A DNA stretch of 49,344 bases, from positions 1-49,344 of IMG/VR virus record IMGVR_UViG_3300028844_005914. One strand, written 5' to 3'. Both the position numbers and the translations under genes were made by a program. Each line of letters begins with the position of its first letter. Positions within the stretch are counted from its first letter, which is position 1. Shown piece by piece: positions 1-49,344 of this stretch. Under the pieces are notes generated by a model. The model worked only from the letters and a program-made list of their open reading frames with translations, was not told where the DNA came from and did no database searches. This stretch comes from a virus.

Positions 1-144
1 GGAATAGGTTTCTTGTGCATTTGCCTTGGCAGACAAGCGGGAGAGGATATTTTGATTGGAACCGACGCTCACAACTCACAGGGCTATCAGGTAATAACCG
101 ATTAACATTTGAAGTAGATATGATTAATCCTTCTGTATATGTAT
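1..144. repeat. Terminal direct repeat, left copy (circularisation overlap)
   Basis: These 144 bases recur exactly as the last 144 bases of the window (49201-49344). The overlap lies inside a coding gene that stays in frame across the junction. It is therefore best read as the overlap of a circular or circularly permuted genome of 49,200 bp. A physical end would be expected near the terminase genes. Confidence 0.95.
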
Positions 145-395
145 TTACAGCCAATAATAATGGACGGGCTTTTGTTAGAAGAAATGGAGTAACAGTAGCA
201 TCTACAAGTAATGCTGTACCACATAACGTAAATGAAAAGTTTATGTTAAATGGAAATTATGCACATGGCTATGCAAGATGGAGGAATCCATGTTTTTTAG
301 GAGAAACGATTTTTACACAAGCAGAAATTATGTATGATGATTGGCTACCGTATGAAAGATTTTTAATGCGTAAATGGAGAATACCACATGAGTAA
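1..395 (+). CDS. C-terminal part of a 463-residue fibre-like protein spanning the junction
   Basis: This is the end of the gene that starts at 48204; the frames agree once the 144-base overlap is collapsed, giving 463 residues. The last residues (YERFLMRKW) resemble the closing helix of the LamG-like domain at the end of the SASA esterase (IEGYLAHKWGI), a common end to concanavalin-like domains in phage fibres. Aromatic and beta-rich composition also suggests a carbohydrate-binding surface protein. The stop overlaps the next start by eight bases, so the genes are translationally coupled. No enzymatic motif is visible. Function as a fibre or decoration protein is inferred. Confidence 0.75.
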   Translation, partial: NRFLVHLPWQTSGRGYFDWNRRSQLTGLSGNNRLTFEVDMINPSVYVFTANNNGRAFVRRNGVTVASTSNAVPHNVNEKFMLNGNYAHGYARWRNPCFLGETIFTQAEIMYDDWLPYERFLMRKWRIPHE

Positions 396-726
396 ACAAA
401 TAAAAATACAATGGCAAGATGAAGCCGATAATGAAACACACTTTAAAATCTACAGGGGCTCAACATTAGATATGAGCGTAGATGATTCAGATGAAATTAT
501 ATCTATTGATTGGAATGGTTCAGCTTGGATTGAAAGTATTGTTGATAGCACAAATGTATCACAAATGACTGATTTTTTATCAGGTGGATCACCTACAGAT
601 GCTGGTGGACAATTTTCAATAAATTTTACTGATGCGTTTACAGGGATTCATTATTATGGAGTTTTGGCGGGCAATGCAGTAGCAAATAGCGATATTGTCC
701 CAAGTACGTCATCGGTGACAATATAA
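388..726 (+). CDS. Small fibronectin type III-like single-domain protein, copy 1
   Basis: A 112-residue protein that looks like one free-standing Fn3-like beta-sandwich. The early strand W-Q-D-E-A-D-N-E-x-x-F-K-I-Y-R and the late strand YYGVLAGNAVANS are typical of Fn3 folds. It is a paralogue of the next gene: both share the N-terminal QDxxDNExxFxIYRG pattern and the C-terminal YYGVLAxNAV pattern at the same spacing. There is no signal peptide or membrane segment. It lies in a run of fibre genes, so a role in decorating the virion surface or fibre is inferred. Confidence 0.75.
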   Translation: MSKQIKIQWQDEADNETHFKIYRGSTLDMSVDDSDEIISIDWNGSAWIESIVDSTNVSQMTDFLSGGSPTDAGGQFSINFTDAFTGIHYYGVLAGNAVANSDIVPSTSSVTI

Positions 727-729
727 ACA

Positions 730-753
730 ATGGAGACAAAACAGCTAAGATAG
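730..753 (+). promoter_or_regulatory. Conserved ATGGAGACAA leader motif, site 1
   Basis: The gap before the second Fn3-like gene holds ATGGAGACAA (730-739), which is also found in two other structural-operon gaps (5075 and 39766). Read as codons it gives a seven-residue peptide ending at 753, ten bases before the next start. It could be a leader peptide, an mRNA signal or part of a promoter. The function is not known. Confidence 0.4.
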
Positions 754-763
754 GGATACAATT

Positions 764-1090
764 ATGGCAAAAATACAAATTTCATTTCAAGATAATTCGG
801 ACAATGAGGATGAGTTCCGTATTTATAGGGGAGCAGCAACTCCTGTTACTACTAGCGATACATTAATTGGGACTTTAACTCATGATGGAGCAGCTTGGAG
901 TATAGCGGGGTCGGGAACCAACCTAGAGATTTCACAAGGTACTAATAATGCACCATCAAGCTCGGGAGATACATATATAGTTTTATATGATGAAAATTCA
1001 GCGGGAGATTATTATTATGGTGTCTTGGCATCTAATGCCGTTGGTGACTCAGCTATATCTACATCAGGTCAAGTTTCGGTAACATCATAA
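764..1090 (+). CDS. Small fibronectin type III-like single-domain protein, copy 2
   Basis: A 108-residue paralogue of the upstream gene, sharing QDNSDNEDEFRIYRG near the N-terminus and YYYGVLASNAVGDS near the C-terminus. The pair looks like a tandem duplication that has since diverged, especially in the central loops. Each is close to the size of one Fn3 domain with nothing attached, which is unusual because phage Fn3 domains are normally fused to larger structural proteins. The start is the ATG after the 37-base gap with the ATGGAGACAA motif; no strong Shine-Dalgarno is visible. Confidence 0.75.
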   Translation: MAKIQISFQDNSDNEDEFRIYRGAATPVTTSDTLIGTLTHDGAAWSIAGSGTNLEISQGTNNAPSSSGDTYIVLYDENSAGDYYYGVLASNAVGDSAISTSGQVSVTS

Positions 1091-1104
1091 TTTAACGGCT
1101 TTGA

Positions 1105-3573
1105 ATGAGCTTCCTGAAGTCAGTTGGAATTGATGTTGGAATAGTACAGAAAAGCTTAAATCATAAGATAGACACACTCGATGCCGAGGGGGTCGCGTAT
1201 GAGCCTGTAAGTTTAGGTAATTGGGGAGTATGTGGATGTACATCATTAGGAAATGTACAAACAGCATTAGATACTCTAGCAAGAGTTAGGGCTATAGATG
1301 TTGATGATGTAAATGATTTAGATAATCGTGTATCTACATTAGAAACAGGATCAGGATCAGGATCAGGAAGTGGGTTGGATGATTGGTCAGAAGATAGTAA
1401 TGGGCATTTATTGCCTGATACAAACGATTCACAAGATATAGGAAATGCTTCACAGAAAGTAAGGGATTTATATTTAGGACCAAACTCACTAAAAATAGTA
1501 GATGCAGATGATTCGATTGCTTCTTATGGAAAGGATTGGTTTGAGGGCAGAGCTTCTAAAGTCTCTTTGGGTAATGTTGATACAAGACTACAAAGCCAAG
1601 AAACCTTATCAGCCTACACAACGGCAAACCTTCCTTCTAATGCTACAAAAGGTACAACCGTATTAGTAGAAGATGGAAACGAAACAGGAAATGGGGTTGC
1701 TCTTGCTTATTGGTTTAATGGTGTTTGGTATCGTTCATCTGATAATGCAGTATTAGCTGATAGAACTATTGATATCTATCTAGTAGCGGGTCAATCAAAT
1801 GCACATGGTCATGCAGTTGTTAGTGACTTAGCAAATACTTTAATTTTATCCAATAAGGACGACATTGTTTTGGGTGATTCAATTAAGTTTACCGCAGATC
1901 GCACAATGACCGACATCAACGGGGCGAATCAAGTAACATTCCAAAGTGGTACATTCCATGAAATAACATATTTAGCAAATGCTACTTTCAGGATTACATA
2001 TAATGGAAATGAATATGCTTTTAATCGCCAATCAACTACGCCTGATTGGGGTTTTTATAAAGTTACTGATGAGACAACCCAAGACGGACTATTCTACACA
2101 TCTTGGCATCAAGGCACATCTAATGCATCATCGGAGCAATATTATAGTGATTGGGCTAACTCTCTAGTAGCAGGAGCAACGAGAGGAGATGATAATAATC
2201 TTAATCTTGGTGATTCAAATTATTTTGGACCAGAAATTGGTTTCGCTTCTAAAGTAAATGAAATAGGATTAACTAATCGCGGTTTTGGAATTATAAAACA
2301 TGCCATTGGTGCAAGTTCCCTGATAGATGATGGAAGTTCAGATGGAGGTTTATCTGATTGGGATTTAACAGCCACGGGTGATCGAAGAGGGGATGCCTAT
2401 AGAGCCTTTAAAAGAGCTATTACGGATGCTACAGATAAGCTAAGTGCCCTTGGCTATGGGTATAACCTGAAAGGCATGATTTGGTGGCAGGGGGAGAGCG
2501 GAGGGGCGGTAAGCGATCTTATTGCATTTATTAGTGATTTTAGGAATTATTTAGATACAAATTATAATCTATCTGTACCAAAAGAACAATTTCCAATCGT
2601 CATTACAGGAACAGATACCATTTGGGGTACAGATTATGAGGATGATGTAGCTAACCAAGATCAATATATTGGTTTTGTTAATGCAGAAGATTTTGGACAG
2701 ACAGGCGGTGGTGGTATACACGTCGGTTCATCTACTAATAGTGGCGTAGCAGATAGAGATTCAGATGGAATAAATGATATGTTTGAAATCGGTGAGCAAT
2801 ATGCGGTACAAATGGAAAAAGCTCAAACAGGCGAAACATCAGGTTGGGTGCCTGTTTCTACAGACACACAATTTTGGTATGATGCAGATGATGTAAGCAC
2901 CGTAAGTACAGATGCAAATACGGGATTTGTTACTCAAGTAGATGATAAGTCACCAAATTCAGTATATTTACAACCGACAAGCGGGGCTGAAGTTGAGCAT
3001 GTATTAGATAGCAGTCTTGATCGACATGTATTGCGATTTTCTAATAATTCAGATTCTATACAACAGCATAATGCAAATTCACAATATAATGGAACGCAAG
3101 ATTGGTTTATTGTGCTAAAAGCCTTACCTAACGGAGGTACACATGGTATTTGGGCTGGTACGCTAGGAAAATACATCACAATGATACCAGGTGCAAATAA
3201 TAGATTTAATATGTATTGGGGAAGTGAATATGTAACCTCATTACTTCATCCATCAAGTGCCTATGATCAATTATCAATGTTTTGCATAAGGCACAATTTT
3301 TCAGGAAGTCATTGTTCTTCATGGTGTAATGGTACACAAATAGATGCACAAAGAGTTGTTACTGATAGTTCCTATGATTTAACAAATGCTAATATGAAGC
3401 ACTCGTTCATGGAGCAAGCAGGCGGTAGCCCAAAAACCAATGGAGATTTTTGCGAAGCCATTATCAGCATGGATTTAAGCTCAAGAACTAAGATTGAAGG
3501 ATATTTGGCACACAAGTGGGGAATAGATGGTCTATTGCCTACAAGTCATGCATATCATTCAGCCCCACCCTGA
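1105..3573 (+). CDS. Tail fibre or spike with SASA-type carbohydrate esterase and LamG-like domains
   Basis: An 822-residue multidomain protein. Residues 1-80 have the look of a fibre attachment region. A GSGSGSGSG hinge follows near residues 83-92. From about residue 220 there is an SGNH/SASA hydrolase domain: block I GQSN with nucleophile Ser231, FGPE near residue 375, WWQGES at 460-465 and a GIH block with His539. This family (sialate O-acetylesterase-like) removes acetyl groups from surface polysaccharides. DRDSDGIND near 550 resembles a calcium loop. From about 590 to the end is a LamG-like sugar-binding domain ending KIEGYLAHKWGI. Inferred role: binding and deacetylating the host capsule or O-antigen during adsorption. 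The motifs are complete, so the enzyme should be active. Confidence 0.85.
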   Translation: MSFLKSVGIDVGIVQKSLNHKIDTLDAEGVAYEPVSLGNWGVCGCTSLGNVQTALDTLARVRAIDVDDVNDLDNRVSTLETGSGSGSGSGLDDWSEDSNGHLLPDTNDSQDIGNASQKVRDLYLGPNSLKIVDADDSIASYGKDWFEGRASKVSLGNVDTRLQSQETLSAYTTANLPSNATKGTTVLVEDGNETGNGVALAYWFNGVWYRSSDNAVLADRTIDIYLVAGQSNAHGHAVVSDLANTLILSNKDDIVLGDSIKFTADRTMTDINGANQVTFQSGTFHEITYLANATFRITYNGNEYAFNRQSTTPDWGFYKVTDETTQDGLFYTSWHQGTSNASSEQYYSDWANSLVAGATRGDDNNLNLGDSNYFGPEIGFASKVNEIGLTNRGFGIIKHAIGASSLIDDGSSDGGLSDWDLTATGDRRGDAYRAFKRAITDATDKLSALGYGYNLKGMIWWQGESGGAVSDLIAFISDFRNYLDTNYNLSVPKEQFPIVITGTDTIWGTDYEDDVANQDQYIGFVNAEDFGQTGGGGIHVGSSTNSGVADRDSDGINDMFEIGEQYAVQMEKAQTGETSGWVPVSTDTQFWYDADDVSTVSTDANTGFVTQVDDKSPNSVYLQPTSGAEVEHVLDSSLDRHVLRFSNNSDSIQQHNANSQYNGTQDWFIVLKALPNGGTHGIWAGTLGKYITMIPGANNRFNMYWGSEYVTSLLHPSSAYDQLSMFCIRHNFSGSHCSSWCNGTQIDAQRVVTDSSYDLTNANMKHSFMEQAGGSPKTNGDFCEAIISMDLSSRTKIEGYLAHKWGIDGLLPTSHAYHSAPP

Positions 3574-3929
3574 TGGCTACTGAAGTAGGAGACAACGTGC
3601 AAGTAAAAGCAAACCTCGCTTTTATGGCGAAGGTTATTGCTATTGTTGGTACTGCCGTATGGGGCTATAGTGTTATATGGAATAAACTATCGACCCTAGA
3701 TAATGGCTTAGATAGGGTTCAGCACGAAGGCACCCTTCTAGGCGACCTGTCAGCCCGTATGATGCATATAGAGAAATTTGCAGAGCAAGCTAAGGCAGAC
3801 CTAAATCATTTAGTTGAAATGCAAGATTCGCCAATAACCTCAGATCATCAACAATTTGAAAGATTGAGGTATTTAGAAAAAGAGTTGGACGGAGTGCGTA
3901 GCAAATTGGACAATCATTTGACGAAGTGA
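3573..3929 (+). CDS. Small membrane protein with coiled coil, i-spanin-like
   Basis: Starting at the ATG in the TGATG overlap with the fibre gene gives 118 residues. An upstream in-frame ATG at 3516 would add 19 residues that lie wholly inside the fibre gene and is less likely. One hydrophobic segment (FMAKVIAIVGTAVWGYSVIW, about residues 17-36) is followed by a long charged, heptad-rich helix. N-terminal membrane anchor plus coiled coil is the design of Rz-type inner-membrane spanins and also of many phage holin-cluster proteins. The next genes are holin-like, so a lysis role is inferred from position and topology only. Confidence 0.6.
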   Translation: MATEVGDNVQVKANLAFMAKVIAIVGTAVWGYSVIWNKLSTLDNGLDRVQHEGTLLGDLSARMMHIEKFAEQAKADLNHLVEMQDSPITSDHQQFERLRYLEKELDGVRSKLDNHLTK

Positions 3930-3930
3930 G

Positions 3931-4392
3931 ATGGGCGAAATACTTCTTATGTTACTTACAGGGGGTGGTTCTACTGCTATGGGGGCTATGCTCAAGGGAG
4001 TCTTTGGGTTTGTATTTGAAGGTAAAAGGCAGAAACATGAGCTTGAGCTTGCGCGAGAAACTCGTGCGAATGACAATTTTCTTAGACTCCAAGATAGCTT
4101 GGCTAAACAAGGTAATGGGGAGTATGTTTCTGTTAGTCGTAGGATTATCGCTTTTATGGGCGTTGGTACTCTTTGCCTGTGCGTCCTGCTCTGCACCATC
4201 TTCCCACAAGCAGAATTTCTATCCATCACAAACGCAAGCGGAGAAGGCAGAACCGAGTGGATATTCGGGCTCTTATCCTACCCCGCAAGCCAAGAGCCAT
4301 TACATCTCTCTAGTGGACACCTTGCCTATATGGGGCAAACAGCCCTCTGTGGAATTTTAGGTTTTTACTTTGGACCAAGCCCTAGAAGATGA
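3931..4392 (+). CDS. Putative holin, three hydrophobic segments (GTA holin-like)
   Basis: A 153-residue protein with a glycine-rich hydrophobic N-terminus, a charged helix (KRQKHELELARETRANDN), a central membrane segment (IIAFMGVGTLCLCVLLCTIF, about 72-91) and a C-terminal segment ending GILGFYFGPSPRR. Three hydrophobic stretches and a C-terminal FYFG match the plan of the GTA_holin_3TM family, which releases gene-transfer agents and phages by permeabilising the inner membrane. It starts two bases after the stop of the preceding membrane protein. Assignment rests on topology and the C-terminal signature. Confidence 0.6.
   Translation: MGEILLMLLTGGGSTAMGAMLKGVFGFVFEGKRQKHELELARETRANDNFLRLQDSLAKQGNGEYVSVSRRIIAFMGVGTLCLCVLLCTIFPQAEFLSITNASGEGRTEWIFGLLSYPASQEPLHLSSGHLAYMGQTALCGILGFYFGPSPRR
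4115..4360 (+). CDS. Candidate embedded Rz1-like lipoprotein in another frame
   Basis: Inside the holin-like gene, an ATG at 4115 in another frame opens 81 codons. The product begins with a hydrophobic stretch (MFLLVVGLSLLWALVLFACASC), then Ser/Pro/Gln-rich sequence (SAPSSHKQNFYPSQTQ). Signal peptide, cysteine and low-complexity tail are what an outer-membrane spanin (Rz1) encoded in a nested frame looks like. The lipobox is not canonical (LFAC or CASC). A hydrophobic reading frame may arise by chance opposite a membrane segment, so this is a hypothesis. Confidence 0.3.
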   Translation: MGSMFLLVVGLSLLWALVLFACASCSAPSSHKQNFYPSQTQAEKAEPSGYSGSYPTPQAKSHYISLVDTLPIWGKQPSVEF

Positions 4393-4463
4393 GTACTATT
4401 TTATTATGTTTTATAATATTGATAATAATTATTGAGATTGTATTTATAAAAAATGGACACTGA
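4389..4463 (+). CDS. Tiny single-span membrane peptide in the lysis-like cluster
   Basis: A 24-codon ORF whose ATG overlaps the holin-like stop (ATGA) and whose stop overlaps the next gene by 11 bases. The product is one hydrophobic helix (LLCFIILIIIIEIVFI) with short polar ends. Tight coupling at both ends and clear membrane character argue for a real gene. It fills what would otherwise be a 60-base gap. It could be a small holin, antiholin or regulator of the neighbours; there is no direct evidence which. Confidence 0.5.
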   Translation: MSTILLCFIILIIIIEIVFIKNGH

Positions 4464-4674
4464 TAACTTAGTACAAATATTCATGGGGGTAATTATTGCA
4501 ATAGGAGGGTTTTTTATAAAACATCTATTTCATACCTTACATTATCATGAAAGAAGAATAAATGATTTAGAAGTCCTTGTGAGCAAACAATCAGCAGATT
4601 CAATTAATTTGTTTAAAAAAATTGATAATATAGAGCAAAAATTAGATAGATTGTTGGAGAAATTAATAAAATAA
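4453..4674 (+). CDS. Small membrane-anchored coiled-coil protein
   Basis: A 73-residue protein with an N-terminal membrane segment (IFMGVIIAIGGFFIKHLF, about 9-26) followed by a heptad-rich helix ending LEQKLDRLLEKLIK-like. Size and plan recall XhlA-type haemolysin or holin accessory proteins. It closes the membrane-protein cluster before the tail genes and its stop overlaps the next start (TAATG). A helper role in lysis is inferred from position. Confidence 0.6.
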   Translation: MDTDNLVQIFMGVIIAIGGFFIKHLFHTLHYHERRINDLEVLVSKQSADSINLFKKIDNIEQKLDRLLEKLIK

Positions 4675-5075
4675 TGGCATTTGTTAATTTACAGAAAAGA
4701 GTAATTCAGATTGTAAAAAATAGTGGTACCGAGATAGAGGTTGTAATGGGTGCAAGGTCTGAGGATTCTCCATTGCCCGTCATATCCTGTCATATGGTAA
4801 GTGCCGAAAATTTTAGTGTATCATTAACTGATGTATTTAGAATTTCAATAGAAGTTAAATATGAAGAGCATTATGCTGATAAGAGTACAACCGATATAAA
4901 TGATGAGTTTTCATCAATTTTAGATAGGTTCACAATAGATAATCTTGTTGAGGAATTAAGAATAGGTGGTCAGGGAATTTTTAATGCCGAAGTCCAAAAT
5001 GTAGCAACGGATACACAGGGTGAAGTAATTATTAATCAATTTATCTTAGAAATTATATCAGAGCGCGACCCGTGA
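4674..5075 (+). CDS. Putative tail terminator / tail completion protein (gpU position)
   Basis: A 133-residue alpha/beta protein coupled to the gene before it by TAATG. The pattern of a first helix (LQKRVIQIVKN), central strands (VSLTDVFRISIEVKYEEHY) and a C-terminal strand (EVIINQFILEIISERD) is that of gpU/DUF3168-like tail completion proteins, which cap the tail tube and join it to the head. It sits directly before the major tail protein, the same order as U-V in lambda. Sequence identity to a named family cannot be confirmed by eye. Confidence 0.6.
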   Translation: MAFVNLQKRVIQIVKNSGTEIEVVMGARSEDSPLPVISCHMVSAENFSVSLTDVFRISIEVKYEEHYADKSTTDINDEFSSILDRFTIDNLVEELRIGGQGIFNAEVQNVATDTQGEVIINQFILEIISERDP

Positions 5076-5122
5076 TGGAGACAATGGGACTATTATATAT
5101 AACCCTTAACCTTAATTTTTAA
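5075..5122 (+). promoter_or_regulatory. Conserved ATGGAGACAA leader motif, site 2
   Basis: ATGGAGACAA (5075-5084) begins at the last base of the tail-terminator stop and starts a 15-codon frame that stops two bases before the major tail protein start. The placement suggests a leader peptide or translation-control element for a highly expressed structural gene. It matches sites at 730 and 39766. Confidence 0.4.
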
Positions 5123-5123
5123 A

Positions 5124-5624
5124 ATGGCTATTGATTACGCATCCGATTTAAAACAACCGACCATAAAGTATGGGCACGCCCAAGATTTAGTTTTCGGTAC
5201 TCCAAGACAAAATCAATTTGATATATTGGAAAGTCTTACTTGCACGCAGAATTTTGGTACTGACATGCAAGTTAAAAACGAAGCTGGATTAACGGTCGGA
5301 ACCGTATTGGGTGATCCCAAGGTTGATGTTAATATGACAGGATATGGCAACAAGAGTGCCGCTCCTTTTAAGTTGGGTGATAGTACTGCCGAGATTCAAA
5401 TGTATACGACTGCGGTATTTGACCCAGAGAACGCGGATGCTAGTGGTGATGGACCCACAGGTGGTGGGCTCGAGAATTTGACAGTTTGCATAAAATCGGT
5501 TCAGCAAGATAATTCTAATGAGGATTTTATGAAGTTTACCGTAACAGCAGAGCATTACTATAATTTGGATTATGGTAAGAGTGACAAACTTTTAGAGGAA
5601 GATAAGGCGTTTACAGAAGCGTAA
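5124..5624 (+). CDS. Major tail (tube) protein
   Basis: A 166-residue, acidic, beta-rich protein. It lies between the tail-terminator candidate and the frameshifted tail chaperones, exactly where the tube protein (gpV) sits in lambda-like phages. A strong GC-rich hairpin follows it at once (5639-5664), common after abundantly expressed virion genes. There is no signal peptide or enzymatic motif. The role is inferred from order, size and composition; tube proteins diverge too much for recognition by eye. Confidence 0.7.
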   Translation: MAIDYASDLKQPTIKYGHAQDLVFGTPRQNQFDILESLTCTQNFGTDMQVKNEAGLTVGTVLGDPKVDVNMTGYGNKSAAPFKLGDSTAEIQMYTTAVFDPENADASGDGPTGGGLENLTVCIKSVQQDNSNEDFMKFTVTAEHYYNLDYGKSDKLLEEDKAFTEA

Positions 5625-5638
5625 AAAGTAAAAGTTTA

Positions 5639-5664
5639 GCCCTCCTCCTAAGTGGGGGGAGGGC
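5639..5664 (+). terminator. GC-rich hairpin after the major tail protein
   Basis: GCCCTCCTCC pairs with GGGGGAGGGC (ten pairs, one G-U) around a six-base loop. The bases after it (ATTATAG) are not a U-run, so it may be a partial terminator, an RNA-stabilising 3' end or an RNase processing barrier that raises expression of the major tail protein over downstream genes. Confidence 0.65.
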
Positions 5665-5679
5665 ATTATAGTAGAAATC

Positions 5680-6075
5680 ATGCAAAGTACAAGACAGGTT
5701 AATAAAACCTTTCATGCCACCAAAAACACAATGCTTGCATCGGCACTAGCAAGCTTTGGAGTTCCGTTCGCAAACGAAAGAGCTTATAATAAAGTAAAAT
5801 ATGAAAATGGTGATGTCGTAACATCATGGTTTTTTAAGCCTGATGGCGCGAGTGGATTGGCAACAAAAGAACTCATCGACAAATGGTATGATGATGATTG
5901 GTTTGAAGGTGCCTATAAAGAAAAAGACCCTTGGGCAATGATTATATGTGCATTAATGACTCATAAATATCTAGTATCTCAGATCAAAAATGAGCCTTGC
6001 AAAGTACGAATAAAAAATAAAAGTAAATCTTGGCTTGTCTATGAGGGTTCTGATCTTCATAAAAAATTACTATGA
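5680..6075 (+). CDS. Tail-module protein of unknown function
   Basis: A 131-residue protein starting after the hairpin, with no clear Shine-Dalgarno. It is rich in Trp, Lys and Asp (WYDDDWFEGAYKEKDPW) with a helical middle. It lies between the major tail protein and the G-type chaperone, where siphoviruses often carry a small tail-assembly gene. I do not recognise its family. Its stop overlaps the chaperone start (ATGA). Confidence 0.6.
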   Translation: MQSTRQVNKTFHATKNTMLASALASFGVPFANERAYNKVKYENGDVVTSWFFKPDGASGLATKELIDKWYDDDWFEGAYKEKDPWAMIICALMTHKYLVSQIKNEPCKVRIKNKSKSWLVYEGSDLHKKLL

Positions 6076-6527
6076 ATGATTTATTGGAAATGTTGTCCCC
6101 CGACGAAGATAAAATAGGGGGGTTAAAAATAAAAAAACCAAGTGCAGGCACGCTTGCATTATGTGACTTTGCGAAATTAAAGATGATTAGCGGAAATGTA
6201 TCAGAAGTTCCATTCTTTGAGGCTGTAGCTTTTTTTTATATCCATTCTCAGGAAATGTCAGAGGTTAGGGGTAAGCTGTTTGACAATTCACAGGGTGTGA
6301 CTGGGGATGGATGTTCTTTGTCGTTCGTTAATGCTGTCACGGATTGGGCTGATGGTGTAGACCTTGGAACCGTTGGAGATATGGGTGATAAGATAGGCGA
6401 ATTACTCTCCGAAGCAATGAGTCCAAAGGTTGAGCCATCTGAGTCCAAGGGCACAGGTGATATATCTGATGTAGTTGCGGAAAAAGCGGAGGAAGCAAAA
6501 AAAAAGGACCCCCAACCTATTACATGA
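6072..6527 (+). CDS. Tail assembly chaperone, short form (gpG-like)
   Basis: A 151-residue protein with a mostly helical core and a charged C-terminus (VVAEKAEEAKKKDPQ). It lies just upstream of the tape measure and ends beside a slippery A-run, the hallmark of the G/GT tail chaperone pair. In lambda, gpG coats the tape measure and a minor fraction is extended by -1 frameshifting into T, which recruits tube protein. Here a slip at 6500-6506 would leave this frame after codon 145 and enter the frame of the next ORF. Confidence 0.8.
   Translation: MNDLLEMLSPDEDKIGGLKIKKPSAGTLALCDFAKLKMISGNVSEVPFFEAVAFFYIHSQEMSEVRGKLFDNSQGVTGDGCSLSFVNAVTDWADGVDLGTVGDMGDKIGELLSEAMSPKVEPSESKGTGDISDVVAEKAEEAKKKDPQPIT
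6488..6506 (+). other. Programmed -1 ribosomal frameshift site
   Basis: The chaperone gene ends in a run of nine A followed by G. In its frame this reads A-AAA-AAG (6500-6506), the same heptamer used by E. coli dnaX. A Shine-Dalgarno-like GGAGG (6488-6492) lies seven bases upstream, the type of internal stimulator known from dnaX. A -1 slip joins directly to the open frame of 6524-6715 without meeting a stop. The arrangement is seen in the sequence; efficiency is unknown. Confidence 0.85.
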
Positions 6528-6715
6528 TAGCATATGCACTTTCTAGTGGAAATGTTCTTTATGCTAATAAAATATTTTGGGAGGAACCATTAAAAAATGT
6601 ATGGGTAATGCTTTGGTGTTATTATGCATATAATGGGGTAGACACAAAAAGATTAGGAGGAGAGGACAAGGGGGCTTATATAGATGATAAGAGTCTCCCT
6701 AGATTTGGTAAATAA
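6524..6715 (+). CDS. Tail assembly chaperone extension (T part of gpGT)
   Basis: This 63-codon frame is probably translated mainly as the C-terminal part of a frameshift fusion. After a slip at 6506 the frame reads GPPTYY and then continues into this ORF, for a GT product of about 214 residues (145 plus 69). The segment is aromatic-rich (WVMLWCYYAYNG). The ATG at 6524 overlaps the stop of the short form, so independent starts cannot be excluded, but no Shine-Dalgarno is placed for it. Confidence 0.75.
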   Translation: MIAYALSSGNVLYANKIFWEEPLKNVWVMLWCYYAYNGVDTKRLGGEDKGAYIDDKSLPRFGK

Positions 6716-7334
6716 AAGGCAATTCGATAGAACTTTACAAGAATATGTTAAGCTAAATCGAAGAGCTACTGCGGGGCTAGTAGAGCATACTGCCAAAAAA
6801 GTAATTACAGGTTTTAATCCTAGAAGTCCATCTAAGCGTAAAGTTAAGGGATTAAGGCACTATTATTATGATGAGAGGGCAACGCCTACTAAAATTAGAA
6901 GTGAAGCTAGACAAAGAAAGCTTCAGGGCAAGGGTACCTTAAGACCACCAAGGAAAGTCGTTTCAAAAAGAAGTGTTCCCGCAAAAACTTGGGGGCAAGC
7001 TATAAATTGGCGAGCAAAGAGAGGAACTGCTTGGTTGCAAGCTACCATGTTGTATAAGCAATGGAGACCAAATTCAGAACCTAAAAATATTGCATATAAG
7101 CCAACCTTAGATGGAAAGCATAAAGGATCAAGGGGGGGAGTGCCAAATACAAGCATAGCTATAAGAACTAAAACAAAAAAACCTTATGTATTATGGAAGT
7201 CAAGGGTGCCAGGCGTAGTTGCTGTTAAATTTAAAAATATAGCAATAAATAGAGCACTCAGGGATGCACGATTAGATATGCGTGAATACATACAAAGGAA
7301 ACATAAACAAATTAAGTTAGGGAATAAAAGATAA
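6684..7334 (+). CDS. Basic minor tail protein candidate
   Basis: A 216-residue, strongly basic protein (many Lys and Arg) between the chaperone pair and the tape measure. The start overlaps the chaperone extension by 32 bases. A helical N-terminus (DRTLQEYVKLNRRATAGLVEHTAKKVITGF) resembles the opening of HK97 gp10-like and minor tail proteins, and the rest is Lys/Arg/Gly-rich. The position suggests tail assembly. I cannot name the family with certainty. Its stop overlaps the tape measure start (TAATG). Confidence 0.55.
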   Translation: MIRVSLDLVNKRQFDRTLQEYVKLNRRATAGLVEHTAKKVITGFNPRSPSKRKVKGLRHYYYDERATPTKIRSEARQRKLQGKGTLRPPRKVVSKRSVPAKTWGQAINWRAKRGTAWLQATMLYKQWRPNSEPKNIAYKPTLDGKHKGSRGGVPNTSIAIRTKTKKPYVLWKSRVPGVVAVKFKNIAINRALRDARLDMREYIQRKHKQIKLGNKR

Positions 7335-10300
7335 TGCCAGCTACAGCACAAGTAAGAATATCTGCGGATACATCACAGTTCAACCAAGCCATGGGAGATG
7401 TCCAAAAAAAAGTGGGCAACATAGGAAATATGGCTTCCAAGCAAGCAGGAATAATCAGTAAAGCTTTCGGAGTGCTTGGTAAGGCATCTCTCTTTACAAG
7501 TGGTATTATCGCCCCGAGTGCTTTTGTTGCATCGGAAAGATTGTTTAGGAAGTTTGAGCATAATATGATGGAGGTGTTTACCCTTCTCCCCAAAGCCAAT
7601 GAGGCTATGTTCAAGAAGATGAAGGATGATGCACTTGATTTTTCAGAATCGTATGGGGTCTTGCCCGAAGAAGTTGCTAAGGGCATGTATCAATCAATAT
7701 CTGCGGGCATAAATACAGATGAATTAGGAGGATTCATGGATATAGCCCAAAAGTCTGCCGTTGCGGGTGTTACAGATTTAAAAACCGCCGTAGATGCGTT
7801 GACAAATGTTGTTAATGCTTATGGTAAGGGAACTTATGATGTAAATGATGTAGCTGACCAAATGTTTCATGCGGTCTCCATGTCTAAAACTACATTTAGA
7901 GAGCTTGCTGATTATATGTACCAAATCATTCCTACCGCCGCCTCGATGAAGGTAAGGATGGATGATTTGTTAGGATCAATATCCGCTTTGGCGGCAACAG
8001 GGACATTGACCCGAGTTGGTACAACTCAATTAAGGCAGTTTCTTATTGAGTTATCAAGAACAGGCGACAAAGCTAATGAGGCGTTTTTACAGGGAACAGG
8101 CGGTATGCCTGTGCAGAATTTCATCAAGCAGGGTGGAAGAATGGTGGAAATTGTAAAAATTCTTGGGGATGTTGCAAGAGCTAAGGGTACCGATTTAAGA
8201 AATCTTTTCAGTTCTGTAGAGGCGGGTAATGCTGCTCTTACCTTATTCAATTCTAGGTCATATGCGGGAATGGTTGATAGCATCGAGGGGTCTTCTGCGG
8301 GCGCAATGAGCAAAGCTTTTGAGAAAATGGAAGGAACATTGCAGTATAGGTTTAATAAAATAATGCGTACTGCAATGAACGTTTTTATTAGATTGGGTGA
8401 TGTCATAAAGCCTGCACTAGATGATATATATGAATATTTTGAAGAAGTTGCGGAAAAGATAAAAGGTATAAAATGGAATGAAATAGAGGAAAATTTTAAT
8501 GTCGTGTGGCACAAAATTAAGAAATCTATAACAGATGGTTCTGCTTGGGAAATCTTTAAAACATATGCAAAATTAGCATTTAAAGAAATCCAATTATTTA
8601 TAGAAGATTCTTTATTCCCAACTATAACTAAAATTACAAATAAGCTTACTGAAGCTTTTGACCCTGATGGAGATTATAAAATTACAGATGCCCTGATGGG
8701 AGCACTTGATGGAGTTATTAATTATTTGGGTGTTATTGCAAAACGAGTAGACGTATTTTTAATGGATGGTCTAAAAGCTCCAATGGCTTTCCTGAAATCT
8801 AGCATGGAGGAAGCCGCCCATCACATGGTCGATGTGCTTGTCGATCTATTGCCAGCCTCAGTAGCTAAGGTTCTTGGACTTAAGGGTAGAGTGCAAAGAC
8901 AAAAAGATGAATCCAATGATGCATTCGGTAATATGATTAAAAATGATGCTGAATTAACTGAAAAGGTAAATTTGGCTATTTTTGGAGAAGGCAAGCAAAG
9001 TCAAGATGCAATGGAGGATAGTGCAGATCCATACAGGAAAAAAATAAGGCTTTTAGAAGAAGAAAAACAAAGCATTCAGGACAATCCAAATTTAAATAGG
9101 AGGAGAATATCTCCAAAGCAAATAGAAGAAAAGTATCAAGATTACACTAACCGTCTTGGATTTATCCAAGAGCATAGAATGCCTATTGAGGTTTTGAGGG
9201 AATACAGGAGGGATAGGGGTGATACAGCACAACTAAAAAAGGATATTGATAATAAAATAAATGATTTAAATCTAAGTATTGAGTCTGCATTAAATAACAA
9301 AATGTCAGAAGATTTTAATCATATAAGAAGTTTTGAAGATCAATGGGATGGTTTAACGCGAGAGGCTATTTTTGATGACATGATGGGCAGAACAGCCAAA
9401 GAGCAGTATGGTGCGTTAACAGGGGGGGATATACGTGGCACGGGTGGTGATGACCTTTTTGAGGGAATAGATTTCGGTGAACTTAAAAGTGGTCGCATGG
9501 GTAAAGATTATGAAAAAATCATTTCTAGGTTAAATAAATTAGAAGAAGAAGTCGGAACCGATAGGTTGGGTGCATTGGCTGAATTTAGGGACAATTTAGT
9601 CAAGAGGAGGGATATGATTTTTGATACTATATTTGAAATGGATTTACCCGATTTAGACAGAATTACTATTAATAATATCTCCATGAAGGAAAAGTATCAT
9701 TCATACCTCAAGCAGTTCCAAAAAAACATAGATCATATTAAGAGCCTGTCGGAAGAAAGTTTTAATGCAGAGGAAGAGTCAGCCATTAAGCAAATAACAG
9801 CCAATTATGAACTTTTGCAAAATAATATAGATGCAATAAATAAAAAAGCAGAAGAATATGATTCAGAGTCGGCAGAAAATATTAAGAAGAGAGAGAAAGA
9901 ATTAAAACCCTTGAAGGATGAAGTCGATGGGTTAGTTGATAAAATAAAAGGAATGGTAAAGGCGTTAGGTGTGCCCAAGCCAAGACCTAAAGCAAAGGAT
10001 GCAATCAATGATGGTGACCTTTTCGAACAAGACCCAACTGCAAGTGCAGATTGGGAAGTGAGGGCGAAATTTGCAAAGGTACAAGTAGGTAAGCTCCAAA
10101 AAATGGGAATGGGGGGAGGTTTTGGCAATATAAGTCAAAATGATATAATGAGTGAAAAATTAAAAGAAAGAAGGGAGAAGGAGGAAAAAGAAAAAAAGGA
10201 GAAAGACAAAAAAAATAAAGATAAAGAGCAAGTAGAAGCTAGAAATAAAAATACTCAAGCATTGATAGACCTGACTAAAGCCTTATCAGGGGAAGGATTA

Positions 10301-12388
10301 GAAAAAAGTGCGATGAATGAGCTTAGAGATATCGGAGCATCTGTAAGGAATAAATTAATGAAAGACAAGAATGTAGAATTTCTTGATGTTACGGATGATG
10401 GGTTTAGTAAATATAATAAAATTATAAAGAAATCAATAGATGGGCAGAGTTTGGACACAAGTGAAATTGTAGAAGCATTACAAATAATTCAAGGAATAAT
10501 GTCAGGAAACCCCGAGGAAATATCAGAAAATAACCAAGAAAATCTAGCTAAGGCTTTTAATAAATTAAAGGCACAATACAAAGAGGTAAAGGTGCAGGAG
10601 CGGGACAAATCTAAGGAAGTTATTACCACGGATAAAAAGGAGAGTAACAATAATAACAAATCTGAGAAAGTAATTTCTAGGATTGCTAGGAGTGCGGGGC
10701 GTGAAGATGCAGAAAAAATAACCAGCGTTGGAGATGAAATATTTGCTAAATATGAAGGTGTTATAAATTCAAAGGATCAATTAGAGGAACTTTTAAGAAC
10801 TGCTATTCAGATAGATAAAAAACCTAAGTCGATGGATTCGGAAAGTAATGCGGTTCATAATTTTAATGAAGTATTGGAAAAAGAAATATCCCAAGGCTCA
10901 AAAGATGCCATTAAGGCAATAAGTAGTTCAAAAATTACTGAGACAACTAAGAGTATTGCGAGGGATTTCTTGGAAAACATAATGAATCAAGATGTTGATT
11001 CTAGTTCTCCTTCAATGAAGGAACATACAAAGAAGACATGGGGTAAGCACATGGAAACTCTTGAGTCCGATAAATATTCTAGTGAAGAAAAGTCGCTTGC
11101 CGAGGAAGAAATAATGAATGCTGTTCGAGCAGTTACCAATGAATTGCAATCGATGAGTGCAACTAATCTTACAAGACAACAAAATGCCCATAATATAGAA
11201 TCCATATCAAGTTTAAAAAATAAAATGGATAGCTCGCTTGAACTTCAAAATAATGTAAGAAGCGAGGAGGAAATTAATGATATGAAAATTCAATCAAATC
11301 TTAAACAAGATAAGGATTATAAGTATTCCAAGAAGCATTGGGAAGATGCCTATAGATCAAGCTCATCAAGTAAAGAAAAGCTTGTGGCAACGGATTTACA
11401 AACTTCATCAAGAATAGATGAAAGTTTTAATATTATAGAAACGGAAGATAAAGCTAAGCGTGCAGAGGAATTAGAACTTGGGATGATGTATAGTGCAATG
11501 AGCGCTATCGATACTATGGCTAACCCAGAATCAAGTGATGAGAGCAAAGATTTAGCGATAAGAACTCTCGATGCCCTTGGAGCTAATGGATCGAAGTGGA
11601 AAGATAATAATCGAATATTTGATCACGAAGAAAAAGAACTCCTAAAGGCACAAGTACAACGACAAGCTATTTTTCTTTCGGATTTAGTAAGGGGTGGACC
11701 TGAAGATTATCAACGTGGGGGATGGACTTTTTCCGAAGACACGGTTCAAAAGATTACTGATGCCATGACAGAATTTAATAAGCATAAATTAGATTCGGGA
11801 GATGAAAGGTCATTACTCATTAAAGAAAAAATGAGTAAGGATTATTATTATAAATATTCTGATGAACATTTTAACGATGCCACTAAAACTCTAAAGCCAG
11901 ACGTACAAGAAAACACACGAAAGACATCATCTATCGGAGAAGAAGTAACTAATAAGAAATCATCCATTGGAGAAGAGGTAAGTAATAAAATAACTCAAAG
12001 TCTTACTGATGTATGGTTAGACAAAAAGGAAGAAAGCCGTAGCACGGATTCAGAAGAGAATAAGTTTGTAACAAATCGAATAAAAAGTTTCCAAGAAAAC
12101 CCTGAGTATAATTCTAGGCAAAATGTTGATGTAGATAAAGGTAACTCCGCTAAAGTACAAAAAGATTATCTATTGGGTTTTGTAAATGCAATTATGAATC
12201 AAGCTAATTTACAAGTAGACAGAACACTTCTTAATAAAATAGATCGTGGGTTAAATGTTCAGCCACAACAAGAAAGATTTAATTCACCAAACCTAGATAA
12301 TGCAATAAATAGATTTGAGAAGGCTGTTGAAAAAATGGATAATAAGATGAAGATAGAGCATATTGAACCAATAAATATGATACAATGA
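7334..12388 (+). CDS. Tape measure protein
   Basis: At 1684 residues this is the longest gene. The N-terminal part (about 1-360) has the phage minor-tail/TP901 tape measure pattern: AFVASERLFRKFEHNMMEVF, LPEEVAKGMYQSISAG, AVAGVTDLKTAVDALTNVVNAYG. The rest is long, charged, coiled-coil sequence with Lys/Glu blocks (KERREKEEKEKKEKDKKNK). The C-terminal third carries diverged repeats such as DYKYSKKHWEDA and YYYKYSDEHFNDA, plus a direct SSIGEEV repeat. Such proteins set tail length at roughly 0.15 nm per residue, which would give a tail near 250 nm. No peptidase or lysozyme motif was seen. Confidence 0.92.
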   Translation: MPATAQVRISADTSQFNQAMGDVQKKVGNIGNMASKQAGIISKAFGVLGKASLFTSGIIAPSAFVASERLFRKFEHNMMEVFTLLPKANEAMFKKMKDDALDFSESYGVLPEEVAKGMYQSISAGINTDELGGFMDIAQKSAVAGVTDLKTAVDALTNVVNAYGKGTYDVNDVADQMFHAVSMSKTTFRELADYMYQIIPTAASMKVRMDDLLGSISALAATGTLTRVGTTQLRQFLIELSRTGDKANEAFLQGTGGMPVQNFIKQGGRMVEIVKILGDVARAKGTDLRNLFSSVEAGNAALTLFNSRSYAGMVDSIEGSSAGAMSKAFEKMEGTLQYRFNKIMRTAMNVFIRLGDVIKPALDDIYEYFEEVAEKIKGIKWNEIEENFNVVWHKIKKSITDGSAWEIFKTYAKLAFKEIQLFIEDSLFPTITKITNKLTEAFDPDGDYKITDALMGALDGVINYLGVIAKRVDVFLMDGLKAPMAFLKSSMEEAAHHMVDVLVDLLPASVAKVLGLKGRVQRQKDESNDAFGNMIKNDAELTEKVNLAIFGEGKQSQDAMEDSADPYRKKIRLLEEEKQSIQDNPNLNRRRISPKQIEEKYQDYTNRLGFIQEHRMPIEVLREYRRDRGDTAQLKKDIDNKINDLNLSIESALNNKMSEDFNHIRSFEDQWDGLTREAIFDDMMGRTAKEQYGALTGGDIRGTGGDDLFEGIDFGELKSGRMGKDYEKIISRLNKLEEEVGTDRLGALAEFRDNLVKRRDMIFDTIFEMDLPDLDRITINNISMKEKYHSYLKQFQKNIDHIKSLSEESFNAEEESAIKQITANYELLQNNIDAINKKAEEYDSESAENIKKREKELKPLKDEVDGLVDKIKGMVKALGVPKPRPKAKDAINDGDLFEQDPTASADWEVRAKFAKVQVGKLQKMGMGGGFGNISQNDIMSEKLKERREKEEKEKKEKDKKNKDKEQVEARNKNTQALIDLTKALSGEGLEKSAMNELRDIGASVRNKLMKDKNVEFLDVTDDGFSKYNKIIKKSIDGQSLDTSEIVEALQIIQGIMSGNPEEISENNQENLAKAFNKLKAQYKEVKVQERDKSKEVITTDKKESNNNNKSEKVISRIARSAGREDAEKITSVGDEIFAKYEGVINSKDQLEELLRTAIQIDKKPKSMDSESNAVHNFNEVLEKEISQGSKDAIKAISSSKITETTKSIARDFLENIMNQDVDSSSPSMKEHTKKTWGKHMETLESDKYSSEEKSLAEEEIMNAVRAVTNELQSMSATNLTRQQNAHNIESISSLKNKMDSSLELQNNVRSEEEINDMKIQSNLKQDKDYKYSKKHWEDAYRSSSSSKEKLVATDLQTSSRIDESFNIIETEDKAKRAEELELGMMYSAMSAIDTMANPESSDESKDLAIRTLDALGANGSKWKDNNRIFDHEEKELLKAQVQRQAIFLSDLVRGGPEDYQRGGWTFSEDTVQKITDAMTEFNKHKLDSGDERSLLIKEKMSKDYYYKYSDEHFNDATKTLKPDVQENTRKTSSIGEEVTNKKSSIGEEVSNKITQSLTDVWLDKKEESRSTDSEENKFVTNRIKSFQENPEYNSRQNVDVDKGNSAKVQKDYLLGFVNAIMNQANLQVDRTLLNKIDRGLNVQPQQERFNSPNLDNAINRFEKAVEKMDNKMKIEHIEPINMIQ

Positions 12389-13326
12389 AGCAAGGAGACA
12401 TAGATAATACTGGTTATTCCACCTATAATAAGGCTGATTTTCGTCACAATCAGTTGGTTGGTGGTGGTGACATCGCTGAAGGCAGAGTAAATTTCACATC
12501 TAATCAAAATTATTCCGTAGATGCTGATGGTATTCATACCGCATCCCTACAGGTACAGGGTGAATATTATGTTGTATTAAATCATATTACAGATATGGGC
12601 GTACACCCCAATCATGCATATATGTTAAAAACTAATTTTGGCGCACAAAGAATTTCGGGAAATCTAGGATTGGGGACCGTAACCTTTAAGGGGTGCCCCA
12701 CTTCGCATGAATATATAAATTGGTCGGTTCAAGCGTCAGGATACCAAAAACCCATTGATATGCATCCCTTTTTTGGTGCGGGTAAAGAAATTGCGAAAGG
12801 TAAAACTGAATTTAGTGGCAATTCTAGTGCTTATGGATATAGGTTTGGCGGCAATATACAATCTACTCCACAGGGATCAAATCAAGCAAAGTTAATTAGT
12901 GAAATGGGATCAACTAGATTTAGCCATTTTCCAAGAGAAAGTTCATTTGATTTACCTGGGATTACGAGTTATTTAGAGCCTACATTAGTATTGAAGTTTT
13001 CCCTCGTCACTCATGCCTCTTTGGGGAATAAAACAAACTTTACTAATAATGCTAAGAAGGGTGGTTATATTTATGAGGTGGGGAAAATTTTTAAAGAATC
13101 TGAATTGCCCAATGAAATTAGTTTAAATGTCGGAGAGTACATGGCTCATGATGATGACCGTGATAATTATAATTGGTTGTGCACAGGTGCAAGAGCGCAA
13201 ATATTTGGCATGGCATTAAGGCAAGAGGTTGAATTAACCTTAAGTGGTCGGTTGGGGCATAATACTTTGGTATATAAAGATAGGGAAATAACAGGGCAAA
13301 GCTTCTCTAACAATATGATTGAATAG
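12385..13326 (+). CDS. Tail-tip protein, distal tail-like position
   Basis: A 313-residue beta-rich protein, Gly- and Asn-rich, coupled to the tape measure by ATGA. The first gene after the tape measure in siphoviruses usually encodes the distal tail protein or a lambda gpM/gpL-like tip component. No catalytic motif is visible. Structural role inferred from position and composition. Confidence 0.6.
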   Translation: MKQGDIDNTGYSTYNKADFRHNQLVGGGDIAEGRVNFTSNQNYSVDADGIHTASLQVQGEYYVVLNHITDMGVHPNHAYMLKTNFGAQRISGNLGLGTVTFKGCPTSHEYINWSVQASGYQKPIDMHPFFGAGKEIAKGKTEFSGNSSAYGYRFGGNIQSTPQGSNQAKLISEMGSTRFSHFPRESSFDLPGITSYLEPTLVLKFSLVTHASLGNKTNFTNNAKKGGYIYEVGKIFKESELPNEISLNVGEYMAHDDDRDNYNWLCTGARAQIFGMALRQEVELTLSGRLGHNTLVYKDREITGQSFSNNMIE

Positions 13327-13928
13327 TGAATACTAATATAGAAAATCTTGGTAGGCTTGTAGATAATATAAGCACTAAAATGCAGTTATTGGAGAATAGA
13401 ATAAATAATATTCGCATTCAGGGTTCTGATGGAATAATAACATCTAGGGATGCAGGGACATATTATGTGGGATTAGAAAATAATAATATCGGTTCAAGTT
13501 CGACTACTCCTTGGGCTTTATCTTGGCGGATGGATGAAGCGAATGATGATAATGTTCTTTGGAGTTGCAATTTGGGTGCAGTAAATGGGAACTATGGTAA
13601 GCTTCAAGATTATTTAGATTTTGCATCTATAAAAAAAGATGACGAAGATTATGTTTGGGTTTATTTTAAAATTGTAACCACAGGTGCTTATTTAAAGGAT
13701 TTTGAAATTTTAACCAAAAAAGGAAAAAAACAGCCAGATATGCAAAGAGCTTATTCCAAAAATGCCTTCCCTAGTGAATTTAGGCTTTTAATTGGAATAG
13801 TGCAGGGTGATAAAGTTTTATATCAATTATTGAAAAATGATGTCAGGATAGCACCTGAAGAAGTTTTCGTAGAGGAGCAATTAGGACAAAAGAATACTTA
13901 TTATTCTTGGAACTATTTATATCTTTAG
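13326..13928 (+). CDS. Tail-tip or baseplate protein with short N-terminal coiled coil
   Basis: A 200-residue protein starting at GTG in a TAGTG overlap with the gene before it. The N-terminal 30 residues form a heptad helix (LGRLVDNISTKMQLLENRINNIR), suggesting a trimer, followed by a beta-rich domain (SDGIITSRDAGTYYVGLE, then WRMDEANDDNVLW). This layout is common in small fibre or tip proteins. Function inferred; family not recognised. Confidence 0.55.
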   Translation: MNTNIENLGRLVDNISTKMQLLENRINNIRIQGSDGIITSRDAGTYYVGLENNNIGSSSTTPWALSWRMDEANDDNVLWSCNLGAVNGNYGKLQDYLDFASIKKDDEDYVWVYFKIVTTGAYLKDFEILTKKGKKQPDMQRAYSKNAFPSEFRLLIGIVQGDKVLYQLLKNDVRIAPEEVFVEEQLGQKNTYYSWNYLYL

Positions 13929-13931
13929 GTC

Positions 13932-16900
13932 GTGTCGGGTCATGATCCATTTAAGATAACTGTAGGGACAGATATGCCCCCTAATTACAAGGGACAAGTA
14001 ATCAATCGAGGCAAGACAGAAACCTATAAGTCGAATTTAAAATATAGAAAAGTCAAAACATATACTACTAAAACAAATGAAGTATATACTTCACTTTGCC
14101 CTAAAGTATTGGAGGTTGGATGGAATTGGCAAACGGATTCTCGAACGGTAACTAAAACCACACTTACTGAAACGGTAAATGTGAATCTTACACAGGTATT
14201 CCATAGGGAATATGGGCAAAAAATAGTAGATGGAAATGAAACAGATACTCGCGTCAATATGTTTTCTCAAACCTATGAAGACCCACATGGAGTAAAAACC
14301 GACAAGTATGGGTCAACAGCAATTTGGAAATATAATAGAGCTAGAGTTTCATTTTCAGTAACGACCTTTTATGATGATCTTGTTCCAACAACTACTGAAT
14401 CCACATTCTATAAAATTACTCGGGAGAGCACTACTTATTTAAAAAAGTATTTTAGACCTAGGCAGGTAACTAGGAGTGATAGGGCACAGCAAGGAGTAAG
14501 CCATATAAGGGATAAATATGGTTATTTAATAGGAAAGAAAACATTTTCCTTAGAGCCAGCTACAAGATCAAGATTTCATTATTGGATTAATGCATTTGTT
14601 TATGAGGTTGGTCATATATCAGAGTCAAGAACCGCAACAAGAAAGCCTAGAACAGTTATTGATACGATTAAGGCGGGGTATTATACAATGACCACTTCTT
14701 CTGAAAGTAGTATGGGTGTAAATGGTGGTAATTATATCGGTGTTTATGATGTATCGCTTGAAACAACAAGAAAGGTGTCGACTCATTGGACGGTCACAAC
14801 AGAAGGAACAATAGATCGAACCTTTTTAAGTATAGATAAAAATAGTTGCCTCAAGTCATCGATTGAGGAAGTGGAGGTATTATCAACTAAAACTATAATT
14901 GACCATTCGCACAAAACTACAGCTGTTTCTTGGACAACTAAAAGTGGTCAGTATCGAATGGGTAAATGCCATTATGGTACATATCAAGCACATGAGGATG
15001 CTTTCTTATATGCACCCAATGGTTTTGCGTATGGAGAATTGAAGGATGCGGAAGCATTAAATCCGTTTATATTAGCTAAAAAAATTGTTTATACAGCCGT
15101 AGAAGGCAAATGGAAAGATGTAGGCAATTATAAATTTAGAGCAGACGATGAATATCAAGTGCAAAATGCCTTTATACCCTATTCGACCAAAGAGTCTAAG
15201 AAATTAGAATATGATAAAACTATTGCACAAAGAACAGAAGAAAAAACTACTGTTAAAAAAATTATAAAAGGTTTATATGAGAAGGATACCTTTTCTTGGT
15301 CACAGCCGAGTATGTTGGAATTTAGTAGGCAAAATGTACGGCATTTATCATCACTTTCTGCTTATAATTTCGATGTAAAAGCTGATAGCGTGAGGGTGAA
15401 AAGTTTTTATAGTTATAATGCAAATTATAGATTCAATTCACATAAATTCAAGAATGGGGAATATGCATTTAATCCAAAAGGGGTAGTTACGGGAGTATCC
15501 ATGCAGACGGGATCATATTATGACAAGGTCTTATTTGTGCAAAAGTTATCCACGGTTAAAAATATTATTAAAAGCTCTAGCGTAAAAAATGTTTTCTTCG
15601 GAAGTAATGTATATAGCACTTTCAGCGCCTATGTATTTCAAAAAGATTCTTATTATATACCTAATCAGTCTTATTTTGAAGAAGAGGATACTAGATTTAG
15701 AAGGAAAATGTTAGATTTCCGCACAAGGGGTGAGGTAATATCACCATATCATGATAGTATAAGAGATCATTTAACAATGCAGTTTGGTGCAAAAAGTAAA
15801 TTAATGCAACATAAGGAAACAAATTGCATTATGCCCGATGACCCCAAAAAATTGTTTCCCATGTTAGTGCGTGAAGCACATGATAAGTTTAAGAGGTCGG
15901 AAGTTGATATAATTGGAAACAAATATCATGCGGTAAATGTATTCAAGAATACAACATCTTTCCCTAATGATCCTAATAATATTGGGTCAGTGCCTTATAT
16001 ATATACAAATTATTATACAACAGATGGTTTTCCAATAATAATAAATTGTGGAAAAGCAACTTACACAGAGACATATCAAGATAATGATATGACGACTCAA
16101 GATACAATTATTAGAAGTGCTTATTTTTCTACAAATGGAACTAGATTTGCCAATGCTTTTAAGATTTTTAATTTAAATAATATCAAGCCAAGAATGACCG
16201 CAGAGTATTGGAGTGCATCTGTTGATAGAGGTAAATCGTCATCTTATTACAACCCAAAAGATTTAGAGAGGAAATCTTATGCCGTAATTCATGGAACAAG
16301 ACAGATAAGAAATGTTGAGTGGTTGCCTAATACTGATGAAAGCGGCATAACTACATGGCATGTGTTAAGAAAAAATGAAGCCTCTTCTTATATTGTTACT
16401 CTTGGTGTCGTTAAATTAAATTATAATAAATGGACAACGGATTCATATACTTATAAATTTAAGGCATTAGCTTCTGAAAACCATCCATATTATAGGAGAA
16501 GCGGAGGACCAAGATATACGTGGGTTGGCGATGGGGGCTATATAGAAAGTGCATATGGTGCCGCAGTTACGCCTGATGCTAAAAAGCTTTCATATACACT
16601 CAACCCAGCGTATGCATCTGAAATTTGGAAGTCTGCCAAACCTATGGGTTGGTGTGGTAATTTAAAAAATAATGATGTTGATGATTCCTTAATTTCTAAA
16701 GTATATATACAGCCTTGGGTAACTTTTTTCGCAGAACGAGAATATTCCGTCATGCCATTTCCCGTACTTGAGGAGATTCCGCCTAAAACTGATATGGCAA
16801 TAACATATGTAAGTCCCGCACACAGAAAGACTATAACTGCGGAAAATTTTATATATACTGATAAAAATGAAGATTTCAAAACAGGTAAACCATTAGTTCC

Positions 16901-17003
16901 GCCTGATGGTGAGTTAAATGCACCTAAAGTTTTTTCAACTAATTCTGAAATAAAAGCTTCCATAAATACCGATAATTTGTATAAGGTACATTGGTCAAAG
17001 TGA
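13932..17003 (+). CDS. Large tail-tip protein (central hub or host-contact candidate)
   Basis: A 1023-residue protein starting at GTG three bases after the preceding stop. It is rich in Tyr, Thr, Ser and Lys with many predicted strands (for example VKTYTTKTNEVYTSL) and few long helices. Size and place, third after the tape measure, match the central tail-tip protein (gpJ-like) of lambda-type phages, but I see no signature of the gpJ family. It may instead be a specialised adsorption protein. The next gene overlaps its stop (GTGA). Confidence 0.55.
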   Translation: MSGHDPFKITVGTDMPPNYKGQVINRGKTETYKSNLKYRKVKTYTTKTNEVYTSLCPKVLEVGWNWQTDSRTVTKTTLTETVNVNLTQVFHREYGQKIVDGNETDTRVNMFSQTYEDPHGVKTDKYGSTAIWKYNRARVSFSVTTFYDDLVPTTTESTFYKITRESTTYLKKYFRPRQVTRSDRAQQGVSHIRDKYGYLIGKKTFSLEPATRSRFHYWINAFVYEVGHISESRTATRKPRTVIDTIKAGYYTMTTSSESSMGVNGGNYIGVYDVSLETTRKVSTHWTVTTEGTIDRTFLSIDKNSCLKSSIEEVEVLSTKTIIDHSHKTTAVSWTTKSGQYRMGKCHYGTYQAHEDAFLYAPNGFAYGELKDAEALNPFILAKKIVYTAVEGKWKDVGNYKFRADDEYQVQNAFIPYSTKESKKLEYDKTIAQRTEEKTTVKKIIKGLYEKDTFSWSQPSMLEFSRQNVRHLSSLSAYNFDVKADSVRVKSFYSYNANYRFNSHKFKNGEYAFNPKGVVTGVSMQTGSYYDKVLFVQKLSTVKNIIKSSSVKNVFFGSNVYSTFSAYVFQKDSYYIPNQSYFEEEDTRFRRKMLDFRTRGEVISPYHDSIRDHLTMQFGAKSKLMQHKETNCIMPDDPKKLFPMLVREAHDKFKRSEVDIIGNKYHAVNVFKNTTSFPNDPNNIGSVPYIYTNYYTTDGFPIIINCGKATYTETYQDNDMTTQDTIIRSAYFSTNGTRFANAFKIFNLNNIKPRMTAEYWSASVDRGKSSSYYNPKDLERKSYAVIHGTRQIRNVEWLPNTDESGITTWHVLRKNEASSYIVTLGVVKLNYNKWTTDSYTYKFKALASENHPYYRRSGGPRYTWVGDGGYIESAYGAAVTPDAKKLSYTLNPAYASEIWKSAKPMGWCGNLKNNDVDDSLISKVYIQPWVTFFAEREYSVMPFPVLEEIPPKTDMAITYVSPAHRKTITAENFIYTDKNEDFKTGKPLVPPDGELNAPKVFSTNSEIKASINTDNLYKVHWSK

Positions 17004-18109
17004 AATTAGCAATAGCAACATATGCAACCGAAAGATACACATATGCCTTGCCCAATTTCGGCAGAAGGATTTGTGCTTCTATTCATGAATCAAAAATAAA
17101 AAAGGGAAAGTTTATATTTATTGGAGATAATTCCGAAAAAATTAAAGAAACCGCACTCTTATATATTGGGGACTTATTGCCTAAAAATTGGGAGTTTATA
17201 TTTATACCATTAAATCTAGCTGATAAGAATTTAAAGAATTATAAAGAACACGCACAGCTATTAATCGCCCAGATGCAGTCTTGTGCCTTCTCTAAAGCTA
17301 GGCAGATTGATGTGGATTTTCTTTGGAGCGTTGAAAGTGATGTATTGGTAAGCCCTAATTCGTTAAGCGTATCTTTAGATATTTTAAAGTTTGATTCAAA
17401 TTATTATGATGTTGCTATGTGTACATATCCATCACAGGGGGGTGGTGCATTTTTGGGTGGCAGGGGTGATTATCAGAATCATATAGCTGAGGATTTCCTC
17501 CCCCATGAGAAAGATGTACCAAAGGAAACCTTGGAATCATATGATAAAATTGTTCATAAATTTGAAAATAATCCACAGGATATCGATGAGGATGATTTTA
17601 AAAAACGGCAACAATTAGAGGAAAAAATTAAAGAATGTCCGCCCAAGGGCAATGTTTTTGAAGCTAATGCAGTAAAGTGGAGGAGGAGAGGTTGGATGGA
17701 GTATGCGTACCCCGCCATGGGCAAGGGTTCTATAATGCCAACAGATTGGGTTGGATTGGGATGTACGATGTTGTCTAGGAAAGCACTTAGCTATGCACAT
17801 TTTGATGGATATGAAGGCAAGGGCACCCAAGACCTTTATATGGGTTTTGCATTTTGGAAGCCTAATGAAATTAATATGTGCGTTACAACACATTCCATTT
17901 GTGACCATATAGTTAGAAAAAGAGGAGACGGTGATGAACAGATATGGGAAGATTATATTCATGCACAAGCTTACCATGAAGTTAGCGGTGAGTGCATAGG
18001 TCATTTACGCCAAAGACATATTCCTTTTTACAATCATATACCAGGCGAATTGCCAAAACAAAGTGAAGAAAAAATATTAGAGGATAATAATAAGAAGTTG
18101 GATAAATAA
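17000..18109 (+). CDS. GT-A fold glycosyltransferase-like protein
   Basis: Started at the GTG overlapping the previous stop (GTGA), giving 369 residues; a TTG at 16991 is possible but fits the coupling pattern less well. The N-terminal half resembles GT-A nucleotide-sugar enzymes: an opening strand (KLAIATYATERY), a helix, and LWSVESDVLVSP, where Glu-Ser-Asp stands in the metal-binding DxD position. Later come PTDWVGLGCTMLSRKAL and CDHIVRKRG, typical of acceptor-site regions. It may modify a virion protein, host surface sugar or DNA. It is the last gene before the transcriptional break at 18.1 kb. Confidence 0.6.
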   Translation: MKLAIATYATERYTYALPNFGRRICASIHESKIKKGKFIFIGDNSEKIKETALLYIGDLLPKNWEFIFIPLNLADKNLKNYKEHAQLLIAQMQSCAFSKARQIDVDFLWSVESDVLVSPNSLSVSLDILKFDSNYYDVAMCTYPSQGGGAFLGGRGDYQNHIAEDFLPHEKDVPKETLESYDKIVHKFENNPQDIDEDDFKKRQQLEEKIKECPPKGNVFEANAVKWRRRGWMEYAYPAMGKGSIMPTDWVGLGCTMLSRKALSYAHFDGYEGKGTQDLYMGFAFWKPNEINMCVTTHSICDHIVRKRGDGDEQIWEDYIHAQAYHEVSGECIGHLRQRHIPFYNHIPGELPKQSEEKILEDNNKKLDK

Positions 18110-18127
18110 AAAAAAATTATTTTTTTC

Positions 18128-18154
18128 TTGTCTTTCAATCAATCCTTTTATAAA
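18128..18154 (+). promoter_or_regulatory. Possible promoter for the replication gene cluster
   Basis: TTGTCT (18128-18133) and TATAAA (18149-18154) are separated by 15 bases, a short but possible sigma-70 spacing. It lies in the only gap between the tail module and the replication genes, just upstream of a hairpin and the ERF gene. Weak match, supported mainly by position. Confidence 0.35.
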
Positions 18155-18173
18155 AAGTATTCTTAAATAGAAA

Positions 18174-18210
18174 ACCCCCCCGTGATCCGTAATTCAGTTC
18201 ATGGGGGGGT
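18174..18210. terminator. Long GC hairpin between late and replication genes
   Basis: ACCCCCCCGTGA pairs with TCATGGGGGGGT, twelve pairs with one G-U, around a 13-base loop. There is no U-run on the + strand; on the - strand the hairpin is followed by TTTT. It may stop or stabilise the tail-module transcript, or act in the 5' leader of the ERF mRNA, whose AGGAGG lies 16 bases downstream. Confidence 0.6.
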
Positions 18211-18240
18211 CGTAATAATATGAATAGGAGGTTAATATAT

Positions 18241-18840
18241 ATGAGTGAAGAAAGTAAAGTCAACACATCAATGCAGATGAGGTTGCAAAATGTTCAAAAT
18301 AGGCTTATTGCCCAAAAGGGTAGTAAGAATGATTTCGGTCGTTATAACTATAGAAATGTAGAAGATATATTGTCTGAAATTAAGCCACTGTTGGCAGAAA
18401 ATAATCTATTATTAAGATTAACGGATACCTTGATTGATAAATGTGAATGTGTTTATATCCAATCGTGTGCTGTTATTACAGATGCATTGGGTGCAGAAAT
18501 AGATCAGTCAGGTGAGCCTAGGGAAATAGTATCAGTTGCTTATGCCCGTGAACCCAAGAAGCAATCAGGTATGTCTGATAGTCAAATGACGGGTACAGCT
18601 TCTAGTTATGCAAGAAAATATGCACTTGGTGCAATGTTTCTATTGAGCGGAGAAGCTTGCCCCGATTATGCTAGTCAAGTAGATGGAGAACTTGAAAAAA
18701 TAAAGGGTATCAATACTGTATCCATAGGGTCTACAAACTCTATAGATAGTGTCCAAGATAAGGATAAGGATAAGGATAAGGATAAGGTTAAGGATAAAGA
18801 AAATGTATTACTTAAAAAGATAAAAAAGTATAACCCATGA
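18241..18840 (+). CDS. erf: ERF-family single-strand annealing protein
   Basis: A 199-residue product from the ATG preceded by a strong AGGAGG (18226-18231); an in-frame ATG at 18220 lies upstream of that site and is unlikely to be used. The pattern of an N-terminal helix, then NDFGRYNYRNVEDILSEIKPLL and MTGTASSYARKYALGAMFLL, is that of ERF proteins such as P22 Erf, which anneal complementary single strands during phage recombination and genome circularisation. The C-terminus is a (Lys-Asp)n tract encoded by a hexamer repeat. It heads the replication and recombination cluster. Confidence 0.85.
   Translation: MSEESKVNTSMQMRLQNVQNRLIAQKGSKNDFGRYNYRNVEDILSEIKPLLAENNLLLRLTDTLIDKCECVYIQSCAVITDALGAEIDQSGEPREIVSVAYAREPKKQSGMSDSQMTGTASSYARKYALGAMFLLSGEACPDYASQVDGELEKIKGINTVSIGSTNSIDSVQDKDKDKDKDKVKDKENVLLKKIKKYNP
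18757..18798 (+). repeat. GATAAG hexamer microsatellite in the ERF gene
   Basis: Five perfect GATAAG units (18757-18786) are followed by two imperfect ones. They encode alternating Asp and Lys in the ERF C-terminus. As six-base units they can expand or contract without shifting the frame, changing only linker length. Confidence 0.9.
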
Positions 18841-19331
18841 ATATATTTGTTTTAGATAAAAGTCCGACCGCCTCTGCGCAAATGCTGTGTGATAAGCACA
18901 TTCCTAAAATGATCGTGGAGTCTGCTCAAATGATGGCATGCGCATTGTATGAGAATGGTGCAATGGAAAGTGAAATGCCATTAACAAAGTCAGGCACTCA
19001 TTATAAGGGGGGGTATAAAAATCATCCTTGCAGTGTGTGGGCGGGGAAAAGTATATCGAATTATGCATGGTTGTCTTGTCATGCTATTGAGTTATGTAGG
19101 CAGTTCATGTTTCGTTATAAAAAAATTCATGCATGTACAGAGCCTATAATTCAAATGTCCTCAATGGCGCATAAAATAAAGTTAGGAGAACTTACTGCAT
19201 TTTATCAAGCTATGCCTGAAGAGTATCATGATAAGGATGCAATAAAAGCCTATAGAAATTATTATATAAATGAGAAGACATTTGCGGAATGGAAAAAAGG
19301 AGTATCAAAACCAAGATGGATGAATAATTAA
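18837..19331 (+). CDS. Phage protein of a widespread uncharacterised family
   Basis: A 164-residue protein coupled to ERF by ATGA. It opens with MNIFVLDKSPTASAQ, then CDKHIPKMIVESAQMM, followed by H-P-C-S-V-W-A and an aromatic helical C-terminus. I recognise this layout (N-terminal LD..P..AAQ, then DKH...M..E.AQ) from many phage genomes, where it is usually left as hypothetical. Conserved Asp, Lys, His and Trp residues could form an active site. Its place among recombination genes suggests DNA metabolism, but this is not shown. Confidence 0.7.
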   Translation: MNIFVLDKSPTASAQMLCDKHIPKMIVESAQMMACALYENGAMESEMPLTKSGTHYKGGYKNHPCSVWAGKSISNYAWLSCHAIELCRQFMFRYKKIHACTEPIIQMSSMAHKIKLGELTAFYQAMPEEYHDKDAIKAYRNYYINEKTFAEWKKGVSKPRWMNN

Positions 19332-19332
19332 T

Positions 19333-19725
19333 ATGAAAACATATCTCAGAAAAAGTTGGTCAGCTGAAGATCAAGAAAAGTTTAAGGATGAGTTCCTTAA
19401 TGGAATGTCACTTACTGATATTAGTAATGCTAATAAAATATATTATTTAGATTTAAGATATATTTTAGCATCCCTTCTAGGAACGCATCAGTTATTGCGT
19501 CACAGGAAAATGTATTGGCAGGAAAAAAATAAGTCTGTTCCAAGTAGTAAATCAAAAGCAATACATATAACTTGTGATTTGCTCATGAAAAAAGATTTAT
19601 CTTATGCAGATATTGCGAGAGCAAATAATGTATCAAGAGAAAGAGTTGGGCAAGTTGCTCAAATAGTAAGTGATATAGGTTACAATGTATCAAGAAATGA
19701 AAAACAAAAGAGAGGAAAAATATAA
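19333..19725 (+). CDS. Small helix-turn-helix DNA-binding protein
   Basis: A 130-residue basic protein. The C-terminal half contains DLSYADIARANNVSRERVGQVAQIV, a tri-helical HTH like those of sigma-70 region 4 or small regulators. The N-terminal half may hold a second diverged copy (GMSLTDISNANKIYYLDLRYI). It could be a transcription switch protein acting on the promoters at 23.8 and 25.2 kb; that is speculation. Confidence 0.6.
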   Translation: MKTYLRKSWSAEDQEKFKDEFLNGMSLTDISNANKIYYLDLRYILASLLGTHQLLRHRKMYWQEKNKSVPSSKSKAIHITCDLLMKKDLSYADIARANNVSRERVGQVAQIVSDIGYNVSRNEKQKRGKI

Positions 19726-19726
19726 T

Positions 19727-20068
19727 ATGAGTGAAAGTAAAACATCAACAATCGTACATGGACATATAGTGTCCGTTGAAGAACCAATAAAATATGGAGG
19801 TGATAAAAATCTAGTAAAATTCAGAGTAAGGACTGAGGAGCAGTTTCCTTCAGTTTTAGAGTTTACTCTTTTCGATAAAGGGATTGAGAAGTTAGGTCAA
19901 CATGTCGATGAGGGGAATGAAGTGTTAATAAAATTCAACCTCAAGGGCAAGGAATTTAAAGAAAAGATATACCATCAATTAGTGCCTTGGTCTATAGAAG
20001 TTTTAAGTCATCCCGCACAGGATCATGTAGGAGTTGATGAAGACTTGGAAGAAGATGTGCCGTTTTGA
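19727..20068 (+). CDS. SSB-like OB-fold protein (DUF3127 type) with SSB-like acidic tail
   Basis: Starting at the ATG after AGAGGAAAA gives 113 residues; an in-frame start at 19685 lies inside the preceding gene. The core resembles DUF3127 proteins: an opening strand (TSTIVHGHIVSVEEP), FPSVLEFTLFD, and EVLIKFNLKGKEFKEKIYHQLVPWSIEVL. The last residues, DEDLEEDVPF, closely match the acidic DDDIPF tip with which bacterial SSB recruits partners. It probably coats single-stranded DNA and docks host or phage repair proteins next to ERF and the exonuclease. Confidence 0.75.
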   Translation: MSESKTSTIVHGHIVSVEEPIKYGGDKNLVKFRVRTEEQFPSVLEFTLFDKGIEKLGQHVDEGNEVLIKFNLKGKEFKEKIYHQLVPWSIEVLSHPAQDHVGVDEDLEEDVPF

Positions 20069-20078
20069 GGATAAAATT

Positions 20079-20864
20079 ATGGACTATTCACAAATAAGAA
20101 AACCCAAAGAGCAAAAGTTGGAAATAGAAAATTGGGATCAAACCTTCGTGTTTGATATAGAAACAATGGGAGTTCCTAAAAAGGTAAAGGAAAATTGCAC
20201 TTATCCCGCATTTCAAGAGCCTAAGTATGGAAATCTTAAAGACCCAATCAAAAAAGAGCAATTCTACCAGCAAAAATATCAAGAATGGCAGGAGGCAGAA
20301 GCAGATTGGTGGCAAAAGCAAGTTGATAAATCTGCATTAAGTCCAATCACAGGAAGAGTAGTTGCTATAGGTTATCTTCATCCATATGGGCATACAGGTG
20401 ATGAGGACATATGGCATTGGATGAGAATAGATGGTCTAAAAAGCGATCAACATGATTTATGTGAAATGAATCTGCTGAAAACTTTTTGGGCAAATTTCAA
20501 TGATGCATGTATGACTTATGGTCATATAATAGGTCACAACATTGAAGGGTTCGATATACCTTTTTTGATGCAGAGAAGTTGGCAGTTAGGTGTTAGGATT
20601 TCGCCTGTTGTAATGAATGGTAGATTCTTCCATAGACAAGTTTTAGATACAATGAAGTTGTGGACTTGTTATAAATATAATGAGTTTATATCGTTGGATA
20701 AGTTAGCTAAGTTGCTTGGTTTAGGTAAGAAGATGGATAATTATGAGGCTGTTCAATTTGCTCAAGATTATCTTTATGGTGACAGGGAAACAGCTGAGTT
20801 TTATTTAAAGACTGATTTGGATTTAACCTTAAAAGTTTATGAAAGATTAATGGGAGGAAAATAA
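20079..20864 (+). CDS. DEDDy-type 3'-5' exonuclease (PolB exonuclease-like)
   Basis: The ATG at 20079, after GAGGATAAAATT, gives 261 residues; an earlier in-frame ATG at 20034 would overlap the SSB-like gene and is not preferred. The three exonuclease motifs are complete: ExoI FDIET (Asp26, Glu28), ExoII HNIEGFD (Asp159) and ExoIII YLKTD (Tyr242, Asp246), the YxxxD form. No polymerase domain follows. Free-standing enzymes like this process 3' ends in recombination and proofreading. It fits beside the ERF and SSB-like genes. Confidence 0.85.
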   Translation: MDYSQIRKPKEQKLEIENWDQTFVFDIETMGVPKKVKENCTYPAFQEPKYGNLKDPIKKEQFYQQKYQEWQEAEADWWQKQVDKSALSPITGRVVAIGYLHPYGHTGDEDIWHWMRIDGLKSDQHDLCEMNLLKTFWANFNDACMTYGHIIGHNIEGFDIPFLMQRSWQLGVRISPVVMNGRFFHRQVLDTMKLWTCYKYNEFISLDKLAKLLGLGKKMDNYEAVQFAQDYLYGDRETAEFYLKTDLDLTLKVYERLMGGK

Positions 20865-20865
20865 A

Positions 20866-21147
20866 ATGCACGATAATAGTATGAAGGCATATAACGAGTT
20901 GAGTGATTTATCTGCTCGTTGCAGAAGGGTGGTATCAGCATTGGAAGATTTAGGTGTAGCAACGGATCGAAAGATTAAGGATCATCTAAATTTGCCCGAT
21001 ATGAATAATGTCAGACCTCGCGTGACTGAGTTAATAAAACTTGGAATAATCATTGAAGATGGCGAAGACATTTGTGATGAAACAAATCGAAGTGTTAGAC
21101 TAATTAGGTTAGTTAAGCCCATGACAAATCAAATGGAGATGTTTTAG
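20866..21147 (+). CDS. Winged-helix protein with possible sliding-clamp motif
   Basis: A 93-residue protein with GGGAGG eleven bases before the ATG. The middle (RRVVSALEDLGVATDRKIKDHL, then VRPRVTELIKLGIIIE) is a winged-helix DNA-binding fold. The protein ends in QMEMF, which fits the QxxLF-like pentapeptide that binds the bacterial beta clamp; a C-terminal position is typical for such motifs. It may tether DNA to host replication machinery or regulate transcription. Confidence 0.6.
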   Translation: MHDNSMKAYNELSDLSARCRRVVSALEDLGVATDRKIKDHLNLPDMNNVRPRVTELIKLGIIIEDGEDICDETNRSVRLIRLVKPMTNQMEMF

Positions 21148-21152
21148 AGGCA

Positions 21153-21161
21153 TGATATAAT
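21153..21161 (+). promoter_or_regulatory. Extended -10 element (TGATATAAT)
   Basis: TGATATAAT fits the TGnTATAAT extended -10 consensus and recurs in both 83-84 bp promoter-like repeats downstream. No -35 is clear. The start would fall at or very near the next ATG (21172), so a transcript might be leaderless. Confidence 0.35.
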
Positions 21162-21171
21162 AAGTAATAAT

Positions 21172-21474
21172 ATGAATAGTAATAATATGAATAAAATAAT
21201 AGAGAAAAGTAGGCAGAATTATCTGATAAGTAAGGCATTAACCTTAGCTCAGCCAAATGTTTCAGAGCAAGAAAAGTTGGAGATGATGAGCATGGTTCTC
21301 TTGGAGTACCCTCAGTTTACACAGGAGAATATGGAAAAGCTAAAAAAGCAAAAAGAAAGCCTGCTTGAACTGAATGATTCATTATCAGAAATATTGGATG
21401 AGAATTTAATATTCGTAGGAACTAATAAAGATGGAACACGCATATACAGGGGATCAGATGAAGATATTCACTGA
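21172..21474 (+). CDS. Small helical protein of unknown function
   Basis: A 100-residue helical, charged protein. The start is either 21172 or 21187: both ATGs follow the same AATAATATG sequence. It precedes and overlaps the replication initiator-like gene. There is no recognised domain; the C-terminus (VGTNKDGTRIYRGSDEDIH) looks structured. A helper role in replication is possible from position alone. Confidence 0.55.
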   Translation: MNSNNMNKIIEKSRQNYLISKALTLAQPNVSEQEKLEMMSMVLLEYPQFTQENMEKLKKQKESLLELNDSLSEILDENLIFVGTNKDGTRIYRGSDEDIH

Positions 21475-22180
21475 TACCGAGAAGTGGGATGACAAGTGGT
21501 TTAGGGGTTTATCCCCTGCCACCAAGTTAGTCTATTTGTATATCTGTGACAGATCGGATCATGCGGGTGTGTGGGAGTTTGATGAAGAATTATTAAGACT
21601 TCATACTCGTATAAAAAATGTTAATGAAAAGATTTGGTTGCATGAGCTTTCTCCAAAGGTAATAAAGCTACCTAATGGAAAGTGGTGGATAAAAAATTAT
21701 ATATCATTCCAAAACCCGAGGGGCATAAGTAAAAAGTTTAAGCATTGTGCACCAATATTCAGGTCTTTGGAAAAAAATAATGTAACACTTACAAGCAAGG
21801 ATTGTGAGGTTGAAATTATTGAGGAAGAAAAAGATAGTTTTGATTATAAAAATATTCAAGAAGCTTGGAACAGGAAAGTTGGGAATACAAAAAATCTAGG
21901 TGGAAAACTCAGCAGAGTCCCAAGTGTAAATAAAATGACAGAGCCAAGAAAAAGGGCAATTAGGTCAGCAATAAAAGATGGTGTGGATATATATTCGTTA
22001 TTCACCGAAGTGGGAAATAGTAATTTCCTGTCGGGAGTAGTAGCAGATTTCGTAGCCACCTTTGATTGGGTTATGAAGCCACAAAATATTATAAAAATAA
22101 TGGAAGGAAATTATAAAAATGGAACCAATGAAGTTATCGGATGTCATACAGACGAAGAATATAACAGAGAATCATTCTAA
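21458..22180 (+). CDS. Phage replication initiator-like (DnaD/replisome organiser) protein
   Basis: The ATG at 21458 gives 240 residues; the in-frame ATG at 21431 lies deeper inside the previous gene. The N-terminal region (DDKWFRGLSPATKLVYLYICDRSDHAGVWEFD) is the winged-helix start seen in many phage replication proteins. The C-terminal region (ADFVATFDWVMKPQNIIKIMEGNY) is the DnaD-like tail typical of replisome organisers. It lies directly upstream of a DnaC-like loader, the standard initiator-loader pair. It probably binds the phage origin and hands the host helicase to the loader. Confidence 0.8.
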   Translation: MKIFTDTEKWDDKWFRGLSPATKLVYLYICDRSDHAGVWEFDEELLRLHTRIKNVNEKIWLHELSPKVIKLPNGKWWIKNYISFQNPRGISKKFKHCAPIFRSLEKNNVTLTSKDCEVEIIEEEKDSFDYKNIQEAWNRKVGNTKNLGGKLSRVPSVNKMTEPRKRAIRSAIKDGVDIYSLFTEVGNSNFLSGVVADFVATFDWVMKPQNIIKIMEGNYKNGTNEVIGCHTDEEYNRESF

Positions 22181-22913
22181 AGGAGATAAAAGAAATAATG
22201 GAAACAAGAATTGTAAAGAGTGTGGAGAAAATATTGAGGAATTTTGGCAAGAATGCATTGTGCCTGATTTTATGGGTGGTGCGTTGTGGTATCCGTGGTA
22301 TTCTATATGTAATCCATGCCTTGAAAAAGCTGAAGCCGAAGGTATGTCGACTGAGAAGAGTGTTACTGAAAAAAGAGAATCAGAATATCTCGCGATCTGT
22401 CCCTTGGCGATGAGAGAGACTGATATGTCTCGATTAAATTATCAAAAGGTGCAAAAAGTTTTAAACCACCCCCTAAGTAAAAGGGGTTTGATTCTAAATG
22501 GTAAGACAGGGGTTGGTAAAACACGGACTTTATGGTTAATGATTCGTGAGCTTATGGTTCATAGAGGTTTGTTGTGCAGGGTGTATGATGCATCTGAATT
22601 AAAAAATGAGTTGTTATTATCTAGGGAGAGAAAATATGCTTATAAAGATTTGATAGAAGGCTTAGTTAGGTGCGATGTTTTATGTATTGATGATTTGGGA
22701 AAAGAAAAGACATCTGATACATGGGAGCAAGATTTGTTTGCGATAATTGATAGGAGAACCATGAATCATAAGCCTATGATAATTACAACTAATTTTATAT
22801 CTAAAGATATGAGCAGTTATTATAAGAATATGGGAACAGTTGAGCCTATGATTAGAAGAATGAGAGATTTCTTTGATCTTGTGACATTTACAACCACAAA
22901 TAGATTAAATTAA
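22119..22913 (+). CDS. DnaC-like helicase loader ATPase
   Basis: A 264-residue protein. An N-terminal zinc finger (Cys32, Cys35, Cys64, Cys67) is followed by an AAA+ core with Walker A GKTGVGKT (128-135), Walker B VLCIDDLG (Asp191, Asp192) and sensor IITTNF. This is the plan of DnaC/DnaI-type loaders that place the replicative helicase at an origin. The start overlaps the initiator gene by 62 bases, and no later in-frame start would keep the zinc finger. The phage has no helicase of its own visible, so it should act on the host DnaB. Confidence 0.85.
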   Translation: MEPMKLSDVIQTKNITENHSKGDKRNNGNKNCKECGENIEEFWQECIVPDFMGGALWYPWYSICNPCLEKAEAEGMSTEKSVTEKRESEYLAICPLAMRETDMSRLNYQKVQKVLNHPLSKRGLILNGKTGVGKTRTLWLMIRELMVHRGLLCRVYDASELKNELLLSRERKYAYKDLIEGLVRCDVLCIDDLGKEKTSDTWEQDLFAIIDRRTMNHKPMIITTNFISKDMSSYYKNMGTVEPMIRRMRDFFDLVTFTTTNRLN

Positions 22914-23218
22914 TGAAAAGAACGCCATTGAGGAAAAGATCAAAAACATCTACTCGTTCAAAATTGTTAAGGATTTATGAGGATAGGAAAAAAATATATT
23001 TAAATAATGCTAATGGTTGTGAGGTTTGTCATTGTAACCCAAATAGTATGCTTGACCTTCATCATAAAAATGGCAGATATGGAGAGAGCGATGATGGTGA
23101 AGGGAACATGGAGCATAATCTCATAAACCCAAATACTTTTATGGCTGTATGTAGAGTGTGTCATGACAGAATCCATAAATACCCAAGAGAATCAAGAGAA
23201 AGGGGTTGGCTCGTATGA
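22913..23218 (+). CDS. HNH nuclease-like zinc protein
   Basis: A 101-residue basic protein, coupled to the loader gene. It has paired zinc knuckles CEVC (36-39) and CRVC (80-83) flanking LDLHHKNGR (His50, His51), then His88: the ordered pieces of an HNH/treble-clef nuclease. Small proteins of this kind sit in phage recombination clusters next to RusA resolvases, as NinG/Rap does in lambdoid phages. It likely cuts branched DNA or acts as an accessory nuclease. Confidence 0.75.
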   Translation: MKRTPLRKRSKTSTRSKLLRIYEDRKKIYLNNANGCEVCHCNPNSMLDLHHKNGRYGESDDGEGNMEHNLINPNTFMAVCRVCHDRIHKYPRESRERGWLV

Positions 23219-23366
23219 GTTCGATGGGACTTTTAAGTCTGACCATTATTGTGTGGGTCTTGATTTGGTATCTTTATTATTAAAAGAGCAGATATGCGTG
23301 GATATAGCTAAGTTTTATGATAGAGTAGCAACGGATTCCGATGGGTGGGTAAGCTGTGGTAATTGA
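23163..23366 (+). CDS. Possible small protein overlapping HNH and RusA genes
   Basis: A 67-codon frame covering the gap between HNH and RusA. The C-terminal half (LDLVSLLLKEQICVDIAKFYDRVATDSDGW) looks like a helical protein. It competes with the 22-residue membrane ORF at 23215 in another frame; at most one is likely to matter. No family recognised. Confidence 0.3.
   Translation: MTESINTQENQEKGVGSYEFDGTFKSDHYCVGLDLVSLLLKEQICVDIAKFYDRVATDSDGWVSCGN
23215..23283 (+). CDS. Tiny membrane peptide coupled to the HNH gene
   Basis: A 22-codon ORF whose ATG overlaps the HNH stop (ATGA). Its product, MSSMGLLSLTIIVWVLIWYLYY, is almost entirely one membrane helix. The coupling is the same as for most genes here. 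Too short to assign a role; overlaps a competing 67-codon frame. Confidence 0.35.
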   Translation: MSSMGLLSLTIIVWVLIWYLYY

Positions 23367-23412
23367 AAAAAGTAGCAACGGATTCTCGCGCGTATTATTG
23401 CATAATTTTATA

Positions 23413-23826
23413 ATGCAGGTTGCTCCTCCCAAGCACACAAACCAAGCAAGCCTAAGAATACTTAAAAGCAGAGATGGCAGACAATTTATAGGTAAACAAA
23501 AAAGCTCTAATGCCAACAAAGCAAAAAATTTACTTAAGGTGCATTTAATGCCACATAGACCTTTTGTTCCTCATAATTGTCCGTTAGAGATATATGTAAC
23601 ATATGCTTTTCCATTTAATAAGACTGAAAAGAAGTCTATAATTGCTCTTGGTGAAGTTCCTCATATGAAACGACCAGATGCAGATAATTTAATGAAGGGA
23701 TTATTTGATGTCATGGGAGAGTGTGGCTATTGGAAAGATGATAGCCAATTATCGGTCGTCCATTTCAAGAAAGTCTTTTCTGCTAATCCAAGAATCGGAA
23801 TAAAAATACTAGAGTTAGCTCCGTAA
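23413..23826 (+). CDS. rusA: RusA-family Holliday junction resolvase
   Basis: Taken from the ATG at 23413 (137 residues, typical for RusA); a GTG at 23356 would add 19 residues. The signature RPDADNLMKGLFDVM (Asp89, Asp91, Lys95) and the later WKDDSQ (Asp109, Asp110) supply the acidic active site of RusA, which cuts Holliday junctions symmetrically. With ERF, SSB-like, exonuclease and HNH genes it completes a phage recombination set able to resolve branched DNA before packaging. It ends the replication cluster. Confidence 0.88.
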   Translation: MQVAPPKHTNQASLRILKSRDGRQFIGKQKSSNANKAKNLLKVHLMPHRPFVPHNCPLEIYVTYAFPFNKTEKKSIIALGEVPHMKRPDADNLMKGLFDVMGECGYWKDDSQLSVVHFKKVFSANPRIGIKILELAP

Positions 23827-23839
23827 AGATCGGGGTCTT

Positions 23840-23922
23840 AAATTACTCTCAAAATTTTCCTAGATGCTCCAAGGGGGCAAATGATATAATGGGATTATGT
23901 TATCAAATCTCAAATTAGTAAT
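23840..23922 (+). promoter_or_regulatory. Promoter-like intergenic repeat, copy 1
   Basis: This 83-base element matches the one at 25187-25270. Conserved parts in order: AAATTACTCTCAA, ATTTT, AAG-GGG, CAAATGATATAATG with an extended -10 (TATAAT 23885-23890), TTATCAAAT, and CAAATTAGTAAT. No -35 consensus is present, so an activator may bind AAATTACTCTCAA. It would drive the small-gene cluster starting at 23938. Confidence 0.7.
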
Positions 23923-23937
23923 TCAATCCATTATATT

Positions 23938-24006
23938 ATGACACATTCAAATCCAAGTATCGCTCGTCTCTCAAACTGCAAAAAGTGTGGAGGGTCAATT
24001 AAATGA
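23938..24006 (+). CDS. 22-residue CxxC mini-protein
   Basis: A 22-codon ORF just downstream of promoter-like copy 1. It ends ...NCKKCGGSIK and its stop overlaps the next start (ATGA). The CxxC pair is one half of a zinc ribbon. It could be a leader peptide that couples translation of the next gene, or a small metal-binding protein. Confidence 0.45.
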   Translation: MTHSNPSIARLSNCKKCGGSIK

Positions 24007-24230
24007 CTTATAAACCATTTGATATAAAAGATTTGTTAGGTCATTTACCACCTCCTGTAAAAAAAGACCCCCCAAAGAAAAAAGGTATCATGTGCTATAC
24101 ACACAAGACAGGTGGTGAGTTAATGGTATTAAATGATGACCAATATAATTATATTCATGGTGCTACAAATCGCAAGGGTCAGTCATCTATATTGCGTATA
24201 CAAACTCCTAATGGAGGTAGGTTGCAATGA
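24003..24230 (+). CDS. Small unknown protein
   Basis: A 75-residue protein with a Pro/Lys-rich segment (HLPPPVKKDPPKKKG, about 14-28) followed by a short beta-rich part. It is coupled by ATGA at both ends in the small-gene cluster behind promoter-like copy 1. I do not recognise it. The Pro/Lys stretch may be a linker or nucleic-acid contact. Confidence 0.55.
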   Translation: MTYKPFDIKDLLGHLPPPVKKDPPKKKGIMCYTHKTGGELMVLNDDQYNYIHGATNRKGQSSILRIQTPNGGRLQ

Positions 24231-24667
24231 TAGCGCCATTAAGTAAGTTACAGGATATTGATTATAAGCTTAAGCTTTACAATGATTTGCTTAATGCCGT
24301 AAGAACTAAATGCGAATATATCAAAATATTAGATGTTTTATTCAGGGCTGATTTATGCAGTCAATCGGGTAGCTTAATGTATTGGGCGCCTGTCCTACGA
24401 AATGTGGGAACAAGCAACGAATATACCGAGGAGTATATGTTCTATGCTACTCCATTCTTTGATGAAGAACCAAACCTACCAATAACCAACATACACACAG
24501 GAGATGAAGACTATGAAAATATAACAAATATACTTATAAAACTAGAGGAGTTTGATAGTATAAGCCAATTTATAAATTGGTATCAAACTACTTTGCAACG
24601 AGAATTATTTAAACAAGTTCTGCGTGTATCAAAAATCATGTGGGCTGAAAAAGTAAAAATAATATGA
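24227..24667 (+). CDS. Unknown accessory protein
   Basis: A 146-residue protein, mixed alpha/beta, with a helical start (LSKLQDIDYKLKLYNDLLNAVRTKCEY), a central aromatic strand region (YWAPVL, YMFYATPFFDEEPNLP) and a C-terminal helix. Coupled to both neighbours by ATGA. No known motif. Probably an early host-interaction or regulatory protein, judged only from its place among small genes. Confidence 0.55.
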   Translation: MIAPLSKLQDIDYKLKLYNDLLNAVRTKCEYIKILDVLFRADLCSQSGSLMYWAPVLRNVGTSNEYTEEYMFYATPFFDEEPNLPITNIHTGDEDYENITNILIKLEEFDSISQFINWYQTTLQRELFKQVLRVSKIMWAEKVKII

Positions 24668-24864
24668 AAACCAAATTAATTAAAATAGCTTACTCACACG
24701 ATGAAGATACTGACGAATTTGTCGTATTCAAAAATGACGGAAATCTAGACCATGCAATTTTCTGCTGTAAGACCGCAGAACAAGCGGATCAATGGATATT
24801 CGACAACTTCATAACCTTACGAAAGGGCGTTGATTACAACCTTTGCTTGCCGTTTGAGGTTTGA
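24664..24864 (+). CDS. Small unknown protein
   Basis: A 66-residue acidic protein coupled by ATGA to the gene before it. It contains strands (KLIKIAYSHDEDTDEFVVFKNDG) and a helix with AEQADQWIFDNF. Its first codons resemble those of the gene at 24894, but the rest does not align by eye. Function unknown. Confidence 0.5.
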   Translation: MKTKLIKIAYSHDEDTDEFVVFKNDGNLDHAIFCCKTAEQADQWIFDNFITLRKGVDYNLCLPFEV

Positions 24865-24893
24865 GTCATCCTTACCTGCCTACAAATAATAAT

Positions 24894-25187
24894 ATGAAAA
24901 CTAAACTATTAAATTTCGATTTCTCAATTCGATTCAATAACCGAGAGTTAAGCGTAAGCTTAAATATTCTTGATAAAGGTCATTCATGCAAAAAGCAATG
25001 GAGTGCTATCTTCTTTATTGGTTATCACAATCAATCTCAACCAAGAAAGAATTGTTCAAGATATTTTACATATCATCACAAGCAATGGTTTCATGTATTT
25101 GATAACCATTATGATGCATATGATGTCATTGCAGATGGATGGGATGATATATTTGAGGGGAATTTAGAACCAATGATCGAGTTTTAA
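24894..25187 (+). CDS. Small unknown protein
   Basis: Started at the ATG following AATAATAAT, a start context common here (97 residues); a TTG at 24861 overlapping the previous stop is the alternative. Aromatic- and His-rich in the second half (YFTYHHKQWFHVFDNHYDAYDVIADGWDD). No recognised family. It ends inside the first base of promoter-like copy 2. Confidence 0.5.
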   Translation: MKTKLLNFDFSIRFNNRELSVSLNILDKGHSCKKQWSAIFFIGYHNQSQPRKNCSRYFTYHHKQWFHVFDNHYDAYDVIADGWDDIFEGNLEPMIEF

Positions 25188-25270
25188 AATTACTCTCAAG
25201 ATTTTTCTCCCAACTAAGGTGGGACAAATGATATAATGTAGTTTGTTATCAAATAAATCAAATTAGTAAT
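25187..25270 (+). promoter_or_regulatory. Promoter-like intergenic repeat, copy 2
   Basis: This 84-base element matches 23840-23922 in order and spacing: AAATTACTCTCAA, ATTTTTCTC, AAGGTGGGACAAATGATATAATG with TATAAT at 25232-25237, TTTGTTATCAAAT and CAAATTAGTAAT ending eight bases before the next ATG. It probably starts transcription of 25278 and the DUF3150/AAA+/VWA genes. Confidence 0.7.
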
Positions 25271-25277
25271 AAAAAAT

Positions 25278-25640
25278 ATGAGTGAATTAAAATATAAGGG
25301 TAAATCATTTACTGACGGTACAGATAATTTCATCTGTATCGCGGAAAATAAAAGTCAAATAGTAATAATGCCAGCAACTGATAAAAATGAACATCTGACA
25401 TGCACGTTAAAAGAGAAGCTAGATATCATGAATAATTGTTTCTTTATCGTGCCTATTATTAATATCAAGGAGTCATTACGAGAAAATGCTCTTGGTTTTG
25501 CAGTATGGGGTCAGTTTGAGTCGCCCGAAGCTAGATTAGCTAGGTATTTAAGCACACCCGACGAATGGGTAGATGAAAAAAAGTTACTTCATCATGAATT
25601 AATAAACCCCGAACCACAACCAAATGTTAAATTGTTATGA
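25278..25640 (+). CDS. Unknown protein at head of the DUF3150/AAA+/VWA operon
   Basis: A 120-residue protein starting just after promoter-like copy 2. An N-terminal beta region (YKGKSFTDGTDNFICIAENKSQIVIM) precedes a helical middle and a Pro-rich C-terminus (NPEPQPNVKLL). No known motif. Its position as first gene of the operon suggests an accessory or regulatory role. Confidence 0.55.
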   Translation: MSELKYKGKSFTDGTDNFICIAENKSQIVIMPATDKNEHLTCTLKEKLDIMNNCFFIVPIINIKESLRENALGFAVWGQFESPEARLARYLSTPDEWVDEKKLLHHELINPEPQPNVKLL

Positions 25641-25915
25641 GTATAAAAGTAATTGTACCAAATACTGAGATATATCTAAATGATGGTTCTGTACTGCCAT
25701 TGGATGAGATAATCGTAAATGATGATAATACTATTTTAGTGCATGTCAGAGTTAATGAGTTTATAACTAAATGTGTAACGGAATCGGAAATCAAATCACC
25801 AAAAATAATAATTCAAGATGATGATGGTGGTGACTACGAATCCCTAATGTATGATAATAATTACATTGTAATTGAGAGTGCGTATCTCAATGCAGTCAAA
25901 CCAATAAACCAATAA
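25637..25915 (+). CDS. Small acidic beta-rich unknown protein
   Basis: A 92-residue acidic protein coupled by ATGA. Repeated short strands (IKVIVPNTEIYLNDGSVLPLDEIIVNDD, TILVHVRVNEFITK) suggest a small beta-barrel. No catalytic motif. Lies directly upstream of the DUF3150-like gene in the same direction with a five-base gap. Confidence 0.5.
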   Translation: MSIKVIVPNTEIYLNDGSVLPLDEIIVNDDNTILVHVRVNEFITKCVTESEIKSPKIIIQDDDGGDYESLMYDNNYIVIESAYLNAVKPINQ

Positions 25916-25920
25916 ATAAT

Positions 25921-26802
25921 ATGAGAAAAGATATAAGTAATGTCGCTATGTTAGTATCCTTGCGTATGGGTCGCATCGGATCATCGAAAGTAGATAAAGC
26001 CCAAAGTAATAATCTCACCGATCATCACCAAATGGAAAGGGGTAGTGCTAGAGTAAGTAAGGTCATCATTCAGAATGCTGATCTCAAAAAAATAAATCGC
26101 ATCTGTAATGAAGCTAAAGCTTTACGTGATAAGTTTACTCTACCATGGAATGATCAAGGTCAGCGTATGCTCCCTAGTTCATGCTTCCGAGAGTTTGATA
26201 CCGAGATGAATCGCTTAAAGAATGATTTTTTAGTCGCAGTCCAAGAACTAGCACAGGAATATCCAAGGATTAAATCTGATGCTCAAAGAAGATTGAATGG
26301 CATGTTCAATGAAGAAGATTACCCAGACAAGATTGAGAGCAAGTTTAATTTCGACCTAGAGGTAGCTCCTATGCCCAAGGGTAGTGATCTGCGTATCAAT
26401 GTTGTATCGGATGAAGAAAGAGAAAGATTACAGAAAGAGATCGAAGCTAGAACTATTGAGAGGGTCAGGAAATCCACCAATGATGTAGTTAGCAGAATGA
26501 TGTCATCTCTTATGACTCTTTTACAGGGTACGGATGGTGAGGGTGGATTATTAAATCCCGATGCTAGATTTCATAAAACTGCTGTCACCAAGCTACAAGA
26601 GATCATTGATATAGCACCTGAACTTAATGTCTTGGATGATCCCACTTTAAGTAAAGTAATTGAGGATGTTAAGGAACTCATTAAACCAGATAATTTAGAT
26701 GTAAATAAAATTAGGAATGATACATCTGAGCGTAATAAAGTCCTAAATAATTCCATGCAGGCAGTTGAATCCATTAAAAATGCCATGGGTGGAGTAGCGT
26801 AA
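25921..26802 (+). CDS. DUF3150-like protein of the AAA+/VWA module
   Basis: A 293-residue, mostly helical protein. The layout of an N-terminal segment with an MG-R-GSSK stretch, a helix (LKKINRICNEAKALRDKFTLPW), the conserved-looking FREFDTEMNRLKNDFLVAVQELAQEYP, then long charged helices and a C-terminal coiled coil, resembles DUF3150 proteins that accompany phage MoxR/CobS-like ATPases. Assignment rests on fold pattern and neighbours. It may be the substrate or adaptor on which the ATPase and the VWA protein act. Confidence 0.6.
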   Translation: MRKDISNVAMLVSLRMGRIGSSKVDKAQSNNLTDHHQMERGSARVSKVIIQNADLKKINRICNEAKALRDKFTLPWNDQGQRMLPSSCFREFDTEMNRLKNDFLVAVQELAQEYPRIKSDAQRRLNGMFNEEDYPDKIESKFNFDLEVAPMPKGSDLRINVVSDEERERLQKEIEARTIERVRKSTNDVVSRMMSSLMTLLQGTDGEGGLLNPDARFHKTAVTKLQEIIDIAPELNVLDDPTLSKVIEDVKELIKPDNLDVNKIRNDTSERNKVLNNSMQAVESIKNAMGGVA

Positions 26803-26822
26803 TAATAATAATAAGTAATAAT

Positions 26823-27854
26823 ATGAAATCATCACAAGTAATCCCATTCGTACGCAAGAGCGTAGATAATAATATGCCGATCCTAGTCGTAGGTGAACCA
26901 GGAGTTGGTAAGACACAAACCATTGAACAAGCACTAGAAGAATATGATGTGTATGTTCGTCATGCAATATGTATGGAGCCTATTGACTTTCGTGGTCTTC
27001 CATGCTTATTTCGCAATGAGGAGGATAAGAATAAATCATATGCTGAGTTTGTTCCGTATGGTGACCTTAATATTATGCTCAATGCGGATAAACCCACCGT
27101 GTTCTTTTATGATGATCTAGGTCAAGCTAGTCAGTCAGTTCAAAAAGCTATGATGCAGTTGTTCCTGCAACGAGAAGTTAATGGTAAGCGTATATCTGAT
27201 AATATAAGATTTATCGCCGCCACTAACCGAAGAGGTGATCGTGCGGGTGTCAATGGTCTAATCACTCCCCTCATATCTCGCCAAAAGTGTGTTATCAATT
27301 TTAGCGTAGATGTAGATGATTGGGTGAAGTGGGCTCATGATAATGATATGCCACCAATCCTTATTGCATTCATACACTTCCGTGGTCAAGAATTGTTGTT
27401 AGATTTTGACCCTAACAAAGTAGATGATAATGGTAATGATCTCGTACAGCAACCAAGTCCTCGTACTGTGGCAAGTATTGGTGATTGGATGAATCTAGGT
27501 TATTCGCCCAAGACTGATATGGAGATATTCGAGGGTGCTATCGGTCGTGCATTCACCCTAGAGTTCGCAGGTTTTATTGATCTGTTCGATGAGTTGGGTG
27601 ATTTACCTAATAGTATCGCAAATCGAGCCGAGGGTGAGTGTCCGTCATCCCCTGCTAGTATGTATGCACTTGCGTCATCCCTAGCACAGAGATGTGATGC
27701 GGATCATCGTGCCAATATTCATGAGTGGTGTGAAGCTAATTTCCCTGCTGAGTTTCAACAAGTATTGATATTGGATGCGGAAAGTATTCATAAAGATGAT
27801 TTCAAGAATAGTGATACTTATAATTTGTGGGTCACATATTTGAGGAAAGCTTAA
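26823..27854 (+). CDS. MoxR/CobS-like AAA+ ATPase
   Basis: A 343-residue AAA+ protein. Walker A is GEPGVGKT (24-31), Walker B VFFYDD (93-98), sensor 1 ATNRRGDRAGV (Asn135), and SPRT near 219 may be sensor 2. This is the MoxR branch, whose members work with a VWA-domain partner to remodel proteins or insert metals; CobS of cobaltochelatase is a relative. The partner gene follows with TAATG overlap. Its arginine codons are mostly CGN (about 13 of 17 by hand count), unlike the AGA/AGG bias of the head genes, which suggests separate origin. Confidence 0.85.
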   Translation: MKSSQVIPFVRKSVDNNMPILVVGEPGVGKTQTIEQALEEYDVYVRHAICMEPIDFRGLPCLFRNEEDKNKSYAEFVPYGDLNIMLNADKPTVFFYDDLGQASQSVQKAMMQLFLQREVNGKRISDNIRFIAATNRRGDRAGVNGLITPLISRQKCVINFSVDVDDWVKWAHDNDMPPILIAFIHFRGQELLLDFDPNKVDDNGNDLVQQPSPRTVASIGDWMNLGYSPKTDMEIFEGAIGRAFTLEFAGFIDLFDELGDLPNSIANRAEGECPSSPASMYALASSLAQRCDADHRANIHEWCEANFPAEFQQVLILDAESIHKDDFKNSDTYNLWVTYLRKA

Positions 27855-29137
27855 TGACTCCGCAAGAGAAAATTATTCGTCAAGACTTAAGGGAGTTGGT
27901 AGTAAATCAACCATTCTTTGCATCAATCATATTGAAGCAGAAATTGATTGTCACTCGATCTTGTTATACTGCTGCGGTTAATGGTGTTGAGCTTAAAGTA
28001 AATCCAAATTGGTTTTGTGAGTTAGACCCATATGAGAGAATGACCGTCCTAGCTCACGAAGCTCTCCATCTCACAAATAAGCACAATCTGCGTAGGGGCA
28101 GTCGAGATCATAAGATATGGAATGTCGCATGTGATATGGCTATCAATAAGCACCTGAAGTGTAGTCCGTTCAAATTGCCCAAAGAGGGTACTTATGATGT
28201 GGATAATAAATATGGGAATGGTGCTGATGCCGAGTATATCTATGCCTGTCTATTAAAAGAAATTGCAAATGAGTTGGATAAGCAAAATCAAGATGATGAC
28301 CAAGATGATGATCAAGACGATGATAATAACCAAGATCAGAATCAATCTCCAAGTGATGCCAATCAGGATGATGATAGTGATGCGAGAAGTAAGGCAATAG
28401 ATGCCGTATCTAAGAAGTATTCACCTAATGGTGGTATGGGTGAAGTCGAAGATCACCCAATGGTTATGGAATCACCTCAAGAAATGATGAATGCTCAGGA
28501 TATTGCAACTAATCAAGCTATGCAACAAGCCAAGAAGAGGGGTAAGATGCCTAATTCTATCGAGGAAGAAATAAATCGAAGCTATGAAAAGAAAGTTAGT
28601 TGGAGAGATATACTTAGTCGTTGGATTGAAGGCATATCCCAAGCTGATTATAATTGGTTATATCCTCATGATGTACATTTGCAGTATGATCTCATCATGC
28701 CTAGTATGCATAATGATGGATATGGTGAAATTATGATCGCCATCGACACATCTGCCTCCATGTGTGTAGATCAATTAAGATTAGCCGTCACGGAGGTCTA
28801 TAATGCACTAGAGTGTTATCAGCAGAATGAGCAAAGTGATATTAAATTAGGTGTTATGTATTTTGATTGCGAGGTACAGAAGACTGAGTATATATCATCA
28901 CCTAGTGAAATAAGTAAGCCCATAGGTAGAGGGGGTACGGATTATACACCCGTGTTTGAGTATGTGGGTAAGTCGCTCAATCCCCCTAGAGGTTTAATTA
29001 TCGTAACTGATGGTTATTGTCATGTGTATAAAGAGGATAAGCCAAATATGGATGTCATATGGATACTCACTGAGATGAGTGCCGAAAGATTTAGTCCTCC
29101 GTTTGGTGATTGCATCCAAGCTAGGTTAGATGATTAA
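27854..29137 (+). CDS. HExxH metallopeptidase-like plus VWA domain protein (MoxR partner)
   Basis: Started at the ATG in the TAATG overlap (427 residues). The N-terminal domain (DUF2201-like) holds HEALH at 68-72, a zinc-peptidase motif, followed by NVACDMAIN. An acidic Gln/Asp linker (about 146-176) leads to a C-terminal VWA-like domain with a metal-ion-dependent adhesion site: DTSAS (Asp298, Ser300, Ser302), GGTDYTP (Thr362 or Thr365) and VTDGY (Asp386). The acidic linker between halves recalls CobT. It probably forms a chaperone or protease complex with the AAA+ ATPase. All catalytic residues appear intact. Confidence 0.85.
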   Translation: MTPQEKIIRQDLRELVVNQPFFASIILKQKLIVTRSCYTAAVNGVELKVNPNWFCELDPYERMTVLAHEALHLTNKHNLRRGSRDHKIWNVACDMAINKHLKCSPFKLPKEGTYDVDNKYGNGADAEYIYACLLKEIANELDKQNQDDDQDDDQDDDNNQDQNQSPSDANQDDDSDARSKAIDAVSKKYSPNGGMGEVEDHPMVMESPQEMMNAQDIATNQAMQQAKKRGKMPNSIEEEINRSYEKKVSWRDILSRWIEGISQADYNWLYPHDVHLQYDLIMPSMHNDGYGEIMIAIDTSASMCVDQLRLAVTEVYNALECYQQNEQSDIKLGVMYFDCEVQKTEYISSPSEISKPIGRGGTDYTPVFEYVGKSLNPPRGLIIVTDGYCHVYKEDKPNMDVIWILTEMSAERFSPPFGDCIQARLDD

Positions 29138-29237
29138 GCTAATAATAAGTATTCTCCGTCATCATATGGCTAAGTTCATTGGTGGTGCTGTTGGTGGTGG
29201 AGTAATATACGATTTCGTGTCGGGATTATTCCGATAG
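29130..29237 (+). CDS. Small glycine-rich hydrophobic peptide at end of the VWA operon
   Basis: A 35-codon ORF overlapping the VWA stop by eight bases and ending just before the terminator. The product carries KFIGGAVGGGVIYDFVSGLF, a glycine-rich membrane-like helix; an internal ATG at 29166 would give 23 residues. Such peptides can be membrane-active. Coupling supports translation, but the assignment is tentative. Confidence 0.4.
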   Translation: MIKLIISILRHHMAKFIGGAVGGGVIYDFVSGLFR

Positions 29238-29255
29238 ATTACTAATGATGATTAT

Positions 29256-29286
29256 GGGGGGGGGCTTGTGCCCCTCCCCTTTTTTT
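29256..29286 (+). terminator. Strong intrinsic terminator
   Basis: Nine G and a C (29256-29265) pair with GCCCCTCCCC around a TTGT loop (ten pairs, one G-U), followed at once by seven T. It ends the DUF3150/AAA+/VWA operon. Confidence 0.92.
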
Positions 29287-29700
29287 ACGGGTGGGGGTCT
29301 GTGCAGAGCGTACAAACTGGCAACGGATATGTGCGCCTATATGCGTGGGTACATGCAACCACTCACAAAATCAGCCTATACTTACAAAGTTGCGAAATAA
29401 CCGCCATTACTAACATTACAAACCACCCAACCAACTACATTAGCAAAACGGACAAATTGTACGGACACAAAATTGGACGCATAATATTTTTTTGGTAAAT
29501 TTGTAATAAAAATAATAAAATATTTTTTATTATATTTTATCAAAATTGGTAAAAGTTGTTGGATATCCAGGATCAAGTAATCTTTGGTAAAAATATCATA
29601 AGTAAAAAATTTTGTTATCGTCAAAATTAGTAAATTATGAAATTAGTTAATTTGAAATTCCCGTACGTTATGGGAATCATTAATCATCAAAATTAGTAAT
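29287..29700. other. A+T-rich noncoding control region upstream of the XRE-type gene
   Basis: I find no convincing gene in these 414 bases. The second half is very A+T rich and holds AATTGTACGGA (29455-29465), runs related to GTAAAAATATAATAAAAT, and two copies of AAATTAGTAA (29624-29633 and 29690-29699), the second touching the next ATG. It shares motifs with the region on the other side of the regulator gene, suggesting operators or replication sites. Confidence 0.7.
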
Positions 29701-30183
29701 ATGAAAAATATCGAAGAATTAGAAAATGAATTAGAGTCTATGAAGTTGAAAATCATCGAAGAGAAAAAGGAAATCGAATCTAAGGAAAAGGAAAAGAAGA
29801 GAATTTTAGGAGTGATTAAGAAATCCCCTTTGATCAAATTAGATTCGTTAGAAAAAGGTATCTTGAAAGAAAGTGAGTTATCCAAAGAAGAAGAAGGGTT
29901 ATTTGATCAAATTTATTCTTTGATCAAGTTATTCGGTTTTTCTTCCCAAGTCGTTGGATCATTGGGATCAATTTCAAGATCGAATGGTAAGGTAAGGGGA
30001 AGAATGGGTGCGCATGTCCAAAGATTAAAAGAAGATCCTTCTTTGATTTCCGAAATTAAAAGAAGAAGAAATGAAGAGGGAATAGGTCGTCATTCTCTAG
30101 GGTTGGAGTTAGGATTCGGGGTTTCGGGGTATAATATCGTGGAAAAAGTCGAATCGGGATATTATGATCATCTCTTAGATTAA
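29701..30183 (+). CDS. Coiled-coil protein with C-terminal XRE-type HTH (putative regulator)
   Basis: A 160-residue protein, isolated between two noncoding regions. The N-terminal 60 residues are a dense Glu/Lys coiled coil. The C-terminal part (IKRRRNEEGIGRHSLGLELGFGVSGYNIVEKVESG) follows the five-helix XRE plan: basic helix, LGLELGFGVSGYNIV as turn and recognition helix, then VEKVESG like the IERGxR end. It is probably a DNA-binding regulator acting on the repeated motifs on both sides. The start lacks a Shine-Dalgarno and sits right after AAATTAGTAA. Two perfect terminators follow. Confidence 0.6.
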   Translation: MKNIEELENELESMKLKIIEEKKEIESKEKEKKRILGVIKKSPLIKLDSLEKGILKESELSKEEEGLFDQIYSLIKLFGFSSQVVGSLGSISRSNGKVRGRMGAHVQRLKEDPSLISEIKRRRNEEGIGRHSLGLELGFGVSGYNIVEKVESGYYDHLLD

Positions 30184-30205
30184 TCTAAATCTAGTCTCTA
30201 AATTA

Positions 30206-30233
30206 GGATCGGGGTTTCCCGATCCTTTTTTTT
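30206..30233 (+). terminator. Intrinsic terminator, tandem copy 1
   Basis: GGATCGGG pairs perfectly with CCCGATCC around a GTTT loop, followed by eight T. It lies 23 bases after the regulator stop. Confidence 0.95.
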
Positions 30234-30243
30234 AGTCCAATTA

Positions 30244-30271
30244 GGATCGGGGTTTCCCGATCCTTTTTTTT
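30244..30271 (+). terminator. Intrinsic terminator, tandem copy 2
   Basis: An exact repeat of the upstream terminator: an eight-pair stem, GTTT loop and eight T. Two in series would insulate the terminase region from upstream transcription. Confidence 0.95.
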
Positions 30272-30667
30272 AGTCCAAAGGGTAAGTTGAGTGTTATTGA
30301 TGATTTGATTGTGGGTAAATTCCCTCATTAAATAGGGTTAAAATCGTTTTTATTTGTCATGAATGGTAAGTATCGTATTTGATATTTAAATCATCCCTAG
30401 GGACGGCTATGGGTGTTATATTGAGTCAAGTTCAAATCATATCAAATCGTTTTTTATAATTTTTCTAATAGGTAAAATTAGTTTTGTTTATAGGTAAAGA
30501 TTTATTAGAATATTGCTAAGATAAAAAAAGTTATTAGTAAATTAAGTAAAAATATAATAAAATATTTTTATGTGATTTTGGTCAAATTAGTAAATTTAAT
30601 GGTATTACTAAAATTAGTAATTTGGTAAAAATATAATAAAATCGCTAACGGTTAATTTTTTACTAAA

Positions 30668-30691
30668 AATTGTACGGAAAAATTGTACGGA
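30668..30691 (+). repeat. Two AATTGTACGGA direct repeats
   Basis: AATTGTACGGA occurs at 30668-30678 and 30681-30691, 13 bases apart, and a third copy is at 29455-29465 on the other side of the regulator gene. Such spacing suits operator or terminase-binding sites. Confidence 0.75.
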
Positions 30692-30742
30692 CAAATTTCA
30701 CGGTCAATTTTCACAAACTAAGGAATCTTTTTTTTCGTAAAT

Positions 30743-30754
30743 CCCGCATGCGGG
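30743..30754. other. GC-rich perfect palindrome, candidate packaging site
   Basis: CCCGCATGCGGG is a perfect 12-base palindrome in otherwise A+T-rich DNA, 104 bases before the small terminase gene. A dyad-symmetric GC island here fits a cosN-like nick site, but nothing proves it; it could be a protein-binding site. Confidence 0.4.
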
Positions 30755-30857
30755 TTCGGGAGATGGGGTGTAGTGTCCGTCTGTGATAAAAAAAATGAAA
30801 TGTCTCATGAAAAAAGTTCTTTTATTAATTAATTTAATATGATAAGTAGATTGACTA

Positions 30858-31565
30858 ATGCAAAAGAAAACATTCACAAAGGAGCATTTAGAAGCGTTTG
30901 AAGCAAAGCAGTTTAAGTTATTGAATGCCAAGATGATGAGCGGGAAGCCGCTCTCCCAAAAAGAGCAAGAGTTCTATGTTGGGTACATAAAAAAGAAGGG
31001 GGACATAGATGATGTCGATGATCTATTGGTTAATAATTTCGGAGGGACATCGTATGCCAAAAATCAATCAGAGTTAGCGAAAGCTCTTGGAGTAAACAGA
31101 AAAACAATTCAGAGATGGAAAAAAGACAAAACATTCCCGAAGGAAAGACCTGATGGTAGATACAGCATTAGGGAAGTTGTGGATTGGAAGGAATTGCATG
31201 GAGCGAGGGCGGGAGATATAGTAAGTAAAGAGTCCGAGCAGATTCGTAGCATGATGCTACAAAATGAGAAGCTAGAGATACAAGTTGGTATATTAAAAGG
31301 CGAATACACGCCTAATGTGGATATAGATCAGCAAGTGTCGGAGATGGTGCAACAAGCTAAAAGAGAATTACTTTCATTGCCTTCTTCCCTAGCACCACAA
31401 GTTGTGGGTCAAAGTATTGCGGAGGCTGAAAAAATAATAAAAGAATCTATTGTGGATGCATTAAGGTCTTTACATGAAAATGAATGGATGACACACAGTA
31501 ACACAGAAACAAAGAATAAAATAATCACAGAAGAAAAAGAAAAGGTAGGTGATGGGGAAAAATAG
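30858..31565 (+). CDS. Small terminase subunit (Nu1-like)
   Basis: A 235-residue protein. Residues 70-110 (SELAKALGVNRKTIQRWKK, then RYSIREVVDW) form the winged HTH of lambda Nu1-type small terminases, which bind cos-proximal DNA. A long charged helix (IRSMMLQNEKLEIQVGILKGEY) follows, as in Nu1-type oligomerisation regions. It is the first gene of the packaging and head block. Unusually, five genes separate it from the large subunit. Confidence 0.8.
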   Translation: MQKKTFTKEHLEAFEAKQFKLLNAKMMSGKPLSQKEQEFYVGYIKKKGDIDDVDDLLVNNFGGTSYAKNQSELAKALGVNRKTIQRWKKDKTFPKERPDGRYSIREVVDWKELHGARAGDIVSKESEQIRSMMLQNEKLEIQVGILKGEYTPNVDIDQQVSEMVQQAKRELLSLPSSLAPQVVGQSIAEAEKIIKESIVDALRSLHENEWMTHSNTETKNKIITEEKEKVGDGEK

Positions 31566-31947
31566 TTCCTTATATCATTTTGATGAATCTAAGGTAAATG
31601 CCTTGGGGGAGGGGCAATGCCATAATTTTCCATATGATGAAGTCGATGAAGAATTTGCAGATAACTATGAACCCGAAGAAGTGCAAAGAATGGGGGAAAT
31701 TTTGAGAGAAATATTAACATGGTTAACAATGGGTGATAAAAATTCAGAAGGATATGGTAAAACCGTTATGAGAAAAGCTATAGCAATGTGTTGGGTTATT
31801 AGACCCGAATTATTTAATGGTGAGCCATTATCAGAGATTGCAAAGAAAAAAGGAATAAATGTATTCAAGCAATCATTAAGCAAACAAGCTATTAATTTCT
31901 CTCAAAAATTTGGCATAAAAGGTAGAGGTCAACGCAAAAAACTATGA
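31552..31947 (+). CDS. Small HTH-containing protein in the terminase island
   Basis: Started at the ATG at 31552 (131 residues), overlapping the small terminase end; a GTG one codon earlier is possible. The C-terminal part (PLSEIAKKKGINVFKQSLSKQAINFSQKFG) looks like a sigma-region-4-like HTH with a basic tail. The acidic N-terminus may be disordered. It may assist terminase or control late genes. Confidence 0.55.
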   Translation: MGKNSSLYHFDESKVNALGEGQCHNFPYDEVDEEFADNYEPEEVQRMGEILREILTWLTMGDKNSEGYGKTVMRKAIAMCWVIRPELFNGEPLSEIAKKKGINVFKQSLSKQAINFSQKFGIKGRGQRKKL

Positions 31948-32552
31948 AAGTACAAATAAGAAAAATAATCGATTTAAAACCAGCGGAATATAATCCGAGA
32001 GAGCTAACTAAAAAACAATATGAGGACTTAAAGAAAAGCCTTCAAGAGTTCGGTGTAGTAGAGCCAATATTGGTAAATATGCACAAGGATAGAGAAAGTG
32101 TTGTTATAGGTGGTCATCAAAGATTGAGGATATGGAGCGAATTGGGTAATGAAGATATTCAATGCGTAGAGGTAAAGTTGCCATTAGATAAAGAAAAAGA
32201 ACTCAATGTAAGATTAAATAAAAATGGTGGGCAATGGGATTGGGATTTGTTAGCTAATAATTTTGAGAGTGCTGATTTAATAGATTGGGGGTTCAATGAA
32301 GATGATGTATTAGCTGAACTTACAGAGGATGATGAAAAGGAGGAGCCTGAAGTTGTTTTTTCAGAAATATTAAATGAATCCAATAATTATGTAGTTTTAT
32401 ATTTTGATAATGAGATTGATTGGTTGCAGGCTCAAACTCACTTTGATTTAGATTCGGTGCACTCCAAGAGATCAAATGGCAAACCTTGGAGTAAGGGAAT
32501 AGGTAGGGTTATTAAAGGGGCGGATTATTTAAAGGAATTAAATGAAAGTTGA
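31944..32552 (+). CDS. ParB/sulfiredoxin-like nuclease-domain protein
   Basis: A 202-residue protein coupled by ATGA. The N-terminal half has the ParB N-terminal fold: IRKIIDLKPAEYNPRELT, then FGVVEPILVN and the key loop VIGGHQRLRIWSELG. Phages commonly carry such proteins beside terminase genes, often fused or adjacent to DNA methyltransferases. The C-terminal half (NYVVLYFDNEIDWLQAQ, IGRVIKGADYL) is the companion domain seen in these proteins. It may nick or mark DNA for packaging or modification; the biochemical role is unproved. Confidence 0.8.
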   Translation: MKVQIRKIIDLKPAEYNPRELTKKQYEDLKKSLQEFGVVEPILVNMHKDRESVVIGGHQRLRIWSELGNEDIQCVEVKLPLDKEKELNVRLNKNGGQWDWDLLANNFESADLIDWGFNEDDVLAELTEDDEKEEPEVVFSEILNESNNYVVLYFDNEIDWLQAQTHFDLDSVHSKRSNGKPWSKGIGRVIKGADYLKELNES

Positions 32553-33213
32553 AACTAAATATATTGGCTTAAAGAAATTTACTTATAGAGACAATAAGTC
32601 TGATTTATGGGTTATAAATGAAGTTGCCCATCCTTCTACATATCAGAAGTGGTTACAGGTCGGTTCGGATGATGTAGTTTTAGATATAGGAATGAACATA
32701 GGTGCTTTTAGTGTCTTCTATGGGAGTAAGGCTAAGGTGTGTATAGGCTTTGAACCAGAGGAAGAAAATTTTAATTTAGCTGTAGAAAATATAAATCAAA
32801 ATAAAAGGGAGGGATCAGTAATCCCATTAAGAAAAGCTGTATTGGGAAGAAGAGATTCACAAATTGAGTTATATATAAATAATGGGTCAAGGCGCGATGG
32901 GGACACCATTATACCCAAAAGGGGGAGGAAAAGAGTTATAGTTGATGCCGTAAATATTAATGATTTAATAGAGCAGTATAAGCCTAATAAAATAAAAATG
33001 GATTGTGAAGCTTCCGAATATGATATTATTAAGCATATTCAGAATTGGAGTAGCATTGAATCTATTGTTGTGGAGTGGCATAGAACAATGCTGAAGGATG
33101 AATCCAATCAAATGCTTGGTGAAGTTTTTGATATATTGGATAATAATTTTTCTGAAGTGTCAGGTAATAGAGACCCTGCGGGATGGATGCAAATAATGAA
33201 AGCTCGAAAATGA
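32542..33213 (+). CDS. FkbM-family methyltransferase
   Basis: A 223-residue protein. SAM-binding motif I is VVLDIGMNIGAF (45-56), the acidic residue ending strand 2 is in GFEPEEENF (Glu71), and KMDCEASEYDII (153-163) is the FkbM family signature. FkbM enzymes O-methylate sugars and polyketides, so the substrate is more likely a glycan or glycosylated base than plain DNA. It lies between a ParB-like protein and a glycosyltransferase-like gene, overlapping each slightly. Confidence 0.82.
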   Translation: MKVETKYIGLKKFTYRDNKSDLWVINEVAHPSTYQKWLQVGSDDVVLDIGMNIGAFSVFYGSKAKVCIGFEPEEENFNLAVENINQNKREGSVIPLRKAVLGRRDSQIELYINNGSRRDGDTIIPKRGRKRVIVDAVNINDLIEQYKPNKIKMDCEASEYDIIKHIQNWSSIESIVVEWHRTMLKDESNQMLGEVFDILDNNFSEVSGNRDPAGWMQIMKARK

Positions 33214-33962
33214 AATATACAATATATTCTCCTACCTATAAAAGATCAGGTTTATGTAGAACACACAAGTACCTGAAGGATGTTGTTTATGTTGTGCGTG
33301 AATCTGAAAAAGATGATTACGCGGGCGTTCATGATAAGGTATGGATTGTGCCTGATTCTGCTCAAGGAAACCTCTCAAGGGTAAGAAATTACATATTAGA
33401 TCAAGCAAAGGAAGATCATATTATTTTGTTAGATGATGATATTCATTGCTTTGGCAGATGGAATGGTGGTGATCATAAAAAATTAGATGAAGATGGTGCT
33501 TATAATATGATGTATGAAGGCTGTCAGTTGGCAGAGGATTTAGATGTCAGGTTTTGGGGTCTTAATTGCATAGGTGATAAAGGGTCTTATCGGGAATATA
33601 CTCCGTTTGGCACAAGGCAGTATATAGGCGGACCTTTTCAAGCACATCATAAAAATGACTTAAGGTATGATGAGAAAATATATTTAAAGGAAGATTATGA
33701 TATGACCTTACAGGTCTTAAATAAGTATAGAAGAAACCTTAGATTAAATATGTATCATTATGATTGCGATCAGGCAACGCTTGCGGGGGGCTGTGCAGAA
33801 TATAGAAACATTAAGACGGAAATGAATCACAATGATATGCTAAGAAAAAAATGGGGAAGCAGTATCGTGCAGTTTGATACAGGTAATTCACAAGTGCAAA
33901 GAAAGAGACAACAGAGCTATGACATTAACCCTATAATAAAAATACCAATAGGAGGTGTGTAA
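33210..33962 (+). CDS. GT-A glycosyltransferase-like protein (TAGT-like)
   Basis: Started at the ATG overlapping the methyltransferase stop (ATGA), 250 residues. It opens YTIYSPTYKRSG, has GNLSRVRNYILDQA, then HIILLDDDIHCFGRW, where DDD is the metal-binding motif. PTYKR, then RN, then LDDDI resembles the TET-associated glycosyltransferases predicted to glycosylate modified bases in phage DNA. I see no TET/JBP dioxygenase here, so the acceptor is unknown; the base-modifying role is inferred. Confidence 0.65.
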   Translation: MKYTIYSPTYKRSGLCRTHKYLKDVVYVVRESEKDDYAGVHDKVWIVPDSAQGNLSRVRNYILDQAKEDHIILLDDDIHCFGRWNGGDHKKLDEDGAYNMMYEGCQLAEDLDVRFWGLNCIGDKGSYREYTPFGTRQYIGGPFQAHHKNDLRYDEKIYLKEDYDMTLQVLNKYRRNLRLNMYHYDCDQATLAGGCAEYRNIKTEMNHNDMLRKKWGSSIVQFDTGNSQVQRKRQQSYDINPIIKIPIGGV

Positions 33963-34876
33963 TGTCTAATAAAAATGCATTTAAAGTAACAAAAAAAAAT
34001 GAAGGAGTATTCTTCATAGATTTAGATTTTGGTGAAAAAGATATATCCAAACAGGAGTTTTGGTGTTTATTGCGTAGTGATGCACACCATGATAATCCCC
34101 ACTCAGATAATTTCTTAGAAAAAAAACATTTACAACAAGCAATAGAAAGGAATGCTTTTATATTAGATAATGGAGATGCCTTTTGTGCCATGCAGGGCAA
34201 GGGTGATCCTAGAGCAAGTAAAAATGATATTAAAGAAAAACATAAAACAGGTAGTTATCTTGATAGCCTTGTTGATACCTACTCGGAATTTCTTGAACCT
34301 TATAGTAAGAACATACTTGTCATGGGTCGTGGTAACCATGAAACAGCAGTATATAAGCACAGGGAGACTGACCTCACTCAAAGGTTGGTTGATCTTATTA
34401 ATGGAAGAACGGGCTCAGGAATTAAGTCAGGACAGATCGCAAATTGGATTGGGTTTCGGGCAAGAAGTAGAGACAAACAGGGAAAGTTTAAAAAGATTGC
34501 GAAGCATGTATGGCTATACATGTTCCACGGAGCAGGAGGTGGTGGACCCGTCACCAAAGGAGTCATTGGTGCGAATCGTATGGGCGTTACACACCCAGAC
34601 GCTAATATTGTCGCTACAGGGCATACGCATGACTCTTGGTTTTTTACTAATGCTCGCAGTAGGATTACCCTTGACGGTACTGAATATATCGATGAGCAAC
34701 TTCATATTAAAATACCTACATATAAAAACGAATATGGAGTGAAGGATTCAGGATTTCACATGGAGAAAGGAAGACCACCAAAACCATTGGGTGCTGTTTG
34801 GATAAGGTTTTACCTAGATGTACCTAAAGATTTAAGTACATATCATTTAAAGTATGAAGCAACAAGAGCAGATTAA
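33962..34876 (+). CDS. Calcineurin-like metallophosphoesterase
   Basis: A 304-residue protein with a good AGGAGG before its ATG. All metal-site motifs are present in order: RSDAH (Asp40, His42), DNGD (Asp69, Asp72), RGNHE (Asn125, His126), FHG (His189) and GHTH (His221, His223). Such enzymes hydrolyse phosphomono- or diesters. In the terminase island it may clean DNA ends, remove a nucleotide intermediate of the glycosyltransferase, or cleave a host signalling nucleotide. Substrate not known. Confidence 0.82.
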   Translation: MSNKNAFKVTKKNEGVFFIDLDFGEKDISKQEFWCLLRSDAHHDNPHSDNFLEKKHLQQAIERNAFILDNGDAFCAMQGKGDPRASKNDIKEKHKTGSYLDSLVDTYSEFLEPYSKNILVMGRGNHETAVYKHRETDLTQRLVDLINGRTGSGIKSGQIANWIGFRARSRDKQGKFKKIAKHVWLYMFHGAGGGGPVTKGVIGANRMGVTHPDANIVATGHTHDSWFFTNARSRITLDGTEYIDEQLHIKIPTYKNEYGVKDSGFHMEKGRPPKPLGAVWIRFYLDVPKDLSTYHLKYEATRAD

Positions 34877-34882
34877 CCATGA

Positions 34883-34907
34883 AAATCTAAAGTTATGGTT
34901 TAGATTT
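34883..34907. promoter_or_regulatory. Hairpin between the phosphoesterase and large terminase genes
   Basis: AAATCTAAA and TTTAGATTT form a perfect nine-base inverted repeat around a seven-base loop in the 71-base gap. No T-run follows. It may be an mRNA processing or protein-binding site that separates terminase expression from the island. Confidence 0.55.
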
Positions 34908-34947
34908 GCAAGGTAAGTATGTAGAGATTGTGTAGATATACCCCAAT

Positions 34948-36726
34948 ATGGGAATAGTAGAAGCATCAGCAAAAAGAGGTTGGAAGCCACCCGACACAAG
35001 AACAACATGGGAGTGGGCAGAGCAAAGTGTTAAGTTAGACCCAACATCTCCATATCAAGGATTTTGGAAGTCCGATATATCGCCTTGGGTAAGAGAATTA
35101 ATGGAGTGTTTTGCTGATAATGAAATATCAGATATTAGTGTTATGTGTTCCGCCCAATCCGCCAAGACACAAACAATGATATGCCTATTAATGTGGGCAT
35201 TAGCGGAAGAGCCTGCCCCGTCAATGTGGGTTACATCAACTGCTGAAGAAGCCGCATTTTTGATGAAGACAAGGCTTATTCCAACAATAAAATCATGTGA
35301 TCCTGTAGTAGCCCAACTAATAGATGATAGAAATGCAGTAAATAAGATGGAGGTTCACCTCAAGGGAGCATCATTAGGTGTGGTTGGTTCATCCTCGCCA
35401 TCAAGATTGCAGTCCAAGCCTGTTCGTTGGCTGTTCTTGGATGAGGTAAGAAATTACCCCGATGGTGCACTAGAGATGGTTCTGAAGAGGACAAGGGCAT
35501 ATTGGAATGCTAGAAGATGCATAGTTTCTACTCCCGATATGTATAATGATGCAACTCATAGGGCTTATCTGCAAGGTGATCAAAGAGTATGGCATTTCCA
35601 ATGTAGGGGATGCTCTGAATATTACCCAATGCAATGGGAGTTCATGAAATGGGATGAAAATGATCTTACTAAGAATGAGAGGGGTTATAATTTTGATGAA
35701 TTATGTAAGACTATATATTTTCAATGTAAGTGTGGTGAAGTTTATAAAGATGTGCCACTAGACAGAAGATATTTTGTAAATAGTGGTAAATATATACCCT
35801 TAAATGAAAATGCCCCAAAGAATAGAAGGAGTTATCATTGGAATGCTTTATTGCCACCATGGGTAAAATGGAGAGATTTAGTCGAAGAGTTTTTATTGGC
35901 TAAGCAATCGACACATAATGGAGATACGTCGCCATTAAAGGATTTTATAAACGAATCATTGGGTGAACCTTGGGAGGATCGTTTGGGTGATTTTGAAGAT
36001 TTTGGTCAATTAAAATCTAGGGCAAGAGAATATAAGCTTGGTGATGAATGGGAGGAGGAAGAGATAAGATTTTTATCAGCCGACAAACAAGCAAAAGGAG
36101 GAATGCACTATTGGTATGTAGTAAGAGCCTTTGCAAAAGAAGGCGCCAAATCAAGATTAATAGATTATGGGAGGGCTGAGAGTGATGTAGAATTATTAGA
36201 AGCCGCTGAAAGAAATAATGTGCATTCAGATAATTGCATGGTCGATTCAGGTTTTGACTCTGCATCTGTTTATAAGTTCTGCCAAAGACATGGGTGGAAG
36301 CCTATGAAGGGTTCGGGTAATGCGGGGTTTAGACACAGAAATGCCAAGACGGGTAGAATTAGCACTCAACTTTGGACATGGACTAAAGCTGAAGTAGGCA
36401 TTGGGACTAAAGAACATGGTCTTCATAAAGCGATTAGATTGTTTCTTTGGTCTAATGATGGCGTAAAAGATATGTTAGCAGAGTTAATTCAAGGAATGAT
36501 AGGAGAATGGAGTATTGCAAAAGATACATGTAATGAGTATACGAGACAGGTAACAGCAGAAAAAAGAGTTCAAATTCAAGACATAAAAGGAAGAATAAAG
36601 TATGAATGGCTTCCTGTCAGGAAGGACAATCATATGTTTGATTGTGAATTAATGATCGTTGTGGCATCATTAGCTAATAAACTAATTACTCAATATGAAG
36701 TAGTGGAGACTGAAGAGCTTAAATGA
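34948..36726 (+). CDS. Large terminase subunit, lambda GpA type
   Basis: A 592-residue protein. The ATPase has a variant Walker A (SAQSAKTQ, 68-75), as in the GpA family where the P-loop departs from consensus, and Walker B WLFLDE (161-166). A zinc-knuckle-like set (Cys219, Cys222, Cys260, Cys262) lies between domains. The C-terminal nuclease offers LSADKQ (Asp379), VDSGFD (Asp433) and MFDCELM (Asp565). It drives DNA into proheads and cuts genome ends. GpA-type motors are typical of cos phages, in line with the Nu1-like small subunit. Confidence 0.92.
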   Translation: MGIVEASAKRGWKPPDTRTTWEWAEQSVKLDPTSPYQGFWKSDISPWVRELMECFADNEISDISVMCSAQSAKTQTMICLLMWALAEEPAPSMWVTSTAEEAAFLMKTRLIPTIKSCDPVVAQLIDDRNAVNKMEVHLKGASLGVVGSSSPSRLQSKPVRWLFLDEVRNYPDGALEMVLKRTRAYWNARRCIVSTPDMYNDATHRAYLQGDQRVWHFQCRGCSEYYPMQWEFMKWDENDLTKNERGYNFDELCKTIYFQCKCGEVYKDVPLDRRYFVNSGKYIPLNENAPKNRRSYHWNALLPPWVKWRDLVEEFLLAKQSTHNGDTSPLKDFINESLGEPWEDRLGDFEDFGQLKSRAREYKLGDEWEEEEIRFLSADKQAKGGMHYWYVVRAFAKEGAKSRLIDYGRAESDVELLEAAERNNVHSDNCMVDSGFDSASVYKFCQRHGWKPMKGSGNAGFRHRNAKTGRISTQLWTWTKAEVGIGTKEHGLHKAIRLFLWSNDGVKDMLAELIQGMIGEWSIAKDTCNEYTRQVTAEKRVQIQDIKGRIKYEWLPVRKDNHMFDCELMIVVASLANKLITQYEVVETEELK

Positions 36727-36727
36727 G

Positions 36728-37477
36728 ATGGTTATAAAAGGACATTACATTGGTTTACCAACTGCTGATCTCCAAAGGATTAGGGATCAGCTATTTGAAG
36801 CCTTAGAGCAAGCCAGAAAAGGCTCGCGTTTCGCAGAGGTTGATATGGGTGGCAAAATGGGAAAGAAAGCCCTATTGTCTTACCAAGAAATTGTCCAAGA
36901 GTTAAAAGAAGTTGAAGTGGCTTTAAAAAAAGCCTTACCTGATGTTTATGGGAAGTCAGTAAAGAGACTTATCCCTAATTACAATCCTGCCATGGCTAGA
37001 ATAGTAATTAAAATAAAGTTAGGAAAACAAATTTATTATCCTGAAGAGCAGTTTGTGGATACAGGCGCATTTGCATATGATCCCGTTGAGGGCACATTAG
37101 AAGTTACAAGATTAGATGACCCAATTATGACTCATGTGGGAGAACATAAAATTAGGTATGAAGCATATAATTCAAATGGAAGTAGGGTGGAAGCTATCCG
37201 AAAAATTAAAATCCTAGATTCTGTAGAAGTTTTTGATTTAGCCCCAATATTTGGTAATTCAGTTAATGATGACATATTTTATTATAATAGAGGCGTTAGC
37301 TCTATTAATTTAACTAATGGTTATTGGGCTGATAGGGATTATCAAAATCAAATAATCAAAGAGAATGGTCGTTGGGCAATTTATGACTATTCAGGTGTAA
37401 AGCATGATATACAAAAAAACTCATCCACCATCCCATTGTCCGTGGATAGTGAGTGGGAAAAAATAATAGTTAAATGA
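36728..37477 (+). CDS. gpW-like head-tail connector fused to an Ig-like domain
   Basis: A 249-residue protein. The N-terminal 70 residues (LQRIRDQLFEALEQARKG, then YQEIVQELKEVEVAL) match the small helical gpW-type joining protein, which sits between A and B in lambda, as here. After a linker, about residues 95-160 (FVDTGAFAYDPVEGTLEV, THVGEHKIRYEAYNSNGSRVEAIRKIKI) look like a DUF5011-type Ig fold. gpW is normally under 80 residues, so this fusion is unusual and may expose a decoration at the neck. Confidence 0.65.
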   Translation: MVIKGHYIGLPTADLQRIRDQLFEALEQARKGSRFAEVDMGGKMGKKALLSYQEIVQELKEVEVALKKALPDVYGKSVKRLIPNYNPAMARIVIKIKLGKQIYYPEEQFVDTGAFAYDPVEGTLEVTRLDDPIMTHVGEHKIRYEAYNSNGSRVEAIRKIKILDSVEVFDLAPIFGNSVNDDIFYYNRGVSSINLTNGYWADRDYQNQIIKENGRWAIYDYSGVKHDIQKNSSTIPLSVDSEWEKIIVK

Positions 37478-38958
37478 GCCTATTAGATAAAATATTTAGA
37501 AAATCTGCGATAGAGAGGGAAAAGCCAAGTGCGTATCACCCAACTTATTGGGAAGGAATAAAAAGGTCTAGGCAGAGGAAAGATGTTCCATATACATTCA
37601 AATCAGGTAGGGCTAATTCTAGTTGGAGCAGGAAAGAAATGGCTTCCCTTTCTAGGTATCTTTATGATAATGATGGTATAGTTAGATGTGCAATAAATGA
37701 CCTCGCCCGATATTCATTTCCCCTTACCCCCCAAGCCGTCTCTGATGATGCGTATTGGAATATGGAAGCTGAGGCTTTGTTTCAGGATTGGAGCACTTAT
37801 GCTGATGTGGGGCAACGATATGGTTTTGAAGAGTTACAAAGATTGGCTTCGGTTGCGATCGACAGGGACGGAGACATCGGAATCATGTTTGTCAGAGCCT
37901 CGGGTTTCAGATTGCAATTAGTAGAATCTCATAGAATTGGAGATTTCTTAGAAACTGATTCAGGTTATGTAGATGGAGTAAAAACTAATAAATATGGTAG
38001 AGCTACTTCTTATTTGGTTAGTGATGAATCAATTTATGGTGAGTTTTTTCCCAAAACAACCAAGGCGAAAAAGATACCATCTTCGGCATTAATGTTATTG
38101 TTTGATCCCGAAAGGGCAGATCAGCAAAGAGGATTACCTGCTATCAAGCACGCGATGAATCATGTGCGTGATATAAAGGATATTTTGCAGTATGAAAAAG
38201 AGGGCGTAAAGAATCTTTCCACTATTGCTGCTGTTTTAGAATCAGAGACAGGAGAAGCTGATCCCGATGCGTGGAATGTAAAAGATATTGAGGAGAATGC
38301 CACAAGATTAACTGTAAATGAAATACAAAGTGGTAGCATTCCCGTTTTGAAAAAAGGTGAAAAATTAACACCCTTTTCTTATAATAGACCATCATCTGCC
38401 TTTCAGGGTTTCTTGGAATTTTTAATTAGGGAATTTGCTGTAGGTATGGGATTACCTTATGAGTTTCTTTGGCACCCCGCTGGCATAACAGGACCCGCCC
38501 AAAGATTCATTATGGGCAAAGCTCAAAGAAGATTTAATGAAAGGCAAAGATTGTTTCACAAATTCGTAAAAAGAGTTTGGGCAATGGTCATTGCAGATGC
38601 CATAGATAGTGGAAAATTATCACCTACTAAAAATTGGTATAAATGCAGAATCCAAGCACCCGCACAATTAACTATAGATGCGGGAAGGGAAATGATGCAG
38701 GAGAGAGAAGATGTGTCGGCGGGATTAATGACCTTAAGGGAACACTTTGGAAAGAGAGGTTTAGATTGGCAGTCTGAGTGTCAGCAAAGATCGAAAGAAA
38801 TAAAGTATATGTTCGAGAAAGCGGATGATCTAGCCAAAGAGCTTGGGGTTGATAGAAATATTATTGTAAGCTTACTCTCACAGGGAGATACAATGTTACC
38901 ACTTGATAAAGAAGAAGAAAATGATGAAAATATCGAAGATACAAGAGAATCTGATTAA
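37474..38958 (+). CDS. Portal protein, lambda gpB type
   Basis: A 494-residue protein directly after the connector, coupled by ATGA. Hallmarks of the lambda-type portal family include WSRKEMASLSRYLYDNDGIVRCAINDLARYSF near residue 50, DRDGDIGIMFVRASG in the middle, and FLIREFAVGMGLPYEFLWHPAGITGPAQRFIM near 310-340. It forms the dodecameric ring through which DNA enters and leaves the head. The acidic C-terminus overlaps the protease gene. Confidence 0.9.
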   Translation: MSLLDKIFRKSAIEREKPSAYHPTYWEGIKRSRQRKDVPYTFKSGRANSSWSRKEMASLSRYLYDNDGIVRCAINDLARYSFPLTPQAVSDDAYWNMEAEALFQDWSTYADVGQRYGFEELQRLASVAIDRDGDIGIMFVRASGFRLQLVESHRIGDFLETDSGYVDGVKTNKYGRATSYLVSDESIYGEFFPKTTKAKKIPSSALMLLFDPERADQQRGLPAIKHAMNHVRDIKDILQYEKEGVKNLSTIAAVLESETGEADPDAWNVKDIEENATRLTVNEIQSGSIPVLKKGEKLTPFSYNRPSSAFQGFLEFLIREFAVGMGLPYEFLWHPAGITGPAQRFIMGKAQRRFNERQRLFHKFVKRVWAMVIADAIDSGKLSPTKNWYKCRIQAPAQLTIDAGREMMQEREDVSAGLMTLREHFGKRGLDWQSECQQRSKEIKYMFEKADDLAKELGVDRNIIVSLLSQGDTMLPLDKEEENDENIEDTRESD

Positions 38959-39760
38959 TAATCCTTGGCTGATAACTCAAGATGCATACATCGGTATGCG
39001 GTTTGCCTTTGAAAATTATTTGGAAAATCTAGGACGGGTGGATGAGTTAAATATTGAGGAAAGTGTAGCAAGGGATTATGTAAGTGATGGCATTGCTATC
39101 GTGCCGATTCAAGGAACTTTAATGAGGGGAATCTCAGAAGATGTAGCGAAATATTTTGGAATGACAGATACATCTTCACTCAAAGATAGAATTGAAGCGC
39201 TCATTGAGGATGACGAAGTGCATGGAGTTATGCTAGATATAGATTCAGGTGGTGGTTCTGCTTCAGGCATAGCGGAAACAGCAGAGGCAATAGCAAAGTT
39301 AAATAAAGAAAAGCCTGTATATACCTCAGTCGAGGGAACCATGGCAAGTGCCGCATATTGGTTGGGGTCACAAGCCTCAGTAGTTTTTGCATCAGGAAGT
39401 TCCAAGGTTGGGTCAATAGGTGTATATTTACCTGTAATTGATAATAGTGAGTCTTATAAATCTCAAGGTGTGCATGTGGAGTTAATTAAAAATAAAGAAG
39501 CTACATATAAAGGTGCGGGATTCGATGGGACGGCATTAACTACTGATCAAAAAGAATATTTAACGGAAATGGTGCAAGATATATATGAAGATTTTAAAGG
39601 GTCTGTTTTGTCTGCTAGGAAAGATATTCCTACGGAAGCAATGCAGGGGCAAGTGTATCTCGGAAGAAGAGCGAAAGGCGTGCAACTTGTGGATGTAATT
39701 GGTGGGTTTAAGGATGCGTATCAAATGCTCGCATACCAAGTAGAGAAAAATAAATATTAA
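38921..39760 (+). CDS. Head maturation protease, S49 family (lambda gpC-like)
   Basis: Taken from the ATG at 38921 within the portal end (279 residues). The S49/ClpP fold is clear: IAIVPIQGTLMRG, GVMLDIDSGGGSASGIAETAEAI, then VEGTMASAAYW with catalytic Ser143, and SSKVGSIGVYL. A Lys in the NKEATYKGAG region (near 197) probably completes the dyad. In lambda-like phages this enzyme trims scaffold and portal during prohead maturation. It precedes the scaffold candidate as expected. Confidence 0.9.
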   Translation: MMKISKIQENLINNPWLITQDAYIGMRFAFENYLENLGRVDELNIEESVARDYVSDGIAIVPIQGTLMRGISEDVAKYFGMTDTSSLKDRIEALIEDDEVHGVMLDIDSGGGSASGIAETAEAIAKLNKEKPVYTSVEGTMASAAYWLGSQASVVFASGSSKVGSIGVYLPVIDNSESYKSQGVHVELIKNKEATYKGAGFDGTALTTDQKEYLTEMVQDIYEDFKGSVLSARKDIPTEAMQGQVYLGRRAKGVQLVDVIGGFKDAYQMLAYQVEKNKY

Positions 39761-39765
39761 AATTG

Positions 39766-39789
39766 ATGGAGACAAGAAAGCTATTGTGA
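39766..39789 (+). promoter_or_regulatory. Conserved ATGGAGACAA leader motif, site 3
   Basis: ATGGAGACAA (39766-39775) opens a seven-codon frame whose TGA overlaps the scaffold start (TGATG). Same motif as at 730 and 5075. The exact overlap with the next ATG favours a coupling leader peptide at this site. Confidence 0.45.
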
Positions 39790-40211
39790 TGAGTGAAGCA
39801 AAAAATATCATTGAGGAACACGAAACTTTATTAGGAGAAGTATCTTCGTTGAAAGAGCTCTTAGATGAAGCTAGTGATAAAATAAAAACTTTAACCGAGC
39901 AAGTATCCGAAAAGGATGCTGTGATCGAAAAAGCTTGTTCAGAAAAAGAAAGCCTTGAAAAGGAGCTTGATGAAAAGGTAGCTGAAAATGAAGAGTTGGA
40001 TGGTCAAGTAAGATTATTAGCTCAAGAAGAGGATGCCTTGGAGAAAAAAGTTTCTGAAAAACTTAATGAAATTGGAGTTGAGCCCGTCAGTCTATCTTCA
40101 GACCAAGAAGAATTTGACCACGTTAAAGAATGGGCAGAAATAAAAGACCCAATCGAAAAAACTAAATTTTATCGTCAACACAAAGAAAAAATCCTTGGAG
40201 GACTTAAATAA
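39789..40211 (+). CDS. Putative scaffold protein, coiled coil
   Basis: The ATG at 39789 gives 140 residues. Almost the whole protein is an acidic heptad coiled coil (LLGEVSSLKELLDEASDKIKTLTEQ and onward) with a short basic C-terminal motif (FYRQHKEKILGGLK). A helical, charged protein between protease and major capsid protein is the standard place for a scaffold, and the basic C-terminus is typical of the capsid-binding end. Its stop overlaps the capsid start (TAATG). Confidence 0.75.
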   Translation: MSEAKNIIEEHETLLGEVSSLKELLDEASDKIKTLTEQVSEKDAVIEKACSEKESLEKELDEKVAENEELDGQVRLLAQEEDALEKKVSEKLNEIGVEPVSLSSDQEEFDHVKEWAEIKDPIEKTKFYRQHKEKILGGLK

Positions 40212-41182
40212 TGGCTAACTTAGCAAGTATATCAACTAAATATCCTAACGGCAACCTATCGGTTGACGTAATTCTTCAAGAGGCATTAGATACCTTTACT
40301 CAAGACCTTGGAATCCTTGGCTCAATCCATAGGGATTTTGGTGGAGAAGCGATGCGCTTCAATCAGAGTCTGCAAACAAGAATTTTTTCTACACGAAGTA
40401 AAAGTGATGTTATAGATTGGGCGGATGGCGATGGCACATCTACTGCAAAGGTTCAATCTTATAATGATGGAAATGAGGATCAAGATGCTGATGCCGTTAC
40501 TATTAAGTTGGATCAACACAAATTCATAAAGTTCCACCTTAATGATCTTGAGCGTGAGCAAACTTCTGTTGCCTATATTTCGGAAGCTGCCAAATATTCT
40601 GCTCATGCTTTGGCTCAAAAAGTTACTGAAGATTTATTGGAAACTGCTTTTGCGGCAGATACCACAATTAACACAACACAAATTCCATTGGCATCTTTTG
40701 ATGTAGATGACATCTTTGATGTTGCAAAAGCAATGGATGATGAAAATATGCCTAAAGGTGGACGATGGATGGTTTTAGATCATTCTGTGTATTATCAGCT
40801 TCTTAAAACTCTTACAACTATTGGTAATGCTACTTATGATGTAAAACCAGGTATTAATCGTGCTTTAGTTGATCAACAGCTTGGTGGATTTTCTATCTAT
40901 ACATACAATGGATTAAGCGCACTTACAGGGGGAGAAAAAGTCCTTGCGGGATATGAGGGTTCATTAGCTATGGTAAATCGTTTGCCTGAGTTTGCTGATG
41001 CTTCCATGCAAATTGGTGACATCTCTAATGCAACTGAGCCAAATAGTGGTCTTTCATTGCAATTACGCAGAAAGTATGATGTATTTGATGCTAAAGAACA
41101 ATATGCTCTTACTATCATGTATGGTCTTAAAGCACCTACTGATGGTACAACCAATCGTATTTTTACACTTGATGTTGCTTAA
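40211..41182 (+). CDS. Major capsid protein (HK97-like fold)
   Basis: A 323-residue protein following protease and scaffold. An N-terminal helix (VILQEALDTFTQDLGILGSIHRDF), an E-loop-like strand region, a long spine helix (ISEAAKYSAHALAQKVTEDLLETAF), PKGGRWMVLDHSVYYQLLKTL in the P/A-domain area and a C-terminal beta end (LRRKYDVFDAKEQYALTIMYGLK) fit HK97-fold capsid proteins. There is no sign of an N-terminal delta domain, consistent with a separate scaffold. Confidence 0.88.
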   Translation: MANLASISTKYPNGNLSVDVILQEALDTFTQDLGILGSIHRDFGGEAMRFNQSLQTRIFSTRSKSDVIDWADGDGTSTAKVQSYNDGNEDQDADAVTIKLDQHKFIKFHLNDLEREQTSVAYISEAAKYSAHALAQKVTEDLLETAFAADTTINTTQIPLASFDVDDIFDVAKAMDDENMPKGGRWMVLDHSVYYQLLKTLTTIGNATYDVKPGINRALVDQQLGGFSIYTYNGLSALTGGEKVLAGYEGSLAMVNRLPEFADASMQIGDISNATEPNSGLSLQLRRKYDVFDAKEQYALTIMYGLKAPTDGTTNRIFTLDVA

Positions 41183-41196
41183 TTGAGGAATTGATA

Positions 41197-41439
41197 ATGC
41201 ACGCAAATTTCCTCAATACGCACATTATCGTATCAGAGACTGCCAATGCGAGCGGGTCTATAACAATGGCAGTATTTGATAATGCGGATGGTGCTAATAC
41301 TTTGTTTGAACATAGACTTAGCCTTCCTCAAGGAAGTGCAGATGGTGATGGCGATGGAGAAACAGACGATACAAGATATAGGTGGGTTGCGTGGTATGCA
41401 AAAGGACGCTTAATCAAATATCGAAAACTAGATCAATAG
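41197..41439 (+). CDS. Small structural protein after the capsid gene
   Basis: The ATG at 41197 with GAGGA upstream gives 80 residues. Beta-rich start (NTHIIVSETANASGSITMAVFDN), an Asp/Gly loop (SADGDGDGETDDTRYRW), and a basic end. A gene of this size after the capsid often encodes a decoration or head-stabilising protein (gpD position). Not recognised by sequence. Confidence 0.5.
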   Translation: MHANFLNTHIIVSETANASGSITMAVFDNADGANTLFEHRLSLPQGSADGDGDGETDDTRYRWVAWYAKGRLIKYRKLDQ

Positions 41440-41492
41440 TTGATCAAAATGTAAAATTATAAAATTCAATTTAACCTCTAATCTAAAAAAAA

Positions 41493-42590
41493 ATGGCACA
41501 AGTACCTACATCTGAAGTTTATCCTTCTCTAGTTAATCTCACCACCAATGACCAAGGTGACTTAAATGAAGTCATCGGCTCACCATCCTCTAAGGCAAGC
41601 TTAGAAATTTATTCAGGTAGCCCCGCTACCAAGGTTTCCATTGAGGCAGTAGAGGCGGGCGCTGATGGAAATGGCGTACAAATCGAAGTAATTGAGAATA
41701 ATGGTGGAAGTGATCGTGCTGATTATGATTCAGATACAGGTAAAATTACAGTTTCCTTTCGCGATGCTTTTGTAGCCGCCTTTGGTGGAGCAAGATCAAC
41801 AGGCACTTATAATTCTTCGTTTTCGATTACTGCTAAAAATATTGGCGTGTATGGTGATGACATTCAATTTAGTGTTATTGATAATGTAGTTGATGTTAGT
41901 CAAAATGAAGTAAAAGTTAATGCAACAGATGGTGACATTGCTGTATGTCTCGTTGATGATATTTCTACAGGTAATGGTGGTTCGGGTTATAGCAATCAAG
42001 ATATCCATGATTTACTTACCGACACCTTAACCTCTTGGAATGCTTCTCTCGTTGCTCTTGTCGATGTTGGAGCAGTTGCATCAGGAAGTGGAGCAACTCA
42101 AGCTGTTAATTCGCAATTTTCTCTTGCGGGGGGAGCCGAGCCATCAGGACAAAATCCTACGAATGGCATTCAGGCGGTTGTTAATTTGATTAATAATACT
42201 GCTGAAACAAGTGCGATTGTAGTTGCAAGTGGTGGTGATACTTCTGTTCCTTCAGTTGTCAATTCTACTAATCTTGCGGGTGGTGCTGATCTTGTTCCTT
42301 CCACATTGGATTTCAGCTCTTCTTATCTTTGCGTTAAAGTATCCGATGTTCATAGCTTGCTTGATAGTGAAGTTAATGATGCGAGAAAGATTGTTTGGGG
42401 TATGCTTGAAACCTATGTACAGCATATCACAGGTCAGTCTGTCGAGCAACAGCCCGAAAACTTTATTACTAATAGAGGAAATCCTGTTCTAGTTATTGAC
42501 AATGCAGGAACCCGTCTTCGTCAAACCTATACAATTAATGCCTTCTATGAAGTAGGTGACCTTGATCTTGAGGACGAAACTGGCGTTTAA
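41493..42590 (+). CDS. Repeat-containing structural protein of head region
   Basis: A 365-residue beta-rich protein built of internal repeats. Two N-terminal repeats share the form S-x-x-A-x-x-x-G-x-x-G-(N/D)-x-(V/I)-Q-(I/F) (VSIEAVEAGADGNGVQIEV and FSITAKNIGVYGDDIQFSV). Two later repeats end FSLAGGAEPS and NLAGGADLVPS. The C-terminal domain (VHSLLDSEVNDARKIVWGMLETY) is helical. The N-terminal repeats resemble beta modules seen in sheath-like and head-decorating proteins. There is no tail-sheath organisation otherwise. A decoration role is inferred. Confidence 0.6.
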   Translation: MAQVPTSEVYPSLVNLTTNDQGDLNEVIGSPSSKASLEIYSGSPATKVSIEAVEAGADGNGVQIEVIENNGGSDRADYDSDTGKITVSFRDAFVAAFGGARSTGTYNSSFSITAKNIGVYGDDIQFSVIDNVVDVSQNEVKVNATDGDIAVCLVDDISTGNGGSGYSNQDIHDLLTDTLTSWNASLVALVDVGAVASGSGATQAVNSQFSLAGGAEPSGQNPTNGIQAVVNLINNTAETSAIVVASGGDTSVPSVVNSTNLAGGADLVPSTLDFSSSYLCVKVSDVHSLLDSEVNDARKIVWGMLETYVQHITGQSVEQQPENFITNRGNPVLVIDNAGTRLRQTYTINAFYEVGDLDLEDETGV

Positions 42591-42613
42591 TAGTCAGTTG
42601 GTAGAAATGAGAA

Positions 42614-42928
42614 GTGAGTGCTATAACATCTTTTATAGCAGATGCGTTTGAAGATCATTTATTGTTTTTAAAGGTAAATGCGGTAGTGTCGGGACAAAAT
42701 GTTTCGGCATTACCAGCAGAAGCCGAAACATTGGCACAATTAGATATAGGTGGTGTCACCGAGCAAGCTGATGGAGCAATAATATTAAAGAAAGAAAATC
42801 TCAATTTTTTACCTAAATTGGGGGAAAAAATCTTAGTAGATGGTAAGCCCGTCAGAGTTCATGCAATAAATACTTCTAGTGGAAATCCATTATTAACCAT
42901 AGAATATGTAGGAGTTGCTGAAAGATGA
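42614..42928 (+). CDS. Head closure / head-tail connector candidate
   Basis: Starts at GTG 42614 (104 residues). The helical beginning (ITSFIADAFEDHLLFL) and a beta-rich C-terminal half (LPKLGEKILVDGKPVRVHAINTSSGNPLLTIEYVG) resemble gpFII/gp16-type head completion proteins that seal the portal and take the tail. It is the last small protein before the fibre block. An ATG at 42607 is in another frame. Confidence 0.55.
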   Translation: MSAITSFIADAFEDHLLFLKVNAVVSGQNVSALPAEAETLAQLDIGGVTEQADGAIILKKENLNFLPKLGEKILVDGKPVRVHAINTSSGNPLLTIEYVGVAER

Positions 42929-43725
42929 AGGCTTTCCACCAAGATATATTTATTAATTTAGATAATCCCGCTAGTGCCTTCGTTCTTTCGGAATCCGATA
43001 ATAGTGATGAAGAGTATAATTTCATACAGGGAGATACCTTAGAGGTAAGAGTACATTTAAGGCATAACTATCGCAGAGAAAATGATGAAGATATATCTGA
43101 TACACATCAGTTAGATGATGATTCAAAATTTGTATTAGCCTTAAAGAATGATGATGAGCCTTATGGCAATTATATATCCTATTTGGATAAATGGGATGAA
43201 ATGTATGATGATCAGGGGAGATTATGCTATGTTGGTAGTCTCTTGTTAAATACTGAATATGCACAGCAGATAGCAGAAGCCCAAGGCAATATCACGCTAA
43301 TATTAGAATTAGCAATAATTGAAAAAGCTCTTGGTGGGCAAGTAAGCTTTATTGGTGCGGGTGGTTTACAAAGAAGTGTCATCCCTTCTAGTCTTATTGA
43401 TGATTTTGTTCCAAGCATAAATGTAGGCACATTTTCTAGTGTTGTAAGCTTGGCGAATGGAATAGTAGATCAAAGAATATTAGATTTACGGGCAGGTGCT
43501 CCCGCAGAATTTGATACACTTTATGAATTAGCTCATTATGCTCAAAAAGTAAGAAGCCATGAAATAGTAGTTGGAGATTTTTGTGATTATTTAGATGGAA
43601 AAAGATTGGCTGACCAAAACCTAACAGTAGTAAGCCTTGGAAATATTATGGTCGATCAATCTACATATGTTGTGTCTCATGAGCCATGGAGACCGAAAGA
43701 AGTTAGTGCAAGCGTTGTAGAATGA
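42925..43725 (+). CDS. Structural protein at start of the fibre block
   Basis: A 266-residue acidic protein, coupled by ATGA on both sides. The first 190 residues are beta-rich (FIQGDTLEVRVHLRHNY, NITLILELAIIEKALGGQVSF). The C-terminal part may pair with the fibre proteins downstream. No family recognised. Together with the next four genes it forms a co-translated surface-protein unit. Confidence 0.55.
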   Translation: MKAFHQDIFINLDNPASAFVLSESDNSDEEYNFIQGDTLEVRVHLRHNYRRENDEDISDTHQLDDDSKFVLALKNDDEPYGNYISYLDKWDEMYDDQGRLCYVGSLLLNTEYAQQIAEAQGNITLILELAIIEKALGGQVSFIGAGGLQRSVIPSSLIDDFVPSINVGTFSSVVSLANGIVDQRILDLRAGAPAEFDTLYELAHYAQKVRSHEIVVGDFCDYLDGKRLADQNLTVVSLGNIMVDQSTYVVSHEPWRPKEVSASVVE

Positions 43726-45155
43726 TTGTAGATGATATTACAAATTTAATTATACAAAGAACATTAGATGAGGGTGGTAGAGTTTATGCCTTCAATCAAG
43801 AGGAAAGGTTTAATGTATTATCAGCAGAAGATAATCGTGTAACAATAGAATCCACGCAATATGAATTTGCTGTAGGTGATAAAATATCATTTATATATGA
43901 ACCAAAATATTCTCATGCATGGTGTGAAGGATATGCAGATTTAGATGGTGATGGAATTATTGACCTTGTTGATTTAGATAAGGATGGAGATGGTGCGTGG
44001 GACCCAAAGCCACCATTAGAGCCACAATATGTAGTAAGCAAACTTATTACTTCCCCCCTTACTCCTTCAGTTATTTCTATCGAAATTAGTCCCAATAAGC
44101 CAAAGATAATTAAAGCTAGGGAATGGGGTAAGCCATTAGTAATTGATGGTTGGTATCCTCTTTACATATCTCAGGCAGAAGCTTTATGGGCATCTCCAAT
44201 GGCGGAGCCCCTAGCTCACCCTCATGATATGTCTGAGGAGCATGATGGAGAAGAGGTGCAATGGGAATATTGGATGCCTCATGGGGTAAACCAATGGCAT
44301 GGTAATTATACTAATTGCCCACCAATGGATTTATCTTCATTATCAGTTCAAGCCGTAGAAACATATGATTGGGAATATGTAGATAGAACATATTTTGATG
44401 GATTTTTTAGTTCAATAGTGCCTTATGATTATGTTCAGCAAAGGTTGGGTGTAGATACTGATGAGAATGGAACTTTTGATTTAGAAAAAAGTTATGAGCT
44501 TGATGGTATATATAATATCAAGGATGTTTTAGACCAAGATGGAAATGTATCGGAATTAGGAGATTTTAGTTCTGCTCATTATATTACATCACCTCAACAA
44601 GCATGGGTCTATGAGGTAACATCGACCGATACATCTGAAAATGTATTGGAGGATGGTCATAGCTTTCAAATCGGAAACCATGCTTTATATGTTTCCACAT
44701 ACACAAAGTTTGATGTAGGAACACAAGAAGCTACAGACCACACTCTCAGTAAATTAGGTTATTATAGTAAGCAGGGTAATGGGAATAATTCTACCTTAAG
44801 TGCAAGGGGAGGATTAGTATTAAAATACAAAGATTCTGATAATAAGTGGAAAACAAAATATATTTTAGAAGTTAATAGCAACGGATTTATAATATTAGAT
44901 GAATCAATCTTTGATGTTGGCGATAGATTTTATTTATATTTAGAAGAGTTTCCTGAAGCTCCATCACTTATACAGGTTGATGTAACAAACCCAACAAGTG
45001 GTGTATCAAATGTAGTTGCAGAAAAATTACCAGAAGCCCCTAAAAGCTTATTGCAAATTAATGCAAGATTATTACCTCTACCTGATGCTCCAAGCTTCGT
45101 GGAGGCACAGGTAGGCATAGAAGAGCAAGAAATTGTTTGGGATCAATTTACATGA
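43722..45155 (+). CDS. Fibre or surface protein with calcium-loop (dockerin/TSP3-like) repeat
   Basis: A 477-residue protein. Residues 73-94 carry two DxDxDG loops (DLDGDGIIDLVDLDKDGDG), as in dockerin or thrombospondin type 3 calcium repeats. A Trp/His-rich segment follows (EYWMPHGVNQWHGNY). The C-terminus has repeated short units of the form PEAPxxLxxV (three near 408-460), which also appear loosely in the next protein. Likely an extended, calcium-stabilised virion surface protein; not enzymatic by eye. Confidence 0.6.
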   Translation: MIVDDITNLIIQRTLDEGGRVYAFNQEERFNVLSAEDNRVTIESTQYEFAVGDKISFIYEPKYSHAWCEGYADLDGDGIIDLVDLDKDGDGAWDPKPPLEPQYVVSKLITSPLTPSVISIEISPNKPKIIKAREWGKPLVIDGWYPLYISQAEALWASPMAEPLAHPHDMSEEHDGEEVQWEYWMPHGVNQWHGNYTNCPPMDLSSLSVQAVETYDWEYVDRTYFDGFFSSIVPYDYVQQRLGVDTDENGTFDLEKSYELDGIYNIKDVLDQDGNVSELGDFSSAHYITSPQQAWVYEVTSTDTSENVLEDGHSFQIGNHALYVSTYTKFDVGTQEATDHTLSKLGYYSKQGNGNNSTLSARGGLVLKYKDSDNKWKTKYILEVNSNGFIILDESIFDVGDRFYLYLEEFPEAPSLIQVDVTNPTSGVSNVVAEKLPEAPKSLLQINARLLPLPDAPSFVEAQVGIEEQEIVWDQFT

Positions 45156-46720
45156 GCAATCAATACATACCTATCAATGCAGTTCCTTTACAACTTACTG
45201 CATATGCAACTTCAGGATTGCCTGTCACATATAGAATATTAAGTGGAACAGACAATGTAACAATCACACAAAGTGGGGATTTTTATTACATTAATCCAAT
45301 ACAATTAGGATATGCAACTATTGTAGCATATCAACTAGGAAGTGGAGATTTTGCTCCCGCTATTCCTGTTGTGAAGATTGTGCGCGTTATTGGATTGCCT
45401 GATGAATTAAATGTAACAGCCGAGATAGTAATTCTTCCAAATGATTTAACAAATGTAGAAGTAAATGTTTTAGAACCTCCTGTAGAAATCACAGCAAACC
45501 TAGATACTATACCTTTAGAGCCATCAGGAGTAAAAATATCTGATCAAACACCAAAGTCTCCTATATTTGTCAAAGTATTGTATAAGCCTAATGACCTTAA
45601 TTCGATTACTGCATATGATTATAATAATAGACCAGCAGGATATCCTAATGGGCATCCATCCATAATATCAGCAGGAATAGTTGAGCCTACAAGTAGTCCA
45701 ATTAATGTTACAGCAAATCAATTAGCTACTCCAAAATTTAATTATATTATTAATATTACTAGAAAGAGAAATATCGAAATAATAAATGATGAAGCTATTG
45801 TTGATACACAAGGTAATGATGCAAATGATTTATGGGATTTAACTAATAATGATCTGCAAATAGTTACATTAAGAAATGAGTATTTAACAACAGCGGAAGA
45901 TAATCATGGTCTTAAATATAATCCTTTGTGGCAATTTAGTAGTAGACCATCATTGCAAAGAACGAGTTTTTATTACGAAAATCTTTTTTATACATCATGT
46001 AATGGAAAGTATCAAAAAGAATCTACAAGTTCATCAATTTATGACACAAGGTGGAGAGAAGTTGGATCAACAAATCCTAAATATATTCATTTTATTTCTT
46101 TTAATATAAAAACACATTTAATAGATTTAGATGCATTGGAAAGCTCTGATGGAGTTGTAATTGGTATTAATGCTTTTAGTGATTTAGAAGAAAGTTTATA
46201 TCAAAGCGGACATCTTGGAATTACAAATTTCCAAAATTGGGTAAATCAAGAGATTTATGAAAATTATGTGCCAAGTACTTTGTCTGAATTAGGAACGGTA
46301 ATGAAGTTTGGTGCATATGTTTTCTCATATGATTCAAATCCCGTAAAATCATTAAATCTAAATTGCATTGTTCCATATGCGGGAGGCTTAGATGCATTTG
46401 AAGTTATATATCCCACATCGGAGCAAATGGATAAGTTTATAAAAATGAATGCTCCATCTAAAGCACAAAGAAGTTTAGGAATTATATATGAAAGAAGTGC
46501 GGGAGATGTTATGGGGGCTTATAATAAGTGGGATATAAATTTTGATAAATATGATTGGAGTCCCTCAATGCCTGTTCCATTTGAAGAAACATATATAAAT
46601 TCTTATAATAAATTTGGAGTTAATCCTTATGCAATAGTAGGAAATGGAATATCTTTATATACAGCAGACATTGCTAATGACACAAAAAAACCTAGCTTAG
46701 TAACAACGACAGAATTATGA
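45152..46720 (+). CDS. Surface protein with Ig-like repeats and SGNH-like remnant
   Basis: The ATG overlapping the previous stop (ATGA) gives 522 residues; a start at 45137 is less likely. The N-terminus (PLQLTAYATSGLPVTYRILSGTDNVTI) is a bacterial Ig-like module, followed by Pro-rich, repeated V-T-A units. The C-terminal half contains MKFGAYVF, NCIVPYAGG and SLGIIYERSAGDVMGAYNKW in the same order as core strands of the SASA domain, but without GQSN, QGES or catalytic His. It may be a non-catalytic sugar-binding relative; this similarity is weak and by eye. Confidence 0.5.
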   Translation: MSNQYIPINAVPLQLTAYATSGLPVTYRILSGTDNVTITQSGDFYYINPIQLGYATIVAYQLGSGDFAPAIPVVKIVRVIGLPDELNVTAEIVILPNDLTNVEVNVLEPPVEITANLDTIPLEPSGVKISDQTPKSPIFVKVLYKPNDLNSITAYDYNNRPAGYPNGHPSIISAGIVEPTSSPINVTANQLATPKFNYIINITRKRNIEIINDEAIVDTQGNDANDLWDLTNNDLQIVTLRNEYLTTAEDNHGLKYNPLWQFSSRPSLQRTSFYYENLFYTSCNGKYQKESTSSSIYDTRWREVGSTNPKYIHFISFNIKTHLIDLDALESSDGVVIGINAFSDLEESLYQSGHLGITNFQNWVNQEIYENYVPSTLSELGTVMKFGAYVFSYDSNPVKSLNLNCIVPYAGGLDAFEVIYPTSEQMDKFIKMNAPSKAQRSLGIIYERSAGDVMGAYNKWDINFDKYDWSPSMPVPFEETYINSYNKFGVNPYAIVGNGISLYTADIANDTKKPSLVTTTEL

Positions 46721-48207
46721 AAGATAAAATAGGAGTATTTTTTACAGATAATTCTGATCGAGAATTAGGGTATAAGTTAGCACAAGATGATAAAGTTGTT
46801 GGTGAAATTGAAATAGATGAAGCCAATGAAACATTTGTGGAAAGCGGAAATGCAGAATTAATGTCCGATAATACCCCAAAGTCTTCTTTCGTTGGAGAAG
46901 ATTATCAAATTAATATTAACAATGCAGGGCGTGGAACAAAGCAAATAAAGTTAATAAATTTTAATCAATCAGGGCAAAGTACTGCTTCTTTAGGGGCAAT
47001 CGATGTGTATAAAAGATCAAAACTCTATTTATATATTGGGGATGAGGAGGTTTTGGGAACAGGGGATTTATCAGATTTACATTTATATGAGGGGGATTCT
47101 ATAGATACTCTTGATAAATTAATGGAAGATAGTTTTGTAAAAACGCATTTTGAGTCACAACCTTCAATAGACACAGATTGGACAGAAACAAAAGCAGAAG
47201 ATTATGGCATTAATGACAAATTTGGAGCAGAGTTAAGATTTAGTGACTGCATAACTGCAAATTATGATAAGCCAGTAGCTATTTGGAGACTCGCTGTTCC
47301 TAATGCAATAGCTTCAACGAATTATTCAAATAATGGTAATGCCTTACAATTTATACAAAATAATATTTCAAATAATATAAGCGAATTGAGGAACCTATTT
47401 GTTCAATCAAGATTATCAGGCGTTATTGTAAATATGGATAATAGTGATGCGGATGTGTTATCTAGTTATCAGGGTATTATAGATTGGCTTAGAAGTTATT
47501 TTGATTTTGAAGATTTACCCATTGTGCTAACCGATAGAAGGGGTGTTAGGCAAGAAATCAAGGATTCTGCGTATTTTAAAGTAGAAGATAGAGGAGATGT
47601 AATTGGAGATTGGTATAGTGCAAGAGGGTTGACGGGATATTATGGAATAGCTACCTCAGACTTTGGTGGATTGAAATGGAATAAATTATATGATTTAGAT
47701 GGAAGTGAGGCTACAGGGCTAAACAGCATTAAGTTTAATAGCGGGAAGTACAATAGTGTTCTACAACATTTTGCATACCAAGATGGCGGCAATAATTGGC
47801 GAGAAGTAAGGAATATATATGGAAGAAGTTCTGATGTGCCTCACTCTAATCAATTAGTAGGAGGACGTGGAGTATATGGAGATGATCCTAGGCAATTTAT
47901 GTATATTGAAAGTGGCGACAATGTGCAAAAAACATTTGATGAATGGATGACTTATTTAAAAATAAGTTCATTAGATGAATGGGAGGAAAAGTTTGCAGGA
48001 ACAGGCATGAATGTCGATTTTATGCGTATAGGCAATCCCTCACAAAACTTATCATTTGGATATTACATATTTAATACATACAAGAGACCTTACTTATTCA
48101 ATGATCCTGTTAAATATTGGTTAGCTAATTCAAGGCAATTAATTGATCTTGGTAGTGATGTTGTGGAAATTGTTCCATTTGGAAGAAGTCAAATTATTAG
48201 AAAATGA
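46717..48207 (+). CDS. Surface protein with degenerate SGNH/SASA-like domain
   Basis: A 496-residue protein. Residues 169-200 (FGAELRFSD..., VAIWRLAVPNA) line up with FGPEIGFASK and IIKHAIGAS of the SASA esterase. Residues 232-275 (LSGVIVNMDNSDADVLSSYQ, then LPIVLTDRR) line up with its LKGMIWWQGES and FPIVIT block. The catalytic serine motif, the QGES motif and the histidine block are all changed. It looks like a pseudoenzyme that kept the fold, perhaps as a glycan-binding or structural module. It is coupled to both neighbours by ATGA. Confidence 0.5.
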   Translation: MKDKIGVFFTDNSDRELGYKLAQDDKVVGEIEIDEANETFVESGNAELMSDNTPKSSFVGEDYQININNAGRGTKQIKLINFNQSGQSTASLGAIDVYKRSKLYLYIGDEEVLGTGDLSDLHLYEGDSIDTLDKLMEDSFVKTHFESQPSIDTDWTETKAEDYGINDKFGAELRFSDCITANYDKPVAIWRLAVPNAIASTNYSNNGNALQFIQNNISNNISELRNLFVQSRLSGVIVNMDNSDADVLSSYQGIIDWLRSYFDFEDLPIVLTDRRGVRQEIKDSAYFKVEDRGDVIGDWYSARGLTGYYGIATSDFGGLKWNKLYDLDGSEATGLNSIKFNSGKYNSVLQHFAYQDGGNNWREVRNIYGRSSDVPHSNQLVGGRGVYGDDPRQFMYIESGDNVQKTFDEWMTYLKISSLDEWEEKFAGTGMNVDFMRIGNPSQNLSFGYYIFNTYKRPYLFNDPVKYWLANSRQLIDLGSDVVEIVPFGRSQIIRK

Positions 48208-49344
48208 GTGAAATTAGTTTTCAGTTCCAACCTATGCGAAATGAATTTTTCGCACATTCAACATATTTGCCCGACAATTGGTATCAAGTATCTTCCTCTC
48301 ATAGATTCAAAAGAGAATTGCGAATGGATGGATTTAGCAGTCTAAATGTTACGCAAAGACCTATTATACCTATGTGGGAGGGAAATTCTGATGATTTAGA
48401 TTTATATTGGTCTTCTAATAACATAAGAAGATTTGAAGAAGAATATGGTAGCTTTGCGGGACATAATCTTCCTTATACCGCCACAAATCAGGGATTAATG
48501 GCTTTTAAATCTAGAGGTTTCTCAATTACGGATGAAACGGAGTCTTACATGGCAGAATTATTAACAAATAATAAAAATGTTAGAATTGTTAATTCATCTG
48601 TTTTGGATCGAGTAAATGGAGCACTAACAACTAAATCCGAAATACATTTAGGGAAAATGTATGCAAATGCTCATTTAAATATACACAAAAGGAAAAATAA
48701 ATTAGAATATAGAGACCCTAGTGAAACAAATCCTGTTTGTCACATAGATGCAACTACTCATATAGCCACACAATCTCCTGTATCTCACACAAGTGATCCT
48801 GATTATGTTTTGGGTTATGATACCCTAAATAATGGACAAGCCGAAAAAGTTGGACCTTTATATGATCCGAATAATCCTACTACTTTCGGGGGGCTTGGTG
48901 GTTTAAGATTTTTTATTACAAATCCTTCATATGATACTCCTGTGCCCTTAAACTGGGATTATACAAAATCTGTTATAGAAGATACATATCAATCTTTTCT
49001 TCTTAGATATGGAGAGAAATGGTATCATGTAAGATCGCATAATATCCTTAATGGTAAACCTGCATTTGTTTTTGGAGATGATTTATACAAAACAAATTTT
49101 AGTGGATTTCAACAAAAGAATGCTCCATGTTTTTCTGTTGTTTTAGTAGGTAAGCCTGCTTCTATAGACTCAGGCAAAATATTTTCTAACCATGAAGATG
49201 GGAATAGGTTTCTTGTGCATTTGCCTTGGCAGACAAGCGGGAGAGGATATTTTGATTGGAACCGACGCTCACAACTCACAGGGCTATCAGGTAATAACCG
49301 ATTAACATTTGAAGTAGATATGATTAATCCTTCTGTATATGTAT
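48204..49344 (+). CDS. N-terminal part of the junction-spanning fibre-like protein
   Basis: Opens at the ATG overlapping the stop before it (ATGA) and runs to the window end in frame; it continues at 1-395. The combined product is 463 residues, aromatic and Asn-rich, without membrane segments. A central stretch (HLGKMYANAHLNIHKRKNKLEYRDP) is followed by beta-rich sequence leading into a LamG-like C-terminus. A role as fibre or glycan-binding surface protein is inferred from this end and from its place in the fibre block. Confidence 0.7.
   Translation, partial: MSEISFQFQPMRNEFFAHSTYLPDNWYQVSSSHRFKRELRMDGFSSLNVTQRPIIPMWEGNSDDLDLYWSSNNIRRFEEEYGSFAGHNLPYTATNQGLMAFKSRGFSITDETESYMAELLTNNKNVRIVNSSVLDRVNGALTTKSEIHLGKMYANAHLNIHKRKNKLEYRDPSETNPVCHIDATTHIATQSPVSHTSDPDYVLGYDTLNNGQAEKVGPLYDPNNPTTFGGLGGLRFFITNPSYDTPVPLNWDYTKSVIEDTYQSFLLRYGEKWYHVRSHNILNGKPAFVFGDDLYKTNFSGFQQKNAPCFSVVLVGKPASIDSGKIFSNHEDGNRFLVHLPWQTSGRGYFDWNRRSQLTGLSGNNRLTFEVDMINPSVYV
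49201..49344. repeat. Terminal direct repeat, right copy
   Basis: Identical to 1-144. Counting this stretch once gives a 49,200 bp circle. See the left copy. Confidence 0.95.

Follow-up and report, generated by a model that had tools for sequence, protein, structure and literature searches.

The window analysed here is the whole 49,344-base IMG/VR virus record IMGVR_UViG_3300028844_005914. It carries a siphovirus gene set comprising a tape measure protein, an Erf annealing protein, SSB, an exonuclease, an O-like initiator, a DnaC loader, RusA, the small and large terminase subunits, a portal, a protease and a major head protein. Three adjacent open reading frames occupy positions 25921–29137 on the plus strand between RusA and the small terminase, with the Erf, SSB, O-like, DnaC and RusA genes upstream. 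D (25921–26802, 293 aa) encodes a DUF3150-like protein, the third component of the trio; M (26823–27854, 343 aa) encodes a MoxR-type AAA+ ATPase; and V (27854–29137, 427 aa) encodes a DUF2201 protein with an N-terminal HExxH metallopeptidase domain and a C-terminal VWA domain containing a MIDAS. V, the VWA partner encoded beside M, overlaps it by the sequence TAATG, and the ATG at 27854 within this overlap is taken as its start; a GTG at 27827 is less likely. All three families had been predicted at this position by a sequence-only reading of the DNA and all three are confirmed.

A plus-strand open reading frame for a hydrophobic 35-residue protein (29130–29237; ATGATTAA) overlaps the V stop codon. 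It is conserved in a relative contig (91% amino-acid identity, dN/dS 0.16), and whether it belongs to the trio unit is uncertain. The trio is closed by an intrinsic-terminator-like hairpin followed by seven T (29256–29286, plus strand), which was located by scanning and is kept in the relative L006. The window has this region in common with a close relative contig, IMGVR_UViG_3300018428_000407. Against this contig dN/dS is 0.057 for D, 0.049 for M and 0.107 for V, which indicates purifying selection on all three; M is the best conserved of the proteins compared. Further downstream, two identical terminator-like hairpins (AGGATCGGGGTTTCCCGATCCT, then seven T) lie at 30205–30226 and 30243–30264 with a spacing of 38 bp and the small terminase downstream of them. 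A row of ParB/methyltransferase-like, methyltransferase-like and phrog_842 (beta-glucosyl-HMC-alpha-glucosyltransferase) proteins at 31944–33962 is possibly a DNA-modification module.

M matches the Pfam AAA and AAA_5 families of AAA+ proteins and the phage family phrog_1297, annotated as 'ATPase' (E-value 1e-49). The GxPGxGK motif, Asp97, the sensor-1 residue Asn135, Arg153 and Arg214 are conserved across 11 sequences, so that Walker A, Walker B, sensor 1, the arginine finger and sensor 2 are all represented, which bears out the proposal of a MoxR-like ATPase with Walker and sensor motifs. Walker A reads GEPGVGKT; Walker B has the form hhhhDD rather than ending in the usual DE, as it also does in several plasmid homologues.

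V is matched by PF13203 (E-value 1e-35, 123.8 bits, cut-off 23.2 bits) and PF09967 (E-value 1e-14, 54.7 bits, cut-off 26.4 bits). Counted from the GTG start, His77, Glu78, His81, Asp103 and the MIDAS residues Asp307, Ser309, Ser311, Thr371 and Asp395 are invariant over 45 sequences, in agreement with the HEALH metallopeptidase motif and the full VWA metal site described from the sequence. The HExxH motif is kept in 196 of 200 V proteins. The V proteins of a Variovorax plasmid and a Paraburkholderia dioscoreae plasmid (L010 and L015) have lost HExxH and kept the VWA MIDAS, suggesting that peptidase activity may be dispensable there. The best PDB matches of the AlphaFold model (pLDDT 85) include the midasin MIDAS and the NorD VWA domain, both of which are partners of AAA+ machines. 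The label 'HNH endonuclease' that phrog_1314 gives to this DUF2201 metallopeptidase-VWA family, and which has spread to many phage records, was rejected on domain and motif evidence.

The assignment of D is weak when the protein is taken alone and becomes firmer through its relatives. D scores 18.9 bits (E-value 0.001) against PF11348 (DUF3150), below the 24.9-bit curated cut-off, and is for this reason named only DUF3150-like; a search of the window DNA with this single family gave an E-value of 5e-5 (17.3 bits). Eight of 41 aligned D relatives match PF11348 individually at an E-value of 1e-3 or better (best 4e-8), and none of the 41 matched any other Pfam family. Homologues of D also carry the DUF3150 annotation in phage MinM2 and in some plasmids. 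The AlphaFold model of D (pLDDT 91.8, pTM 0.85) places five strands amid long helices, so that the earlier description as a helical DUF3150-like protein holds for the family likeness, by way of the relatives, and only in part for the fold. A search of solved structures in the PDB returned no match below an E-value of 0.04 (best 0.046, TM-score 0.25), and nine matches at an E-value of 0.001 or better among viral predicted structures are all to proteins of no known function. No paper dealing with DUF3150 by name was found in a literature search.

A lack of co-occurrence in other genomes was the refuting condition set for the earlier reading, and the outcome strongly favours a real three-gene unit. 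Searches with tblastn place M in 360 phage records and V in 581; homologues of D occur in only three (MinM2, Pag-Yong1 and Pra-JY27), which share one identical D protein. Among uncultivated viruses, one scan anchored on D gave 471 confirmed stretches. Of the best 80 of these, many of them from related phages, 77 contain D, M and V together, the three incomplete loci are all cut by contig ends, and the trio is complete in each of the 29 loci flanked by 5 kb or more on either side. The order is M-D-V in 75 of these 80 loci; the D-M-V order of the window is uncommon (10 of 79 loci). Scans anchored on M or V found all three genes at 69 viral and 24 genome loci and only the M-V pair at many others, indicating that D implies M-V and not the reverse. 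Chromosome searches with D yielded four full-length strong matches, each with M and V alongside. Of two less complete loci, one (L255) encodes a truncated D with V, and the other (L256) has a 63-bit D match with no M or V inside its short extent. Weak D matches of 18–28 bits in Acidobacteriota genomes resemble chance matches between helices and were left out of the counts. The trees of D, M and V co-vary, with pairwise distance correlations of 0.46–0.54 against permutation maxima of 0.13–0.22. This near-constant joint travel suggests that the three proteins probably form one machine. Those recurrent neighbours of the trio or pair to which a name could be given comprise DNA polymerase, terminase, an HslV-like peptidase and a nucleotide-kinase-like protein. 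A different, membrane-like protein of about 115 residues adjoins the pair at many M-V loci that lack D, mostly just after V.

The position between M and V can be taken by either of two unrelated families. In many M-V loci without D it holds a phrog_1965-like protein with the N-terminus MA[ST]VRMS, here termed the S family. The slot contains D in 156 loci, S in 37 and both in none, the mutual exclusion that adaptors or clients would show if they were exchangeable; in 55 loci with D between M and V, S follows V. Profile comparison with hhalign (probabilities of about 1% or less) rules against D being a distant relative of S. At many viral loci (L137, L100 and others) an S protein adjoins V, either in the slot of D or after V, and two paralogues often surround one V. 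No S homologue is present in the window.

The same genes occur on plasmids, mostly Burkholderiales megaplasmids, with 42 plasmid records matched by D and 53 by V; except for a single D record, the genus tallies of the two sets agree. In four of the plasmid regions examined (Rhodovastum, Variovorax, Burkholderia and Paraburkholderia) M, D and V are adjacent in that order on the same strand, and in the Burkholderia and Paraburkholderia plasmids the trio is flanked by a PRTRC cassette and a conjugation operon. In Simplicispira M lies about 3.6 kb upstream of D, and Synechocystis pSYSA carries the M-V pair without D. No virion genes were found in the plasmid trio regions inspected. On a Manganitrophus plasmid (L014), a DUF3150 protein stands beside DUF1257, DUF2997, AAA ATPase and JAB-domain proteins with no matching M or V, possibly a different association.

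The arginine codons of the ATPase had been read as a sign that it was acquired separately. They are indeed mostly CGN (14 CGN to 4 AGR, against 152 to 500 over the genes counted; p = 1e-6), but the claimed contrast with the head genes holds only in part, as the major capsid gene is CGN-rich too (8 to 3). In codon usage all three genes are outliers, D and V too ranking among the strongest (z of 5.8, 9.5 and 6.5 for D, M and V, or 5.3, 6.0 and 6.7 when arginine is left out), and their deviations share direction (r = 0.56–0.65). This shared deviation and the co-varying trees speak against acquisition of M alone and imply that any acquisition was joint; the pattern fits either joint acquisition or shared expression.

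The M-V pair is already well known in phages. In phage N4 its counterparts gp24 and gp25 have been identified as AAA ATPase and vWFA protein, with no function assigned (PMC2784036), and they rank among the core genes of N4-like phages (PMC7650795). Schitoviridae relatives of the AAA+ ATPase and the DUF2201/VWA protein were recovered by tblastn; in contrast to the trio, no DUF3150-like homologue was found in any record of that family. No report on the essentiality of gp24 or gp25 was found in the literature. A MoxR ATPase adjoining a vWA protein with an N-terminal metallopeptidase domain, the same arrangement as M-V, is also described for group 2.2 jumbo phages, and the passages of that article concerned with the pair propose a role in virion assembly and name no third component (Iyer et al., 2021; PMC7824862). 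Where a DUF3150-like protein occurs in the present data, plasmids included, it is almost always linked to the pair, and the context points to the replication phase instead.

Two further groups of systems resemble the trio. NorQ-NorD, RavA-ViaA and CbbQ-CbbO likewise combine a MoxR ring with a VWA partner, and V is structurally nearest to the NorD VWA and midasin MIDAS; however, no peptidase domain or DUF3150 partner was found described for these systems, whose clients are host enzymes. The MoxR-vWA ternary conflict systems (VMAP, iSTAND and FtsH types) share with the trio a MoxR protein, a vWA protein and a dedicated third protein in one operon, but they are enriched in multicellular bacteria (PMC7159879). 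The third component of the trio appears instead to be DUF3150-like, D matching only DUF3150 in Pfam and no PDB fold; V is of the DUF2201 type and no effector domains are seen. The literature searched contained no paper on DUF2201 together with MoxR, no description of a third partner of the phage M-V pair and no biochemical or genetic work on any trio member.

Strand context bears on when the genes may act. Wherever the respective gene was seen, DNA polymerase lies on the strand of the trio or pair in 73 of 74 loci and terminase on the opposite strand in 72 of 75, which is a statement about context and not about expression timing, and many of these loci are related to one another; in the window itself terminase and trio share a strand. 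The N4 pair gp24/gp25 is middle-transcribed (PMC4193335), and the strand context agrees with this.

Taken together, the most probable reading (about 0.6) is that M, V and D make up one protein-remodelling machine that acts within the cell, early in phage infection or during replication, and not on the virion. This retains the core of the earlier proposal of a MoxR-VWA machine, which is supported here with its metallopeptidase motif intact. In NorQ-NorD, a MoxR hexamer works with a VWA adaptor; the MIDAS of this adaptor, dispensable for ring binding, is believed to engage an acidic patch on the client (PMC9976466). By analogy with MoxR-VWA biochemistry, M would form an ATP-driven ring on which V docks through its VWA domain, and the MIDAS metal site of V would grip an acidic residue of the client, which the zinc metallopeptidase domain might then clip. 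D could be a dedicated third subunit that sets specificity, as a client adaptor or scaffold, a role suggested by its near-obligate linkage and by the exchangeable slot; alternatively, D may itself be the client. Large plasmids would use the machine in the manner of infecting phages. Both the strand and the plasmid context point to an intracellular client at the replication phase, and a client common to phages and plasmids might be a complex for replication, recombination or host regulation. A narrower version, in which the MoxR protein, the exchangeable third subunit (DUF3150-like or phrog_1965-like) and the metallopeptidase-VWA protein constitute a widespread, adaptor-programmed intracellular protease of phages and plasmids that serves the replication phase and not virions, is put forward tentatively.

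A role in counter-defence or host takeover, in which a host defence or regulatory complex is disassembled or cleaved with D as the recognition subunit, appears rather unlikely. It would accord with the exchangeable third slot, with host defence being faced by both phages and conjugative plasmids, and with the accessory and sporadic occurrence of D in chromosomes, where strong matches appear in 2–3 of 247, 2 of 399 and 1 of 296 genomes. PADLOC profiles, from a library that covers defence rather than anti-defence systems, gave no match for D or V and only weak AAA-type matches for M, and the pair is core in N4-like phages across many hosts, suggesting that its client is not tied to particular defence systems.

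Virion assembly, offered earlier alongside a host defence complex as one of two possible targets of the window's machine, is disfavoured by strand context and plasmid copies and is judged improbable. Such a chaperone-protease would fold and process structural proteins, as the portions of Iyer et al. (2021; PMC7824862) treating the jumbo pair propose and as is reported for the MoxR-vWA pair of Acidianus two-tailed virus. Virion proteins do lie near the gp24/gp25 homologues in roseophage RPP1 (PMC4193335), and terminase is the next recognisable module downstream of the trio in the window. Against this, the three-gene operon also resides on plasmids in regions free of virion genes where inspected, nearly all phages showing both place terminase opposite the strand shared by polymerase and the trio or pair, and the N4 pair belongs to the middle-transcribed genes. 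A chaperone of the NorQD or CbbQO kind, inserting a cofactor or metal into a metalloenzyme of phage or host and with HExxH purely structural, is very improbable, since the motif is so widely kept and no recurrent metalloenzyme gene adjoins the trio among the neighbours that could be named, despite the resemblance of V to the NorD VWA and the loss of HExxH in some plasmid copies.

The M-V pair is a core element of N4-like phages without an assigned function. A tightly linked third gene that is swapped for an unrelated family in the same slot makes the composition of the unit definable and offers a route to its client, and the plasmid copies together with the strand context make the published virion-assembly proposal directly testable. 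If the reading as an adaptor-guided protease of phages and plasmids is true, a class of takeover or replication-control machinery would at present be filed under 'HNH endonuclease' and 'hypothetical protein'.
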